Source: Charina bottae (taxonomy: Eukaryota > Chordata > Lepidosauria > Squamata > Charinaidae). Taken from it: 64,000 bases of DNA. Location of the stretch: assembly GCA_023362775.1 (NCBI GenBank), contig JALMGJ010000062.1:1610864-1674863 (forward strand), given 5' to 3'. Made by a program: the position numbers and the translations under genes. Below, in pieces: positions 1 through 64,000 of the stretch; position 1 is the first letter of the stretch; every line of letters starts with the position of its first letter. The notes under the pieces were generated by a model, which had not been told where the DNA came from, ran no database searches, and saw nothing but the letters and a program-made list of their open reading frames with translations.

Positions 1-59
1 GGGGGGGACCCCACCGGGACGCCCCAGAAGTGCCAACGGAGCTGCTGGAAAGCACCAGG

Positions 60-155
60 ACTTGATAGTTAGCAACCCCCCTTTCAAGAAAAGATTGGAC
101 AACCATTTGTCCGAGATGGTATGAGGATTCTATGATTCTATGATTCTAATCAGAG
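60..155 (+). mobile_element. CR1-like LINE 3' end
   Basis: ACCATTTGTCCGAGATGGTATGAGG followed directly by ATTCTATG octamer repeats, the CR1 3' signature (middle lost). Confidence 0.65.
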
Positions 156-450
156 CAGAGAAGCTCAAATCATCATTTTTTGCTTGCTGCTTGGACTCCG
201 GAAAGTGTTCTGCGCCCCCCCCCCCCAGCCTTCCTTTCAACCCTCTTCCACCATCGTGGCCAGAGTGTTCCGGGTTCAAAGCAAGACACCCCCCTTTCGT
301 CTTTCCTTCCTCCGGAGCGCTGCTCTGTCCCCCAAATCTATGGCATTCGTCCCCTGCCCACCCAAAGTCTTTGATGTGCCTCCGGGGCGGGGGGGGCTCC
401 CAAACATACATCTCCATCTACTAGATCTTCACCTAGTGCTTTGTCAACTA

Positions 451-840
451 CAGGTAGTCCTCGCTTAACAACCATTTGTTTAGTGACAGTTCGGACTTAC
501 GCCGATGCTGAAAAAAACCGACTTACGACCGGTCCTCACACTTACGACCGTCACAGCGTCCATGTGGCCACATGATCACGATTTGGGAGCTTGGCAACCG
601 GTCTGCATTTATGACTGTCTCAGCGTCCCGCGGTCACGTGATCATTATTTTCAACCTTCCCGGCTGGCTTCTGGCAAGCAGAATCATTGGGGAACCACGT
701 GATTCGCTTAATGATCACATGGTTCGCTTAACGGCCGCCACAAAGGAGGTCGTAAAATCGGGTTGGATTCACTTAATGACCGCTTCGTTTAGCAACCGAA
801 ATTCTGGTCCCAATTGTGGTCGTTAAGTGAGGATTACCTG
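451..840 (+). mobile_element. Tigger-like MITE, full length
   Basis: First of about 17 copies. Terminal inverted repeats CAGGTAGTCCTCGCTTAAC / GTTAAGCGAGGACTACCTG (here with small changes), flanked by TA on both sides, as for Tc1/mariner (pogo/Tigger) elements. No transposase. Interior holds repeated CACGTG-containing segments. I call + the orientation whose left end reads ...AACCATTTGTTTAG. Confidence 0.88.
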
Positions 841-1044
841 TAGAGGAAACTTATTCCTATTGTATTCCTCGCCAGCTTGCGTTAGGACTGCTGGAGTTTC
901 GGATCAAGCCAACCCATGAAGGAGCATTAAATTAAAATCGATTTGAAAAGGCTGGGGGGGGAAAGTGACCTGATTTCTTCTTCTTTGGAACTATGAAAAA
1001 CATCTTCTGTTAGCCTCCAATTTGATACTTCCTATAGCTGGAAG

Positions 1045-1160
1045 TCTCAGGACTCAGCTCACCTTCTCTGGATCCAAAACCTAAGATTGATTGGCATTGG
1101 GATGGGAGACCACCAGGAAATCTCAGAATTGCAGGCGAGATAAAAGAAGACACTGGCAAA
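1045..1160 (+). mobile_element. 5S rRNA-derived SINE fragment
   Basis: Contains GGCATTGGGATGGGAGACC, the 5S internal region followed by ACCAGGAAATCTCAG as in reptile 5S SINEs. Heavily decayed. Confidence 0.55.
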
Positions 1161-1373
1161 ACACACTTCCGTGTTGGTGCCACAAAAACCCCACAGGTAG
1201 GTTAAGAGTAACAAGTTGGAAGCTTAGCAGGCCCAAAACTTTCTGTACAAACGGATTTAAATTCTAAGCCACATTGGGAAGGAATCTGGCTGAAAAGTGG
1301 AACATGTGCAGTTTCTCTGCGTCCTACCTTTTTATTAATTAACCGAACACACTGTTTTTCAATCTCACAAATT

Positions 1374-1528
1374 GAAGATGTGTGGACTTCAACTCCCAGA
1401 ATTCCCCAGCCAAGAGGTACGGACTTTAACTCCCAGAATTCCCTAGCCAGCAAGGGCAGACTTCACATCCCAGAATTCTGGGAGTTGAAATCCACCCCTC
1501 TTAAAGTTGCTGAGATTGAGAAACACTG
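1374..1528. mobile_element. hAT-type hairpin MITE, left end decayed
   Basis: Three copies of ACTTCAACTCCCAGAATTC-like sequence and right end TTGAGAAACACTG. Confidence 0.75.
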
Positions 1529-2114
1529 AACTAACAATTAATTAATCAAATGATTAATCAGAGCCACAGAATGACAGCGGAAATCAAATCCGCACGTGCA
1601 AGTAGATTCTGCCCGATTTAAATATGGTCAACTGTACTTTCAACCGTCCTTGTAAGGGGAAGACCAAGTCCCTGGGGAAAGAGGATGCAATTCAACCCAC
1701 TCCCTGCAGAGCTTGCTTTCTACATGCAGGGTTGTCAACGATTCAAAAGGGAAGTTTCCCACCACCCATTTCCCATTTTCTGTTGGACTCTTTCCAAGTC
1801 AGGCCAGAGAAGAGAGACGGGTGTGACTGTTCAGATTCTTTTGACAAATTTTCTCAGCAAGGCTTATATCAAGTCCGGATCAATATATTCATGGAACTGG
1901 AAGCGGGAACCCACAAGAGGAAATATCAAATAACTTGGGGTGGAATTTATTTTCCAAGATGATACCCGTAAGGGGCACAGATCTACAGGGATCCACCCAT
2001 TCACCTTTTCAGGCATCCAACAAGATTCCTCTCATCCCCAAGGTCCAGATTAAACCTGAATTTCTCCAACGGCCATATTTTTCATTTTACAGAGATATTT
2101 CTGTCCTCCCATTA

Positions 2115-2471
2115 CAGATAGTCTTTGCTTAACGACCACAATTGGGACCGGAATTTCAGTTGCTAAGTGAAGCGGTCATTAAGTGAATCTGACCCGATTT
2201 TATGACCTTTTATGCGGCGGTCGTTAAGTTCCCCATTGAGTTTGCTTGCCAGAAGCCGGCCGGGAAGGTCGAAAATGGCGATCACGTGACCATGGGACGC
2301 TGCAACGGTCATAAATGCGAACCAGTTGCCAAGCGCCCAAATCATGATCACGTGATCATGGGGATGCTGCGATGGTCGTAAGTGTGAAGACCCATCATAA
2401 GTCGTTTTTTTCAGCACTGTCGTAAGTCCGAACTGTCATTAAACAAATGGTTGTTAAGCGAGGACTACCTG
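2115..2471 (-). mobile_element. Tigger-like MITE, full length
   Basis: Left end CAGATAGTCTTTGCTTAAC, right end GCGAGGACTACCTG, TA on both flanks. Two TCACGTGA-type motifs inside. Confidence 0.87.
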
Positions 2472-2945
2472 TATCAGCCCAAAATGTTTAGGTTTTCCAA
2501 ATTGCACAAAAACCTGCCGTGTCTAATTTATCTCATGCACAAACAAGGTATTGTTGGGGGGTGTCTGTTTTTGCAGAGATCTCGCCCAGCCACCCCCAAA
2601 AGAATCAAAAAGCAAAGAATCATAAAATTATAAAACCGTCAGGTCGAGGGCTGTAAAACCAGTCATGTAAATCTAAAGAACCATAAAACAAAGGCTTAAA
2701 GGATTGCCTCTGGAACAAAGAAATAAAATGAAATAACATCATAAACGCCAAGAGGAGGTGAGACAGAAATGCAGATTATGATTGTGTTGGTTGAAGAGAG
2801 AGCAGTCCCTAAAAAGGACAGTTTTGCCATATGGTGGAAAGCCATGAAAATCACCAGTGTTTGCAGGGGATCAAAAATAAAAAATTAATGAATAATTACT
2901 TATAAATAATAAAGTAACAATTAATAATTATTAATTATTAATAAA
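2472..2945. other. AT-rich intron
   Basis: A/T-rich, ends with TAATAATTATTAATTATTAA before BovB. No gene signal. Confidence 0.6.
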
Positions 2946-3325
2946 GTATTGATGCTGTCGAGCTGTGGTGCTGGAGAAGACTCTTGAGAGTCCCTTGGAC
3001 TGCAAGGAGGTCAAACCAGTCAATCCTAAAGGAAATCAACCCTGACTGCTCATTGGAAGGACAGATGCTGAAGCTGAAGCTCAAATACTTTGGCCACCTA
3101 ATGCGAAGAGAGGACTCACTGGAAAAGACCCTGATGCTGGGAAAGACTGGAGGCAAAAGGAGAAGGGGACGGCAGAGGATGGGATGGTTAGATAGCCTCA
3201 CCGATGCAACGAACATGAATTTGAGTAAACTCCGAGAGACAGTAGAGGACAGGAAGGCCTGGCATGCTATGGTCCATGAGGTCACAAAGAGTCGGACACG
3301 ACTAAACGACTGAACAACAACAAAA
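2946..3325 (+). mobile_element. RTE-BovB LINE 3' fragment
   Basis: Encodes the BovB ORF C-terminus (LLRVPWTARRSNQSILKEIN ... HEVTKSRTRLND) then a stop and the tail CTAAACGACTGAACAACAAC. 5'-truncated. Confidence 0.93.
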
Positions 3326-3448
3326 TAATAAAATAGAGTATAAAGCAGTATTATAAAAAGTTTTGTGCCACCATCTGGATAACACATCACATTATTAACT
3401 AAGTTTAATTTATTTATTCATCACTTTTTATAATATTACTTTTTACTC

Positions 3449-4050
3449 TGTAAAAGTGGAAGCAGTGACAGATTTTATTTTCTTGGGCTCCAAGATCACC
3501 GCAGACGGTGACTGCAGCCATGAAATTAAAAGACGCTTGTTCCTTGGGAGGAAAGCTATGGCAAACCTAGACAGCATATTAAAAAGCAGAGACATCACCT
3601 TGCCGACAAAGGTCCGTATAGTTAAAGCTATGGTTTTTCCAGTAGTAATGTATGGCTGTGAGAGTTGGACCATAAGGAAGGCTGAGCGCCGAAGAAGTGA
3701 TGCTGTCGAGCTGTGGTGCTGGAGAAGACTCTTGAGAGTCCCTTGGACTGCAAGGAGGTCAAACCAGGCAATCCTAAAGGAAATCAACCCTGACTGCTCA
3801 CTGGAAGGACAGACGCTGAAGCTGAAGCTCAAATACTTTGGCCACCTAATGCGAAGAGAGGACTCCCTGGAAAAGACCCTGATGCTGGGAAAGACGGAGG
3901 GCAAAAGGAGAAGGGGACGGCAGAGGATGAGATGGCAAGACAGCATCACCGATGTAATGAACGGGAGGCAGTGGAGGACAAGAAGGCCTGGCGTGCTATG
4001 GCCCATGGGGTCACGAAGAGTCGGACACGACTAAACGACTGAACAACAAA
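3449..4050 (+). mobile_element. RTE-BovB LINE 3' fragment
   Basis: Longer than its neighbour: starts at VEAVTDFIFLGSKITADGDC and keeps an open frame almost to the 3' end. Lies in the same orientation 124 bp beyond the previous copy. It lacks about 30 bp after DVMN relative to other copies. Confidence 0.93.
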
Positions 4051-5355
4051 AAATTGATGAATCATTATCCATAGATAACGTAACAATTATTCATAAATGA
4101 TAACTAATAAATTAATAACAATGAAAATCATATCACTAATAAATAATAAAAGCGGGTTGTGACCCTGCAATGCAAACTGCACCCTTTACAGCCTGGGGTG
4201 CACCACTGCAATGCGCGTGGGAGCCTTTGATGAAGACAAGAGAATCGTTGAAGGGACCACCTGCTCCAACCCCCTTTCGAGGCGGGAGTCTGCCTCCACC
4301 GCCGCCACACGCCTCCAGCGGAGAGGCCGCCGGTGCCAAACAGCTCTCCTGAACTCCAAGAATCAGGGTCTCCGCCAGCAGCTGCAAAGCCAAATCTTCA
4401 GAGGTACAAATATTTATCCTGCCAGGCTAAGGGAAAGAAACCTGGCCTCACCTCGCCACCGAGGAGGGCAAGGCTGGCATTTGGCCAAGGCCATCGCTAG
4501 CCAGATCATCCAGGGCAAGGATTAAAGTCTGCGGAAAAGCGATGTTCTTCATAGCTCCTGAAAGGCGGATAAATTCCCAGAGCAGCTCGATGGTTAGCCC
4601 AGGTTAGCCTGGATTTTACTTTTTATTTCATAGAATCCTAGAATTGGAGGGGACCTCGGCGGTCATCTAGTCGAACCCCCTGCCTGCCCAGGGCAGGAAT
4701 CCTCAAACCGTCCTGGACAAATTGGAGGTTTTCAATTTGAGATCGGAGAGCTATTTGTCCGGGACGGTTTGAGGATTCCTGCCCTGGGCAGGCAGGGGGT
4801 TCAACTAGATGACCGCCGAGGTCCCTTCCAATTCTAGGATTCTATGAAATAAAAAGTAAAATCCAGGCTCCGGGATCACCCACAACTTCAAGAGGATCCT
4901 ATCCGCTGAATGCACGTTACCTTTTTATTTGGGGTCTCGGAGATCTCAATGCAGCACAAGGCTATTTCCCCGCACAACAGCCCTGCGAGGTAGACTAGGC
5001 TGGCCACTCAGCGCACTTTCACAGCCACAGGCAGACTACAAGCGCCACCCAGTCCAACACCAACACCAAACCATCTCCATTCCTGACCGATAAAATACAT
5101 TCGAATTTTCTTTCAAACGAACTCCGACTTGCAAACCAAAACTGGGAACCGTTTGCTCAAATGCCATTTGCGTTTGGCTCAGGTCGGGTCCGAACGGCTC
5201 GAATGATCGCTTTGGAAGAAAAAGGAAGCACGCAAGGTTAGTTTTAATGTTGGTTAGTTTGCGGTGGCTTCACATATGCGTTTGACAAACCCGTGGCTCG
5301 CTGTATTAAGCAAGCTGAGGTTTCTAGTCCCTTTGAGGGTTGAAAGGCCCAGGAA
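4051..5355. other. PLEKHG5 intron around the CR1 palindrome
   Basis: 4130-4525 is GC-rich and carries short frames on both strands without homology. 4870-5355 shows nothing. Confidence 0.55.
4606..4869. repeat. 264-bp near-perfect inverted repeat built on a CR1 end
   Basis: Arms of about 118 bp at 4606-4723 and 4752-4869 with a ~28-bp loop. Only a few mismatches. Both arms include CR1 3' sequence plus non-CR1 flank AGCCTGGATTTTACTTTTTA. Confidence 0.93.
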
Positions 5356-6027
5356 TTACAGACTTACATACTGTCCCGGTTTCCAACGTCCAGGCTGACC
5401 GCGCGGCCCGTCTCGGACCAGACGCTCTCGTTCCACCCGACGGCTCCGGCCGGATTCTTCTGCTTCGTGGCAAAAGTCCCTGCAGGGTCTTGCCAGCCCC
5501 CTGGAGAGTCCAGACTTCTCAGACTGAGAATTGTACAGCCGGATCCGAGCGGCCACAAACCCCGGCGCTACGGCCAGCTCCCAGCCAAAGGGTTCGTCCA
5601 GGAGATGTTGGAAGCGCGCATAATGCGGGGCTGGGCACTCGCTGCCGGTGGGAACGTCCCATCTCCTCCATTTGGGGCTGAACATGGCTCGATCGTCTAG
5701 TGCCGCATGGTTCTCATCGAGGGAGACGGCCCGCTGTCCTGGGCGCAGATTCCAAACAGCAGAGAGCAAACCCTCTCCCCGAGGGTTGCACCCATGGGCG
5801 AGGTGTCGCAGCTCTGAATCCAAAGCCAGCCGGCTGGGAGGAGGCCAACCAGGGCCCCGAAGGGGGCTGATGGGCTTTGGCAGCCTCAGCTTACTCAAAA
5901 GGCTTGGAATACAGCAGAAACGCTGAGCAGCACAAAAATGGGAGGCTGCAGTCTCAGCGGCTCGGCGGACGCAGGCTGGACTGAGGCCGAGATCAGCTTT
6001 GGGAGCAGCTGTCATCAGGCTTGGCAC
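5356..6027 (-). other. Unassigned 223-codon open frame
   Basis: Open for 672 bp in a GC-rich non-repeat block of the PLEKHG5 intron. Contains MFSPKWRRWDVPTGSECPAP and FGWELAVAPGFVAARIRLYN, protein-like in composition but not recognised. A donor-like CAGTAT|gtaagt sits at its 3' end (about 5364) and tgtgctgctcag at about 5928. Other minus frames are broken. No homology to PLEKHG5 was seen. Could be a chance frame, a lineage-specific exon or a decayed transposon. Confidence 0.25.
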
Positions 6028-6392
6028 GGTGGCACTTCCTGGTTCTTGTGGGAGACCCGGCAGGGCGGAGCGCTCATAAATTACTCCAAAGGTCAGGCTC
6101 TGGAGCAGCTAAAGTTCTCTTACGCAAACCAATCAATCAATCGTAATTTCTTTACCGTCCAAGACCAAACACTGGGAACCGAATGGCAAGGAAGAGCAAC
6201 TCCCAGTTTTTCTTTGCACCGGACCGTAATTTTTCTTTTCGGCCAGAATCACAAACTGTGAGAGGGACAGGCCGTAGAAGTCTTTTAACGAAATCGACAA
6301 GGTAAATAGGCTGAATCGTAACACTAAACCAAGCCCACAAAAGTTGGACTTTACCAGCAGCTATAGCACGGAGCAAGCAAAGTTCTGATTTA
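6028..6392. other. PLEKHG5 intron, unique
   Basis: No recognisable feature. Confidence 0.55.
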
Positions 6393-7483
6393 AATTAAAT
6401 TTTAAAAAATAAAATAAAATAATAAAATAATATAATAAAATAATATAATAAAATAAAATAATAAATAAAATAAAATAAAATAAAATAAAATAAATTAAAA
6501 TAAAATAAAATAATAAATAAAATAATAAATAAAATAAAATAAAATAAAATAAAATAAAATAATAAAATAAAATTAAAATAATAAAATAAAATAAAATAAA
6601 ATAAAATAAATAAAATAATAAAATTAAATTAAAATAATAAAATAAAATAAAATAAAATAAATAAAATAAAATAAAATAAATAAAATGAAATGAAATAAAA
6701 TAAAATAATAAATAAAATAATAAATAAAATAAAATAAAATAAAATAATAAAATTAAATTAAAATAATAAAATTAAAATAAAATAAAATAAAATAAATAAA
6801 ATAATATAATAAAATAAAACAATAAAATAAAATAAAATAATAAATAAAATAATAAATAAAATAAAATAAAATAAAATAATAAAATTAAATTAAAATAATA
6901 AAATTAAAATAAAATAAAATAAAATAATATAAAATAAATAAAATAAAATAATAAAATAAAATAAAATAAAATAAAATAAAATAAAATAAAATGAAATGAA
7001 ATGAAATGAAATAAAATAAAATGAAATGAAATAAAATAAAATAATAAATAAAATAATAAATAAAATAAAGTAAAATAAAATAATAAAATTAAATTAAAAT
7101 AATAAAATTAAAATAAAATAAAATAAAATAAAATAAATAAAATAATATAATAAAATAAAATAATAAAATAAAATAAAATAAAATAAAATAATAAATAAAA
7201 TAATAAATAAAATAAAATAAAATAAAATAATAAAATTAAATTAAAATAATAAAATTAAAATAAAATAAAATAAAATAAAATAAAATAAAATAAAATAAAT
7301 AAAATAAAATAATAAAATAAAATAAAATAAAATAAAATAAAATAAAATAATAAATAAAATAAAATAAAATAAAATAAAATAAAATAAAATAAAATAAAAT
7401 AAAATAAAATAAAATAAATAAAATAAAATAAAATTAAAATAAATGAAATGAAATGAAATGAAATGAAATGAAATAAAATGAAA
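6393..7483. repeat. 1.1-kb (AAAAT)n/(AAATAAT)n array
   Basis: Almost pure A/T in AAAAT, AATAAAAT and AAATG variants, with larger blocks (ATAATAAAATTAAATTAAAA) recurring near 6610, 6745, 6880, 7080 and 7230, so there is a second-level period of about 135-200 bp. In the PLEKHG5 intron. Confidence 0.95.
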
Positions 7484-7574
7484 TCTCTCTTGAGCTGAAC
7501 TCTAGGACCTATCCATTTTGGTAGGGCTAGGGAAGTGAGTTGTCATGGCTTTCTTTTGACCTCCTGGCCTGGCT

Positions 7575-7665
7575 TCCAATTTTTGGATCTCCTGTTGGTC
7601 TTCCATCCAAACATTAACCCACTTCCCGCCAGCTTTCCGAGATCAGCCAAGGTTAGTCATGTGCT
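7575..7665 (-). mobile_element. 5S rRNA-derived SINE fragment
   Basis: Reverse complement shows TTTCCGAGATC partner GATCTCGGAAAGCTGG and GGATGGAAGACC, i.e. the 5S A-box/IE/C-box region. Confidence 0.55.
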
Positions 7666-8559
7666 GCCACCTGCCTGCTGGTGATAATGAAGAACAGGCA
7701 TAAACATCAACACTCCTTTCTCGGCAAGGCTGTGCAGGAGCGGTTCCGGAAGGCACAGATCTCGGTTGGTCGCTCTAGAAATCCACAAATGGGGAAGTGA
7801 TGTCATCACAGCTTGGACCAGCAGAAGGAGGAGTGTAAAATAAAATGAGGAAATATTTTCTGCCTAGTAAAGACAGAAGTGCAGCCAGCACGCCAGCTTT
7901 CGCCCACCTGATGTGACTGAAGAAAGCTGGATGTCTCTCCTTGGATGAGCAACCTGGCAATCCATTTTCAGTAACCCTCCAGGATGTGCATCGATCAAGA
8001 ATATAAGGACCCCCAACAATGCCTGCAGTTGGATCTTTGGAGAACATTTCTTTTATTTCTAAGACAAACGTCTATGCCAATTCTAGCCAGTGAGCAAAAG
8101 ACAAATAGGATGGTACAGACCCCAGATTTTAGACACCGTAGAATCATACCTGCTACCTTTCACATTGCTGGCAGGACATACAATTTCACGCTACTCTACA
8201 AATAAAGCCAGGGAAAAGAGGCAAGGTTGAACACCTCTGCTAAGTGGCTACATGCAAAACGTGCATCTGGAAGCAGACCGACAGGTGCTACGAAGCCTAA
8301 TGTTCCAAAACATCTGGAGGGCACAACGTTGGAGAAGGCTGGTATCAAACTCCTGATGTCCCTTATCGACGTCGGTATCAGTTTTCTTTCCCACAAAGCT
8401 AACTTCTGATGTGATTTACGGCGAACGACTTTTGCCTCTTATCGGTTGTATATTCATCTCGGCTTTTAACAACTATTCAAGATGTGTCGTGGTCCTCGCA
8501 CCCCAATCCATAGACACGTGTTCTGCAGCTGGTTTTCCAGTTCAATATTATGAAAACCT

Positions 8560-8716
8560 CCTAATGCTGTTAGGGTGATGTTAGGAAGACCCGGAGATGG
8601 AGTGGGCTCCTCTTCTTTGGATGTGGTCAAGCAAAACTCTCCAATGCGTTAATTTGGATGAGTGTACCAAGCAGAGGTAGGGTTGGACTTGATGACCTCA
8701 AGAGCCCCTTTCAGCT
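8560..8716 (+). mobile_element. CR1-like LINE 3' fragment
   Basis: GTTAGGAAGACCCGGAGATG... GGTTGGACTTGATGACCTCA ... GAATTCTATAG. Confidence 0.65.
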
Positions 8717-8886
8717 CGAGAATTCTATAGTGTATGTGTGCATACATACCCAGACACACGGATATGGGGAGGGGCTATAATTATGAACACACCGCTCTGC
8801 TGTTGTAAAACCACACCCAGATAGCTCATAGTCCAGGAAAATGAGGCAAAACAGGGCAAATGTGTGGCTTTAAAAGACAGAGAGGT

Positions 8887-9220
8887 TAAAGGTCAAGGTT
8901 CCCCCCGCACAGTTGTGCAGTTGTGTCCGACTCTAGGTGCCGGTGCTCAACTCCGTTTGTTAGCCTAAGAGCCAGCGTTGTCCGAAGACGCTTCCACGGT
9001 CATGTGGCTGGCATGACGCGTGCGGAACGCTGTTACCTTCCCACCGAAGTGGCACCTATTCATCTACTTGCATTTGCATGCTTTCAATTTGCTAGGTTGG
9101 CAAGAGCTGGGGCCGGTGCGGGAGCTCACTCCGTCACGCGGGACTAGGGATTCGAACCTCCGAACTTGCGATCTTCCGATCGACAAGCCTGGCGTCTTAC
9201 CCGCTGAGCCACCACGCCCC
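8887..9220 (-). mobile_element. Sauria-type SINE with BovB tail
   Basis: tRNA-like head at the right (GGTGGCTCAGCGGGTAAGAC; box B GGTTCGAATCCC), tail at the left with GTCGGACACAACT and AACCTTGACCTTTAA. Pol III type, non-coding. Confidence 0.88.
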
Positions 9221-9308
9221 TTTTCTGGAATGCTATACTACGATGCTAATTAGCTAAAGCTAGGATCACCCTTGGAAAAGGGATTGAATATCTTAGTCCT
9301 CCCTCCAT

Positions 9309-9325
9309 CATCATCATCATCATCA

Positions 9326-9369
<44 letters not shown>
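9309..9369. repeat. (ATC)n/(ATT)n microsatellite
   Basis: CATCATCAT then (ATT)n, adjoining the reversed L2 end. Confidence 0.95.
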
Positions 9370-9425
9370 TAAATGTATACACTGCCCCTCTCACTATAAA
9401 AGCGACTCTGGGCGGCTTACAAATA
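9365..9425 (-). mobile_element. L2-like LINE 3' end fragment
   Basis: GCGACTCTGGGCGGCTTACA preceded by (ATT)n on the plus strand, i.e. reversed L2 tail. Confidence 0.5.
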
Positions 9426-9433
9426 GAAATTCC

Positions 9434-9709
9434 TATTCCATCCTCCCTCATTCCCCCTTCCTTCCCTCCTTCCTTCCTTCCTCCCCTCCCTCCCTCTTCC
9501 TTCCTTCCTTCCTTCCTTCCTTCCTTCCTTCCTTCCTTCCCTCCCTCCCTCCCTCCCTCCCTCCCTCCCTCCTTTTCCTTCCTTCCTTCCTTCCCTCCCT
9601 CCCTCCCTGCCTTTTTCTTCTGTCCTTCCTTTCTTTCCTCCCTCCCTGCCTTTTCCTTCTGTCCTTCCTTTCTTTCCTCCCTTTCCTCCCAAAAAATCCC
9701 ATTTCCCTC
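9434..9709. repeat. Polypyrimidine CCTT/CCCT array
   Basis: About 275 bases of almost pure C/T on the plus strand (TTCC)n and (CCCT)n with CTGCCTTTTTCTTCTGTCCT inserts; mirror-symmetric blocks could form triplex DNA. Open frames here are low-complexity artefacts. Confidence 0.93.
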
Positions 9710-9717
9710 CCCAAATA

Positions 9718-10083
9718 CAGGTAGTCCTTGCTTAACAACCACAATTGGGACTGGAATTTTGGTTGCTAAGCAAAGTGGTCATTAAGCAAATTGCCGCAGG
9801 CGTTAAGCGAAGCACGTGGTCGTTAAGCGAATCACACGGTTCCCCATTGGTTTTGCTTGCCAGAAGCCGGCTGGGAAGATTGGAAATGGCGATCATGTGA
9901 CCCCAGGACACCGCGACGGTCATAAACGCGAACTGGTTGCCAAGCACCCAAATCGTGATCATGTGAGCATGGGGGATGCGGCAATGGTCATAAGTGTGAG
10001 GACCAGTCATAAGTCGTTTTTTTCAGCACCGTTTTAAGTCCGAACCGTCACTAAACAAATGGTTGTTAAGCGAGGACTGCCTG
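9718..10083 (-). mobile_element. Tigger-like MITE, full length
   Basis: TA-flanked, ends CAGGTAGTCCTTGC and GAGGACTGCCTG. Lies in the PLEKHG5 intron just downstream of the exon at 10362. Confidence 0.87.
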
Positions 10084-10361
10084 TACAGCTCACCCTCATT
10101 GCTCCCCCCCAGCCCTCAAAAGCTAAACAGGTTACATTGAAGCTGCAAGAAAAAGCCCCCTTTTGTTTTCTAGGCCCCCCCCCGATGCTATTTCCACCTT
10201 GGCCTGATAAGGTAACAACATCCAGACAAGGTAGTCTAAAGTCCCAGACAGCAGCACCGAACGCAGCCCCTTCCCCCCGACGGGCCAGTCCCTGATTCAT
10301 CTACTTCTGGACACGGGGAGGCCAGGAGAAGGGGTGCCCCACGCGCCCCCCCCCAACTCAC

Positions 10362-18139
<7,778 letters not shown>

Positions 18140-18499
18140 CTGGAGGGGCAAAAGGGAGAAGGAGGGAAGATGGCAGGGTCAAGATGAGCCGTTTGGGGAC
18201 GGACGAGGCGAAGGTGGGAAAGTGTAGCTTCTCACATGGGGGAGAAAATGGATACCCCCCATAACCCTGGATTGGGGGAAAACTGGGAATCTTTGGGGCG
18301 GCAGCCATGTTTAAAAGAAATCCCAACATACAACAATGCAGCTAAAAGGCCTGTTTGCGAATTACATCCGTACGGGGGAGACTTATTTTTAGACTACTGC
18401 CAAGTCAAGGAAAAGTCAATAATAGGAATTCAGTCCATGCATCCGTTTGGTCTATACTATAGCAATAAATAAAGCAAGGCTTCTGAACGGCATTCAAGT

Positions 18500-19145
18500 G
18501 AAGGAAGATATGTCTTGCAGACATGAGAAGAGAAATTCCCTTGCAGACAAGTGAAGGAAGAGGCATTCTCTTGCAGACATGAGAAGGAAGAGGCATTATC
18601 TTGCAGAAACATAAAGTATGAGAAATTCTCTTGCAGACATGTGAACGAAGAGAAATTCTCTTGCAGAGAAGGAAGAAGCATTCTCTTGCAGACATGAGAT
18701 GGAAGAGGCATTCTCTTGCAGACATGAGAAGGAAGAGAAATTCTCTTGCAGATATGTAAAGAATGAGAAATTATCTTGAAGACATGTGAAGGAAGAGGCA
18801 TTCTCTTGCAGAAACATAAGGTATGAGAATTTCTCTTGCAGACATGTGAACGAAGAGAAATTCTCTTGCAGAGAAGGAAGAAGCATTCTCTTGCAGACAT
18901 GAGATGGAAGAGAAATTCTCTTGCAGATATGTAAAGAATGAGAAATTATCTTGCAGACATGTGAAGGAAGCGAAGTTATCTTGCATGCTAGTGAAGCAAG
19001 AAGCATTCTCTTGCAGACAAATTAAGAAGCATCTCTTGTATAGAAGGGAAGGAAGAGGCATTCTCTTGCATACACATAAAATAAGCATTCTCTTGCATAC
19101 AAGTAAAGGAAGAGGCATCCTCTGGTATACAAATAAAAGGGGAAA
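18500..19145. repeat. Minisatellite, about 30-bp unit, about 21 copies
   Basis: Units like GAAGAGGCATTCTCTTGCAG followed by ACATGAGAAG. Two longer blocks (near 18600-18750 and 18800-18950) repeat each other in order, implying block duplication. Lies 360 bp upstream of the first recognised PLEKHG5 exon. Confidence 0.93.
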
Positions 19146-19738
19146 AAATCCACACACATGAACGAATCGCAGGAGTGCTATGAATTGTATTAGCTTCCGA
19201 CGGCACAGACCGGCAGGGCACCAGGTTCGAGAATTCCCCAGAGGCTAAAATGGCTTGTTTAATCTGGAACCCATGTGCGTGTGGGAAGCCATTTTAGCAA
19301 AAGGACCACATTTAAAAACAAGCCTGGATTCTATCCTTTGGCGCAGTCACACCTTCCCTTCATATGCTCCCCCCCATCTCCTTATGCAAATTTATTGAGG
19401 ATTGACTTTGTACACAAAATGTCTTCTGCTCCCCATTCTGATTTCATAAAAACACGGGGGGGGGGGTGTCCATCCATTTATCCCCCAGGAGGTCAGCTCC
19501 AAGCTCCCAGCTTCTTTCACTACTCAGAAAGCATCACACAAGCTGGGAGGAATCTCAGAGGTCATCTAGTCCAGCCTCGTGCGTAGTGGAGAATCTGTGC
19601 CAACATTTGGGGTGGCTGTTCCCAATTTCCTCCGCCACCTCATCTCACCTATCAACACACAACACTCAGGGATGGGCGAGATCAGCATCCCCAGTGACAT
19701 GGAGATATTTTTAACCGCCCCCCTGAAGCCTTTAACGA

Positions 19739-20129
19739 CAGGCAGTCCTCGCTTAACAACCACAATTGGGACCGGAACTTCGGTTCTAAGCAAAGCAGTC
19801 ATTAAGCAAATCCAACCCAATTTTACGACCACTTTTGTGGTGGTCGGTAAGTGGATCACCACAGGCGTTATGCAAACCACGTGGTCGTTAAGCGAATCAC
19901 ACAGTTCCCCAAACTGGCCAGGAAGGTCGAAAATGGCGATCACGTGACCAAGGGACGCTGTGACAGTCGTAAGCATAAATGCGAACCAGTTGCCAAGTGC
20001 CCAAATCATGTTCACATGACCACGGGAAACACTGTGACGGTCGTAAGTGTGAGGACCAGTTGTAAGTCAGTTTTTTCAGCATTGTCCAAACCATCACTAA
20101 ACGAATGGTTGTTAAGTGAGGACTACCTG
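19739..20129 (-). mobile_element. Tigger-like MITE joined to a BovB fragment
   Basis: Left flank is GA rather than TA. The right end runs straight into a BovB fragment at 20131, so one element inserted at the edge of the other. Confidence 0.85.
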
Positions 20130-20130
20130 T

Positions 20131-20552
20131 AAGAGTTGGACCATAAGGAAGGCTGAGCACCGAAGAATTGATGCTTTCGAACTGTGGTGCTGGAGAAGAC
20201 TCTTGAGAGTCCCTTGGACTGCAAGGAGGTCAAACCAGTCAATCCTAAAGGAAATCAACCCTGACTGCTCATTGGAAGGACAGATGCTGAAGCTGAAGCT
20301 CAAATACTTTGGCCACCTAATGCGAAGAGAGGACTCCCTGGAAAAGACCCTGATGCTGGGAAAGACGGAAGGCAAAAGGAGAAGGGGACGGCAGAGGATG
20401 AGATGGTTAGATAGCATCACCAATTCAACGAACATGAACTTGAGCAAACTCCGGGAGACAGTGGAGGACAGGAAGGCCTGGCGTGCTATGGTCCATGGGG
20501 TCACGAAGAGTCGGACACGACTAAACGACTGAACAACAACAACGACAACAAC
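20131..20552 (+). mobile_element. RTE-BovB LINE 3' fragment
   Basis: Frame open for 138 codons ending GVTKSRTRLND; tail GAACAACAACAACGACAAC. Confidence 0.93.
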
Positions 20553-21689
20553 CTGTATATACAATGATGCCCATTGAGTACAACAGAGGAAATGATCTCA
20601 CATTTCCCCACTGAAACAGCCGCCAATGCCCTATGGCTGCACTACGATTGGGGCACCCAGTCCAACCTTCCCCAGCTGAGCATCCCCTGGCTGGGAATGA
20701 TGGGACTTGCAGTCTGAGGGAATGGAGGATGGCTAATTGGGCCGAGGCACTGATTCCCTACAACTCTGAGTAGACATCAGCTATTTCTACCACCCTTTCT
20801 GACCCTTGAAAAAAAAGAATGAAAATATAACGCTGGCGGATTAGAACAGGGGGGGGAAAGTTTAAACTTCATAGTTTCATTTCAAAGTCTGAAATGTTGA
20901 GTTAGGATTTCTGGTGTTTGTGGATGAATTAAACTCATCCTGTTGTCAGCAAAGACTAAAATGCACCGCATTACATACAATTATTATAGATCGTTGGGAT
21001 CGGTTGATTTTCTAAAACCATTACCTAACGCTTATCAAACACAGAAGGCAAATGTAATACAGTCGCTTGTAGGCAACTTACAGGAAAATACAAAAAATTC
21101 AAAACAAACGTCTAAGCATTCACCCCTCTAACATTTGGCTGGGGAAATTCAGGGAATTTTTCCAAGCAAATTCGATTCAGCACATATCGTTTTGCTAAAG
21201 AACACTGCCGATCTACATGACGGAACCAAAATGCATTTTTGCCCAGTGGAGAGATTAATCACATTTTCCTCTTTCAAAATTCAGTTTTTCCGGGTGAATC
21301 CAGATCAAATACCCAAGCATTTTGAAACTTAAGAGTGTGTCATCCTGGAAACGGAGAAAAATAATATTAAATCCCACGGCCCGCCTGTCAAATTTCCTAC
21401 CAGTCTGAATTCTGGGCAGAGCAGTCAAATACGCAGGGGCTTCCTGGAGCCAGAATCCCATCTTGATTTTTAAACTGGGTGGTCTCCTCTGGAAGCGGAT
21501 CTTGCAACTGGCCTGGGCAGAATTCCCAATCCTCATTTGCTCTCTTGAGATGCAAACCAAATGTCAATTTCCCATCGCTGAATTGCAGCCGGTTTAGCCC
21601 TACCCCTGCTATAGCCTAACCCTGCGGAGCAAAAAAGCTGCGGGGGGGGGGGAAATACCCCTTGGTAACAAACCTGTCCAGACAACCTC

Positions 21690-22745
21690 CTCCTTTCCGG
21701 CTGTCCCCGTGACGCCGCCTTCAACTCAGCCTCCCGTTTGCACGACCCAGCCCGGAGACATCCTTGGCGAGAACCTCCCCCACCCCCGCGCCCCATCCAA
21801 ACCCCATCCAAACGCAACCTCAAGGGCTGGAAAATCTGTTCGGGGCTCCGGGGAGTTGCGGGGGCTGCAGAGGCGGAGAACAGAGCTCCCCACCCCAAAA
21901 GGGATCCGCTTAGATCCGAAACAGCTGGCAGCGCGGGGCTCACTCGCCCGAGCCCGGCGCGTTCACACGACCAGGGACCACCCGGGCTCACCTCCCTCCC
22001 CCGCCCAGCTCCATCGCTGCGCCCGCGGGCGACCCAGCCCGGCCTCCGGCAGGGAAGACGCGGCGTTGTTCCCGCCTGGCCGGCAGGCCGCGAGACGGGG
22101 AACAAAGGCGGCCGCCGGGCCGGAGGGAAGCGCGAGGCCGGCCAGCAGGAGGGGGGGGAAGGGAGGGGGGCGGCGCGCCGCGGCGCCCGGCTTCCCTCCG
22201 CCCGCCCGGCCCTTGGCAGGCGCGGATCGCGGCCCCGGGAGGAGCCCGGCTCACCTGGTCGGCAGCGAGCGATCCGGACGCCGCGCCGCCGCCGCGGCCA
22301 AGCCTTGACTCAGCGGCAGGCAGGTGGGGCCGGCGGGCTGGCAGCGGGGAAGGGCGGCCGCCGCTCCCGCACAGCTGAGCCAGGCGGATCCCCGCCTGCC
22401 CGCACTTGCCGCCGTCCGCCGGCTGGCTCCGTCTGGCCCGGCCCCCGCGCCGGCCCTGCGTCTTGACGCGCGCCGGCCGGCTGCTCCCCCAGCGGCCGGC
22501 TCGGGAAGCCCCCGGCGGGGTCTGGAGCGCCCTGCTCGGCCCGGGGGTCGCCTGGACCCCGGCCCGGGGGGCGCGGGGGGGAAGCTTCCGGGGGCAGGCA
22601 ACGGGGCTGGCAAGGCTGGACCCCTTCTTGGCAGCCTGGCTGCCCGCCGGGTCTGGAGGCTGTGCCAGCTGGAGCGGGGCCGCCGCCTGGGCTGGGCGCC
22701 CCTGCTGAGCCGCCCTTCCCTTGCCAGGAAGGGCTGGGGGGGGGG
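21690..22745 (-). promoter_or_regulatory. CpG island, candidate PLEKHG5 promoter
   Basis: Very GC- and CpG-rich DNA, unlike its surroundings, 3.6-4.6 kb upstream of the first recognised PLEKHG5 coding exon. On the minus strand there are two good splice donors: CGACCAG|gtgagc with last exon base 22255, and GGGAG|gtgagc with last exon base 21992. Either could end a first exon joined to 18139. Open frames here are long on both strands because of the composition, and none resembles PLEKHG5. A CR1 end begins at 22748, just past the island. Confidence 0.55.
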
Positions 22746-22747
22746 TG

Positions 22748-22810
22748 AATCATAGAGTTGGAAGGGACCTCCGCGGCCTTCTAGTCCAACCCTCTGACTC
22801 AAAGCATCTC
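22748..22810 (-). mobile_element. CR1 3' end
   Basis: ATCATAGAGTTGGAAGGGAC, then CTTCTAGTCCAACCCTCTG, the reverse of a CR1 3' end. Confidence 0.75.
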
Positions 22811-22920
22811 AGAGAAAGCCAGCCCCGCGGGCATTTCTCCAACCAAGCCAGTCTCCCGCTGCGTTGGCCCCGGGGCCCCCTGCCAGCCCTCACACTCGGG
22901 CAAAGGAGTGGGTTTGACGA

Positions 22921-23288
22921 CAGGTAGTCCTCACTTAACATTCATTTAGTGACGGTTCGGACTTACGACGGTGCTGAAAAAGCCGACTTGCGACCAGTCC
23001 TCACACTTACGACTGCCTCAGTGGCCCCGCGCTCATGCGATCACAATTTGGGCGCTTGGCAACTGGTTCGCATTTATGACCGTCGCAGCGTCCCGTGGTC
23101 ATGTGATTGCCATTTTCAACCTCCCCAGCCGGCTTCTGGCAAGCAAAATCAATGGGGGAACCGCGTGATTCACTTAACGACCACATGGTGATTCGCTTAA
23201 CGGCAGCTGCAAAAAAGGTCATAAAATCCGGTCAGATTCGCTTAACAACCACCTTGCCTAGCAACTAAAATTCCGGTCCCAATTGTGG
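22921..23288 (+). mobile_element. Tigger-like MITE, right end truncated
   Basis: Starts CAGGTAGTCCTCACTTAAC; stops after CCCAATTGTGG, lacking the right inverted repeat. Confidence 0.83.
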
Positions 23289-23816
23289 GGGGAAGAGAAC
23301 CACCTCTGGGCATGTGCAAAATGCCTGCCATGCACCACGGAGAACTGCCCTTTCATAGCAAAAGTAAGAGGGACTCTGGCTTCTGGTCTGGCTAGGTGCC
23401 AGCTGCTGGAGCGAGGGCGTTTGAGACGTCCTTTTGGCAAGTCTCTTGGGGGGCATCAGGACGCCCCTGAGAATGAACCTAGGACAGCAGCGTCATCTTA
23501 GAGGTCTGCACCGCTGCACTGCCACCGGCCAGCCAGGTGGACTGGGACCGGCTGGCAAAGGCCAGGGCGCGAGAGGACGGTGTTGTAGGTCTTCTGGCCC
23601 CACTGTGCCAGCCTGCAGGAGCCTGGTTTCCAGGCCTGTAGGGCTGACGTGCCCCACAGCTGATTCAGAGCACTCCAGGATGGTTTCTGATGAAAGGAAC
23701 CCACTGAACCCAAGAAAAACCACTGGCTTAAAAACTTAAAAAAACAGCCCTATGTATATATGACTTTATCCATCCGTCTGTCCGTCCGTCCATCCCATCC
23801 ATCCATCCATCTAGTT

Positions 23817-24197
23817 CAGGTAGTCCTCGCTTAACAACCATTTGTTTAGTGATGGTTTGGACTTACAACGGTGCTGAAAAAACCAACTTATGTGCAGTCC
23901 TCACACTTACAGCCGTCACGGCGTCTCCACGGTCACGTGACGACCATTTGGGTGCTTGGCAACCAGTTCACGTTTATGATCATCACAGCGTCCCAGGGTC
24001 ACGTGATCGCCATTTTCGGCTTCTGGCACGCAAAATCAATGGGGAGCCGTGTGATTGGCTTAGCAACCATGTGGTTCACTTAACACCCATGGTGATTCGC
24101 TTAACGACCGCTGCAAAAAAGGTCATAAAATTGGGTCGTATTCGCTTAGCAACCGAAATTGAAGTCCCAATTGTGGTCGTTAAGCAAGGACTACCTC
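23817..24197 (+). mobile_element. Tigger-like MITE beside an ATCT microsatellite
   Basis: Right end reads GGACTACCTCT and grades into (ATCT)n at 24198-24266, suggesting the repeat seeded in the element end. Confidence 0.82.
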
Positions 24198-24212
24198 TAT
24201 CTATCTATCTAA

Positions 24213-24266
<54 letters not shown>
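24198..24266. repeat. (ATCT)n microsatellite
   Basis: About 17 units with one interruption, grown from a MITE end. Confidence 0.95.
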
Positions 24267-24504
24267 GTATGACCCTGTCCACGGTTGAGAAAAACCGTGC
24301 TTTGGAGCCTTAAAAGTTCCCACGGAGGGAAGAGTGTGCCTGCATTCTGGACTCACCACTTGCCATTCCCGGTCTGTTATAATAGCTATGATTGGATCAT
24401 TGATCATCATTTACCATGGAAGATGATCAGAACTGTCCAGAAGGAGAAAATATATGTTTTTATTTTTAGCCTGGTTTACTGTTTTAAGATTGGTTATATT
24501 GTTT

Positions 24505-24590
24505 AATTGTTGCTGTGTTGGTACACCGCCCAGAGTCGCATTTGTTTGAGATGGGTGGCTATATAAATTTGCCAAATCAATAAATAAAAT

Positions 24591-24592
<2 letters not shown>
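24505..24592 (+). mobile_element. L2-like LINE 3' end
   Basis: ACACCGCCCAGAGTCGC, GATGGGTGGCTATATAAATT, AATAAATAAAAT, then (TC)n. Confidence 0.7.

Positions 24593-24623
<31 letters not shown>
24593..24623. repeat. (TC)n microsatellite, left flank of BovB insertion
   Basis: About 15 units directly before the BovB tail. Confidence 0.95.
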
Positions 24624-24626
<3 letters not shown>

Positions 24627-25172
24627 GTTGTTCAGTTGTTTAGTCGTGTCCGACTCTTTGTGACCCCATGGACCATAGCACGCCAGGCCTTCCTGTCCTT
24701 TGAGTTTACTCAAATTCATGTTCATTACATCGGTGATGCTATCTAACCATCTCATCCTCTGCCGTCCCCTTCTCCTTTTGCCTTCAGTCTTTCCCAGCAT
24801 CAGGGTCTTTTCCAGTGAGTCCTCTCTTCGCATTAGGTGGCCAAAGTATTTGAGCTTCAGCCTCAGCATCTGTCCTTCCAATGAGCAGTCAGGGTTGATT
24901 TCCTTTAGGATTGACTGGTTTGACCTCCTTGCAGTCCTAGGGACTCTTAAGAGTCTTCTCCAGCACCACAGTTCGAAAGCATCAATTCTTCGGTGCTCAG
25001 CCTTCCTTATGGTCCAACTCTCACAGCCATACATAACCACTGGGAAAACCATAGCTTTAATTATACGGACCTTTGTCGGCAACGTGATGTCTGCTTTTTA
25101 ATATGCTGTCTAGGTTTGCCATAGCTTTCCCCCCAAGGAGCAAGCGTCTTTTAATTTCATGGCTGCAGTCAC
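24623..25172 (-). mobile_element. RTE-BovB LINE, 3' half of a twin-primed insertion
   Basis: Reads from the 3' tail (GTTGTTGTTCAGTTG on the plus strand) to GDCSHEIKRR. At 25172 it abuts the upstream BovB part in opposite orientation. Confidence 0.92.
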
Positions 25173-25598
25173 CGAAAGTGAAGAGGAACTAAAGAGCCTC
25201 TTGATGAGGGTGAAAGAGGAGAGTGCAAAAGCTGGCTTGATAAGTAAGAACCAGCTCATTACTAGCAAGACTGCACTCTTCATATCAAAGGCAATCCTAA
25301 AGAGGACAGATTACATAGACCAGATTGGAGTTGACTGATGGTTTGATATGAATCTGTATTATAGTTTTATTTGTATTTACTCATATTCACTTGTATGTTT
25401 ATAATGGCTTTTTATTTTAACTTCTTTTTTACTTGATATAGTCAAAAGACTAAATCAATAAAGTATCTAATTGCTAAAAAAAAAAAGCTGGCTTGAAACT
25501 CAACATTAAAAAAACTCGGATCATGGCATCTGGTCCCATCACTTCCTGGCAAATAGAAGGGGAAGAAATGGAAGCAGTGACAGATTTTATTTTCTTGG

Positions 25599-25602
<4 letters not shown>
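25173..25602 (+). mobile_element. RTE-BovB LINE, inverted 5' segment with nested insertion
   Basis: Encodes ESEEELKSLLMRVKEESAKA up to 25240 and continues after the insertion with LKLNIKKTRIMASGPITSWQ ... VTDFIFLG, ending in a (CT)n run. Confidence 0.9.
25241..25486 (+). mobile_element. Poly(A)-tailed retroposon nested in BovB
   Basis: About 245 bp with AATAAA 15 bp before a 12-base A tract, flanked by the perfect 14-bp duplication AAAAGCTGGCTTGA (25227-25240 and 25483-25496). L1-type target-primed insertion; the body is not recognised (an L1 3' end or a processed transcript). Confidence 0.85.
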
Positions 25603-25658
<56 letters not shown>

Positions 25659-25696
25659 CAAACAAACAAACAAATAAATAAATAAATAAATAAATA
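25600..25696. repeat. (CT)n-(AT)n-(AAAC/AAAT)n compound microsatellite
   Basis: Right flank of the inverted BovB part. Confidence 0.95.
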
Positions 25697-25849
25697 ACTG
25701 GTTTCACCGTATGAGTCATCTTTTTTTAAGCTCCTTCAATCTTCCTTCATAAAACTTTGTTTCCGGTTCCCTGATTATCCTTCCAATTTGTTTGAATCCA
25801 TCTTAAAATAACCCCCAGAATCTGATGCTGTATTGAAGATGGGATCTGA

Positions 25850-26290
25850 CTGATAAAGAATCCAAAAACGCCAGAGAATTCCTGGAAGCTTGGCACTCAG
25901 ACAAAGCAGCCATCAACAGACACATAAATAACATTTACATACCATTCATAAGAGACAATAGAAAAGCCAAAAGACCAGAACACCTCCTTGCCAGCAATCA
26001 ACACCCAGAAATGCAAAGATTAACACCAGGATTAGCACCAGAGGAACAATAAAACAGCACAATATACCCTAATCAAGGAACTATTAACTCAGTCAATCAA
26101 CCAAGCAGCAAAGAACAGCCCAATCAAGGAACAACACCTCCACCAACACAAGCAGGACAAGCCATGGTAGATAAACAGAGAGCAAGTCCCACCCCCTTTT
26201 TGCACTGAAGATGTTGCCTAGTCTGGCAACGAAACATCTGCAAGAAAACAACAAGGCTCAGAGAGCACCAAGGACTCCACAGTTCAACCC
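25850..26290 (+). mobile_element. Penelope-like element fragment
   Basis: Encodes REFLEAWHSDKAAINRHI, typical of the C-terminal end of Penelope-type GIY-YIG proteins, then non-coding sequence with a hammerhead-like core at 26205-26238 and GGCTCAGAGAGCACCAAGG. Confidence 0.7.
26204..26240 (+). ncRNA. Hammerhead-ribozyme-like motif (Penelope)
   Basis: CTGAAGA, helix TGTTGCC/GGCAAC with loop TAGTCT, then GAAAC. Core differs from CTGATGA at one position, so probably inactive. Confidence 0.45.
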
Positions 26291-26602
26291 TGAGCTACAA
26301 ATATTCTTTTCGATTGGAGATACAGAATAAGATGAATAAATAAATAATGGAAACACATACATTTCAAATAATTGAATAATTTGAAATGAATAATTGAAAT
26401 AATGGAAAAAATTGCATTCCACAACTTGGAAACTTTTCTTCTGCTGAAGCAACCAAAAAGTACTTGACTTTTTGGCAGTTGAATCACCCACACTACCAAA
26501 ATTGCCCTTTGTGACCTTTTCCACAAGTACTAGTGCAAAGTGCCATTCTATACCTATTCACTTTGTTATTTTCAGCCCATTTCGCTAACCTATCTCCTAG
26601 AC

Positions 26603-26960
26603 CAGAGCTTTCCAAACTGTGTGTCGCGACACAAAAGTGTGTCGCCACACACAGCGTGGTGTGTCGCCACACCACCCGGAAGCGGCGGTGCGCACGTGCA
26701 CGGTGGCAGCGGCGTGGGATCAGTGCTTCCATGTTTTAGCGGAGGCTACCGCCGCTGCCACCGCCGCCGTGCACAAGCGCGCCGCCCCCCCCGCGCCGCC
26801 GCCGTGCGTGCGCACCGCCCCACACCTCCCTGTGCCGCCGCCGTGCGCGCGTGCGCCGCCGCACGCCTCCCCACGCTGCTGCCGTGCGCACGTGCGCCGC
26901 CGCCGTGCTGCCGCCGCCGCCGTTAGTGTGTTGCTGGCGGCGGCACTTTGGAAAGCCCTG
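26603..26960. mobile_element. hAT-type MITE with GCC-rich core
   Basis: Ends CAGAGCTTTCCAAACTG and CACTTTGGAAAGCCCTG; perfect 8-bp duplication TCCTAGAC. Core is CGCCGCC/GTGCGCACG-rich. Confidence 0.9.
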
Positions 26961-28127
26961 TCCTAGACTCTCCATTCAATTTTGGGTCATCTGCAAATTT
27001 GATAAATGTTCCATCTCCTCACCCAGTCTTGAATAAAAATATTGAAGAGTAAAGAGCTAGGGTTGAACCTTGTGAGACCCCGCTTCACTCCTCACTCATT
27101 TTATGAAAAATCACTGATGAGCACCCTCTGCGTATGATTTTTAGCTACCAAGATAATCAAAAGATCACGAACTGACGCAATCAAGATATGTTATGTCTGC
27201 GACATTCCCACCATCTACTAAGGAAGTTCCCTATTAAAAAAAAAATGAAATGAGATTGGGTGGACAAGACTTCTTCTTGACAATCCATGCTGACTTCTAA
27301 TAAGTTGATTTCTCATTGTGACTCATTGCTTTATGAAGTTGTGTGTAGTAACTTGCACCATAAGATAATATTATGGGGGATACAAAGACCTGTTCCTAGG
27401 AACCTGTCCTCTGGCCCTTATCTCATCCTGCATAAGACTTGTTCGCTGGGCTGTCTGGGAGAACATAGTGGGGCAAAACCTCTTGCCAATCCGTGCATTA
27501 GTCTTTTTGGCACAAGACAAAAAATTGTGTTTACTTACGAGCAAGTTAGAGCTATTTAAGAAGGTAGGAGATCTGTCAAAACTCTTTCAGACCCCATCAT
27601 CTTTCAGGGTTAACTCTCTCGCAATCCCTCCCAGTCCACACCAGTTGCATTCCTAAAACTCACCTGACCAGGTCAGTTAAAGGATAGGCAGCCCCATTCC
27701 TGCTACAGATTCAGCTTGGTCTGGGTTAGCCTGCGTGTGAACGCAGCCTGCTTGGTTCAGCACCCTGTGCGAATCCTGCCTCAACATGCTGTGCAAACAC
27801 ACAAAGCGAGATACTTGCATTGCATAGAAAGAATCTCAAAGCTTGCAAACGATGCTGTCACTGGAATGGGCCGGACAGAGTGTTCTGCTCCCTCGGGTTT
27901 GTCGTACATGTCCCCTTTTCAGCTACCCCTGGCTTCTGTTTTTTCTTTTTTGGGCGTTCACAGCTCAGGTGTAGCTTTCTCTCTCTGGCCACGGTGAGCA
28001 ACTGCAAAATCTCTGATGTGATAAATTACCACGTTGCCTTGGGGAAGGTCGGTCGGCAAGGGAGCAGAGCCTTTGTGGAGAATCACCGGAGCTTCAGGGA
28101 AAACCGAAATGCAATTTAGTGCTGCTA
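26961..28127. other. Intergenic, unique
   Basis: 27000-27300 has the feel of an old LINE (GTTGAACCTTGTGAGACCCC) but I cannot name it. Confidence 0.45.
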
Positions 28128-28521
28128 CAGGTAGTCCTCGACTGACGACCACAATTGGGACTGGAACTTCCGTTGCTAAGCGAGGCGGTTGTTAAGTGAG
28201 TCACACCCGATTTTATACCCTTTTTTGCCACGGTCATTAAGCGAATCACCATCGTTGTTAAGTGAATCCGGATTCCCCCCATTGACTTTGCTTGTCGGAA
28301 GCAGGCTGGGACGATTGCAAATGGCGATCACGTGACCAGGGAATGCTGCAACTGTCATAAGTGCAAGCTGGTTGCCAGGCGCCTGAATTTTGATCACACG
28401 ACTGCAGGGATGCCGCAACAGTCGTAAGTGTGAGGACTGGTTGCAAGTCACTTTTTTCAGCACGGTCGTAACTTCGAACGGTTGCTAAACGAACGGCTAA
28501 GGCTAAGTCGAGGGCTACCTG
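28128..28521 (-). mobile_element. Tigger-like MITE, full length
   Basis: TA-flanked; uses the variant end CAGGTAGTCCTCGACTGACG, one of three copies of a CTCGACTTA subfamily (with 34704 and 58189). Confidence 0.86.
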
Positions 28522-28654
28522 TAGTTTCTCCAAGCCATCGGAAGCACAAGTAAAGGATCTGAGTATGCTTAGCCTACAGGACAGAAGACCGGGGGGGGGG
28601 GGGGGATATGAAGCAAATCTTCAGATGTCAAAAGGGTTGTCATATAGAGGAGGG

Positions 28655-28895
28655 AAGGGCCTTGTTCTCTGTTGCCCAGGAGGGCAGAAACAGGATTGAG
28701 GGCTTGAAATTGCAGGAAACTTCTAGATATTAGGCGGAAAAGAGCCGTCGACCAGTGGAACAGGCTGCCTCATGAAGCAATATCTTCCCCTTTGCTGGAG
28801 CTCCTCAAACGGAGGAGCGATTTAGCAGAACCTGCACGGAGGCAGGTTGGTCTGGGTGACCTCTGAGATCCCTGCCCAGTCTAGGATTCCACCCT
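28655..28895 (+). mobile_element. CR1 LINE 3' fragment
   Basis: GGAACAGGCTGCCTCATGAA, then GGTTGGTCTGGGTGACCTCT. Confidence 0.8.
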
Positions 28896-29149
28896 CCCTC
28901 TGATTGGGAAGCGGGCACGCCCACACTGCGGCCTGTGGTTGGCACAAGGCCCCGGGGCGGGGCTCCTAAAAGCCGCCACCAAACGAGGTTTAACTTGACC
29001 GGGGAAGAGAATGGTTGAATACGCAGAAAACACTCCCTCCTTTCCGGAAGGCAGTCTTTTCAACCTTTCTAGGCCTGAGAAAAAGGTGATGCTGGCATCG
29101 GAGCCCCTTGGAAGACGCTGCGAAATCGGAGACCCCTGTGCTTTGAAAT

Positions 29150-30060
29150 CCACCTTGCATGTCTACGGAGGCCACCGCGGCTAGCAAAACTGGGCCGCGC
29201 CGTCAAGAATCTCGCGCTGAGCCCGATGCTTCCTCCCGCCGAGCCATTGCTCTGGCAGTGCGCGGGGAAATGCCCGCCTGAGCAGCACGGGGAGGCAAAA
29301 TCCTTCGCTGCCAACCGAGCCAGCTACATCAAAGGCTGTTTTCCCTCGTCCCCAGCCCCAGAGGAACGGAGAGAGTTGTTTGGAGAGAGAAACTGAAATG
29401 AATCATTGCAATTCCTGGCTCCGAAAGAGCATCCTCCTGGTGGGCATGCAGCTGCCAGACGGATAGACGAGCCCCTTCCTTTCCGAGCGGAGAGAAAAAC
29501 AGCGGCACGTTTGCAAGCACGCCTCCCCCAGCGCCCCCCACTCCGAGCCGCAACTCCTCCTCCCCCCCCCGCCAAATCCTCGGACCACCCCTTGCCCGCA
29601 TCAGCGACTCACCCACTTGAAGTCGCCCCTCGCCAGCAGCCCCTCTGCCAGTCCTCTGCCGCCGTCCCCGAAAGGTCTCAACTCACCCCATCGCTGCCAC
29701 ATGGTGGCACCCCCCCCCCCGGGTGGTGGGGAATGGCCAGCCTCAGCCGAGGAGCTTCTTCTTCCCAGCCTTCATTCGGCTGAAGGTCCTGCTCCGCCTG
29801 CACCCCCCATTCCTCTGCCCCCCTCCAAGCACACAGGCCTTGCGGGAGACCAAGCCACGTTCACGCCCAACGGCGGGTTAAAGAGCCTTTGCGGGATCTA
29901 GCACCCAGCTCCTGGCAAAGCGGCACAAAGCGGGCGCGGTCTCCCTGGCAAAGCAGAAGAGGGGCCCCGCTTGGCCCTGGGCTATCGCGGCAGCCGGTCC
30001 CCTCCAGAGCCACATCCCTGCGTTGCCATCTTCCCTGCGCCCTGCCCCTTGCCTTGCTGG
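29150..30060. promoter_or_regulatory. Second CpG-rich block, possible alternative promoter
   Basis: GC-rich non-repeat block about 11 kb upstream of PLEKHG5 coding sequence. Minus-strand donor-like sites are visible at about 29612 (GTGG|gtgagt) and about 29688 (gggtgagttg). Mammalian PLEKHG5 is known for several alternative first exons, which suits this, but no matching protein start was found. Confidence 0.3.
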
Positions 30061-30442
30061 CTCCTGAATCTATGCCGATTAAGCAGACAGCATGCCAGCC
30101 TCCTTCCTGAAATCCCCACCAACACGACAGGCTTCCTTCCCAAGAAATAAGCCTGCGATTGCAACCTGCTGGGTCATAAATCTGGACGCTCCCATCTGCC
30201 GGCCTCGTCTTCCCCCAAGCCATCATTCTTCCCACAAACTCCCCCCAGTTCCTAAGGCTTCGCTCGCCGCATCGCTCAGGACGCCAAGTGGAACTCTGGA
30301 ATATAAAAAGAAAAGGGCAGTTTTTTTCCAGCAATTTTGCACGCATCCTTTCTATTCTTTCTTCTCCTTTTATCTCCAGCTGCAGGCTGGGAACTGGAGA
30401 GCAACGTCAGGCGCAGACTGTGGTTTATTTTGAAATGCATTA

Positions 30443-30843
30443 CAGGTAGTCCTCGCTTAACGACCACAATTGGGACCGGAATTTCAGTTGCTAAGCGAAG
30501 CGGTCATTAAGCGAATCCGACCCGATTTTACAACCTTTTTTGCGGTGGTGGTTAAGCGAATCGCCGTGGGCATTAAGCAAACCACATGGTTGTTAAGCGA
30601 ATCACTTGGTTCCCCATTGATTTTGCTTGCCAGAAGCTGGCCAGGAAGGTCAAAAATGGCAATCACATGACCACGGGATGCTGCGATGGTCAACCAGTTG
30701 CCAAGTGCCCAAATCGTGATCATGTGACCGCGTGGATGCTGCGACGGTCGTAAGTGTGAGGACCGGTCGTAAGTCGGTTTTTTCAGCACTGTTGTAAGTC
30801 CGGACTGTCACTAAACAAATGGTTGTTAAGCGAGGACTACCTG
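30443..30843 (-). mobile_element. Tigger-like MITE, full length
   Basis: TA-flanked, both ends intact. Confidence 0.87.
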
Positions 30844-31433
30844 TAATTCGATTTCCTGCAGAAGGTCCAAAAAATGGACACACAACTCCCTCCTCCCCTT
30901 TTTCTCACAACAATCCTGTGAGGTAGGTTGAGTGACGTTATAAGCCTCAAGTCTCCCCCAGGGAGCATCCACCACAAAGGTTGGGCTTCCCCATTCTATT
31001 TCAACTTTCTTAATTCCCTGTTAAATGCAGGTTCAAATGCTAACCACAGACCCAACAAAAGCCAATTTTGCTTGAAAATTCATGGGTAAAATGAAATGCT
31101 TTGGGAAGAAATATTGCTTGTCAAAAAAAGAAGGAATCCCAATTTTCACACCGTACATGCTCTCATGTTATGTTGGATTTAGGGATTTTAGAAGGAGAAG
31201 GTGTCAATTTAGGATGTCGAACGACGATGGCTTTGTGGAATCAGATTAAAAATTTGAAAGGTAAAAATGCAAATCCCCAAAATTCAGAGAGAATGAAATT
31301 CTAGGCATCCGATGTTTGAGTTTTGCTGAAAGTACAGTATGTGCAGAATTTTATTTCAGCTACCTGGGTTCATGCATTTGAAAAAACAGGTTCGAAACCA
31401 TGAACACCCCATCAGATTTGTTAGTGTTTAAAG

Positions 31434-31665
31434 CAAGGCTTTCCAAAGTGCCGCCGTTGGCACGGCGGTGGACGCAGGGGCAGGGGTGTGCACGGTGGTG
31501 GCGGCAGCGGCGGCAGCCTCCGCTAAAATGCGGAAGCACTGATGGCGCGCCGCTGCCGCCGCCACCATCCACACCCCCGCTGCCGCTTCCGGGTTGTGTG
31601 GCGACACACCAGACTGTGTGTTGCAACACACTAAAGTGTCGCGGCACACAGTTTGGAAAGCTGTG
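31434..31665. mobile_element. hAT-type MITE with GCC-rich core
   Basis: Ends CAAGGCTTTCCAAAG and AGTTTGGAAAGCTGTG; perfect duplication GTTTAAAG. Confidence 0.9.
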
Positions 31666-32273
31666 GTTTAAAGTGTTAGTTTATTGTTTCTTGATCAATA
31701 AAATAGCAGTTAAAGTGCCAAAAATGCTTGGTGGGTTTTGCTCAAGCAGATTAAATTAGCTGGTGCTAAATGTAATATTTATTTATTTATTTATTTATTC
31801 AATTTATATAATATAATATATATTATATATTATGCCCACATTTATATTAGATGAACACGGTACCTTAATTTTGCAATTAATCTCGGGTTTCACCATTTGA
31901 GAAGCCCAGCCCTGTGGATTTTGGGAAGAGTCATTAATCTGGCTAGTTTTATGGCCAAACAGATGAAAGCCCAGAACAGTGACTCATGCAGAGGGGCAAC
32001 AGGCACCCCCTTCTTGAAGCTGAAATGTAGGAGCATGCTCAGTCTAGATCAAAGCTCCTCTGTTGCTCTTTGTTGCCAAGTCAACAGGCCAATGGGTCTG
32101 TGAAGCTCCATTTCCACTTTGGGGAAATACAGTAGCTGTGAAGAGTTGAGATGTCAGCTGAGATTCTCCCACAATTCTTTGTGCCTCGAGATGTTCTAAG
32201 CACAGGAGTTGGTGCCAGGAGGGAAACGCAGCTCAACAGCATCAAATGTAGGGAAACAGAGCTTGGATGCAGA

Positions 32274-32313
<40 letters not shown>

Positions 32314-32654
32314 ATTCCCACCTTTTTTTAAAGGGGCAAAACTAATGCAGTCTGCTAACACTTTAGACTTATTGTTTCCTGCTCTGTCATGTGCAAAGCA
32401 TATAAAAAATAGAAAAGATTTGATCGGCCTCGCACAGAGTACTAGCAATGTCAAAACTCACACGGGACTCGATAGCAAGATTACGACTTAATTGATAAAT
32501 GTAAGCGGCAAACAGTACTTCTTCCTCGCCCCGAACCCCAATGAAATCATTAAAACGCGCAGTCTCTTGTTGCAAATGGGACTAACGTAGGGGGCAGTTC
32601 CTTCTCACATCCAAGAAAGCTGTGGTTTTCTCCCCATTCCACACTGGCTGGAGG

Positions 32655-32766
32655 GAGGAGATCTGGGTCAGGAGCACCAGAGATGTTTCCAGGATTCCTG
32701 CCCTGCGCAGGGGCTGGCTAGATGATCTCTAAGGTGCCTTCCAGCCCTTCCATTCCATGATTCTAG
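32655..32766 (+). mobile_element. CR1 LINE 3' fragment
   Basis: GGCTGGCTAGATGATCTCTA then CCATTCCATGATTCTAGG. Confidence 0.7.
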
Positions 32767-33724
32767 GACCAGCTCCCATCTCCTTCTAAATCTGACATTT
32801 CTCTTCAGCCTAAGGTTCCTGATGCGGTCAGGGGAACAAACCCGTGGCAGATAACCCACAAAGTGCGCGTTGCATCGCCGCGTTAGCGCACCAACCACGG
32901 ACATCGGAAGAAAAGACAAGGGAAGCAAGAAGCACAAGCTGAAAGGCCCTGCTTTAGAGCAGGGGAAAAACCCCAGCGAGCTCTGAAAAGGACCCAGAGT
33001 TAGGGGAAATGGCCCCAAACTTAGGGAAACGTAGGAAGAAGTTTCAGAAAGAACTTCAAAGCAGCATCAACTCCGCCGACTCTTCGTGCAGGAACAAGAT
33101 GCGGTTTCACATGAGCAGGCCACCCAATTAAAGGAGCAGGAGAAGAGACCGGCTCCATGCTGCCAATTTGCCGTCAGACACACCAATTACGATGTGGCGG
33201 CACAATCAGCCAGAAATTGTTGGTATCAGCACTGCGCCCAGGTCTGGCCGAGGGAAGGGCTGGCGTGGGGCCAATTCACACATTACGGAGAGGCCGACCC
33301 GAGTCAGACCCTCCACCTTGGCAGGAGTCTGCAGACACTCCTGGCCGTCTGAGATTAGGCTTGTCGTAAATACCACGTCCCTTAGGAAACCAAGAGGGCC
33401 CTGGCTGGGGAGGATGGGAGCTGTAGTCCAAAATAACCCGAGGGCATCGCGTGGGGAAATGCGAGTGTACTTGCCCAACCTCCAGTCTCATACTTCGTTA
33501 ATTCCACAAACGGTTTTAGAAACGGGGGCAAGACGGTTCCAGGAGCTGGGCCGAAGGTGCACGAATAATGGCACGAACGCTAGCCAATCAGTCCTGCTTG
33601 CAGCACGATTTTTCCTGCCCCCCCCCCGGTTGCCGGCGCGGCTTCCTTTCCCCCCTTCAAAGCAGGCGCCTGGGATGAGCAGAGCAACACTGATCGAACC
33701 CAGCAAAACAGCCAGCTAAACCTG

Positions 33725-33850
33725 GGTCCTAGAATCCTCGAGCGGCAAGGGGCCTTTGGAGGTCATCTAGTCCGGTTGGGGGTTCCCTGCCCAGGACAGA
33801 AAGACCGTTCTGGACCAGCAAGCGTCATTTCCCCCTGAGATGACAGAGAT
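33725..33850 (-). mobile_element. CR1 LINE 3' fragment
   Basis: TAGAATCCTCGAGCGGCAAG ... GGTCATCTAGTCCGG ... CCCTGCCCAGGACAG. Confidence 0.7.
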
Positions 33851-33959
33851 CCCACCCCAACCCTGCACTTGACCCCCCTCGTTCCTCCAGCAGCTTCTGC
33901 GCGCCACAAATGTGCCAGGGAAAGCAGATCTCTTGACGCACGCCTAAAACATCTCATCT

Positions 33960-34130
33960 TGTGGAGCCCTTGGTGCTCTCTGAGCTTGGTGGTTTGCTTG
34001 CAGACGTTTCGTTACCCAACTAGGTAACATCATCAGTGCGAGGGAGTGTGGGGTTTGCTGCCTGTTTATACACAGTAGCTTGCTCTGCCAACGTTGGTGG
34101 GGGTGTGGTTTTCTCCCTGGTTTAAACCAA
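33960..34130 (-). mobile_element. Penelope-like element 3' fragment
   Basis: Minus strand: AAAACCACACCCCCACCAAC, a hammerhead core, then CTCAGAGAGCACCAAGGGCT, the same order as at 26.2 kb. Confidence 0.7.
34001..34038 (-). ncRNA. Hammerhead-ribozyme-like motif with intact core (Penelope)
   Basis: Minus strand CTGATGA, helix TGTTACC/GGTAAC with loop TAGTTG, then GAAAC and GTC. Both invariant core boxes are perfect. Confidence 0.6.
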
Positions 34131-34703
34131 GCCAACACAGGATAAAATGTCCCGGAGGTTGTAGGGTGGTAAGCTTAAGAATCAAGTCCGGCATCAGCTC
34201 TTTTTTTCCTAGCACCATAAGAGTTGCCAATCGTCTTTATGTGCAAGCTGGATTTTTTGACCCTGTTCACACCGTCACAGTTGCAAATCATTCCTATTTG
34301 CCAGCTAAAACGCTTCCATCCTGCAAATTAGAAATATCCCGTATCCAAATCTTTGGGGTTCTTAGGTACAGATGTGTGGGAAAAGACTTCCTTTTTGATA
34401 GTTGGCTTTGTGGCAAACACTGAGATTTAGAATAATATTGTACCTATCTGGCCACAATCTACCCCAAAGTCCATGGGGGAATTACCTTTAAAGCTCTCCC
34501 GTTCTCAGCACAGCTGGGATTTTGGCACTGTGGAATCGTCTCCTCCGCTGCGGCTTCTTCCTCTGGAAGGAAAAAGAGGAGATGAAGACACAGTTTAACC
34601 TTAATCTGAAATTTTTGACCTTGGTAGCCATTTTGCCATTCAGGTTCAGTCTGAAAACTTCTCTGGACCCCATCTTACTTAAAAAAAAAAAAGTTTATGA
34701 ATA

Positions 34704-35072
34704 CAGGTAGTCCTCGACTTATGACCATTTGTTTAACGACGGTTCAAAGTTATGACAGCGCTGAAAAAAGGGACTTGCGACTGGTCCTCACACGTATGAC
34801 CGCGGTCACGCGATCAAAATTTGGGCGCTTGGCAACCGGCATGTATTTACGACGGCTGCATCGTCCTGGGTCACATGATCGCCGTTTGCGACCTTCCCAG
34901 CCGGCTCCCAACAAGCAAAATCAATGGGGAACCACGTGATTCACTTAACAACCACGTGGTTCACTTAACGACCACAGCAAAAAAAGGTCATAAAATCGGG
35001 CACAACTCGCTTAACAACCACATCGCTTAGCAACGGGAGTTCCAATTGTGGTTGTATGTTGAGGACTACCTG
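34704..35072 (+). mobile_element. Tigger-like MITE, full length
   Basis: TA-flanked, CTCGACTTA subfamily, next to a poly(A) run at 34681-34692. Confidence 0.86.
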
Positions 35073-35236
35073 TAGAGGTCAAATGATTACGATCCTCGGG
35101 CTTTCTCTAGTATTTCTCATGTTCCTTTGGCAATTTAGTGCCTGCTTTTTCCACAATGCTCACAGCCACATACCACTTTGAGGGCAATTCTGCACGGCTG
35201 TGTACAAGGTCTACGAAGGGGGGGGGGGGGAACGAT

Positions 35237-35312
35237 CATAGAATCATAGTTGGGAGGGGCCTCAGAGGTCATCCAGTCCAACCCCTTGCTTTGGGCAGCA
35301 TCTGCTGAAGCG
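35237..35312 (-). mobile_element. CR1 LINE 3' end
   Basis: ATCATAGAATCATAGTTGGG, then GGTCATCCAGTCCAACCCC. Confidence 0.8.
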
Positions 35313-36644
35313 TCTGCTGTGATGCTGGCGAGTGAAGGAAAGTTAAGCCCCCCCCTTTTTTTTTTCAGGGGCCACTGTGAAACTGATGAAGGGATTCTGA
35401 AATTGACTAGGATTTCAAAGGATCTGGCTGCGAAATCAATTTCGGGCCAAAGGGATGTTGGTGGGGGTGCCCTTCCAACCCCCCAAGCGGGGTCAGCTCC
35501 AGACATTTTGGCGCCCTAGGCAAAGTTAAATACTGGCGACCCGAGGGTTTGGCTCATCTTCCAATTTTGTTAGGAATTTCCAATTTTCTTGTTTCGTTTT
35601 TTTCCTCTGAGTTTTTGAGCTTGACACTTACGATTTTCAGCCCCGCCCGGACAATTTTAAAAATGTTTAAATTTTAATAATGTGCCGTTACTGCTTTTTT
35701 ATTGTGTTTGACAAACCCCACCTCCTTCTCTGGTGTGGCTCCAGGATGGTGAACGCACCCCGTTTGGGCTTCTACCTTCCCAGGATTTGGGACTGTTGGT
35801 GAAAACTCCTTCAAGTGCAGAGAAGGAATGCCAGCGAGTGCCAGGGAGGATGGAACGGAGAAACCGTTATTTATTTTTCAACAATTTCTTGCCGGAAGAA
35901 GGTGGGACAGTGATGCGGCCCTCGACGTCCCGAAGTGAAGCTTGTCTTCCCCTCTTTCTGCAGTGGCGGGGAGTTCCAAAGGCAACCCTCAGGGAAAATC
36001 GTTCCCATTGCGAAGAAGAGCCTTGTGTTTTGAAAAAGGAAAGCTCCTTTTTCAAACTTATTGCGGGGGGACATGACCTCCAAACACACATCCTGTTGCA
36101 ACCAGAGCCCCCCCTCCATGCAAACATCTGCCTTGGGGCCTCTCTCCAATTCAGCTGCCTGCAGAAAATCCTCTTCCCTTGGTCACAAAGAGGGGACATT
36201 TATCCTAGACGGGAAGCCATCAGTGCTTGTTTAAGAAAGTGTCAGTTATTAAAACATCCTGATAAAATATTATAAGCTGTGAGTCGGGGAAAAAACGAGG
36301 CTTCCAGCTGAGCTCAACTCCTACTTTATAGATAAATCCATGTCATTTTCTTGGCAACCACGGGGAAACAGCTCATTCCTGCTTTCTGGGCAGATGATTC
36401 TACTTTGCCATCTCGTGAAACCTCCTAGGATTTTCTTGTGGTCTCCCGTCCCTCTGATCCTGCGTAGCTTTTTGGAATCAGCCCGAGCTCGCTAGGAGGT
36501 TGCTGCGAGTTTAATTAGCTCAAACCAGAAAACAAACACAAATTCCATTTATATTTAACAGGGAGCAACGGTGTACCAGAATTGGATGGCCAATGTTTGT
36601 TAAGAACCACAGCCCCCAATTTTGTGCGGTACGGCCGCAGATGG
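35313..36644. other. Intergenic, no recognisable gene
   Basis: A 180-codon plus frame (35733-36275) has no known motif and no splice-consistent partner. Confidence 0.5.
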
Positions 36645-37615
36645 AGCCAGTTTGGTCTAGTGGTTAAGGCAACGGGCTAGAAACCAGGAGACGGAGAGTT
36701 CTAGTCCCGCCTGAGGCATGAAAGCCAGCTGGGGGACCTTGGGCCAATCCCTGTCTCTCAGCCCTAGGAAGAAGCCAATGGCAAACCAGGAGACTGAGAG
36801 TTCTAGTCCCGCCTTAGGCATGAAAGCCGGCTGGGTGACCTTGGGCCAGTCCCTGTCTCTCAGCCCTAGGAAGGAGCCAATGGCAATCCAGGAGACTGAG
36901 AGTTCTAGTCCCACCTTAGGCACGAAAGCCAGCTGGGTAACCTTGGGCTAATCCCTGTCTCTCAGCCCTAGGAAGGAGCCAATGGCAAACCAGGAGACTG
37001 AGAGTTCTAGTCCCGCCTTAGGCATGAAAGCCGGCTGGGTGACCTTGGTTCAATTCCCGTCTCTCAGCCCTAGGAAGGAGCCAATGGCAAACCAGGAGAC
37101 CGAGAGTTCTAGTCCCGCCTGAGGCATGAAAGCCAGCTGGGTGACCTTGGGCCAGTCACACTCTCTCAGCCCTAGGAAGGAGCCAATGGCAAACCAGGAG
37201 GCTGTGAGTTCTAGTTCCGCCTGAGGCATGAAAGCCGGCTGGGTGACCTTGGGCCAGTCACACTCTCTCAGCCCTAGGAAGGAGCCAATGGCAAACCAGG
37301 AGGCTGTGAGTTCTAGTTCCGCCTGAGGCATGAAAGCCGGCTGGGTGACCTTGGGCCAGTCACACTCTCTCAGCCCTAGGAAGGAGCCAATGGCAAACCA
37401 GGAGTCTGTGAGTTCTAGTCCCGCCTTAGGCATGAAAGCCAGCTGGGTGACCTTGGGCCAGTCACTGTCTCTCAGCCCAACTCACCTCACAGGGTTGCTG
37501 TTGTGGGGAAAATAGGAGGAGGAAGGAGTATTTGATATGTTCGCCGCCTTGAGTTATTCATAAAAATAATAAAGGCATGATAGAAAATAAATAAATAAAT
37601 AAACAAATAAAAATT
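36645..37615 (+). mobile_element. tRNA-derived SINE with about 8 internal 102-bp repeats
   Basis: Begins GCCAGTTTGGTCTAGTGG (box A) and has box-B-like GAGTTCTAGTCCC in every unit. Units read AAACCAGGAGACTGAGAG ... CTAGGAAGGAGCCAATGGC. Ends in CTCACAGGGTTGCTG...GCCGCCTTGAGTTATT and an AAAT tail. Because 102 is divisible by three, long open frames appear; they are not genes. Confidence 0.9.
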
Positions 37616-37624
37616 AAATGTGAG

Positions 37625-37910
37625 CCCGCAGTGTGTTGCAGCTGCCGAAAGAACCAATGCAATCTCGGGCTGCATTAAAGGAGATATAACGTCAAGATCA
37701 TGGGAAATGATTGTTCTGCCCTACGCTGCCCTGGTTAGACCCCACCTGCCCAGTCTGGGTCAGTACGATCCAAGAAGGGGCAGAAAGGGGGCTTTCAAGC
37801 CAAGGGTGCACAGCCATTTGTCTGGGATGGTCGGAGGACTCCTGCCCTGGGTATGGGGGTGGACTAGATGGCCTCTATGGTCCTCCAACCTTAGGGTTCT
37901 ATGAACTGCC
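37625..37910 (+). mobile_element. CR1 LINE 3' fragment
   Basis: CGGGCTGCATTAAAGGAGAT, CCCTGGTTAGACCCCACCTG, GGACTAGATGGCCTCTATGG and TTCTATGAAC are successive CR1 landmarks. Confidence 0.85.
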
Positions 37911-38805
37911 AAACGGGCACCTGCAGCTGAACTGGCTTCTTCCGTATCCAAGACGGATGAGAGAAATGTGGGTGTGAAAGAGGGAGAGACGGGCTGCCCA
38001 CGCTTCGAAATTATTCTGCCCAGACCCCCCCCCGTCCCAACAAAGGATCCTCTTGTCTGCTTTTCTGTCCTCGAGCACTTAGGAACAGCCTTGCGATTGG
38101 CCAAAGGGCCGGGCAAAATTATTCTGCCTGATGATCTATTATGAATAATAAGGGAAGTGGAAATGGGAGGTTTTCAGCCTAGAAACAGGACCAGGCCATG
38201 GAACAAGGAAATCCAGTTGAAAGACTGGGATAAACTGGGGGACACAGTGGGGAGGGGGGGAGGAACGGTCCCAAAATTGTAGCCAACAGAGTCTAGCAAA
38301 AAAAAAAAGTCATCTTTAACCCAGTTGACCACTGGAGTCTTTTCTCCATGTGAAGGAGAGCAGTGGCAGCAAGGTTACCGAAATGAAATTGCTTCTCAGT
38401 GTCATGGAATAAATAAATAAAAAAAAACCCACAGAGGTTTTAGTCCAACCCACAGGAAACTCACAGAGGTTTTAGTCCAACCCATCAGGATACGGAGACA
38501 GCATGAGGCACAGGCCTTGCACTGCATCGAGAGGTGCCGTGTAAATTCAGTTTCCGATGGACAAAGGTGCATGGATTCACCTTTTGGCGCACTCGGTGCG
38601 GGTTTTTCAAAGCGAAAAAGCACTTTTTCTAGCCCCTGGCTAAAGCAAAGAGATGTCACCCACCAGTCACTTTTCTCTAATTTTAATCAATTTCATCTAA
38701 TCGATTTCCCAACCCTCTTTCACAGAACCTTCCATGCTGGTCAATTTCATCATCTCTTTGAATCAGTTTCGCAATGCCAGTAAACCCGTTTTTCTTTGCA
38801 CGGGC

Positions 38806-38816
38806 GCGCATGCGCG

Positions 38817-38895
<79 letters not shown>

Positions 38896-38897
38896 TC

Positions 38898-38931
<34 letters not shown>
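38806..38931. repeat. (GC)n(AC)n(AT)n(AC)n alternating tract
   Basis: About 125 bases of nearly uninterrupted purine-pyrimidine alternation, GCGCGCGC into ACACAC, ATATAT and ACACAC. Confidence 0.95.
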
Positions 38932-38933
<2 letters not shown>

Positions 38934-39631
38934 CCTTTGCCACCATAATCTTACAGCTTAAAACAGATAGTATTCTTGCTGTGAAACACGCTCCATTCAG
39001 AAGCAGATTGAATTGCACAAAGTATCTGAAATAACGCAGGGAGGAAAAAATATGGATCGAAAAAGGAAAATAGCATCGCCAGTGTGTGGCACGTACGGTC
39101 TCAGTGAAGCAGTAAATCACACTGGTGAGATATAATGCCCACGTTGGTGCATTCTAAGAGAACTCAATTACATTCTTCATTTACAACCTACGACCAAACC
39201 CGGGTGGGTTTGATCTCTCCATTAAATTTGCAATTAATGCCTGTTTTGTATCATGTAAACCATCTCCCCTCCCCAAAAGGAGGAACAGCTAAGAGATCCA
39301 TCAAACACGCACTCCAAAGAGTTTGCCAGCATTTGCAACCATCCCACTTTAGCAGACTAGAAAAAGTCTAGCGTCTGTCTCCGTCTGCAATAATCCCTTT
39401 AATTGCATTAACTTCCTGCAGAAGGTTTCCCTGGGAAATTGTTCTGCTTCCATTTGGATGGAAAATCCCTCGCTCTGCTTTTTAAATTTGGGCAGAGCAG
39501 GGGAAAAGCTTGTGCCCGAGGACATAGTATCTTGGGTCTAAATTTTCTCTAAACAAGAAAAAAAAAATCAAAGTGGGGGAGTAATTTGCTCCTGAGCCTA
39601 CCAATGCATTTCCCAGCCACCAGAATGTATA

Positions 39632-40009
39632 TAGAATCCTAAAGCTGGATGGGGACCTAGGGGTCATCTAGTCAAACCCCCTGCTTGGTTCAGGAATCCA
39701 AATTATAGTGGCACAGACTGATGGCTCTCCGCTTGAACCCATCCAGCAATGGGGAACCATCACTCTGGGTCACTGGTTCCAGTGTCCAACTGCTGCTAGC
39801 ATTAGGAAGTTTTTCCTGACATTCTCTTAAAACCTGATTTCCTGCCATTTAAATGCATTATTCTGAATATTGGCCCTTGGCACAGTTTTGACCATCTTCT
39901 TCTGTGGCCTCCTTTCCGATACTTGAAAAATGCCTTCTATCATCTTTTATCCAGACTAAACATAACCCAATTCCTTCTTTCATTCTTCGGAAGCCTTAAG
40001 TTTCTAGTC
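39632..40009 (-). mobile_element. CR1 LINE 3' fragment
   Basis: TAGAATCCTAAAGCTGGATG ... CTAGCATTAGGAAGTTTTTCC ... CTTCTGTGGCCTCC, antisense CR1. Confidence 0.85.
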
Positions 40010-40082
40010 CAGTGTTTCTCGACCTTGGCAACTTTAAGATGTGTGGACTTCAACTCCCAGAATTCCCCAGCCAGCATGCCTT
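40010..40082. mobile_element. hAT-type hairpin MITE, half copy
   Basis: CAGTGTTTCTCGACCTTGGC through CCCAGCCAGCATGCC; second arm missing. Abuts a CR1 fragment. Confidence 0.75.
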
Positions 40083-42566
40083 TCCACACACAGCTCTGAA
40101 TTTCCCTGACTTTCTCTCAAATATTTGCCTCTGCTCCCTCTATAAAAAATGTCACCGATCTTGATCCGGCATCAGTGCGATCCCACCGCGTTTCCACGGC
40201 AACCTCCTCCTTGCACATGGCGGCCATTTCCCCCCCCAGCTGGGCTGCATCTGCCTCACATACAGTATAAATCCGGTCAGTGAATCAATAAAAATAAATG
40301 CATTTGCGATAATTCCCCCCTTTGCAGGTTGCAAAGAAGCAGCGAGCCATTTATTCGCTTAGGCCATCTCTGGACGATTGCACAGGTAACCCTATCCACG
40401 AGGCTCGCCATGGTGGCTGGATATTCTCTGCTTATATAAACCACGTGGTCCAAAAACTCTTGCTTTTCCCCACATCCCAGCTGCTCTCCTCTGCTTTTGT
40501 CCCTCCCCACTAAAAAACTACATCTAGAGGTTTTACATTTCAACCATCCCACAGCCAAGATTGCAGCCTGGCTGCTGAATTATACCATTATGCCTCCATC
40601 AGAGGATGATTTTTTTTTTTTTTTTTTTGCAAAACAGAAGCGCACTCCCAGCTTGACTGAATGCACGGGGGTGGAAGCTCAGTCCTTTTCATCTTCCCCT
40701 ACGCAGGAGAAGCACAAAAGGATGTTTGTTATGCCAGGATCTGCCGTAGCTCAGGGGGCGGAGCGCAGACTGACTGAGGATTTTTTACACTCTCCTATTG
40801 GTCAGCTGGAGAGAGAAAGAGAGACCAGCGATTGGCTCGTGACAATGCAAGGCTGCCTTCAAGCGCCCTGCCGCCATCTTGACTTTTTTGACCCCCGACA
40901 GGTATGCTCCTGCCTGAACCCTGCTTCGATGTGTGGTGCTCAGAGATCTGATCGCAGCCTCCTTCAAGAATCGGGCAAGCGTACATAGAAAGCTTTGCAA
41001 TTCTTTTTCCTGCCTGCCTCATCAGGATTTATTTTTCGTGCAGCTCCCCACTGGAGCAGCTTGTCTCAGCGCTGTTTATCTCCTGGAGGATATTGAAGCT
41101 AAATATTTGTGAGAGTTTAAATGGGGAAGGAAAGAACTGGCCATAAGTTACCGGGATGGGCAATTTACAGCCTGTTCCCTCCCTCTCAAAGGAGCCCCAT
41201 AGTCTCCCAGTTCTTTCCTTGCAAAAGGCTGCTTGTTCTTACCAGAGCTAAAATAACCAGTGAGTGGGCTTCCAAATAAATAAATGAATAATCAAACTTT
41301 TGCAAGAACCTCAGCTCAGATCTCCAACCCTTCCCAAGTCTCTGGTGATATCCCCTCGTTCCTTTCCCACATATTTATGAGCCTTTTCTACGCTTCGCCT
41401 GCTTGAGACTCTTCCCCCCCCCACCCAAATTTTAACATTAGAGGACATGCCGCCCTTGAAGATGAGAAAGCTTGATTTTAATGCAGGCGCAAGAAATAGG
41501 GAGGTAGGCTCCTCCAATTGGACTGCAGTGCTGGAGAAAATGACTGAGAATTCTTTAGACCTCAAGAATAACAAATGAATCATCGAATTAGAGCATAGGA
41601 AGGAAAAGTAGAGGTCATAGTTAATTTACACACATATTGTAAGGGGAAGAATCTTTGGAGCAGGCCCTGATGCTTGGAAAAGTCGAAGGTGATTGAAAAA
41701 GCTGCTGGTGAAAAATACAATGGCAAGATCCTATCGCTGATGATAACACCCCCCAATCCCTTCTCATTGGCTAGGGTGGCTGGGGAAGATGGGAACTAGT
41801 GTCAAAAACCCTGGAGGTGACCAAGTTCCAACTGCTGGAATGCAAATGATCAGTGTGAACAGAGCCTCCTCATCTGGACAGAATTACAGAACGGAGGGGG
41901 GAGCAACTCAGGGACAGTGACTCGTTCAGGCCCACAGCAGGCACACTCCTTCAAGGTAAATAACATGGCACGTCCCTACAATGCAAGGCCTGAGTCTCTT
42001 CTCCAGCCCATCCCAAAATGTAACAGGATTGCTCACTGGGCAAAGGTCGGAACTCTTGGAAATGTTACAGCTGCGCTAGCTGTTAGGATGGCAGGAAAAT
42101 TCATTTCTCTTATTTCTTGTGGTGCGTTATCAGCCCTTGCAATTTTGCTTACCCTCTGCAAGGCAGAACCACCCTTCGAGCTGCTTAAAAATCTATTTGA
42201 CCATTTACATTCTGCGTTTAAACCAGCGCCTTCCTCTGCTCCCCATTTTCTCATTAACTTCCTGCAGCAATTCCAGAAGCATCCGGCTTTGCAGAAAGCA
42301 GGCCTGTGCTTTCTACGGCGGCCGTTTTTTTTCTGAGACAACCCCAACGGACCAGACTTACAGAAGGCTCGGCCACAAACCGTGGTTTACACTGTCTGGA
42401 GTTCATCGACACTCTAAGGCAAAATCAAACAAATCACATCAGAGGTGCGAACCACTGGCATCCTGCAGATTGGCTGATCTAAGGCAGCTATCCAAATATT
42501 TGGACAGGCACAAAAACACTTTCCCCAGCCATCGTTCCCATCGTTTGGGCAGGGGGAAAAAGACAG

Positions 42567-42640
42567 AAAGGAGAAGAGAAGAGAAGAGAAGAGAAGAGAA
42601 GAGAAGAGAAGAGAAGAGAAGAGAAGAGAAGAGAAGAGAA
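42567..42640. repeat. (GAGAA)n microsatellite
   Basis: About 14 units, polypurine on the plus strand. Confidence 0.95.
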
Positions 42641-43314
42641 CCATTGCAGAAATAAATGATCTCGCTTCTGAAAAATGTTTGCAGAGTTTGGGGTTGGCGC
42701 TGGGAAGCCGAGAGGGCAAACGCCAAGATGGTGACATCATCCCTCAAGGTCCTGGCACGGACCCTACTCCCTGGATAGGGTAGCCGACTCCGTCCAACCT
42801 ACCCTCCAGATCCTGGGAAATATTCAGAGTTGAGTTCCAGGAGAAGCGTTCCACCATTCCTGGCTCCAGCTCCATCAAATCAGGCGGAAGCGCCTCCAAT
42901 TCGTAGGCACCTCTCTTCTTCCAGTAGAGAAACATCTCGGAGCAGCGAAAAAGGAGACTTTGCAAGTTTTCCGGGGTTCAGGTTTGAATTTGAGACCCAA
43001 CACACCATCCGGCCTCTGGAAGAGCTGGTTCGGGGGATGCCCGGACAAGCGGTCCATTCATCCCCCCAAGCCGGAGTTTTCTGGGAAGAGCAGAGCGCTT
43101 GCGAAGAAACTAAGCGATGCTCTGTGCAACTTTGCGGGACAAAGGCCTTTTTCTTCCGCCTCCTACAGACATTGCACAAATTTCGCTTTCCCTCGTTCAT
43201 GAAAGAGGTCTCAGGGCAAGGGACGAGACATATTGCTGGTGGGGATCTGGATTTGAAAGACAGGCCCGCCCACAGAGGGTGGAGGAGACGCAACGGCAAG
43301 CCATTGATTTACAG

Positions 43315-43376
43315 TATTTATTTATCATATTTATTCGCCGCCCATCTCGTGTAACGACGACTCTATGCTGGTTTGA
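43315..43376 (-). mobile_element. L2-like LINE 3' end fragment
   Basis: TATTTATTTATCATATTTAT then CGCCGCCCATCTCG, reversed L2 end. Confidence 0.55.
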
Positions 43377-43919
43377 TCGGAGTTTGCTGAACGAGCCACG
43401 ACTGGCGGGCTCCACACCCTACGCAAACTTGCAAATCACCACGACTGGTTTGATGGGAGCAGACGAAGCCGAAAGCAAACTCACCGGACTTAGCGCAGGG
43501 TGCTGAAATTAAGGGAAATGGGCAAATTGGAGTAGTGCAATTTCGACTTGGGGGGGGGCATTTTCAACTTGTAGAGTTTTATGGGTGAAGGTGAACATGT
43601 TTTGACGCTGGGAGTTTTCTTGATTTTGTCCCCCCTTTGAAAACCTGCCCCCCAAAGCCAATTTCTTCCTTTTCTCACCCTTCCAACATTGCCCACGCCT
43701 GGACTTGGCAGCGGCTGGGAATTTGAGTTGTCGTTCTTTGATGCATCTTGCAGCACACTGGGTTGGAAAAGGCGGAGAGGGGATGTGGGAAGTCTGTGGG
43801 GATGTGGGCTCTTCCAGAGACTACACGCTGGAATATGAAGTTTGGGGGGATATGAAGTTTTCTTCGCAATCGTATCCCATTTTATGACGTTTCTGTCCAG
43901 CAATCCCATTGAAAACCGG

Positions 43920-44425
43920 CCTTGGCATCCAACCATCAGGTGGACTTTCAATGCAATTGTCCAACTTGAGCAAAAAAAGAGAGGTCCCTTTGAACCACTG
44001 TCGGCAAAACTTCCAAGGGGTGCCTTGTTGCAAGGAAGTGATCATCAGATCAGCCCGTTGGAGCAGATTCCAGAGGTCAAGGCGGATCTGGGGACGTTCA
44101 GCCTGGAGAAAAGAAGACGGAAGGGGGACAAGGGAACAGGGTTCATGTCTGTCAAAAGGGGCCATCGGGAAGAGGGCAGGAATCTCTCCCACGGCCACAG
44201 AAATGAGAATCGGAAAGAATGGATGCAGCTTGCCGCGACCTAGATTTCACTGAAACACAAGAGGAAAAAAATCCAGATCTGTAGGGGAGTGGACCAGTCC
44301 CCTCGTGGATTCTCGTTTCAGGAGGCTTCGAAGAAGAGGCCGGACAGGGTGCTTGAACCGGTTTCCCTGGGCTAGACTAGATGATCTTTGTGGGGGCCCC
44401 CAGCCCCAGTTCTATCCTTCCACGA
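43920..44425 (+). mobile_element. CR1 LINE 3' fragment
   Basis: GGAGCAGATTCCAGAGGTCA, GTTCAGCCTGGAGAAAAGAA and GGCTAGACTAGATGATC; moderately decayed. Confidence 0.7.
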
Positions 44426-45279
44426 CCGTTGCAGCCTTTGGATGCCCAGATACCCTAGCTTGGGGGGTCCTTGCAGGCAATCACGCACCTTCACTTCTAC
44501 GTATGGGGAATGCTGGGGTGCACGTGGGCTGAGTGGTGATTTAAGTCCCCCCATTGATAGAAGCCAATTTAATCTTAATTACTTAAAAAAAATTAATCGC
44601 CCCATTAAATTCTCCGCCTCTCAGCTTTTGGGGGATGGCCAAGATAGCGTGGTTTCATTCCCTTCCTTCTGCTGGTTTGGGGGTCTTCCAATCCTTGAAG
44701 GGTTTACACAGAGAGGAGGGGAACCACTGATTCCCATAGCGCTGAGGTTAATGCCAATGGACAGAAGCTTTAGCGATTGAGTTTCAAACGGAAGGCACTT
44801 CGGTAGAAGCTGGAGAAAGAAACATCCGACAGCACCAGAGTGGATCAACATTCAGCCCTCGAGAAAGATCTGACCGACTTCCAAAAGTTGAGAAACTGAC
44901 ATTCTCCACCCAAGGGGGAATTGAGTCCATCCATGGGGTGTACTTATTTCACCGGCATTCGGAGGATTTCAATTTAATTAGCCCTGGTGTTCATTGATTT
45001 ACCATTTATTAGACACTTTCATTCCCCCTTATCAAGGTATCTTCCATTTCCAGTCTCCCCCAATTCAAATCCTACATCACTCCAGCCACACTGTCATCTG
45101 ATGAAGCCGGGAGCAGCCCGTGGGATCGGAGGCCTTTGAATCAGATTGGTGGGTCAGAAAAAACCCTGCCAGGCTCCTGGTTTTTTGCCGCCGTGGATTG
45201 AAACAGCTGTCCTGCGCCACCTGAGTGGTGGACAGGGAGAAAAACGTAATAAAGTTCTCCAATTCAGTTAAAAGAACCA

Positions 45280-45420
45280 AGCCGAGATTTGCTTTGCTCA
45301 GACTGAAGAAGCTCCTTGGATAAGGAGCGAAACGTTTCCACTGAGAAAATAGAAATCCAGTTGACATGATTCAAGCTACAGACAATTCCACCTGGATGAC
45401 TGAGAACCTTCATAGACAAG
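45280..45420 (+). mobile_element. Penelope-like element 3' fragment
   Basis: Contains CTGAAGAAGCTCCTTGGATA then AGGAGCGAAACG, followed by AATCCAGTTGACATGATTCA and GGATGACTGAGAACCTTCAT. Confidence 0.65.
45302..45338 (+). ncRNA. Hammerhead-ribozyme-like motif (Penelope)
   Basis: CTGAAGA, helix AGCTCCTT/AAGGAGC, then GAAACG; same single core change as at 26204. Confidence 0.45.
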
Positions 45421-45519
45421 CCGAGATGTTTTTTAAAAACACCTTTTGCCCGCCTGTCAACCCCACGCATGCTGGGCTCCATTAACACGCTGGCCCCAGT
45501 GCCACGTCTTCACTGGTAT

Positions 45520-45948
45520 GATTCCTGCCTTGGGCAGGGGGTGGGATTAGAAGACCCCTAAGGTCCCTTCCATGGGGCGTGGTGGCTCAGTGGGTAAGAC
45601 GCCAGGCTTGATCGGAAGATTGCAAGTTCGGAGGTTCAAATCCCTAGCCCTGCGTGCGGTGTGAGCTCCCGCACTAGCCCCAGCTCTTGCCAACCTAGCA
45701 ATTCGAAAGCATGCAAATGCAAGTAGATGAATAGGTACCACTTCGGTGGGTAGGTAACAGCGTTCCGCGTGCGTCATGCCGGCCACATGACCGTGGAAGC
45801 GTCTTTGGACAACGCTGGCTCTTCGGCTAACAAACGGAGATGAGCACCGGCCCCTGGAGTCGGACACGACTGCACAAATGTGCGGGGGGAACCTTTACCT
45901 TTACCTTAAGGTCCCTTCCAACCCTATGATTCTGATTCTATGATTCAC
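45520..45948 (+). mobile_element. CR1 3' end interrupted by a SINE
   Basis: Left part GGGATTAGAAGACCCCTAAG to 45572 and right part CAACCCTATGATTCTGATTC from 45908, separated by the Sauria SINE. Confidence 0.88.
45574..45907 (+). mobile_element. Sauria-type SINE nested in a CR1 end
   Basis: Head GGGGCGTGGTGGCTCAGTGG first, tail ...AACCTTTACCTTTACC last. Flanked by AAGGTCCCTTCCA (45560-45572 and 45908-45920), which is CR1 3' sequence. Confidence 0.93.
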
Positions 45949-45954
45949 GGCCTT

Positions 45955-46385
45955 CTGTAAGGCCAACAGAGTCGGGGCCATCCGAATCTCCTGGTGGGGG
46001 CTGTTCCACGGGGCCATCATGACAGAGAGCCAGACTTTCTGGGACCCACCAGGTGAACTTGCTTCGCCAGGGTACTGGAAACAGCTGCTAGATCTGGTGG
46101 GACGGGCAGAAACCACTGGGGATAGGTGGTCCTGCAAGTAACCTGGCCCCATGCCATGTAGGGCTTGGAAGGGGACAACCAGCACCTTGAATTGCACCTG
46201 CAAGCATTACAAGGGTGGAATGTGGGTGCCCCACACTGCTCATACTACTGCATTTTGGGCCACCTGCAGCTTCTGAATGTTCCTCATGGGCAGCCCCAGG
46301 CAGAGCACATTGTAGCAGCCCAATTGGGAGGTGACTAAGGTGTGAGTGACCAGAAGTGGTGCCTCTCGTTCTAGAAAACGGGTAC
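45955..46385. mobile_element. Probable LINE fragment (L2/CR1 clade)
   Basis: GGCCTTCTGTAAGGCCAACA, GCCATGTAGGGCTTGGAAGG, CACCTTGAATTGCACCTGCA and GCAGCCCAATTGGGAGGTGA recur in reptile LINE copies; orientation unsure. Confidence 0.5.
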
Positions 46386-48902
46386 AACTGGTGCAAAAGA
46401 TGGATTTTGTGTGAAGGCTGTCCTGGCCACAGCATCACTCGGCTGGTTCAGGGCAGAGACGCACGACTGTTTTCTTTTCTGTATTTATTTCTGTTCCCTG
46501 TTCCTCACAATGGCCATCCAGATGTTTCTTGGACACCAGTAAAGAGAACAGACCTTTTTATCCACAGCACATGACATTCGCAGAAGCTTCACCTCGCTCT
46601 CCAGATGAACTGCAATTGGTCGATCATGCCATCCTGCTAATTTCTCCGTTTCTCTTCTCAATGGATCCTGTGGCGTGGAGTTCCTCAGGCCACTGCTGGC
46701 TGAGCAAAGGACTTTCCAGAATGTGTTCCGAGTCTAATGCTGTCGGTTTTACTGAATAAAATTTAATTCTTCACGGGCCACAGGAGACCAATCACAATAC
46801 ACTTTTAAGGTTTTGTTCTGCATCCACTCGGATAGTTTATAGTTCAGAAAATAGAATAATTTAATAATCAGCTTAGGGACATGGGGCTCTTCCAATGATT
46901 TCATCGAATTCTCCAAAACTAAATGGCCCATGGAAACGTGGAGGGGCCAGACTGTACCTTAGAACCAAAATTTTGAACCAAAACCATCTTCTTTTTTATG
47001 ACATTGCAGCTGGAACTAAGGAAATTCTGACCAGGCCGCAGGATAATAAATAGAGGGGGAAAGCAGAGGTTATCGAAGCAAAAATGGTTAACAAGCCAGT
47101 GCCGAAGACAGATCACTTTTAAGGTGGAAGAAATTTGCAACACACCAATCCAAAGTCTGCACAAGGCCTGTTTAATTTACGTCCTGTAGACATGATATTC
47201 TATCACTGGCTTGCTTGCTGGAGCTACAACACGCAATACGTCCTCCTAACCTCCCAAAATCATTTTTCCTTTCTCCAAACTTCTTCGACAGCAGCGCTGG
47301 CCATTTATTGCAGAGCACGGCCCGGCGTTCGTCTCCCGCTTCTGCTGCTTTAAATGCGGATAAAGCGTTTTAGGGGTACCAGTTCCCCTGTTTAAAGGAA
47401 GTGGGTGCAAAATAGAAAACTAAGGGGAGATAGGACAGCAGGCTGCAAACAGGCAGAAGGCTGTCAGATGCAAGAGAGAGTGGAAACCGAGGGCAGAATA
47501 GGTTGAAATTAAAAGGAAGGAGATGGAGGCTGAATCTCGGGAGGAAATTCGTGGCCGTAAAAACTGCTGAGCAGCGGAACAATCTGTCTAGCTCGTTAGG
47601 CGTTTTCGATGGAAGTTTAGAGGGTCCCCAGTGGGGGTGGACTGGGTGACCTAGAAGGCCCCTTCCAACGCATACATTGATGTTTCTCCAGAGGTGGGAC
47701 CCTCCAAGTATTCGGGAATGTGCCGAGCGAGGAAGTGGCGTTCTGACCTTCAAAATAAATTTCCGACCCAGGCACGTTCCCAGCAACTTCAGATGCCCTT
47801 AGGGGCGGATGGGTTCCTAGGGGGAGGGGGCTCGATGGGCAGAAATGGGGTGTCCTGGGTGCAAAGGGACGGCGTGGGGAGGTTCCTTGTCCTTTTCAGC
47901 CTCCCTGCTTTGCTTGCAGGGCGCTTCGTGGCCCTCCCCCCCCCGCCTCCCCTCAGGACCCCCCTCCACTCACACGTTCCAGGCTGGGTTGGGCCCACGG
48001 GCGCAGCGTTGCAAAGCTGAGGAGCGGGACGGTGTATCCAGGCTCAGCCATGCCCAGATGGGGCAGCACCAAGCCCAGTCTGAGCATCGGAGAGGCTGCC
48101 CACGCAGACACTCCCCCTCTGCAGGCGCCCCTCTCCTTCCAAGGCTGGGCGGGGAGAGCCTGCGTTCAACCCCACTGGCCGGTCTGAGGAGTGGGGACGC
48201 CCTAAGCATCCCCCCCAGGGAGGGGCCAGGCACCACGGCCAAACTGGCATCTGGTTCTCCACCCCCCTTGAGACATTCCCAGGGCCCAGCTTGGTGGGCT
48301 CCCTCACCAGCCTCAGCTGATCTTAGAAATGATTTGGAATGGATTAGCAGGTGGAAGGGAGACCACTGGGTGATGCTGTGGCGGGAGATTGGGAAGTCTG
48401 GAAAAACCACCCTGGAAAACGGCTGTCTGCTTCTCTGCCGCCACTAAGGCGGCATGATACGGGTGTCCATGAAGCTCCCCACTCGAGGAATCCAGCTGGG
48501 AACCTCGGGACCAAGAGGGAGGGAAATTGAGAGTGGAGCATCCAGCAGCATCCCGAGCCACTGCCCAACAGCCTCCCCCAGAAGAATGACTTGCGGGATT
48601 TTTTTCCTCCCCAGCCCCCAGCCAGATCCGGTTCATTTTCAGACCCAATCTTGCTGCACTGAGTTTGTTCCCGTTCTGCTTTTGTTTTCCTTGCTTCTGG
48701 GCAGACAGAGGGCCCCTTTACATAATCCCTTGCCAATACTGGACAGAAGAAAGAGGATTATAGATTAAATAAACACACACAGCGCAGTGCTATTGTTCTG
48801 GCCATAACACACCAATCCGCCAACCTCACGGGCTCCTTAACAGACACAATTTAGCAGCAGACGGCACTGGAGGTATGTCTGAAGAAGATGCCAACACCGC
48901 TA
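46386..48902. other. Intergenic between NOL9 and PLEKHG5
   Basis: 46390-47400 shows nothing. 47700-48650 is GC-rich with long chance frames on both strands; no homology recognised. Confidence 0.45.
47420..47695 (+). mobile_element. CR1 LINE 3' fragment
   Basis: GAGCAGCGGAACAATCTGTC, then GTGGACTGGGTGACCTAGAA and CCCCTTCCAACGC. Confidence 0.75.
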
Positions 48903-49291
48903 CAGGCACTCCTTGCTTAACAACCATTCATTTAGTGACGGTTCAAAGTTATGACGGTGCTGGAAAAACCAACTTATGACCAGTCCTCGCACTTACAACC
49001 GTTGCAGCGTCCCCGCAGCCATATGATCACAATTTGGGTGCTTGGCAGTATAGTTCACATTTACAACTGTCACAGCGTCCTGCAGTCAGGTGATTGCCAT
49101 TTTTGACCTTCCCAGCCAGCTTTCCGGCAAGCAAAATCAATGGAGGACAATGTGATTTGCTTAACGACCGTGGTGATTCACTTAACAACCGCCACAAAAA
49201 AGGTCGTAAAATCGGGTCGGATTCGCTTAATGGCTGCCTCCCTTAGAAACCAAAATTCCAGTCCCAATTGTCATTAAGCAAGGACTACCTG
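48903..49291 (+). mobile_element. Tigger-like MITE, full length
   Basis: TA-flanked; about 620 bp downstream of the NOL9 stop codon. Confidence 0.86.
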
Positions 49292-49776
49292 TACGTGTGC
49301 TTAAACCGTCACAGGAAGCCGCTTTGCTGAAATCCACAATCACCTACCCTTCCCCTGAGGGTGACAAAGATGGGTTATCTCTTTCTTTCGCTGTGCAAGA
49401 ATACACGTGCATCTACGTGCACGCTTTCTGATTGCACCTTGGGTTTCAAACCAAGCTCCGCCCAGGCTGAACAGTGTCTCGACCGCAACTCCACTGGGCC
49501 GGTCCCTGGCTGGCGAGTTAGCAAATTAAAACCGTCAAGAGCTGATCTGGGCAAGTCTCGGTTCCTTGGCCCAAACGCTGAAATCTTTAAATCTTCAGGA
49601 GGGAAGGTAAAGGGCTGCAAGAATTACGTGCAGCCAAAAGGAAAAAGGAAAGGAGGCTGGACATTTTAAATCCCTCCGCAGCTCGGCATTCGAGGCCAAA
49701 AACGTTGTCCTGGGCTAAAGGCGCTGATTTAAAAGCCTTCACAGAATCGGATACCTGCCAAGTTTATATAAAACGT

Positions 49777-49782
49777 TTTAAT
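49777..49782 (-). terminator. Candidate NOL9 poly(A) signal (ATTAAA)
   Basis: ATTAAA on the minus strand 131 bp past the NOL9 stop. No AATAAA was seen closer. This would give a short 3' UTR; a longer one ending before the MITE at 49291 cannot be excluded. Confidence 0.4.
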
Positions 49783-49912
49783 TTGAAAATCATGAAGAAA
49801 ATACACTTATAACAGAAGCGTGGATCAGAACGTCACCAAGGGCGGGGAACGCTGCACCAGCTCGCCGACGGAAGGTCCGCTGCGTCCTGAAGACGAGTCC
49901 TTCAAAAGGAGT

Positions 49913-50029
49913 TCATGGGCCACGGTGCTCCCTTCTCTGCAAATGCTTCTTGATTTTCAATTTCCCAGCACCAGAAACATCGTAGTTGTACTCCGAGGTG
50001 ACGTATGGAATCTCCCCACCAGTCCCGGT
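49913..50029 (-). CDS. NOL9: NOL9 terminal coding exon and stop
   Basis: 117 bp from ctgtgtttttag to TGA at 49915-49913. Encodes [20 protein letters not shown] then a basic tail ending EHRGP. The VPYVTxxYN block matches human, while the basic C-terminus is shorter than in human (about 38 versus about 50 residues after the splice site). Confidence 0.93.
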   Translation of the reverse strand, partial: TGTGGEIPYVTSEYNYDVSGAGKLKIKKHLQRREHRGP

Positions 50030-53000
50030 CTAAAAACACAGAAGCGTGGGAAGAGAACAGACCAGCTGCTGTTACGGGGTGTTTTTCCTAACTACAGGTA
50101 GTCCTTGCTTAACGACCACAATTGGGACTGGAATTTCGGTTGCTAAGCGAAGCAGTCACTAAGCGAATCGGACCCGATTTTACCTTTTTCGTGGCGGTCA
50201 TGAAGCGAATCTCAGCGGGCGTTAAGTGAACCAGGTGGCCGTTAGGCGAATCACACGGTTCCCCCTTGATTTTGCTTGCCAGAAGCCGGGCGGGAAGGTT
50301 GAAAATGGCGATCATAAATGTGAACCGATTGCCAAGCACCCAAATGTGACTGGGGGGACGCTGTGACGGCCGTGTGAGGACCGGTCATAAGTAGTTTTTT
50401 TCAGCACCGTCGTAAGTCCGAACCATCACTAAACGAATGGTTGTTAAACGAGGACTACCTGTATATGCTATGAGACCCAGGTCAGTGAGAATCAATGATT
50501 ACCAAATGCCCCTTGGACTGATGTGGCTCCCTCGGAGGCCACTTTACATGTCAGGGAGCGGCACCGGATTTTTTGTTAAGCACAAACCGACATCGCATGA
50601 CGTGCCTTCTTGTCCTCCTACAGCAGAGCTTTCCAAACTTTTCATGTTGGTGACACACTTTTTAGACATACATCATTTCGCGACACACTCTTATAGCAGG
50701 GCATCATTTCACGACACACTCTTACAGCAGGGCACAAGGCAGGCACTAGGACCTGCATGGAATCCTGGCAGGGCAGGTTTGGAAGCAGCAGCAGCCGCGA
50801 CACACCCAGACACTGCAGCCGACACACTAACGTGTCCCGACACACAGTTTGGATAGCTCTGTCCTACAGGATCGTGCTAAGACCACACTCACATTCAGAC
50901 CTCCTCATAATTCATCCACCATACCGGAGTCCTGCCCTCTTTCCAAACAGGCAGACACACTTAGACTTCCTTCGATCTTCTGCGTGCTTGCCCACATTTG
51001 GCGAAATCAGAGCTCAGATCGGAGGGCCAGCCAAGGAACTGCGTCCCACCATGCATAATTAAAGCACAGCGTGTGGGATCAGAACAGATTTGCTGTTTGC
51101 TGCCTGTGGCCATTTGTGGTGGACTTACAAACCTCCTTCCTCTTTGCAGCATCGAGCGGTCCAGCGTCTACTTACTTGGTTCAGGAAGATACAGTTGGGG
51201 ATCGCGATGTTCCCGATCAGCAAGCAGTTCACACGTCGTAAGTTCTCAGGAGCTACTGGGGTCTGGATGTAATAAAGCTTCCTGGCCATATCCACCCCTC
51301 GGACAATTCCTGTTAAAAATAAAATGCCAGCCTTCAATCCTCTGTTGTTTAGCGGGAGAACGCAGGAAGATACAACGCTTCGGTCTAAAGGAAAAACAGG
51401 ATTTAAGGCAGGGATTGGCAACCGTTACTTTCTGCGGAAGGACGTTGTCTGGGAAGTGGACAAGGCCACATCATTTTGCGGTTTTATGTTTGTCTCAGTT
51501 TTCATTTATCTGGAAAGCTTTCTCCTCTTCTCTTCTCTTCTCTTCTCTTCTCTTCTCTTCTCTTCTCAGCTCTGGGTGGCCAGCAGTCAAAAGCATCACT
51601 GAGCCACCCCCACCAAAAATAAGACATGCTAAGAAAACAGAAGGGGAGCTGGAGCTACACCTACTTTACACCAGCTTCATTCACCATCTCTCCATAGATT
51701 TTTTCCCTTCCAAACTCTCCCCATTTCCACCTCGTCCGACCACAACTTCATCCAAGGTCTTTGTTCCTGGAAATTCTCCTCTCTCCCTTTTTCCCCAAGT
51801 CCACCCATCCCTGATTCTCTCCATCTTCCCCCTCCTCTCAACCCATTCACTTTTCCTTCATTGACTTGTTTTCATTTTGCAGTTCAGTCCTCATTCAATC
51901 TCTTTATAGGACCAAACCAGCTTTCTAGTCCACCCTTGAGCAAAACAATTCCATAATTCAACTTTGTTCGCTTTTAATATACACTTTTTATAAATCAGGA
52001 AACATCCAGCATTTCCTTTCTCACATTCACACCTTTCTCAATGGCCTGCTCAAGAGCAAAAATCTGGTTTGTACACCCACCGTTCTGCCAAATTTTGTAG
52101 GTGATGACCTCTCATAGCCTTTCAATCTGAATTCTGCCACGCACTTTCCTGGACACATTTAAAAAACTGACACTCGTGTAGCTTTCCCTTTTTCATGGCA
52201 TTTATAATTTCCTTTACCTCATTATTTTCTCAGCGACTATCATTCATTCATTATCCCACCTTACTTTTATGAATAACTCAAGGCGGAGAACATACCTAAT
52301 ACTCCTTCCTTCTCCTATTTTCCCCACAACCACCCCGTGAGGTGAGTTGGGCCGAGAGCGGGGGACTGGCCCAAGGTCACCCAGCCGGCTTTCATGCCTA
52401 AGGCGGGACTAGAACTCTCAGTCTCCTGGTTTGCCATTGGCTCCTTCCTAGGGCTGAGAGTGAGTGACTGGCCCAAGGTCACCCAGCTGGCTTTCACGCC
52501 TAAGGCGGGACTAGAACTCTCAGTCCCCTGGTTTGCCATTGGCTCCTTCCTAGGGCCGAGAGAGAGTGACTGGCCCAAGGTCACCCAGCCAGCTTTCATG
52601 CCTAAGGCGGGACTAGAACTCTCAGTCTCCTGGTTTGCCATTGGCTCCTTCCTAGGGCTGAGAAACAGGGACTGGCCCAAGGTCACCCAGCTGGCTTTCA
52701 TGTCTGAGGCGGGACTAGAACTCACAGACTCTTGGTTTCTAGCCCAGCACCCTAACCACTAGACCAAACCGGCATAAAAATAATTTATGGCATTCATTTC
52801 AATTCCACTCTTCAACGTACGCCTGTCATCCCCAGACAGATCTTGAAAACGCTTCTTCTGGCATTCTTCCGACTGCCTTCTTTGCAATCACCTCTTGACC
52901 CCTGCTCGCGAGAGGAAGGTAAGGCACTGGCCATGCTCCATGTGGATTACATGAGCAATTTAGTTCAGCAAAATAAGTATTTAAGTGAACGCAAGTCAGC

Positions 53001-56000
53001 TCACTTACCAAAGCCCAGGCAGTCACAGATGGGCGTCTGCGTCAACACCACAGGTCCCTCTGCTTTGCAGGGGATCTCGTCTGGCAGGTGGCAGAGGCCA
53101 ACCCAGCTGGCATTGAGGGAACACAGTATGTGACTCGGAGCCACGTCGACATGGATCACCCTGAGGACCACTGCGTTGAAGGGCACCTGGGAAACGGAGA
53201 GCACAGGAGGCGGTCAGTTAGGCTTTGTGGGGGGAGGGGGGACAAGTACATTATCCAACCATTGAGGCCAAAACGGGATCTCCGTTTATGGTAGGAACGG
53301 GCAAGGGCGAGGGACGTCTTCCAACTTCATACTTTCAGAGAGTGACTCAGGTTGCAGACCCGGAGAAGAACACGTGCATCTTTAGAGAGCTGCTGCCAGT
53401 CAGAGGAAACTATACAGGGCTCGCAAGGCAGCACGCTCGCCTCTCTTGGGAGAGAGTGTTTCAGGAGCCCACCTGGAATTCTTTGCTCAGGTAAAGAGGA
53501 GAAAGGCTCAATCCACCCCATGCAGGAGGCGGGCCTTCTCTGCGATAGCACCCGCCCGGTGGAGTATCTTGCCCCCGGAGGTGAGGCGGGCGCCCTCGCT
53601 CCTGGCCTTCCGGAGGTCTTTAAAGACCTGGTTCTGCCGCCTTGCTTGGGACGAAGGAGGTAATAGTTCCTCCTGGGGGTGGTTAGCCCCGTAATAGTCT
53701 CCTTTTTAAGATCTCACCACCCTCTGGATTTTTTTTCTATTTATTGTATTTTAAAGTGTACAGGTTTTTAATTTTAATATTATTGTTGTAAACTGCCGAG
53801 AGTCTACTGCTGTAGAGATGGGCGGTGATAAATTTGAATAATAAGTAAATAAATAACCTGATAAGGGACCAGGCTGGGCAGAGGGAGCACTGAATCCATG
53901 TTGGGAGGCTGCAGCTGGCCCAGGTATCCCACGATGGTGACGCTCCGCAAGGTACTACTATGCGCTCGCCTGGAAGGACCAGAGCAAAGGTGCATCACAG
54001 ACAGGAAGGGGGTGGTAGGTGTGAAGTCTGTCCAACTTAATCCGGCGTGCAGGGCTCACCTACACACACCATCCGACAAACTTGAAAAGATGACCTTGAT
54101 GGAAATATGCAATCAGATTTGCTAGATTCAGTTTATTATAGCCCATCTCAGTAAAGGTAGTTCTAATCTAGCAAATCCGATTGCATATTTCCATCAAGGT
54201 CATCATCCTTACTAGCTACACCATCCGGTTGGTTTTTCACGACGCCATAGTTTGGGGCCGATTTTCAAGTTTGTCGGATTGTGACTGATAGGTTTCAGGT
54301 TAGATGTACGACATGTTGGGCGGTCATATAAATTAAATAAAATAAAATAAACAAATAAATAATGGTTTATATTGGGAGGATTTGAGGGAGGAATGTATTT
54401 TGTTTTTATTCCATTTCATCACTGTAAACTGCCTAGTGTCACAACTGGGTAGCATGCAATTTTTTGCAATACATAAATAGATTAGTAACGTGGGCTGATA
54501 ACTTTTTTGCCATTTACAAGACTGGATTCACTGCCACTGCAATCACCTGTAAAGCCATCCTTTAAAGGTAACATCTTTATACAGCAGGTCCCCGGTTTAA
54601 GAACGAGTTCCGCTCCCCAGTTGAATCTGTATGTAAGTCGGAACAGTTATTTACATCAGTGAGTCAAATGTTTGTTTTCGTATATGGTACATATTTTACC
54701 TTTTTATGCACATAAAAGAGTTAAGAAACACTTCCAAATACACTAAAACATCTTAAATATAATAATGCACAACAGAGTGTTGTATTTCACCCGAAACATT
54801 GTACTTAACTTGAATTTTTAATATAATGGTCTTTATGGCAGTCCGTTCTTAACTAGGAGTCGTCCGTAAACCGGGACGTTCTCAAACCGGGGACCTGCCG
54901 TATATAATTCCCTCTCCTTAATGGAAGGTGGCCTGTATGCACCGTTCTAAAGACAGACTATATACATCTCGCCCAGAGTTCCTTTAGGAAGACGGGCAGC
55001 CGTACAGATTTGCAAAATAAATAAATAATCAATCAATTCCTTCCTGCGACATGGGGTTGAGCACCAGGATCTGGATAGCTCCCCAAACGAATGCACTCTG
55101 TATAATAATCTAAACTACAAGGGTACCAATCGAAGAGAATTATTTGCAGCTCAGGGGTCTGAGAGTTGAATTCCTGGCAGAGAGTTTGAACCCCACAGAA
55201 TAAGATCTGGTTATGTATGACTGACGATCCTTAATAAGGATGAACCTGTATTGCCTCCTAGTGGTCCATCATAGAAATTGAAAAAGACAGACAGACAGAC
55301 AGACAAGCTCGGAGCTGAGGAAAAGGCTCTTCCAGGGTGTTTCCCCCAAAATGTGAGAATGCAGAAAAGGCATGCAACAGGATAGCAGCCAAACAGAATT
55401 GCAGACCCTGTCACTTGCCTTCAGGCCTCTTCTGAGACTAAATTAATGTGAATTTTTTTTTGCTGGAATGGGTGTTTGAGCTGATGCTTGCTGTGAATCC
55501 ATGAAGCTACTCCTTCTTAAGTTTGGCTCAAAGTATTATGCACGTAGATGAGGGGAAACATAATTACAGGTAGTCCTCGCTTAACGACCACAATTGGGAC
55601 CAGAATTTTGGTTGCTAAGTGAAGCGGTCATGAAGCAAATCCGACCCGAGTTTACCACCTTTTTTGCGGCGGTTGTAATTAAGCGAATCACGTGGTTGTT
55701 AAACGAATCATGCAGTTTCCCATTTAATTTGCTTGCCAGAAGCCAGCCAGGAAGGTTGAAAATGCGATCATCTGACCACGGGACACTGTGATGGTTACAA
55801 ATGCAAACCGGTTGCCAAGCGCCCAAATCGTGATCACATGACCGTGGGGACGCTGCGACGGTTGTAAGTGCGAGGACGAGTCATAAGTCGGTTTTTTCCA
55901 GCACCGTTGAAAGTCCAAACCGTCACTAAACAAATGGTTTTTAAGCGAGGACTACCTATAAATCCAAAATGTTATGCAGGGATTTAATAAAGCTAGTAGT

Positions 56001-59000
56001 GCCTTTATAGCAGAATGTAGATGAGTACAGAGCCGGCCTTGAAGAAAACATGCAAAACCTAAGGGAACTCTGAGGGTATCGCCAGGAAACAGAAAGGGTG
56101 AGAAAGAAACTCAAGACTGCCCTGTCTTGATTCCCTTGGGTATAAGTGGGAAGAAAGGGGTAACGCTGCCAGGCTTTCAAGATTCTGTTACGATAGCCTA
56201 TACCAGGGGTCGGCAAACTTTTTATGCCGGGAGCCATTTTGACATGCTCGTGCACATTTTGAAATGCTAGAGAGCCAGGGGGTGGGGTTTGCAGGCGGGG
56301 GCCAATCGCGTGGAAGGGGGCGGGTTTGCGGGCGGGGGCCAATCGCGTGGAAGGGGGCGAGGTTTGCGGGCGGGGGCCAATCACGTGGAAGGGGGCGGGG
56401 TTTGCGGGCGGGAGACGGCGTCCACCCGGCCCAGCTGCCCGGGATCCAGGGAGATCAGCTCCGGCGGGATCTGTGGCGAAGAGCGGCCGTGGGGGGGGGC
56501 GACGTCGCCGCCCGCCCCCCTCGGCCGCTTCCGCCCGCCCGCGTTGAGCGAAGATGATGATGGGGGTGGGAAACGAGGCCTGCCCGCTTACCTGCCTGCT
56601 TGCCTCCCTCCGCGAGGCCCCCCGCTGCCTTCCCGGGATCCAAGCCGGATCGGGGCCTCGCGGAGAGAGGCAGGCAGGCAGGTAAGCGGGCAGCCCTGGC
56701 CTCCGCCGCCGGGCCCGCCCCCCTCGGCCGCTTCCGCCCGCCCGCGTTGAGCGAAGATGATGATGGGGGTGGGAAACGAGGCCTGCCCGCTTACCTGCCT
56801 GCTTGCCTCCCTCCGCGAGGCCCCCCGCTGCCTTCCCGGGATCCAAGCCGGATCGGGGGCCTCGCGGAGAGAGGCAGGCAGGCAGGTAAGCGGGCAGCCC
56901 TGGCCTCCGCCGCCGGGCCCGCCCCCCTCGGCCGCTTCCGCCCGCCCGCGTTGAGCGAAGATGATGATGGGGTGGGAAACGAGGCCTGCCTGCTTACCTG
57001 CCTGCTTGCCTCCCTCCACGAGGCCCCCCGCTGCCTTCCCGGGATCCAAGCCAGATCGGGGGCCTCGCAGAGTGAGGCAGGCAGGCAGGTAAGCGGGCAG
57101 CCCTGGCCTCCGCCGCCGGGCCCGCCCCCCTCCGCTGCTTCCGCCCGCCCGCGTTGAGCGAAGATGATGATGGGGGGCGGGAAACGAGGCTTGCCCGCTT
57201 ACCTGCCTGCTTGCCTCTCCTCTCTCCGCGCAGGGGCTGCTGCGGCTGGAGATGGCGCTGCCTCCCTGCCGCGCCGGGCCTCGCTCAGTGCGAGAGCCAG
57301 GGGGCGGGGTTTGCGGGCGGGGGTCTATCACGTGGAAGGGGCGGGGGTGAGTTCAGCTGCGGAAGAGCCACACTCAAGGGGCCAAAGAGCCGCATCTGGC
57401 TCGCGAGCCGCCATTTCCGACCCTTGGCCTATGCCAATATAGCAAGTCTTCGTATTTCTTGGGGCGTCTGTTTCCGACCTGGCCTACCTCAAAGGGCTGA
57501 CCCAGAGAGAGGGACCGCTGAGGATTCCCCAGCGAGAAGAGAATATGTCAAATAACGGATCTGCGAAAAAGGCAAGATTAGGGCAGCAGGGAGGAAAGCT
57601 TTCAGATTTGAAGCTTACTCCGTGCCGTGAGCCGATACATACCCTATGCCAGGGACCCCCGCTCCTGGAAACTCTGCCTGGACACAAAGCAACTGATGCC
57701 CAGACTGAGGAGTGTGGGAGCTTCCTCGGCTCCGGCAGCGTTCCCGATTTTCCCCTGGATTTTTCCTTTTGAGGGACGGTTTGCCTCTGGTGTGCAGGCC
57801 AGCGGTGCTCCGAACGTAGTCAGCAGAAAGCGGAGGTGGGTCGTTGACGTCCTCTGCGTTGATCTGAACGACGTGACTGGGCGACAGCAACCGGATAATG
57901 TCGATCAGGAGGAGCAAGCCGGCACCTTGGAGCCAGGAGCAAAAGCAAAGCACGGATGAAGCGGGTAGGAGAACGAGCCGGAAACAACTGAAGAACGCGG
58001 CCTTTGGAAAGATCCTGGGATTGGGAGTTTCCTCCTCTCCGGCACAGCGCCCTGAGTAGCAAACTGGAAAACGCCTTCAACTCAGCTTCGCCCACAAAAA
58101 CGGGGAAGCCGGAATGTCAAGGGGCCCAAGCAAGAACAGGAGAAATTTTATATTGCCCCCTATCAATGAAATGTAACCAAAGATATTACAGGTAGTCCTC
58201 AACTTACGACCATTCGTTTAACGACTGTTTGAAATCATGACCGTCGCAGTGTCCCTGTGGTCACATGATCAAAATTCGGGCACTTGGCAACCGGCATGTA
58301 TTTATGATGGCTGCAGCATCCCGGGGTCACGTGATCGCCATTTGCAACCTTCCCAGCTGGCTCCCGACAAGCAAAATCAATGGGGAACCACGGTGATTCA
58401 CTTAACGACTGCAGTGATTCGATTAACAACTGCGGCAAAAAAGGTTGTAAAATTGGGTGTGACTCACTTAACGACCGCATCCCTTAGCGATGGAAGTTCC
58501 GGTCCCAATTATGGTCGTAAGTCGAGGACTCCCTGTACATCTCTCAGTGACCTCCATGAAGCAAATTAGCTCTTCTTATTTTATTTTTTATTTATCATAT
58601 TTATATCCCGCCCATCTCCCTCACAAGGAGATAAACCCTTTCAAAGTCTCTGGAGCCTTTATAAAATCTTAACCTTGTGCCCCGCAGGTCCTAGAGCACT
58701 GAGGGATAGAAGACCCCCTGTCCCCTTTAAAAAGAACAAAACAAGTCGGAAGGGGAGCCGAGGAAAGGACCGGGTTAGCAGAGCCCTACCTTTCACCCAT
58801 CCCATTGTGTTGATCAGCAAAGGGACGTCTCTCTCGTAGGCGCCGAACACATATTTCAGCGTGTCAAGGTACCTCTCGGTATCGTGCTCGCAAGAGATGT
58901 CCCCATAGTACGCCATTTTACGAGGGGGCCGCTGGTGTGTGAACGGCGGACCTGAAGCAGGAGGGAGGTCAGACAGAAATGGCAGCACTCAAAAGGCTGA

Positions 59001-62000
59001 ACGACGATTGCAGGGGTTATAAATATTTTGGGCCACATCAACTCAAAGAGGATGTTCCAGATGCTCTGACAAAAGGCTCCCACCGAGGGTCTTCTATTTA
59101 CAGAACGGGTGCTGTAGCAGATGACCCAGCCCCAAAACACCCATTTAAAGGTAAAAAAGGTAAAGGTTCCCCCCACACATTTGTGCAGTCGTGTCCGACT
59201 CTAGGGGCCGGTGCTCATCTCCGTTTGTTAGTCGAAGAGCCAGCGCTGTCCGAAGACGCTTCCACGGTCACGTGGCCGGCATGACGCGCGCGGAACGCTG
59301 TTACCTTCCCACCGAAGTGGTACCTATTAATCTACCTGCATTTGCATGCTTTCGAATTGCTAGGTTGGCGAGAGCTGGGGCGAGTGCGGGAAATCACTCC
59401 GTCACGCGGGGCTAGGGATTCGAACCTCCAAACTTGCGATCTTCCGATCAACAAGCCTGGCATCTTACCCGCTGAGCCACCACGCCCCAAACATCCATCT
59501 ACTAGAGGACAAATCCCGACATACCCCATTTCCAATCCAAGCACCAGGCTGCAACTGGCTCTTTCTGTTTCGTAGGGATGCGAAAGGCTCTCTTAGCAGC
59601 ATGCTGGCTTATTAATAATCAATTTCAAAAGTTAGGTGAACTGGGGAACAAAGGAGCTATCTCCGCACACAGTGGTACCCCGTAGCCTAACTGTCAAATA
59701 TTATGATTAGATTTCTATCCCATCCTACATCAAAAGATTTAGTTTCTCAGGTTTCTTCGCTTTTTAAAAAATGTTTGGAAAGGCTGATACTCCAAAAGGG
59801 CCTCTTTCAATGGAAGATAGGAAGACGGTTCGGGAAAACTCTCCAAGCCACATACCCAAAAGGGGTTCCGTCACGTTAACCAGGGAAATGCTCCCAGGGG
59901 GGGTGAATTCAGGCTGTCCCAGGTCACATTCCAAGAATTCAAGGCAGGGAAGGCTATAATTTAAAGAGAGAGAGAGAAATGTTCTGCGGATAATTAAAAA
60001 ACACAGCAAGTTTAAGAGAGCCAGAGAGAAATCACTTACCTGTTTAGTAAAAGATTAATCAGGTATCTGTTAAACGTCGATTTCCCGATACTTTTGGGGC
60101 CGCAGACTAAGATAACAGGACAGCCTTCGTCTTCCTCTGAAAAGCAAGCAAACAGCCCGGAGGGGATTATCTTTGTGAAGTGAGATCCTTCACAATCCCC
60201 AAAAGATTCAACCCACAAAGAGATTTCGGAGTACCTTAAAGCAAGATTAAGGATCCATTGGGGGCTGAACCCTAGAATAACATGCTAAAAAGAGGGTGTT
60301 CTATACCCTTACAGGAAGGAACCGGGGGAGAAATTGACTCAAAAGGAAATGCCTTCTTGGCAGTAGCCAAGCACCAAAAAATTTTAGGTGTGGCATGGCA
60401 TTGGTGACCAATCACTCCTGCAGATGATTATAAACTTTAGGCCAGAGCTTTCCAAACTTTTCATGTTGGTTACACACTTTTTAGACATGCATCATTTCGC
60501 GACACACTCTTACAGCAGGGCACAAGGCAGGCACTAGGACCTGCGCGGAATCACAGCAGGTTTGGAGGCATCAGGGCACAAGGCAGGCACTAGGACCTGC
60601 GTGGAATCACAGCAGGTTTGGAGGCAGCAAGGCACAAGGCAGGCACTAGGACCTGCGCAGAATCACAGCAGGTTTGGAGGCAGCAAGGCACAAGGCAGGC
60701 ACTAGGATCTGCGCGGAATCACAGCAGGTTTGGAGGCAGCAAGGCACAAGGCAGGCACTAGGACCTGCGCAGAATCACAGCAGGTTTGGAGGCAGCAAGG
60801 CACAAGGCAGGCACTAGGATCTGCGCGGAATCACAGCAGGTTTGGAGGCAGCAAGGCACAAGGCAGGCACTAGGACCTGCGCAGAATCACAGCAGGTTTG
60901 GAGGCAGCAAGGCACAAGGCAGGCACTAGGATCTGCGCAGAATCATAGCAGGTTTGGAGGCAGCAAGGCACAAGGCAGGCACTAGGACCTGCGCAGAATC
61001 ACAGCAGGTTTGGAGGCAGCAAGGCACAAGGCAGGCACTAGGATCTGCGCGGAATCACAGCAGGTTTGGAGGCAGCAAGGCACAAGGCAGGCACTAGGAC
61101 CTGCGCAGAATCACAGCAGGTTTGGAGGTAGCAAGGCACAAGGCAGGCACTAGGATCTGCGCGGAATCACAGCAGGTTTGGAGGCAGCAAGGCACAAGGC
61201 AGGCACTAGGACCTGCGCAGAATCACAGCAGGTTTGGAGGCAGCAGGGCACAAGGCAGGCACTAGGACCTGCGCAGAATCACAGCAGGTTTGGAGGTAGC
61301 AAGGCACAAGGCAGGCACTAGGATCTGCGCGGAATCACAGCAGGTTTGGAGGCAGCAAGGCACAAGGCAGGCACTAGGACCTGCGCAGAATCACAGCAGG
61401 TTTGGAGGCAGCAGGGCACAAGGCAGGCACTAGGACCTGCACGGAATCACAGCAGGTTTGGAGGCAGCAAGGCACAAGGCAGGCACTAGGACCTGCGCGG
61501 AATCCTGGCAGGTTTGGAGGCAGCCAGGCACAAGGCAGGCACTAGGACCTGCGCGGAATCACAGCAGGTTTGGAGACAGCAAGGCACAAGGCAGGCACTA
61601 GGACCTGCGCGGAATCCTGGCAGGGCTCGGAGGCAGCAGCAGCCGCGACACACCCAGACACTGCAGCCAACACACTAACCTGCCCCGACACACAGTTTGG
61701 AAAGCTCTGCTTTAGGCTCTAATATAGTTACGTCAAACCTCACAAATGCAAATAAAGCCACAGCTTTGTCCAGATCCATGCTGGCGTTAAGGACTCTCGT
61801 CTCAAGCTTGGGACCAGAGAAGACCCGCCCCCCCTAATCTTGGCGGCTCTGCTCCTTCGCGACTGTCCCGAGCACGTCTTTCAGTAGAAACGCTGCTACT
61901 CACCCTGGCATGCGCGGATCAGCTCCCCGAGGGCAGAAAGCATGCTTTCGGAGAGGAGCAGGCCGCTGCCTGGATCCAGCGCCCCCAGGCCAGCGGAAGC

Positions 62001-63540
62001 CAGCGCTGTATCTTCAGGCATGAAAGAGGAGGCATCTTGTCTCTAGGGAGGAAAGGCAGAGTGGGGTCAGCCGTTGAAAAAAGGGGCGGGGAAAGGCCGA
62101 AAGCACGCAGGAGCAACTGCAGAGGAAGGCGTGCTGTGCTTCTGGTTCTCAGCTACCTTGCCCAGAGCAAGGCCCAGCTGTTGAACACTCTGGACACCAT
62201 GTGCTGTAGGTAGCTCCTAAATCTGCCTCTAGAGCCGGTCTGGTGTCGTGGTGAAGGCACCAGGCTAGAAACTGGGAGACTGAGAGTTCTAGTCCCACCT
62301 TAGGCACAAAGCCAGCTGGGTGACCTTGGGCCAGTCACTCTCTCTCAGCCCTAGGAAGCAGGCAAGGGCAAACCAGGAGACTGAGAGTTCTAGTCCCGCC
62401 TTAGTCACGAAAGCCAGCTGGGTGACCTTGGGCCAGTCACTCTCTCTCAGCCCTAGGAAGCAGGCAAGGGCAAACCACTTCTGAAAAACCTGCCAAGAAA
62501 ACTGCAGGGACCTGTCCAGGCAGTCTCCGAGAATCGGACATGATTGAACGGATTAAAAAAGATAGATAGATAGGTAGGTAGGTAGACAGACAGACAGACA
62601 GAAAATAGATACAAGATAGATAGATACTAGATAGATCAGTGGTTTCCAAACTGCCGCCGTTGGCGACACACTAACGGCGGCAGTGGTGGCGGTGTTGGGG
62701 GGGCACGCGGCGGCAGCGGCGTTTCCTGCTAAAACGCGGAAGCGCTGATGGCACGCTGCCGCCGCCGCCGCCATGCACACCACCACTGCCGCACATGCCC
62801 CCATGCCGTCGCCGTGCACATCCACTTCCGGGTTGTGTCGTGACACAGAGTTTGGAAAGCTCTGAGAGAGATAGATAGATGATAGATGATAGATAGATGA
62901 TAGATAGATAGATGGATGGATGGATGGATGGATGGATGGATGGATGGATGGATGGATGGATGATAGGGTTTCTACCCCACCTACTTGTCTTGAGGGGGAA
63001 GGAGTTTCTCTATTTTTACACAGTGTAGTGTTTTTACTTATATTAACCAGCAGGTAGTCCTCGTTTAGCAACCACAATTGGGACTGGCAACTTGGTTGTT
63101 AAGTGGAGCAGTCGCTAAGTGAAACCATGATTGCTTTGATTGTACTTCAGCTTTCCTTTGCTTTACAAACCTGCAAAGGTCATAAACGCGAGGATCAGTC
63201 ATAAAGCTACTTTTTCATCACCACTGTAACTATGAACAGTCACTAAACGAGCCAGTCGCTAAATGAGGAGTACCTGTACACAGCTCTAATGACCCCCTGG
63301 CCTCAGTAGAGGGGAAGGTACAGATAGAGAAGCCCTTCCTCCAGAACACGCACTGTAAGTGGCCTTAAAGACATCGTATTATGAATATTTAGGAAGCCAT
63401 TTAGGGACTCACTTTGGCTCTGAAGATCTGGGAGAAATCGGCGTGGCTGAGCACGAACCTGGTCACTGGCGTGTCCAGCTGCTCCAGCAAAACGATGGAG
63501 CAGTGTGGAACAAAGCTCTTCAGCAACCTGCATCTTGCCT
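49913..63540 (-). CDS. NOL9: NOL9, kinase core to C-terminus (10 exons, partial gene)
   Basis: Nucleolar polynucleotide 5'-hydroxyl-kinase of the Clp1/Grc3 family; with LAS1L it processes ITS2 and is needed for 28S/5.8S rRNA maturation (established). The ten exons join in frame to about 482 residues plus a stop, against 702 for full-length human NOL9, so roughly the first 190-200 residues are off the right edge. Key parts: CSIVLLEQL before the kinase; Walker [10 protein letters not shown]; family motif [30 protein letters not shown]; and the C-terminal block with [10 protein letters not shown] and [14 protein letters not shown]. All junctions have AG/GT and phases agree. I see no frameshift. 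The gene is likely active; one donor (53857) is weak and lies beside a retroposon. Confidence 0.97.
50095..50461 (-). mobile_element. Tigger-like MITE in the last NOL9 intron
   Basis: TA-flanked; 66 bp upstream of the last NOL9 exon in transcript orientation, hence near its branch-point region. Confidence 0.87.
50624..50861. mobile_element. hAT-type MITE, short parent form
   Basis: Ends CAGAGCTTTCCAAAC and GTTTGGATAGCTCTG; perfect duplication TCCTACAG. Holds a single GGCACAAGGCAGGCACTAGG unit, the one amplified at 60443-61709. Confidence 0.92.
51176..51309 (-). CDS. NOL9: NOL9 exon, C-terminal domain
   Basis: 134 bp, acceptor ttatttttaacag, donor AACCAA|gtaagt. Encodes [20 protein letters not shown], then [20 protein letters not shown]. 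Phase 1 in, 0 out. A long open frame on the plus strand across this exon (50998-51864) is only its shadow. Confidence 0.97.
51526..51569. repeat. (TTCTC)n microsatellite
   Basis: About 8 units, polypyrimidine on plus, ending CTTCTCAG. In the NOL9 intron between 51176 and 50029 lies elsewhere; this is upstream of exon 51309 in transcript sense. Confidence 0.93.
52256..52776 (-). mobile_element. tRNA-derived SINE with about 4 internal 102-bp repeats
   Basis: Same family reversed: box A at right (CCACTAGACCAAACCGGC), tail at left (GAATAACTCAAGGCGGAG). Lies between NOL9 exons 53009 and 51309. Confidence 0.9.
53009..53186 (-). CDS. NOL9: NOL9 exon, C-terminal domain
   Basis: 178 bp from ccgtttcccag to GGCTTTG|gtaagt. 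Encodes [38 protein letters not shown] and [14 protein letters not shown]; very close to human NOL9. Phase 0 in, 1 out. Confidence 0.97.
53480..53856 (+). mobile_element. L2-type LINE 3' end abutting a NOL9 exon
   Basis: GGCCTTCCGGAGGTCTTTAA, GACCTGGTTCTGCCGCC, TGTAAACTGCCGAGAGTC and GGGCGGTGATAAATTTGAAT, then an AAAT-type tail ending one base before the exon's last base at 53858. Confidence 0.82.
53858..53969 (-). CDS. NOL9: NOL9 exon with weak, retroposon-flanked donor
   Basis: 112 bp; acceptor ctggtccttccag; 37 residues [20 protein letters not shown] then [17 protein letters not shown], matching human SHNKILRDL...YLSQLQPP...LTPYQ. Phase 2 in, 0 out. The donor is CAG|gttatt, GT but poor beyond position +2, because an L2 A/T-rich tail begins there. 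Confidence 0.93.
54582..54900. mobile_element. Second Tigger-like MITE family
   Basis: 319 bp with inverted ends CAGCAGGTCCCCGGTTTA and AAACCGGGGACCTGCCG, flanked by TA. Distinct from the 390-bp family. AT-rich interior, no coding capacity. Confidence 0.75.
55567..55958 (-). mobile_element. Tigger-like MITE in a NOL9 intron
   Basis: TA on the left; right end ACTACCTA followed by TA. Confidence 0.86.
56204..57426. mobile_element. hAT-type element with 203-bp internal tandem repeats
   Basis: Ends CAGGGGTCGGCAAAC and TTTCCGACCCTTG; flanks GCCTATAC / GCCTATGC. Core units start at about 56546, 56749, 56953 and 57156; each holds a ~40-bp inverted pair around GCTTACCTGCCTGCTTGCCT. Also shorter GGGGGCCAATCGCGTGGAAG repeats at 56290-56400. 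In a NOL9 intron, 217 bp from an exon. Confidence 0.87.
56540..57235. repeat. 203-bp tandem repeat of hairpin units
   Basis: About 3.4 units, over 90 percent alike. Each contains GCCCGCTTACCTGCCTGC and its inverted copy GCAGGTAAGCGGGC. Confidence 0.93.
57643..57925 (-). CDS. NOL9: NOL9 exon with a divergent central stretch
   Basis: 283 bp, the longest exon. Starts [20 protein letters not shown], nearly identical to human, then about 50 residues with little similarity (rich in Pro, Arg, Lys and Ser), and ends [14 protein letters not shown], matching human TGHKLIGVYTDF. Acceptor ggctccaag is preceded by a pyrimidine-rich tract; donor ATAGG|gtatgt. Frame is open throughout. Confidence 0.92.
58189..58535 (+). 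mobile_element. Tigger-like MITE in a NOL9 intron
   Basis: TA-flanked, CTCAACTTA variant end, 254 bp from the exon starting at 58790. Confidence 0.86.
58572..58635 (-). mobile_element. L2-like LINE 3' end fragment
   Basis: TTTATTTATCATATTTATAT then CCCGCCCATCTCCC. Confidence 0.55.
58790..58951 (-). CDS. NOL9: NOL9 exon, kinase core
   Basis: 162 bp from ctgcttcag to GTGAAAG|gtaggg. Encodes [20 protein letters not shown] through [29 protein letters not shown] is strongly conserved in NOL9/Grc3. Phase 1 in, 1 out. Confidence 0.97.
59147..59488 (-). mobile_element. Sauria-type SINE in a NOL9 intron
   Basis: Complete; flanks AAACACCCAT and AAACATCCAT look like an aged target duplication. Confidence 0.88.
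59856..59953 (-). CDS. NOL9: NOL9 exon with Clp1/Grc3 family motif
   Basis: 98 bp, acceptor ttaaattatag, donor TTTTGG|gtatgt. Encodes [20 protein letters not shown] then [12 protein letters not shown]. The acidic ECDLGQ segment followed by PPG is the hallmark of this kinase family near the active site. Confidence 0.97.
60040..60136 (-). CDS. NOL9: NOL9 exon with Walker A (P-loop)
   Basis: 97 bp from tgcttttcag to AACAG|gtaagt. Encodes [20 protein letters not shown] and [20 protein letters not shown] fits GxxxxGK[ST], the ATP-binding P-loop of the kinase; Lys and Ser/Thr are intact. Phase 1 in, 2 out. Confidence 0.97.
60443..61709. mobile_element. hAT-type MITE containing a 56-bp minisatellite
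   Basis: Same ends as 50624-50861 and perfect duplication CTTTAGGC (60435-60442, 61710-61717). The interior has expanded to about 20 units. Confidence 0.93.
60510..61640. repeat. 56-bp minisatellite, about 20 units, with 112-bp order
   Basis: Unit GCAAGGCACAAGGCAGGCAC + TAGGACCTGCGCAGAATCAC + AGCAGGTTTGGAGGCA. Units 3-16 mostly alternate ACCTGCGCAG and ATCTGCGCGG types. Confidence 0.95.
61904..62042 (-). CDS. NOL9: NOL9 exon, linker before the P-loop
   Basis: 139 bp between cctccctag and CCAGG|gtgagt. Encodes [20 protein letters not shown], then [19 protein letters not shown]. Only the C-terminal half resembles human (TESTLSALEEL), as expected for a fast-evolving linker. Phase 0 in, 1 out. 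Confidence 0.88.
62236..62553 (+). mobile_element. Same SINE head with two repeats and a BovB-like tail
   Basis: Box A GGTCTGGTGTCGTGGTGAAG, two 102-bp units, then a different 3' part ending GAATCGGACATGATTGAACG, like the BovB 3' end, before poly(A). Confidence 0.86.
62556..62962. repeat. GATA/GACA/GATG microsatellite split by a hAT MITE
   Basis: (GATA)(GGTA)(GACA) at 62560-62636, MITE, then (GATA) and (GATG)n at 62865-62962. Confidence 0.93.
62637..62864. mobile_element. hAT-type MITE with GCC-rich core
   Basis: Ends CAGTGGTTTCCAAACTG and GAGTTTGGAAAGCTCTG. Inserted in a GATA/GACA/GATG microsatellite, so the 8-bp duplication cannot be told from the repeat. Confidence 0.83.
63051..63277 (-). 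mobile_element. Tigger-like MITE, internally deleted
   Basis: Only 227 bp: both inverted ends are present but most of the interior, including the CACGTG segments, is missing. Confidence 0.8.
63413..63540 (-). CDS. NOL9: NOL9 exon, N-terminal domain end
   Basis: 128 bp, acceptor tttgttcttcag, donor GCCAAA|gtgagt. Two bases complete a codon, then 42 residues including [20 protein letters not shown]; human NOL9 has the matching LLKS...CSIVLLEHL. Phase 0 out. The preceding exon would lie beyond 64000; the last 460 bases hold intron and a MITE. Confidence 0.93.
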
Positions 63541-63813
63541 CTGAAGAACAAAGGATGAAGCCACACGTTATGGAGGCACTGCTAAGACTAGACGGATCCC
63601 CAGAGCAACAGCCTCCTTCGAAAGAGCCGAGACTCTGGATCCTTCTTCCAGAAAGTGATACAGGAGCAGCAAACCTTCTCAGATTAGACAGTCTGGCTGC
63701 TCTAGAAAGCCACAAAGCGTGGACTTGGGGGCTCTAAAGCTGTTTTGGTGTGTTTTTATGCGTTTTATGTGTAAGTGTATATACTTCTTAAGAAAATTTG
63801 AACAAAAACGGTA

Positions 63814-64000
63814 CAGGAAATCCTCGCTTAATGACCGCAATTGAGATTGGAATTTCAGCTGCTAAGTGAAGCGGTCATTAAGCGAATCTAACCCGATTTT
63901 ACGACGTTTTTTTCAGCACCATCATAAGTCTGAACTGACACTAAACAAATGGTTCTCGCACTTATGACTGTCGCAACATCCCCGCAGTCATGTGATCACG
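63814..64000 (-). mobile_element. Tigger-like MITE, rearranged and cut by the window edge
   Basis: Left end CAGGAAATCCTCGCTTAATG. After about 135 bp the order changes: the segment that normally sits near the far end is followed by CTCGCACTTATGACTG, which belongs elsewhere in the element. Confidence 0.7.

What the first reader, a model, noticed from the sequence alone, without database searches (positions are those of the whole stretch)
60435..61717. Minisatellite born inside a hAT MITE, with dimeric higher-order structure
The copy at 50624-50861 has one version of the 56-bp segment; this copy, with identical ends and its own 8-bp duplication, has about 20. Units 3-16 mostly alternate two types (ACCTGCGCAG versus ATCTGCGCGG), i.e. 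a 112-bp dimer, like early satellite DNA evolution. Parent and derivative in one window make the path visible. It lies in a NOL9 intron.
Basis: seen in the sequence. Interest (0 to 1): 0.82.

Follow-up and report, generated by a model that had tools for sequence, protein, structure and literature searches.

The report
Transposon family carrying growing tandem repeats
A small DNA transposon in an intron carries about twenty head-to-tail copies of one of its own internal segments, and dozens of its relatives across the same genome carry arrays of their own, up to about 11 kb, so the family offers many side-by-side examples of how satellite-like DNA starts.

Summary
60443-61709 is a hAT-type MITE (perfect 16-bp inverted ends, 8-bp duplication CTTTAGGC) with 20 units of 56 bp; units 3-16 switch type at 12 of 13 steps; it lies between two NOL9 coding stretches. 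In the window's own 1.8-Gb genome one query gave about 36 array loci, the window's included. I measured 25 arrays of 2 to at least 88 units; both MITE arms were found in 16, and 11 of those 16 have a target duplication of 7/8 or 8/8 (1.8% expected by chance). One copy spans about 11 kb. So the array was not first born at this locus. 50624 is a sister, not the parent: 28 of 28 examined single-segment copies, itself included, have a 31-bp duplication that the window array lacks. Unit types are shared between loci, but no two loci share three identical consecutive units (0 of 210 pairs). Best reading: elements with one or a few units transposed, then arrays grew or were remodelled locally in multi-unit blocks, giving locus-private higher-order repeats. 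This resembles Xenopus miDNA4: a new member of a known kind. Single-to-array ratio and polarity stay open.

The parts
60435..60442 (.). target-site duplication, left copy, CTTTAGGC
   Evidence: 8 of 8 match with 61710-61717
60443..61709 (+). hAT-type MITE carrying the array, 1267 bp
   Evidence: perfect 16-bp terminal inverted repeat CAGAGCTTTCCAAACT at both ends; arms 97% and 95% identical to 50624-50861
60443..60512 (+). left arm, one copy of the 31-bp segment
   Evidence: 2 of 70 differences from 50624 copy
60513..61632 (+). minisatellite array, 20 units of 56 bp (the last is 57 bp if the first base of the right arm is counted with it)
60625..61408 (+). units 3-16, mostly alternating types A (ACC..CGCAG) and B (ATC..CGCGG)
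   Evidence: 12 of 13 switches, 253 of 100,000 shuffles
61129..61464 (+). units 12-14 repeated as 15-17 (168-bp block)
   Evidence: 0, 0 and 2 differences between partner units
61577..61632 (+). right-edge unit, form CCTGGCAGGGCTCGGAGG, seen at the right edge of most array copies read
61633..61709 (+). right arm
   Evidence: 4 of 77 differences from 50624 copy
61710..61717 (.). target-site duplication, right copy
50624..50861 (+). single-segment member of the same family, 238 bp, TSD TCCTACAG
   Evidence: 28 of 28 examined genome copies, this one included, have one segment
50671..50734 (+). 31-bp tandem duplication inside the 238-bp form
   Evidence: TRF; present in 28 of 28 examined single copies
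63422..63523 (-). NOL9 coding stretch on the 5' side of the intron
   Evidence: tblastn with a recalled human NOL9, E 5e-4; Cupin_NOL9 E 0.023, below cut-off
60042..60137 (-). NOL9 coding stretch (P-loop) on the 3' side of the intron
   Evidence: tblastn E 2e-10; CLP1_P E 0.005, below cut-off

Best explanation
A non-autonomous hAT family has an interior segment of 61 or 56 bp; in the single-copy form it is flanked by CAGCAG on both sides. Elements carrying one or a few segments transposed, each insertion leaving its own 8-bp duplication. After insertion the number of segments changed at each site by slipped pairing or unequal exchange, often in blocks of two or more units. This leaves arrays from 1 to roughly 190 units (the upper figure inferred from length), many with their own higher-order pattern. 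The window's 20-unit array with an A-B dimer is one ordinary member. Shown here: separate insertions, shared unit types, private unit order. Inferred: small seeds, local growth, its mechanism and timing. No host function is proposed; the array is intronic and has no long open frame.
For: Family and mobility: 5 MITEs with these ends in the window, TSD 8/8 in 4 and 7/8 in 1; 28 examined single-segment copies, TSD 8/8 in 25 as printed, 7/8 in 2, and 1 printed as 0/8 that reads 8/8 after a one-base shift (my reading). Arrays elsewhere: whole-element query gave 110 pieces from 39 scored candidates of 3341, about 36 loci by my grouping, window included. Of 25 arrays measured (23 in 20 fetched regions, the window, L007), 16 have both arms, and 11 of these 16 have TSD 7/8 or better, against 366 of 20,000 random end pairs. 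Shared units: 770 units, 269 distinct, 35 in two or more arrays, the commonest in 12. Local growth: 0 of 210 pairs of 21 arrays share a run of 3 identical consecutive units (shuffled order: 0.75 pairs on average); within-locus difference 2.76 per 56 bp against 3.53 with locus labels shuffled, minimum 3.41 of 200. Higher-order period differs by locus: 10 of 21 arrays have a best lag reached by at most 10 of 500 shuffles, with lags 2, 3, 4, 5, 6, 8, 9 and 10. Block duplication: growth by single units never gave the window's lag-2 signal (0 of 1500), while blocks of up to 2, 3, 5 or 8 units gave it in 6.5-9.8%. Seed: the 61-bp segment has CAGCAG at its start and again 61 bp further on.
Against: No array was seen to change length; no population or family data. 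The missing shared order could also come from turnover after long arrays had moved, and exact identity of whole units is a strict criterion (one substitution breaks a run). Order sharing is not below chance either, only not above it. 11 of 21 arrays show no clear higher-order period at my threshold, the window's own among them (23 of 500). 5 of 16 two-armed arrays have TSDs of only 4 to 6 of 8 by my scan, and 9 of 25 showed only one arm. Array loci were chosen by similarity to the window array, so lengths are biased upward, and some may be segmental duplicates of each other (for example the C256 and C110:138.8-Mb loci give pieces with the same scores). No hAT transposase was looked for.
Confidence: 0.66

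Rival explanations
1. Long arrays transposed at full length as mobile minisatellites, and unit order was scrambled later by turnover at each site.
For: Array copies have intact ends and their own TSDs; unit types are shared widely.
Against: No shared run of 3 or more units in 210 pairs; array copies whose arms lie only 0.8-2.4% from the consensus (8 of 15 compared) already differ in unit number. An 11-kb MITE would be an unusually long cargo (recalled, not tested).
Confidence: 0.17
2. One reading: the array was born at this insertion from a single-segment parent like 50624.
For: Same ends, simple anatomy, single segment flanked by CAGCAG; the single segment is closest to units 18 and 17 (4 and 5 differences against 8-9 for most interior units).
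Against: Both dimer unit types and two further window unit types (units 2 and 17) occur exactly at other insertions; 56-bp units with the derived ACAG are shared exactly by up to 12 other arrays; 50624 carries a 31-bp duplication absent here.
Confidence: 0.06
3. Reverse polarity: the 238-bp single form is a contraction product of an array that kept one 61-bp unit, and then spread in a recent burst. This can be true together with the best explanation.
For: 61-bp units like its segment occur inside 15 of the loci read (54 units); most array copies end in a different right-edge unit; single copies look younger (24 of 25 within 3.3% of their arm consensus, but selected by similarity to one copy).
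Against: The 57-bp edge form and the 56-bp inner form are each one small deletion away from the 61-bp form, which makes 61 bp the likely ancestral unit (letters). Arm consensus of singles and arrays is identical, so arms give no polarity.
Confidence: 0.3
4. Units spread between loci by interlocus exchange or reinsertion of excised circles, not by transposition of seeds.
For: Exact unit sequences shared between loci.
Against: 11 of 16 two-armed arrays have TSDs of 7/8 or better; within-locus similarity exceeds that expected with labels shuffled.
Confidence: 0.08

Closest known systems
miDNA4 MITE of Xenopus tropicalis (Scalvenzi and Pollet 2014; seen only as described in passages of PMC12628747 and PMC9659126)
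   Same: Internal segment present as one monomer or as an array of variable number, flanked by short direct repeats; MITE as cradle of a satellite.
   Different: Tc1/mariner, not hAT; its authors are said to suggest capture of a pre-existing repeat, while here the unit is MITE interior also present in single-copy members.
Xmix/Xstir MITE of Xenopus (Hikosaka and Kawahara 2004; seen only in passages of the same two reviews)
   Same: MITE, tandem array and composite forms; repeats said to derive from internal MITE sequence (PMC12628747).
   Different: The other review's table assigns the repeat to the terminal inverted repeat (PMC9659126); a stem-loop model of formation is proposed.
BrickBuilt MITE of Porphyromonas gingivalis (PMC4596501, abstract and outline seen)
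   Same: Minisatellite held inside a MITE with leader and tail.
   Different: Bacterial, 23-bp unit, 19 copies in strain ATCC 33277.
Tandem-repeat MITEs of Donax (Satovic and Plohl 2013; title seen in a reference list only; paper not held)
   Same: By title, MITEs that contain tandem repeats.
   Different: Not compared.

Membership tests
hAT superfamily MITE | 8-bp target-site duplication | tested here: met
   CTTTAGGC 8/8; 25 of 28 examined single-segment copies 8/8 as printed, 27 of 28 with TA at positions 4-5 by my reading. That hAT targets favour a central TA is recalled.
hAT superfamily MITE | short terminal inverted repeats beginning CAG (recalled criterion) | tested here: met
   16 bp, 0 mismatches at both ends of 60443-61709
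hAT superfamily MITE | no coding capacity | tested here: met
   no stop-to-stop frame of 80 aa or more overlaps 60400-61750
hAT superfamily MITE | autonomous hAT partner with the same ends in the genome | not tested
   the genome search answered only two queries, neither for a transposase
minisatellite | tandem units of about 10-100 bp | tested here: met
   56-bp units, 20 copies
minisatellite | length polymorphism of the same locus between individuals | not testable with these tools
   one assembly only
satellite DNA with higher-order repeats | large heterochromatic or centromeric arrays | tested here: not met
   about 1.1 kb, between two NOL9 coding stretches; longest relative about 11 kb
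miDNA4-type satellite-bearing MITE | one family holds both single-monomer and multi-monomer members | tested here: met
miDNA4-type satellite-bearing MITE | Tc1/mariner ends with TA duplication | tested here: not met
   8-bp duplication and CAG ends; so it works like miDNA4 but is not a member

The most novel reading that the evidence does not exclude
A hAT MITE family in which dozens of independent, TSD-marked insertions each restarted satellite growth from the same few-unit seed. It would be a natural replicated experiment: array length, block size and higher-order period could be read against insertion age, with at least one element grown from about 0.2 kb to about 11 kb.
Probability: 0.5. 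Interest if true: 0.62.

Novelty: new member of a known kind. Interest (0 to 1): 0.47.

Why it matters
How a satellite starts is usually inferred from finished arrays. Here the same segment sits in many insertions that share one starting sequence, and many carry their own boundary marks. Rates, block sizes and the appearance of higher-order repeats could therefore be compared between replicates in one genome. The hAT superfamily and an intron of a housekeeping gene add a case beside the Tc1/mariner example in Xenopus.

Tried and rejected
Pattern scans of viral contigs and prokaryote genomes gave 0 matches; those collections are not expected to hold vertebrate repeats. Single-strand DNA folding gave no sign that the unit is unusually hairpin-prone (z -1.36, 0.25, -0.95, 0.32), so I do not argue for hairpin-driven expansion. 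The array has no long open frame. In one search my longest-run measure was too strict (observed value 3) and I do not use it. In one search the window's best lag (2) was reached by 23 of 500 shuffles once all lags were allowed, weaker than the lag-2 test alone. Three of 15 array copies in the arm comparison (L064, L068, L070) have indels and inflated distances. One search's last-unit figure (9.06) is swollen by indels and not used. L054, L056 and L057 were looked at separately (33, 48 and 46 cores) and are not in the 25 arrays counted. The ratio of single to array copies could not be measured: junction-pattern, arm and composite queries did not complete. Literature: in the capped listings I saw no title or abstract on this family or on a hAT MITE with a variable array in a reptile; a review of reptile repeats that was listed (PMC7397244) was not read, and most subscription papers are not held.

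Full report
What is there. The window holds five MITEs that share the terminal inverted repeat CAGAGCTTTCCAAACT (0 to 3 mismatches per end) and 8-bp target duplications: 26603-26960, 31434-31665, 50624-50861, 60443-61709 and 62637-62864 (TSD 8/8 in four, 7/8 in the last). The fourth carries the array. Its 20 units are spaced exactly 56 bp. Types over the array read 00ABABAbABABAABA0000: both edges carry the common type, and the A-B dimer fills the middle, broken at units 13-14. Units 12-14 and 15-17 form a three-unit repeat (0, 0 and 2 differences). Alternation in units 3-16 is beyond chance order (253 of 100,000 shuffles).

Setting. A recalled human NOL9 matches eight stretches on the minus strand between 63523 and 51176. 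Pfam supports the gene in the six stretches scanned: CLP1_P in two and NOL9_C in one above the curated cut-off, the other three below it. The array lies between the coding stretches 63523-63422 and 60137-60042, hence in an intron. The 50624 copy lies beyond the last matched coding stretch; whether that is a final intron, UTR or downstream DNA I did not determine.

Relation to 50624. The arms differ at 2 of 70 and 4 of 77 positions. The single segment is 61 bp, with CAGCAG at its start and again 61 bp further on, a natural place for a first slippage event. The copy also carries a 31-bp duplication. In the genome this duplication is not private to it: 28 of 28 examined copies (28 of the 40 scored hits, 50624 itself included; 40 scored of 2201 candidates) have exactly one segment and two 31-bp copies; 22 of 28 are 238 bp long, the rest 234-239, with median 1.7% divergence from their consensus. 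These were chosen by similarity to the 238-bp query, so they say that this form is common and recent, not that it is the majority.

Arrays elsewhere. The whole array element as query gave 39 scored of 3341 candidates and 110 matching pieces, which I group by position into about 36 loci, the window's included. Together with the window and L007 they hold 25 arrays of two or more units, from 2 to 88 units, counted by matches to a 30-base core. The two largest (L077, L078) run to the edge of the fetched region and are lower bounds. Both arms were found in 16 of 25. Of the 16, TSDs are 8/8 in 8, 7/8 in 3 and 4 to 6 of 8 in 5; random end pairs give at least 7/8 in 366 of 20,000. For one of the five, the L007 element, the outermost ends give 8/8. 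That element also contains a second internal right end, i.e. it is a composite. The C35 element has both arms about 11.0 kb apart, with a 7/8 TSD candidate if a few terminal bases are lost at one end. Its middle was not read letter by letter, but matches tile it except for two gaps of about 150-210 bp. The C210 array spans about 9.7 kb with a left arm and a truncated right arm.

Shared parts, private order. Among 770 units, 269 are distinct and 35 occur exactly in two or more arrays; the three commonest occur in 11-12 arrays. The window's type A also occurs in L059, L075 and L078, type B in L062, L064 and L076; among the arrays read only the window has both. Window units 2 and 17 also recur elsewhere. 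Among 21 arrays of 12 or more units, no pair of 210 shares three identical consecutive units, where shuffled order gives 0.75 such pairs on average; so order is shared no more than by chance. Units are more alike within a locus than with labels shuffled (2.76 against 3.53). First units are more alike between loci than middle units (2.0 against 3.17). Right-edge units mostly have the form CCTGGCAGGGCT(C/T)GGAGG. Periods differ between loci: 10 of 21 arrays show a best lag that at most 10 of 500 shuffles reach; the window's (lag 2) was reached by 23 of 500. This is what local amplification from a shared small set of units predicts, with edges least affected, although turnover of arrays that once moved whole is not excluded.

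Is the dimer special? No. A simple growth model with single-unit duplications never gives the lag-2 signal (0 of 1500), but models with blocks of up to 2, 3, 5 or 8 units give it in 6.5-9.8% and give some equally strong period in 9-25% (coarse grid of mutation rates). The dimer records at least one two-unit duplication and repeated use of that register. L060 and L061 also have lag 2 as their best period.

Polarity. At unit level the 61-bp form is the likely ancestor: the 57-bp edge form and the 56-bp inner form each follow from it by one small deletion (letters), and 61-bp units survive in 15 loci. At element level it is open whether one segment or several is ancestral. Most arrays have one 31-bp copy (17 of 25; 4 have two, 2 have three, 2 had none detected), all 28 examined singles have two, and arm consensus sequences are identical.

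Comparison. Reviews describe the same kind of object in Xenopus (miDNA4, a Tc1/mariner MITE with one or many satellite monomers and flanking short repeats; Xstir) (passages of PMC12628747 and PMC9659126), and a bacterial MITE with a minisatellite (abstract of PMC4596501). The present family works like miDNA4 but has hAT-type ends.

Verdict. A real and well-formed example, wrongly read as a one-off birth. Its value lies in the many parallel copies. New member of a known kind. On re-checking I lowered the main confidence slightly (0.68 to 0.66) and raised the whole-array rival (0.15 to 0.17), because the order test shows no sharing above chance and cannot by itself exclude turnover.

Noticed in passing
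36681-37478, 52349-52738, 62269-62477: Three SINE-like copies each carry a 102-bp internal segment in tandem (7.8, 3.8 and 2 copies); two share head and tail, the third has a different, BovB-like tail (BovB recalled) (weak tRNA match 36646-36718, 17 bits, below the gathering score of 29). 3 of 3 copies found in the window are multi-unit, so tandem growth inside transposons is not confined to the hAT family here.
   Followed up: partly
26603-26960: A related GC-rich hAT-type MITE (TSD TCCTAGAC) holds its own 41-bp array of 2.9 copies at 26789-26903.
   Followed up: partly
L007:247-648: 402-bp composite family member with two right ends, one left end, two 56-bp-type units and an 8/8 TSD; looks like template switching or a nested rearrangement.
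   Followed up: no
56510-57222: 203-bp tandem repeat, 3.5 copies at 97%, with a partly self-complementary unit, GC-rich and between NOL9 coding stretches; a 38-bp repeat lies next to it at 56277-56412.
   Followed up: no
6406-7484: Long AAAAT microsatellite of about 218 copies, 83% matches.
   Followed up: no
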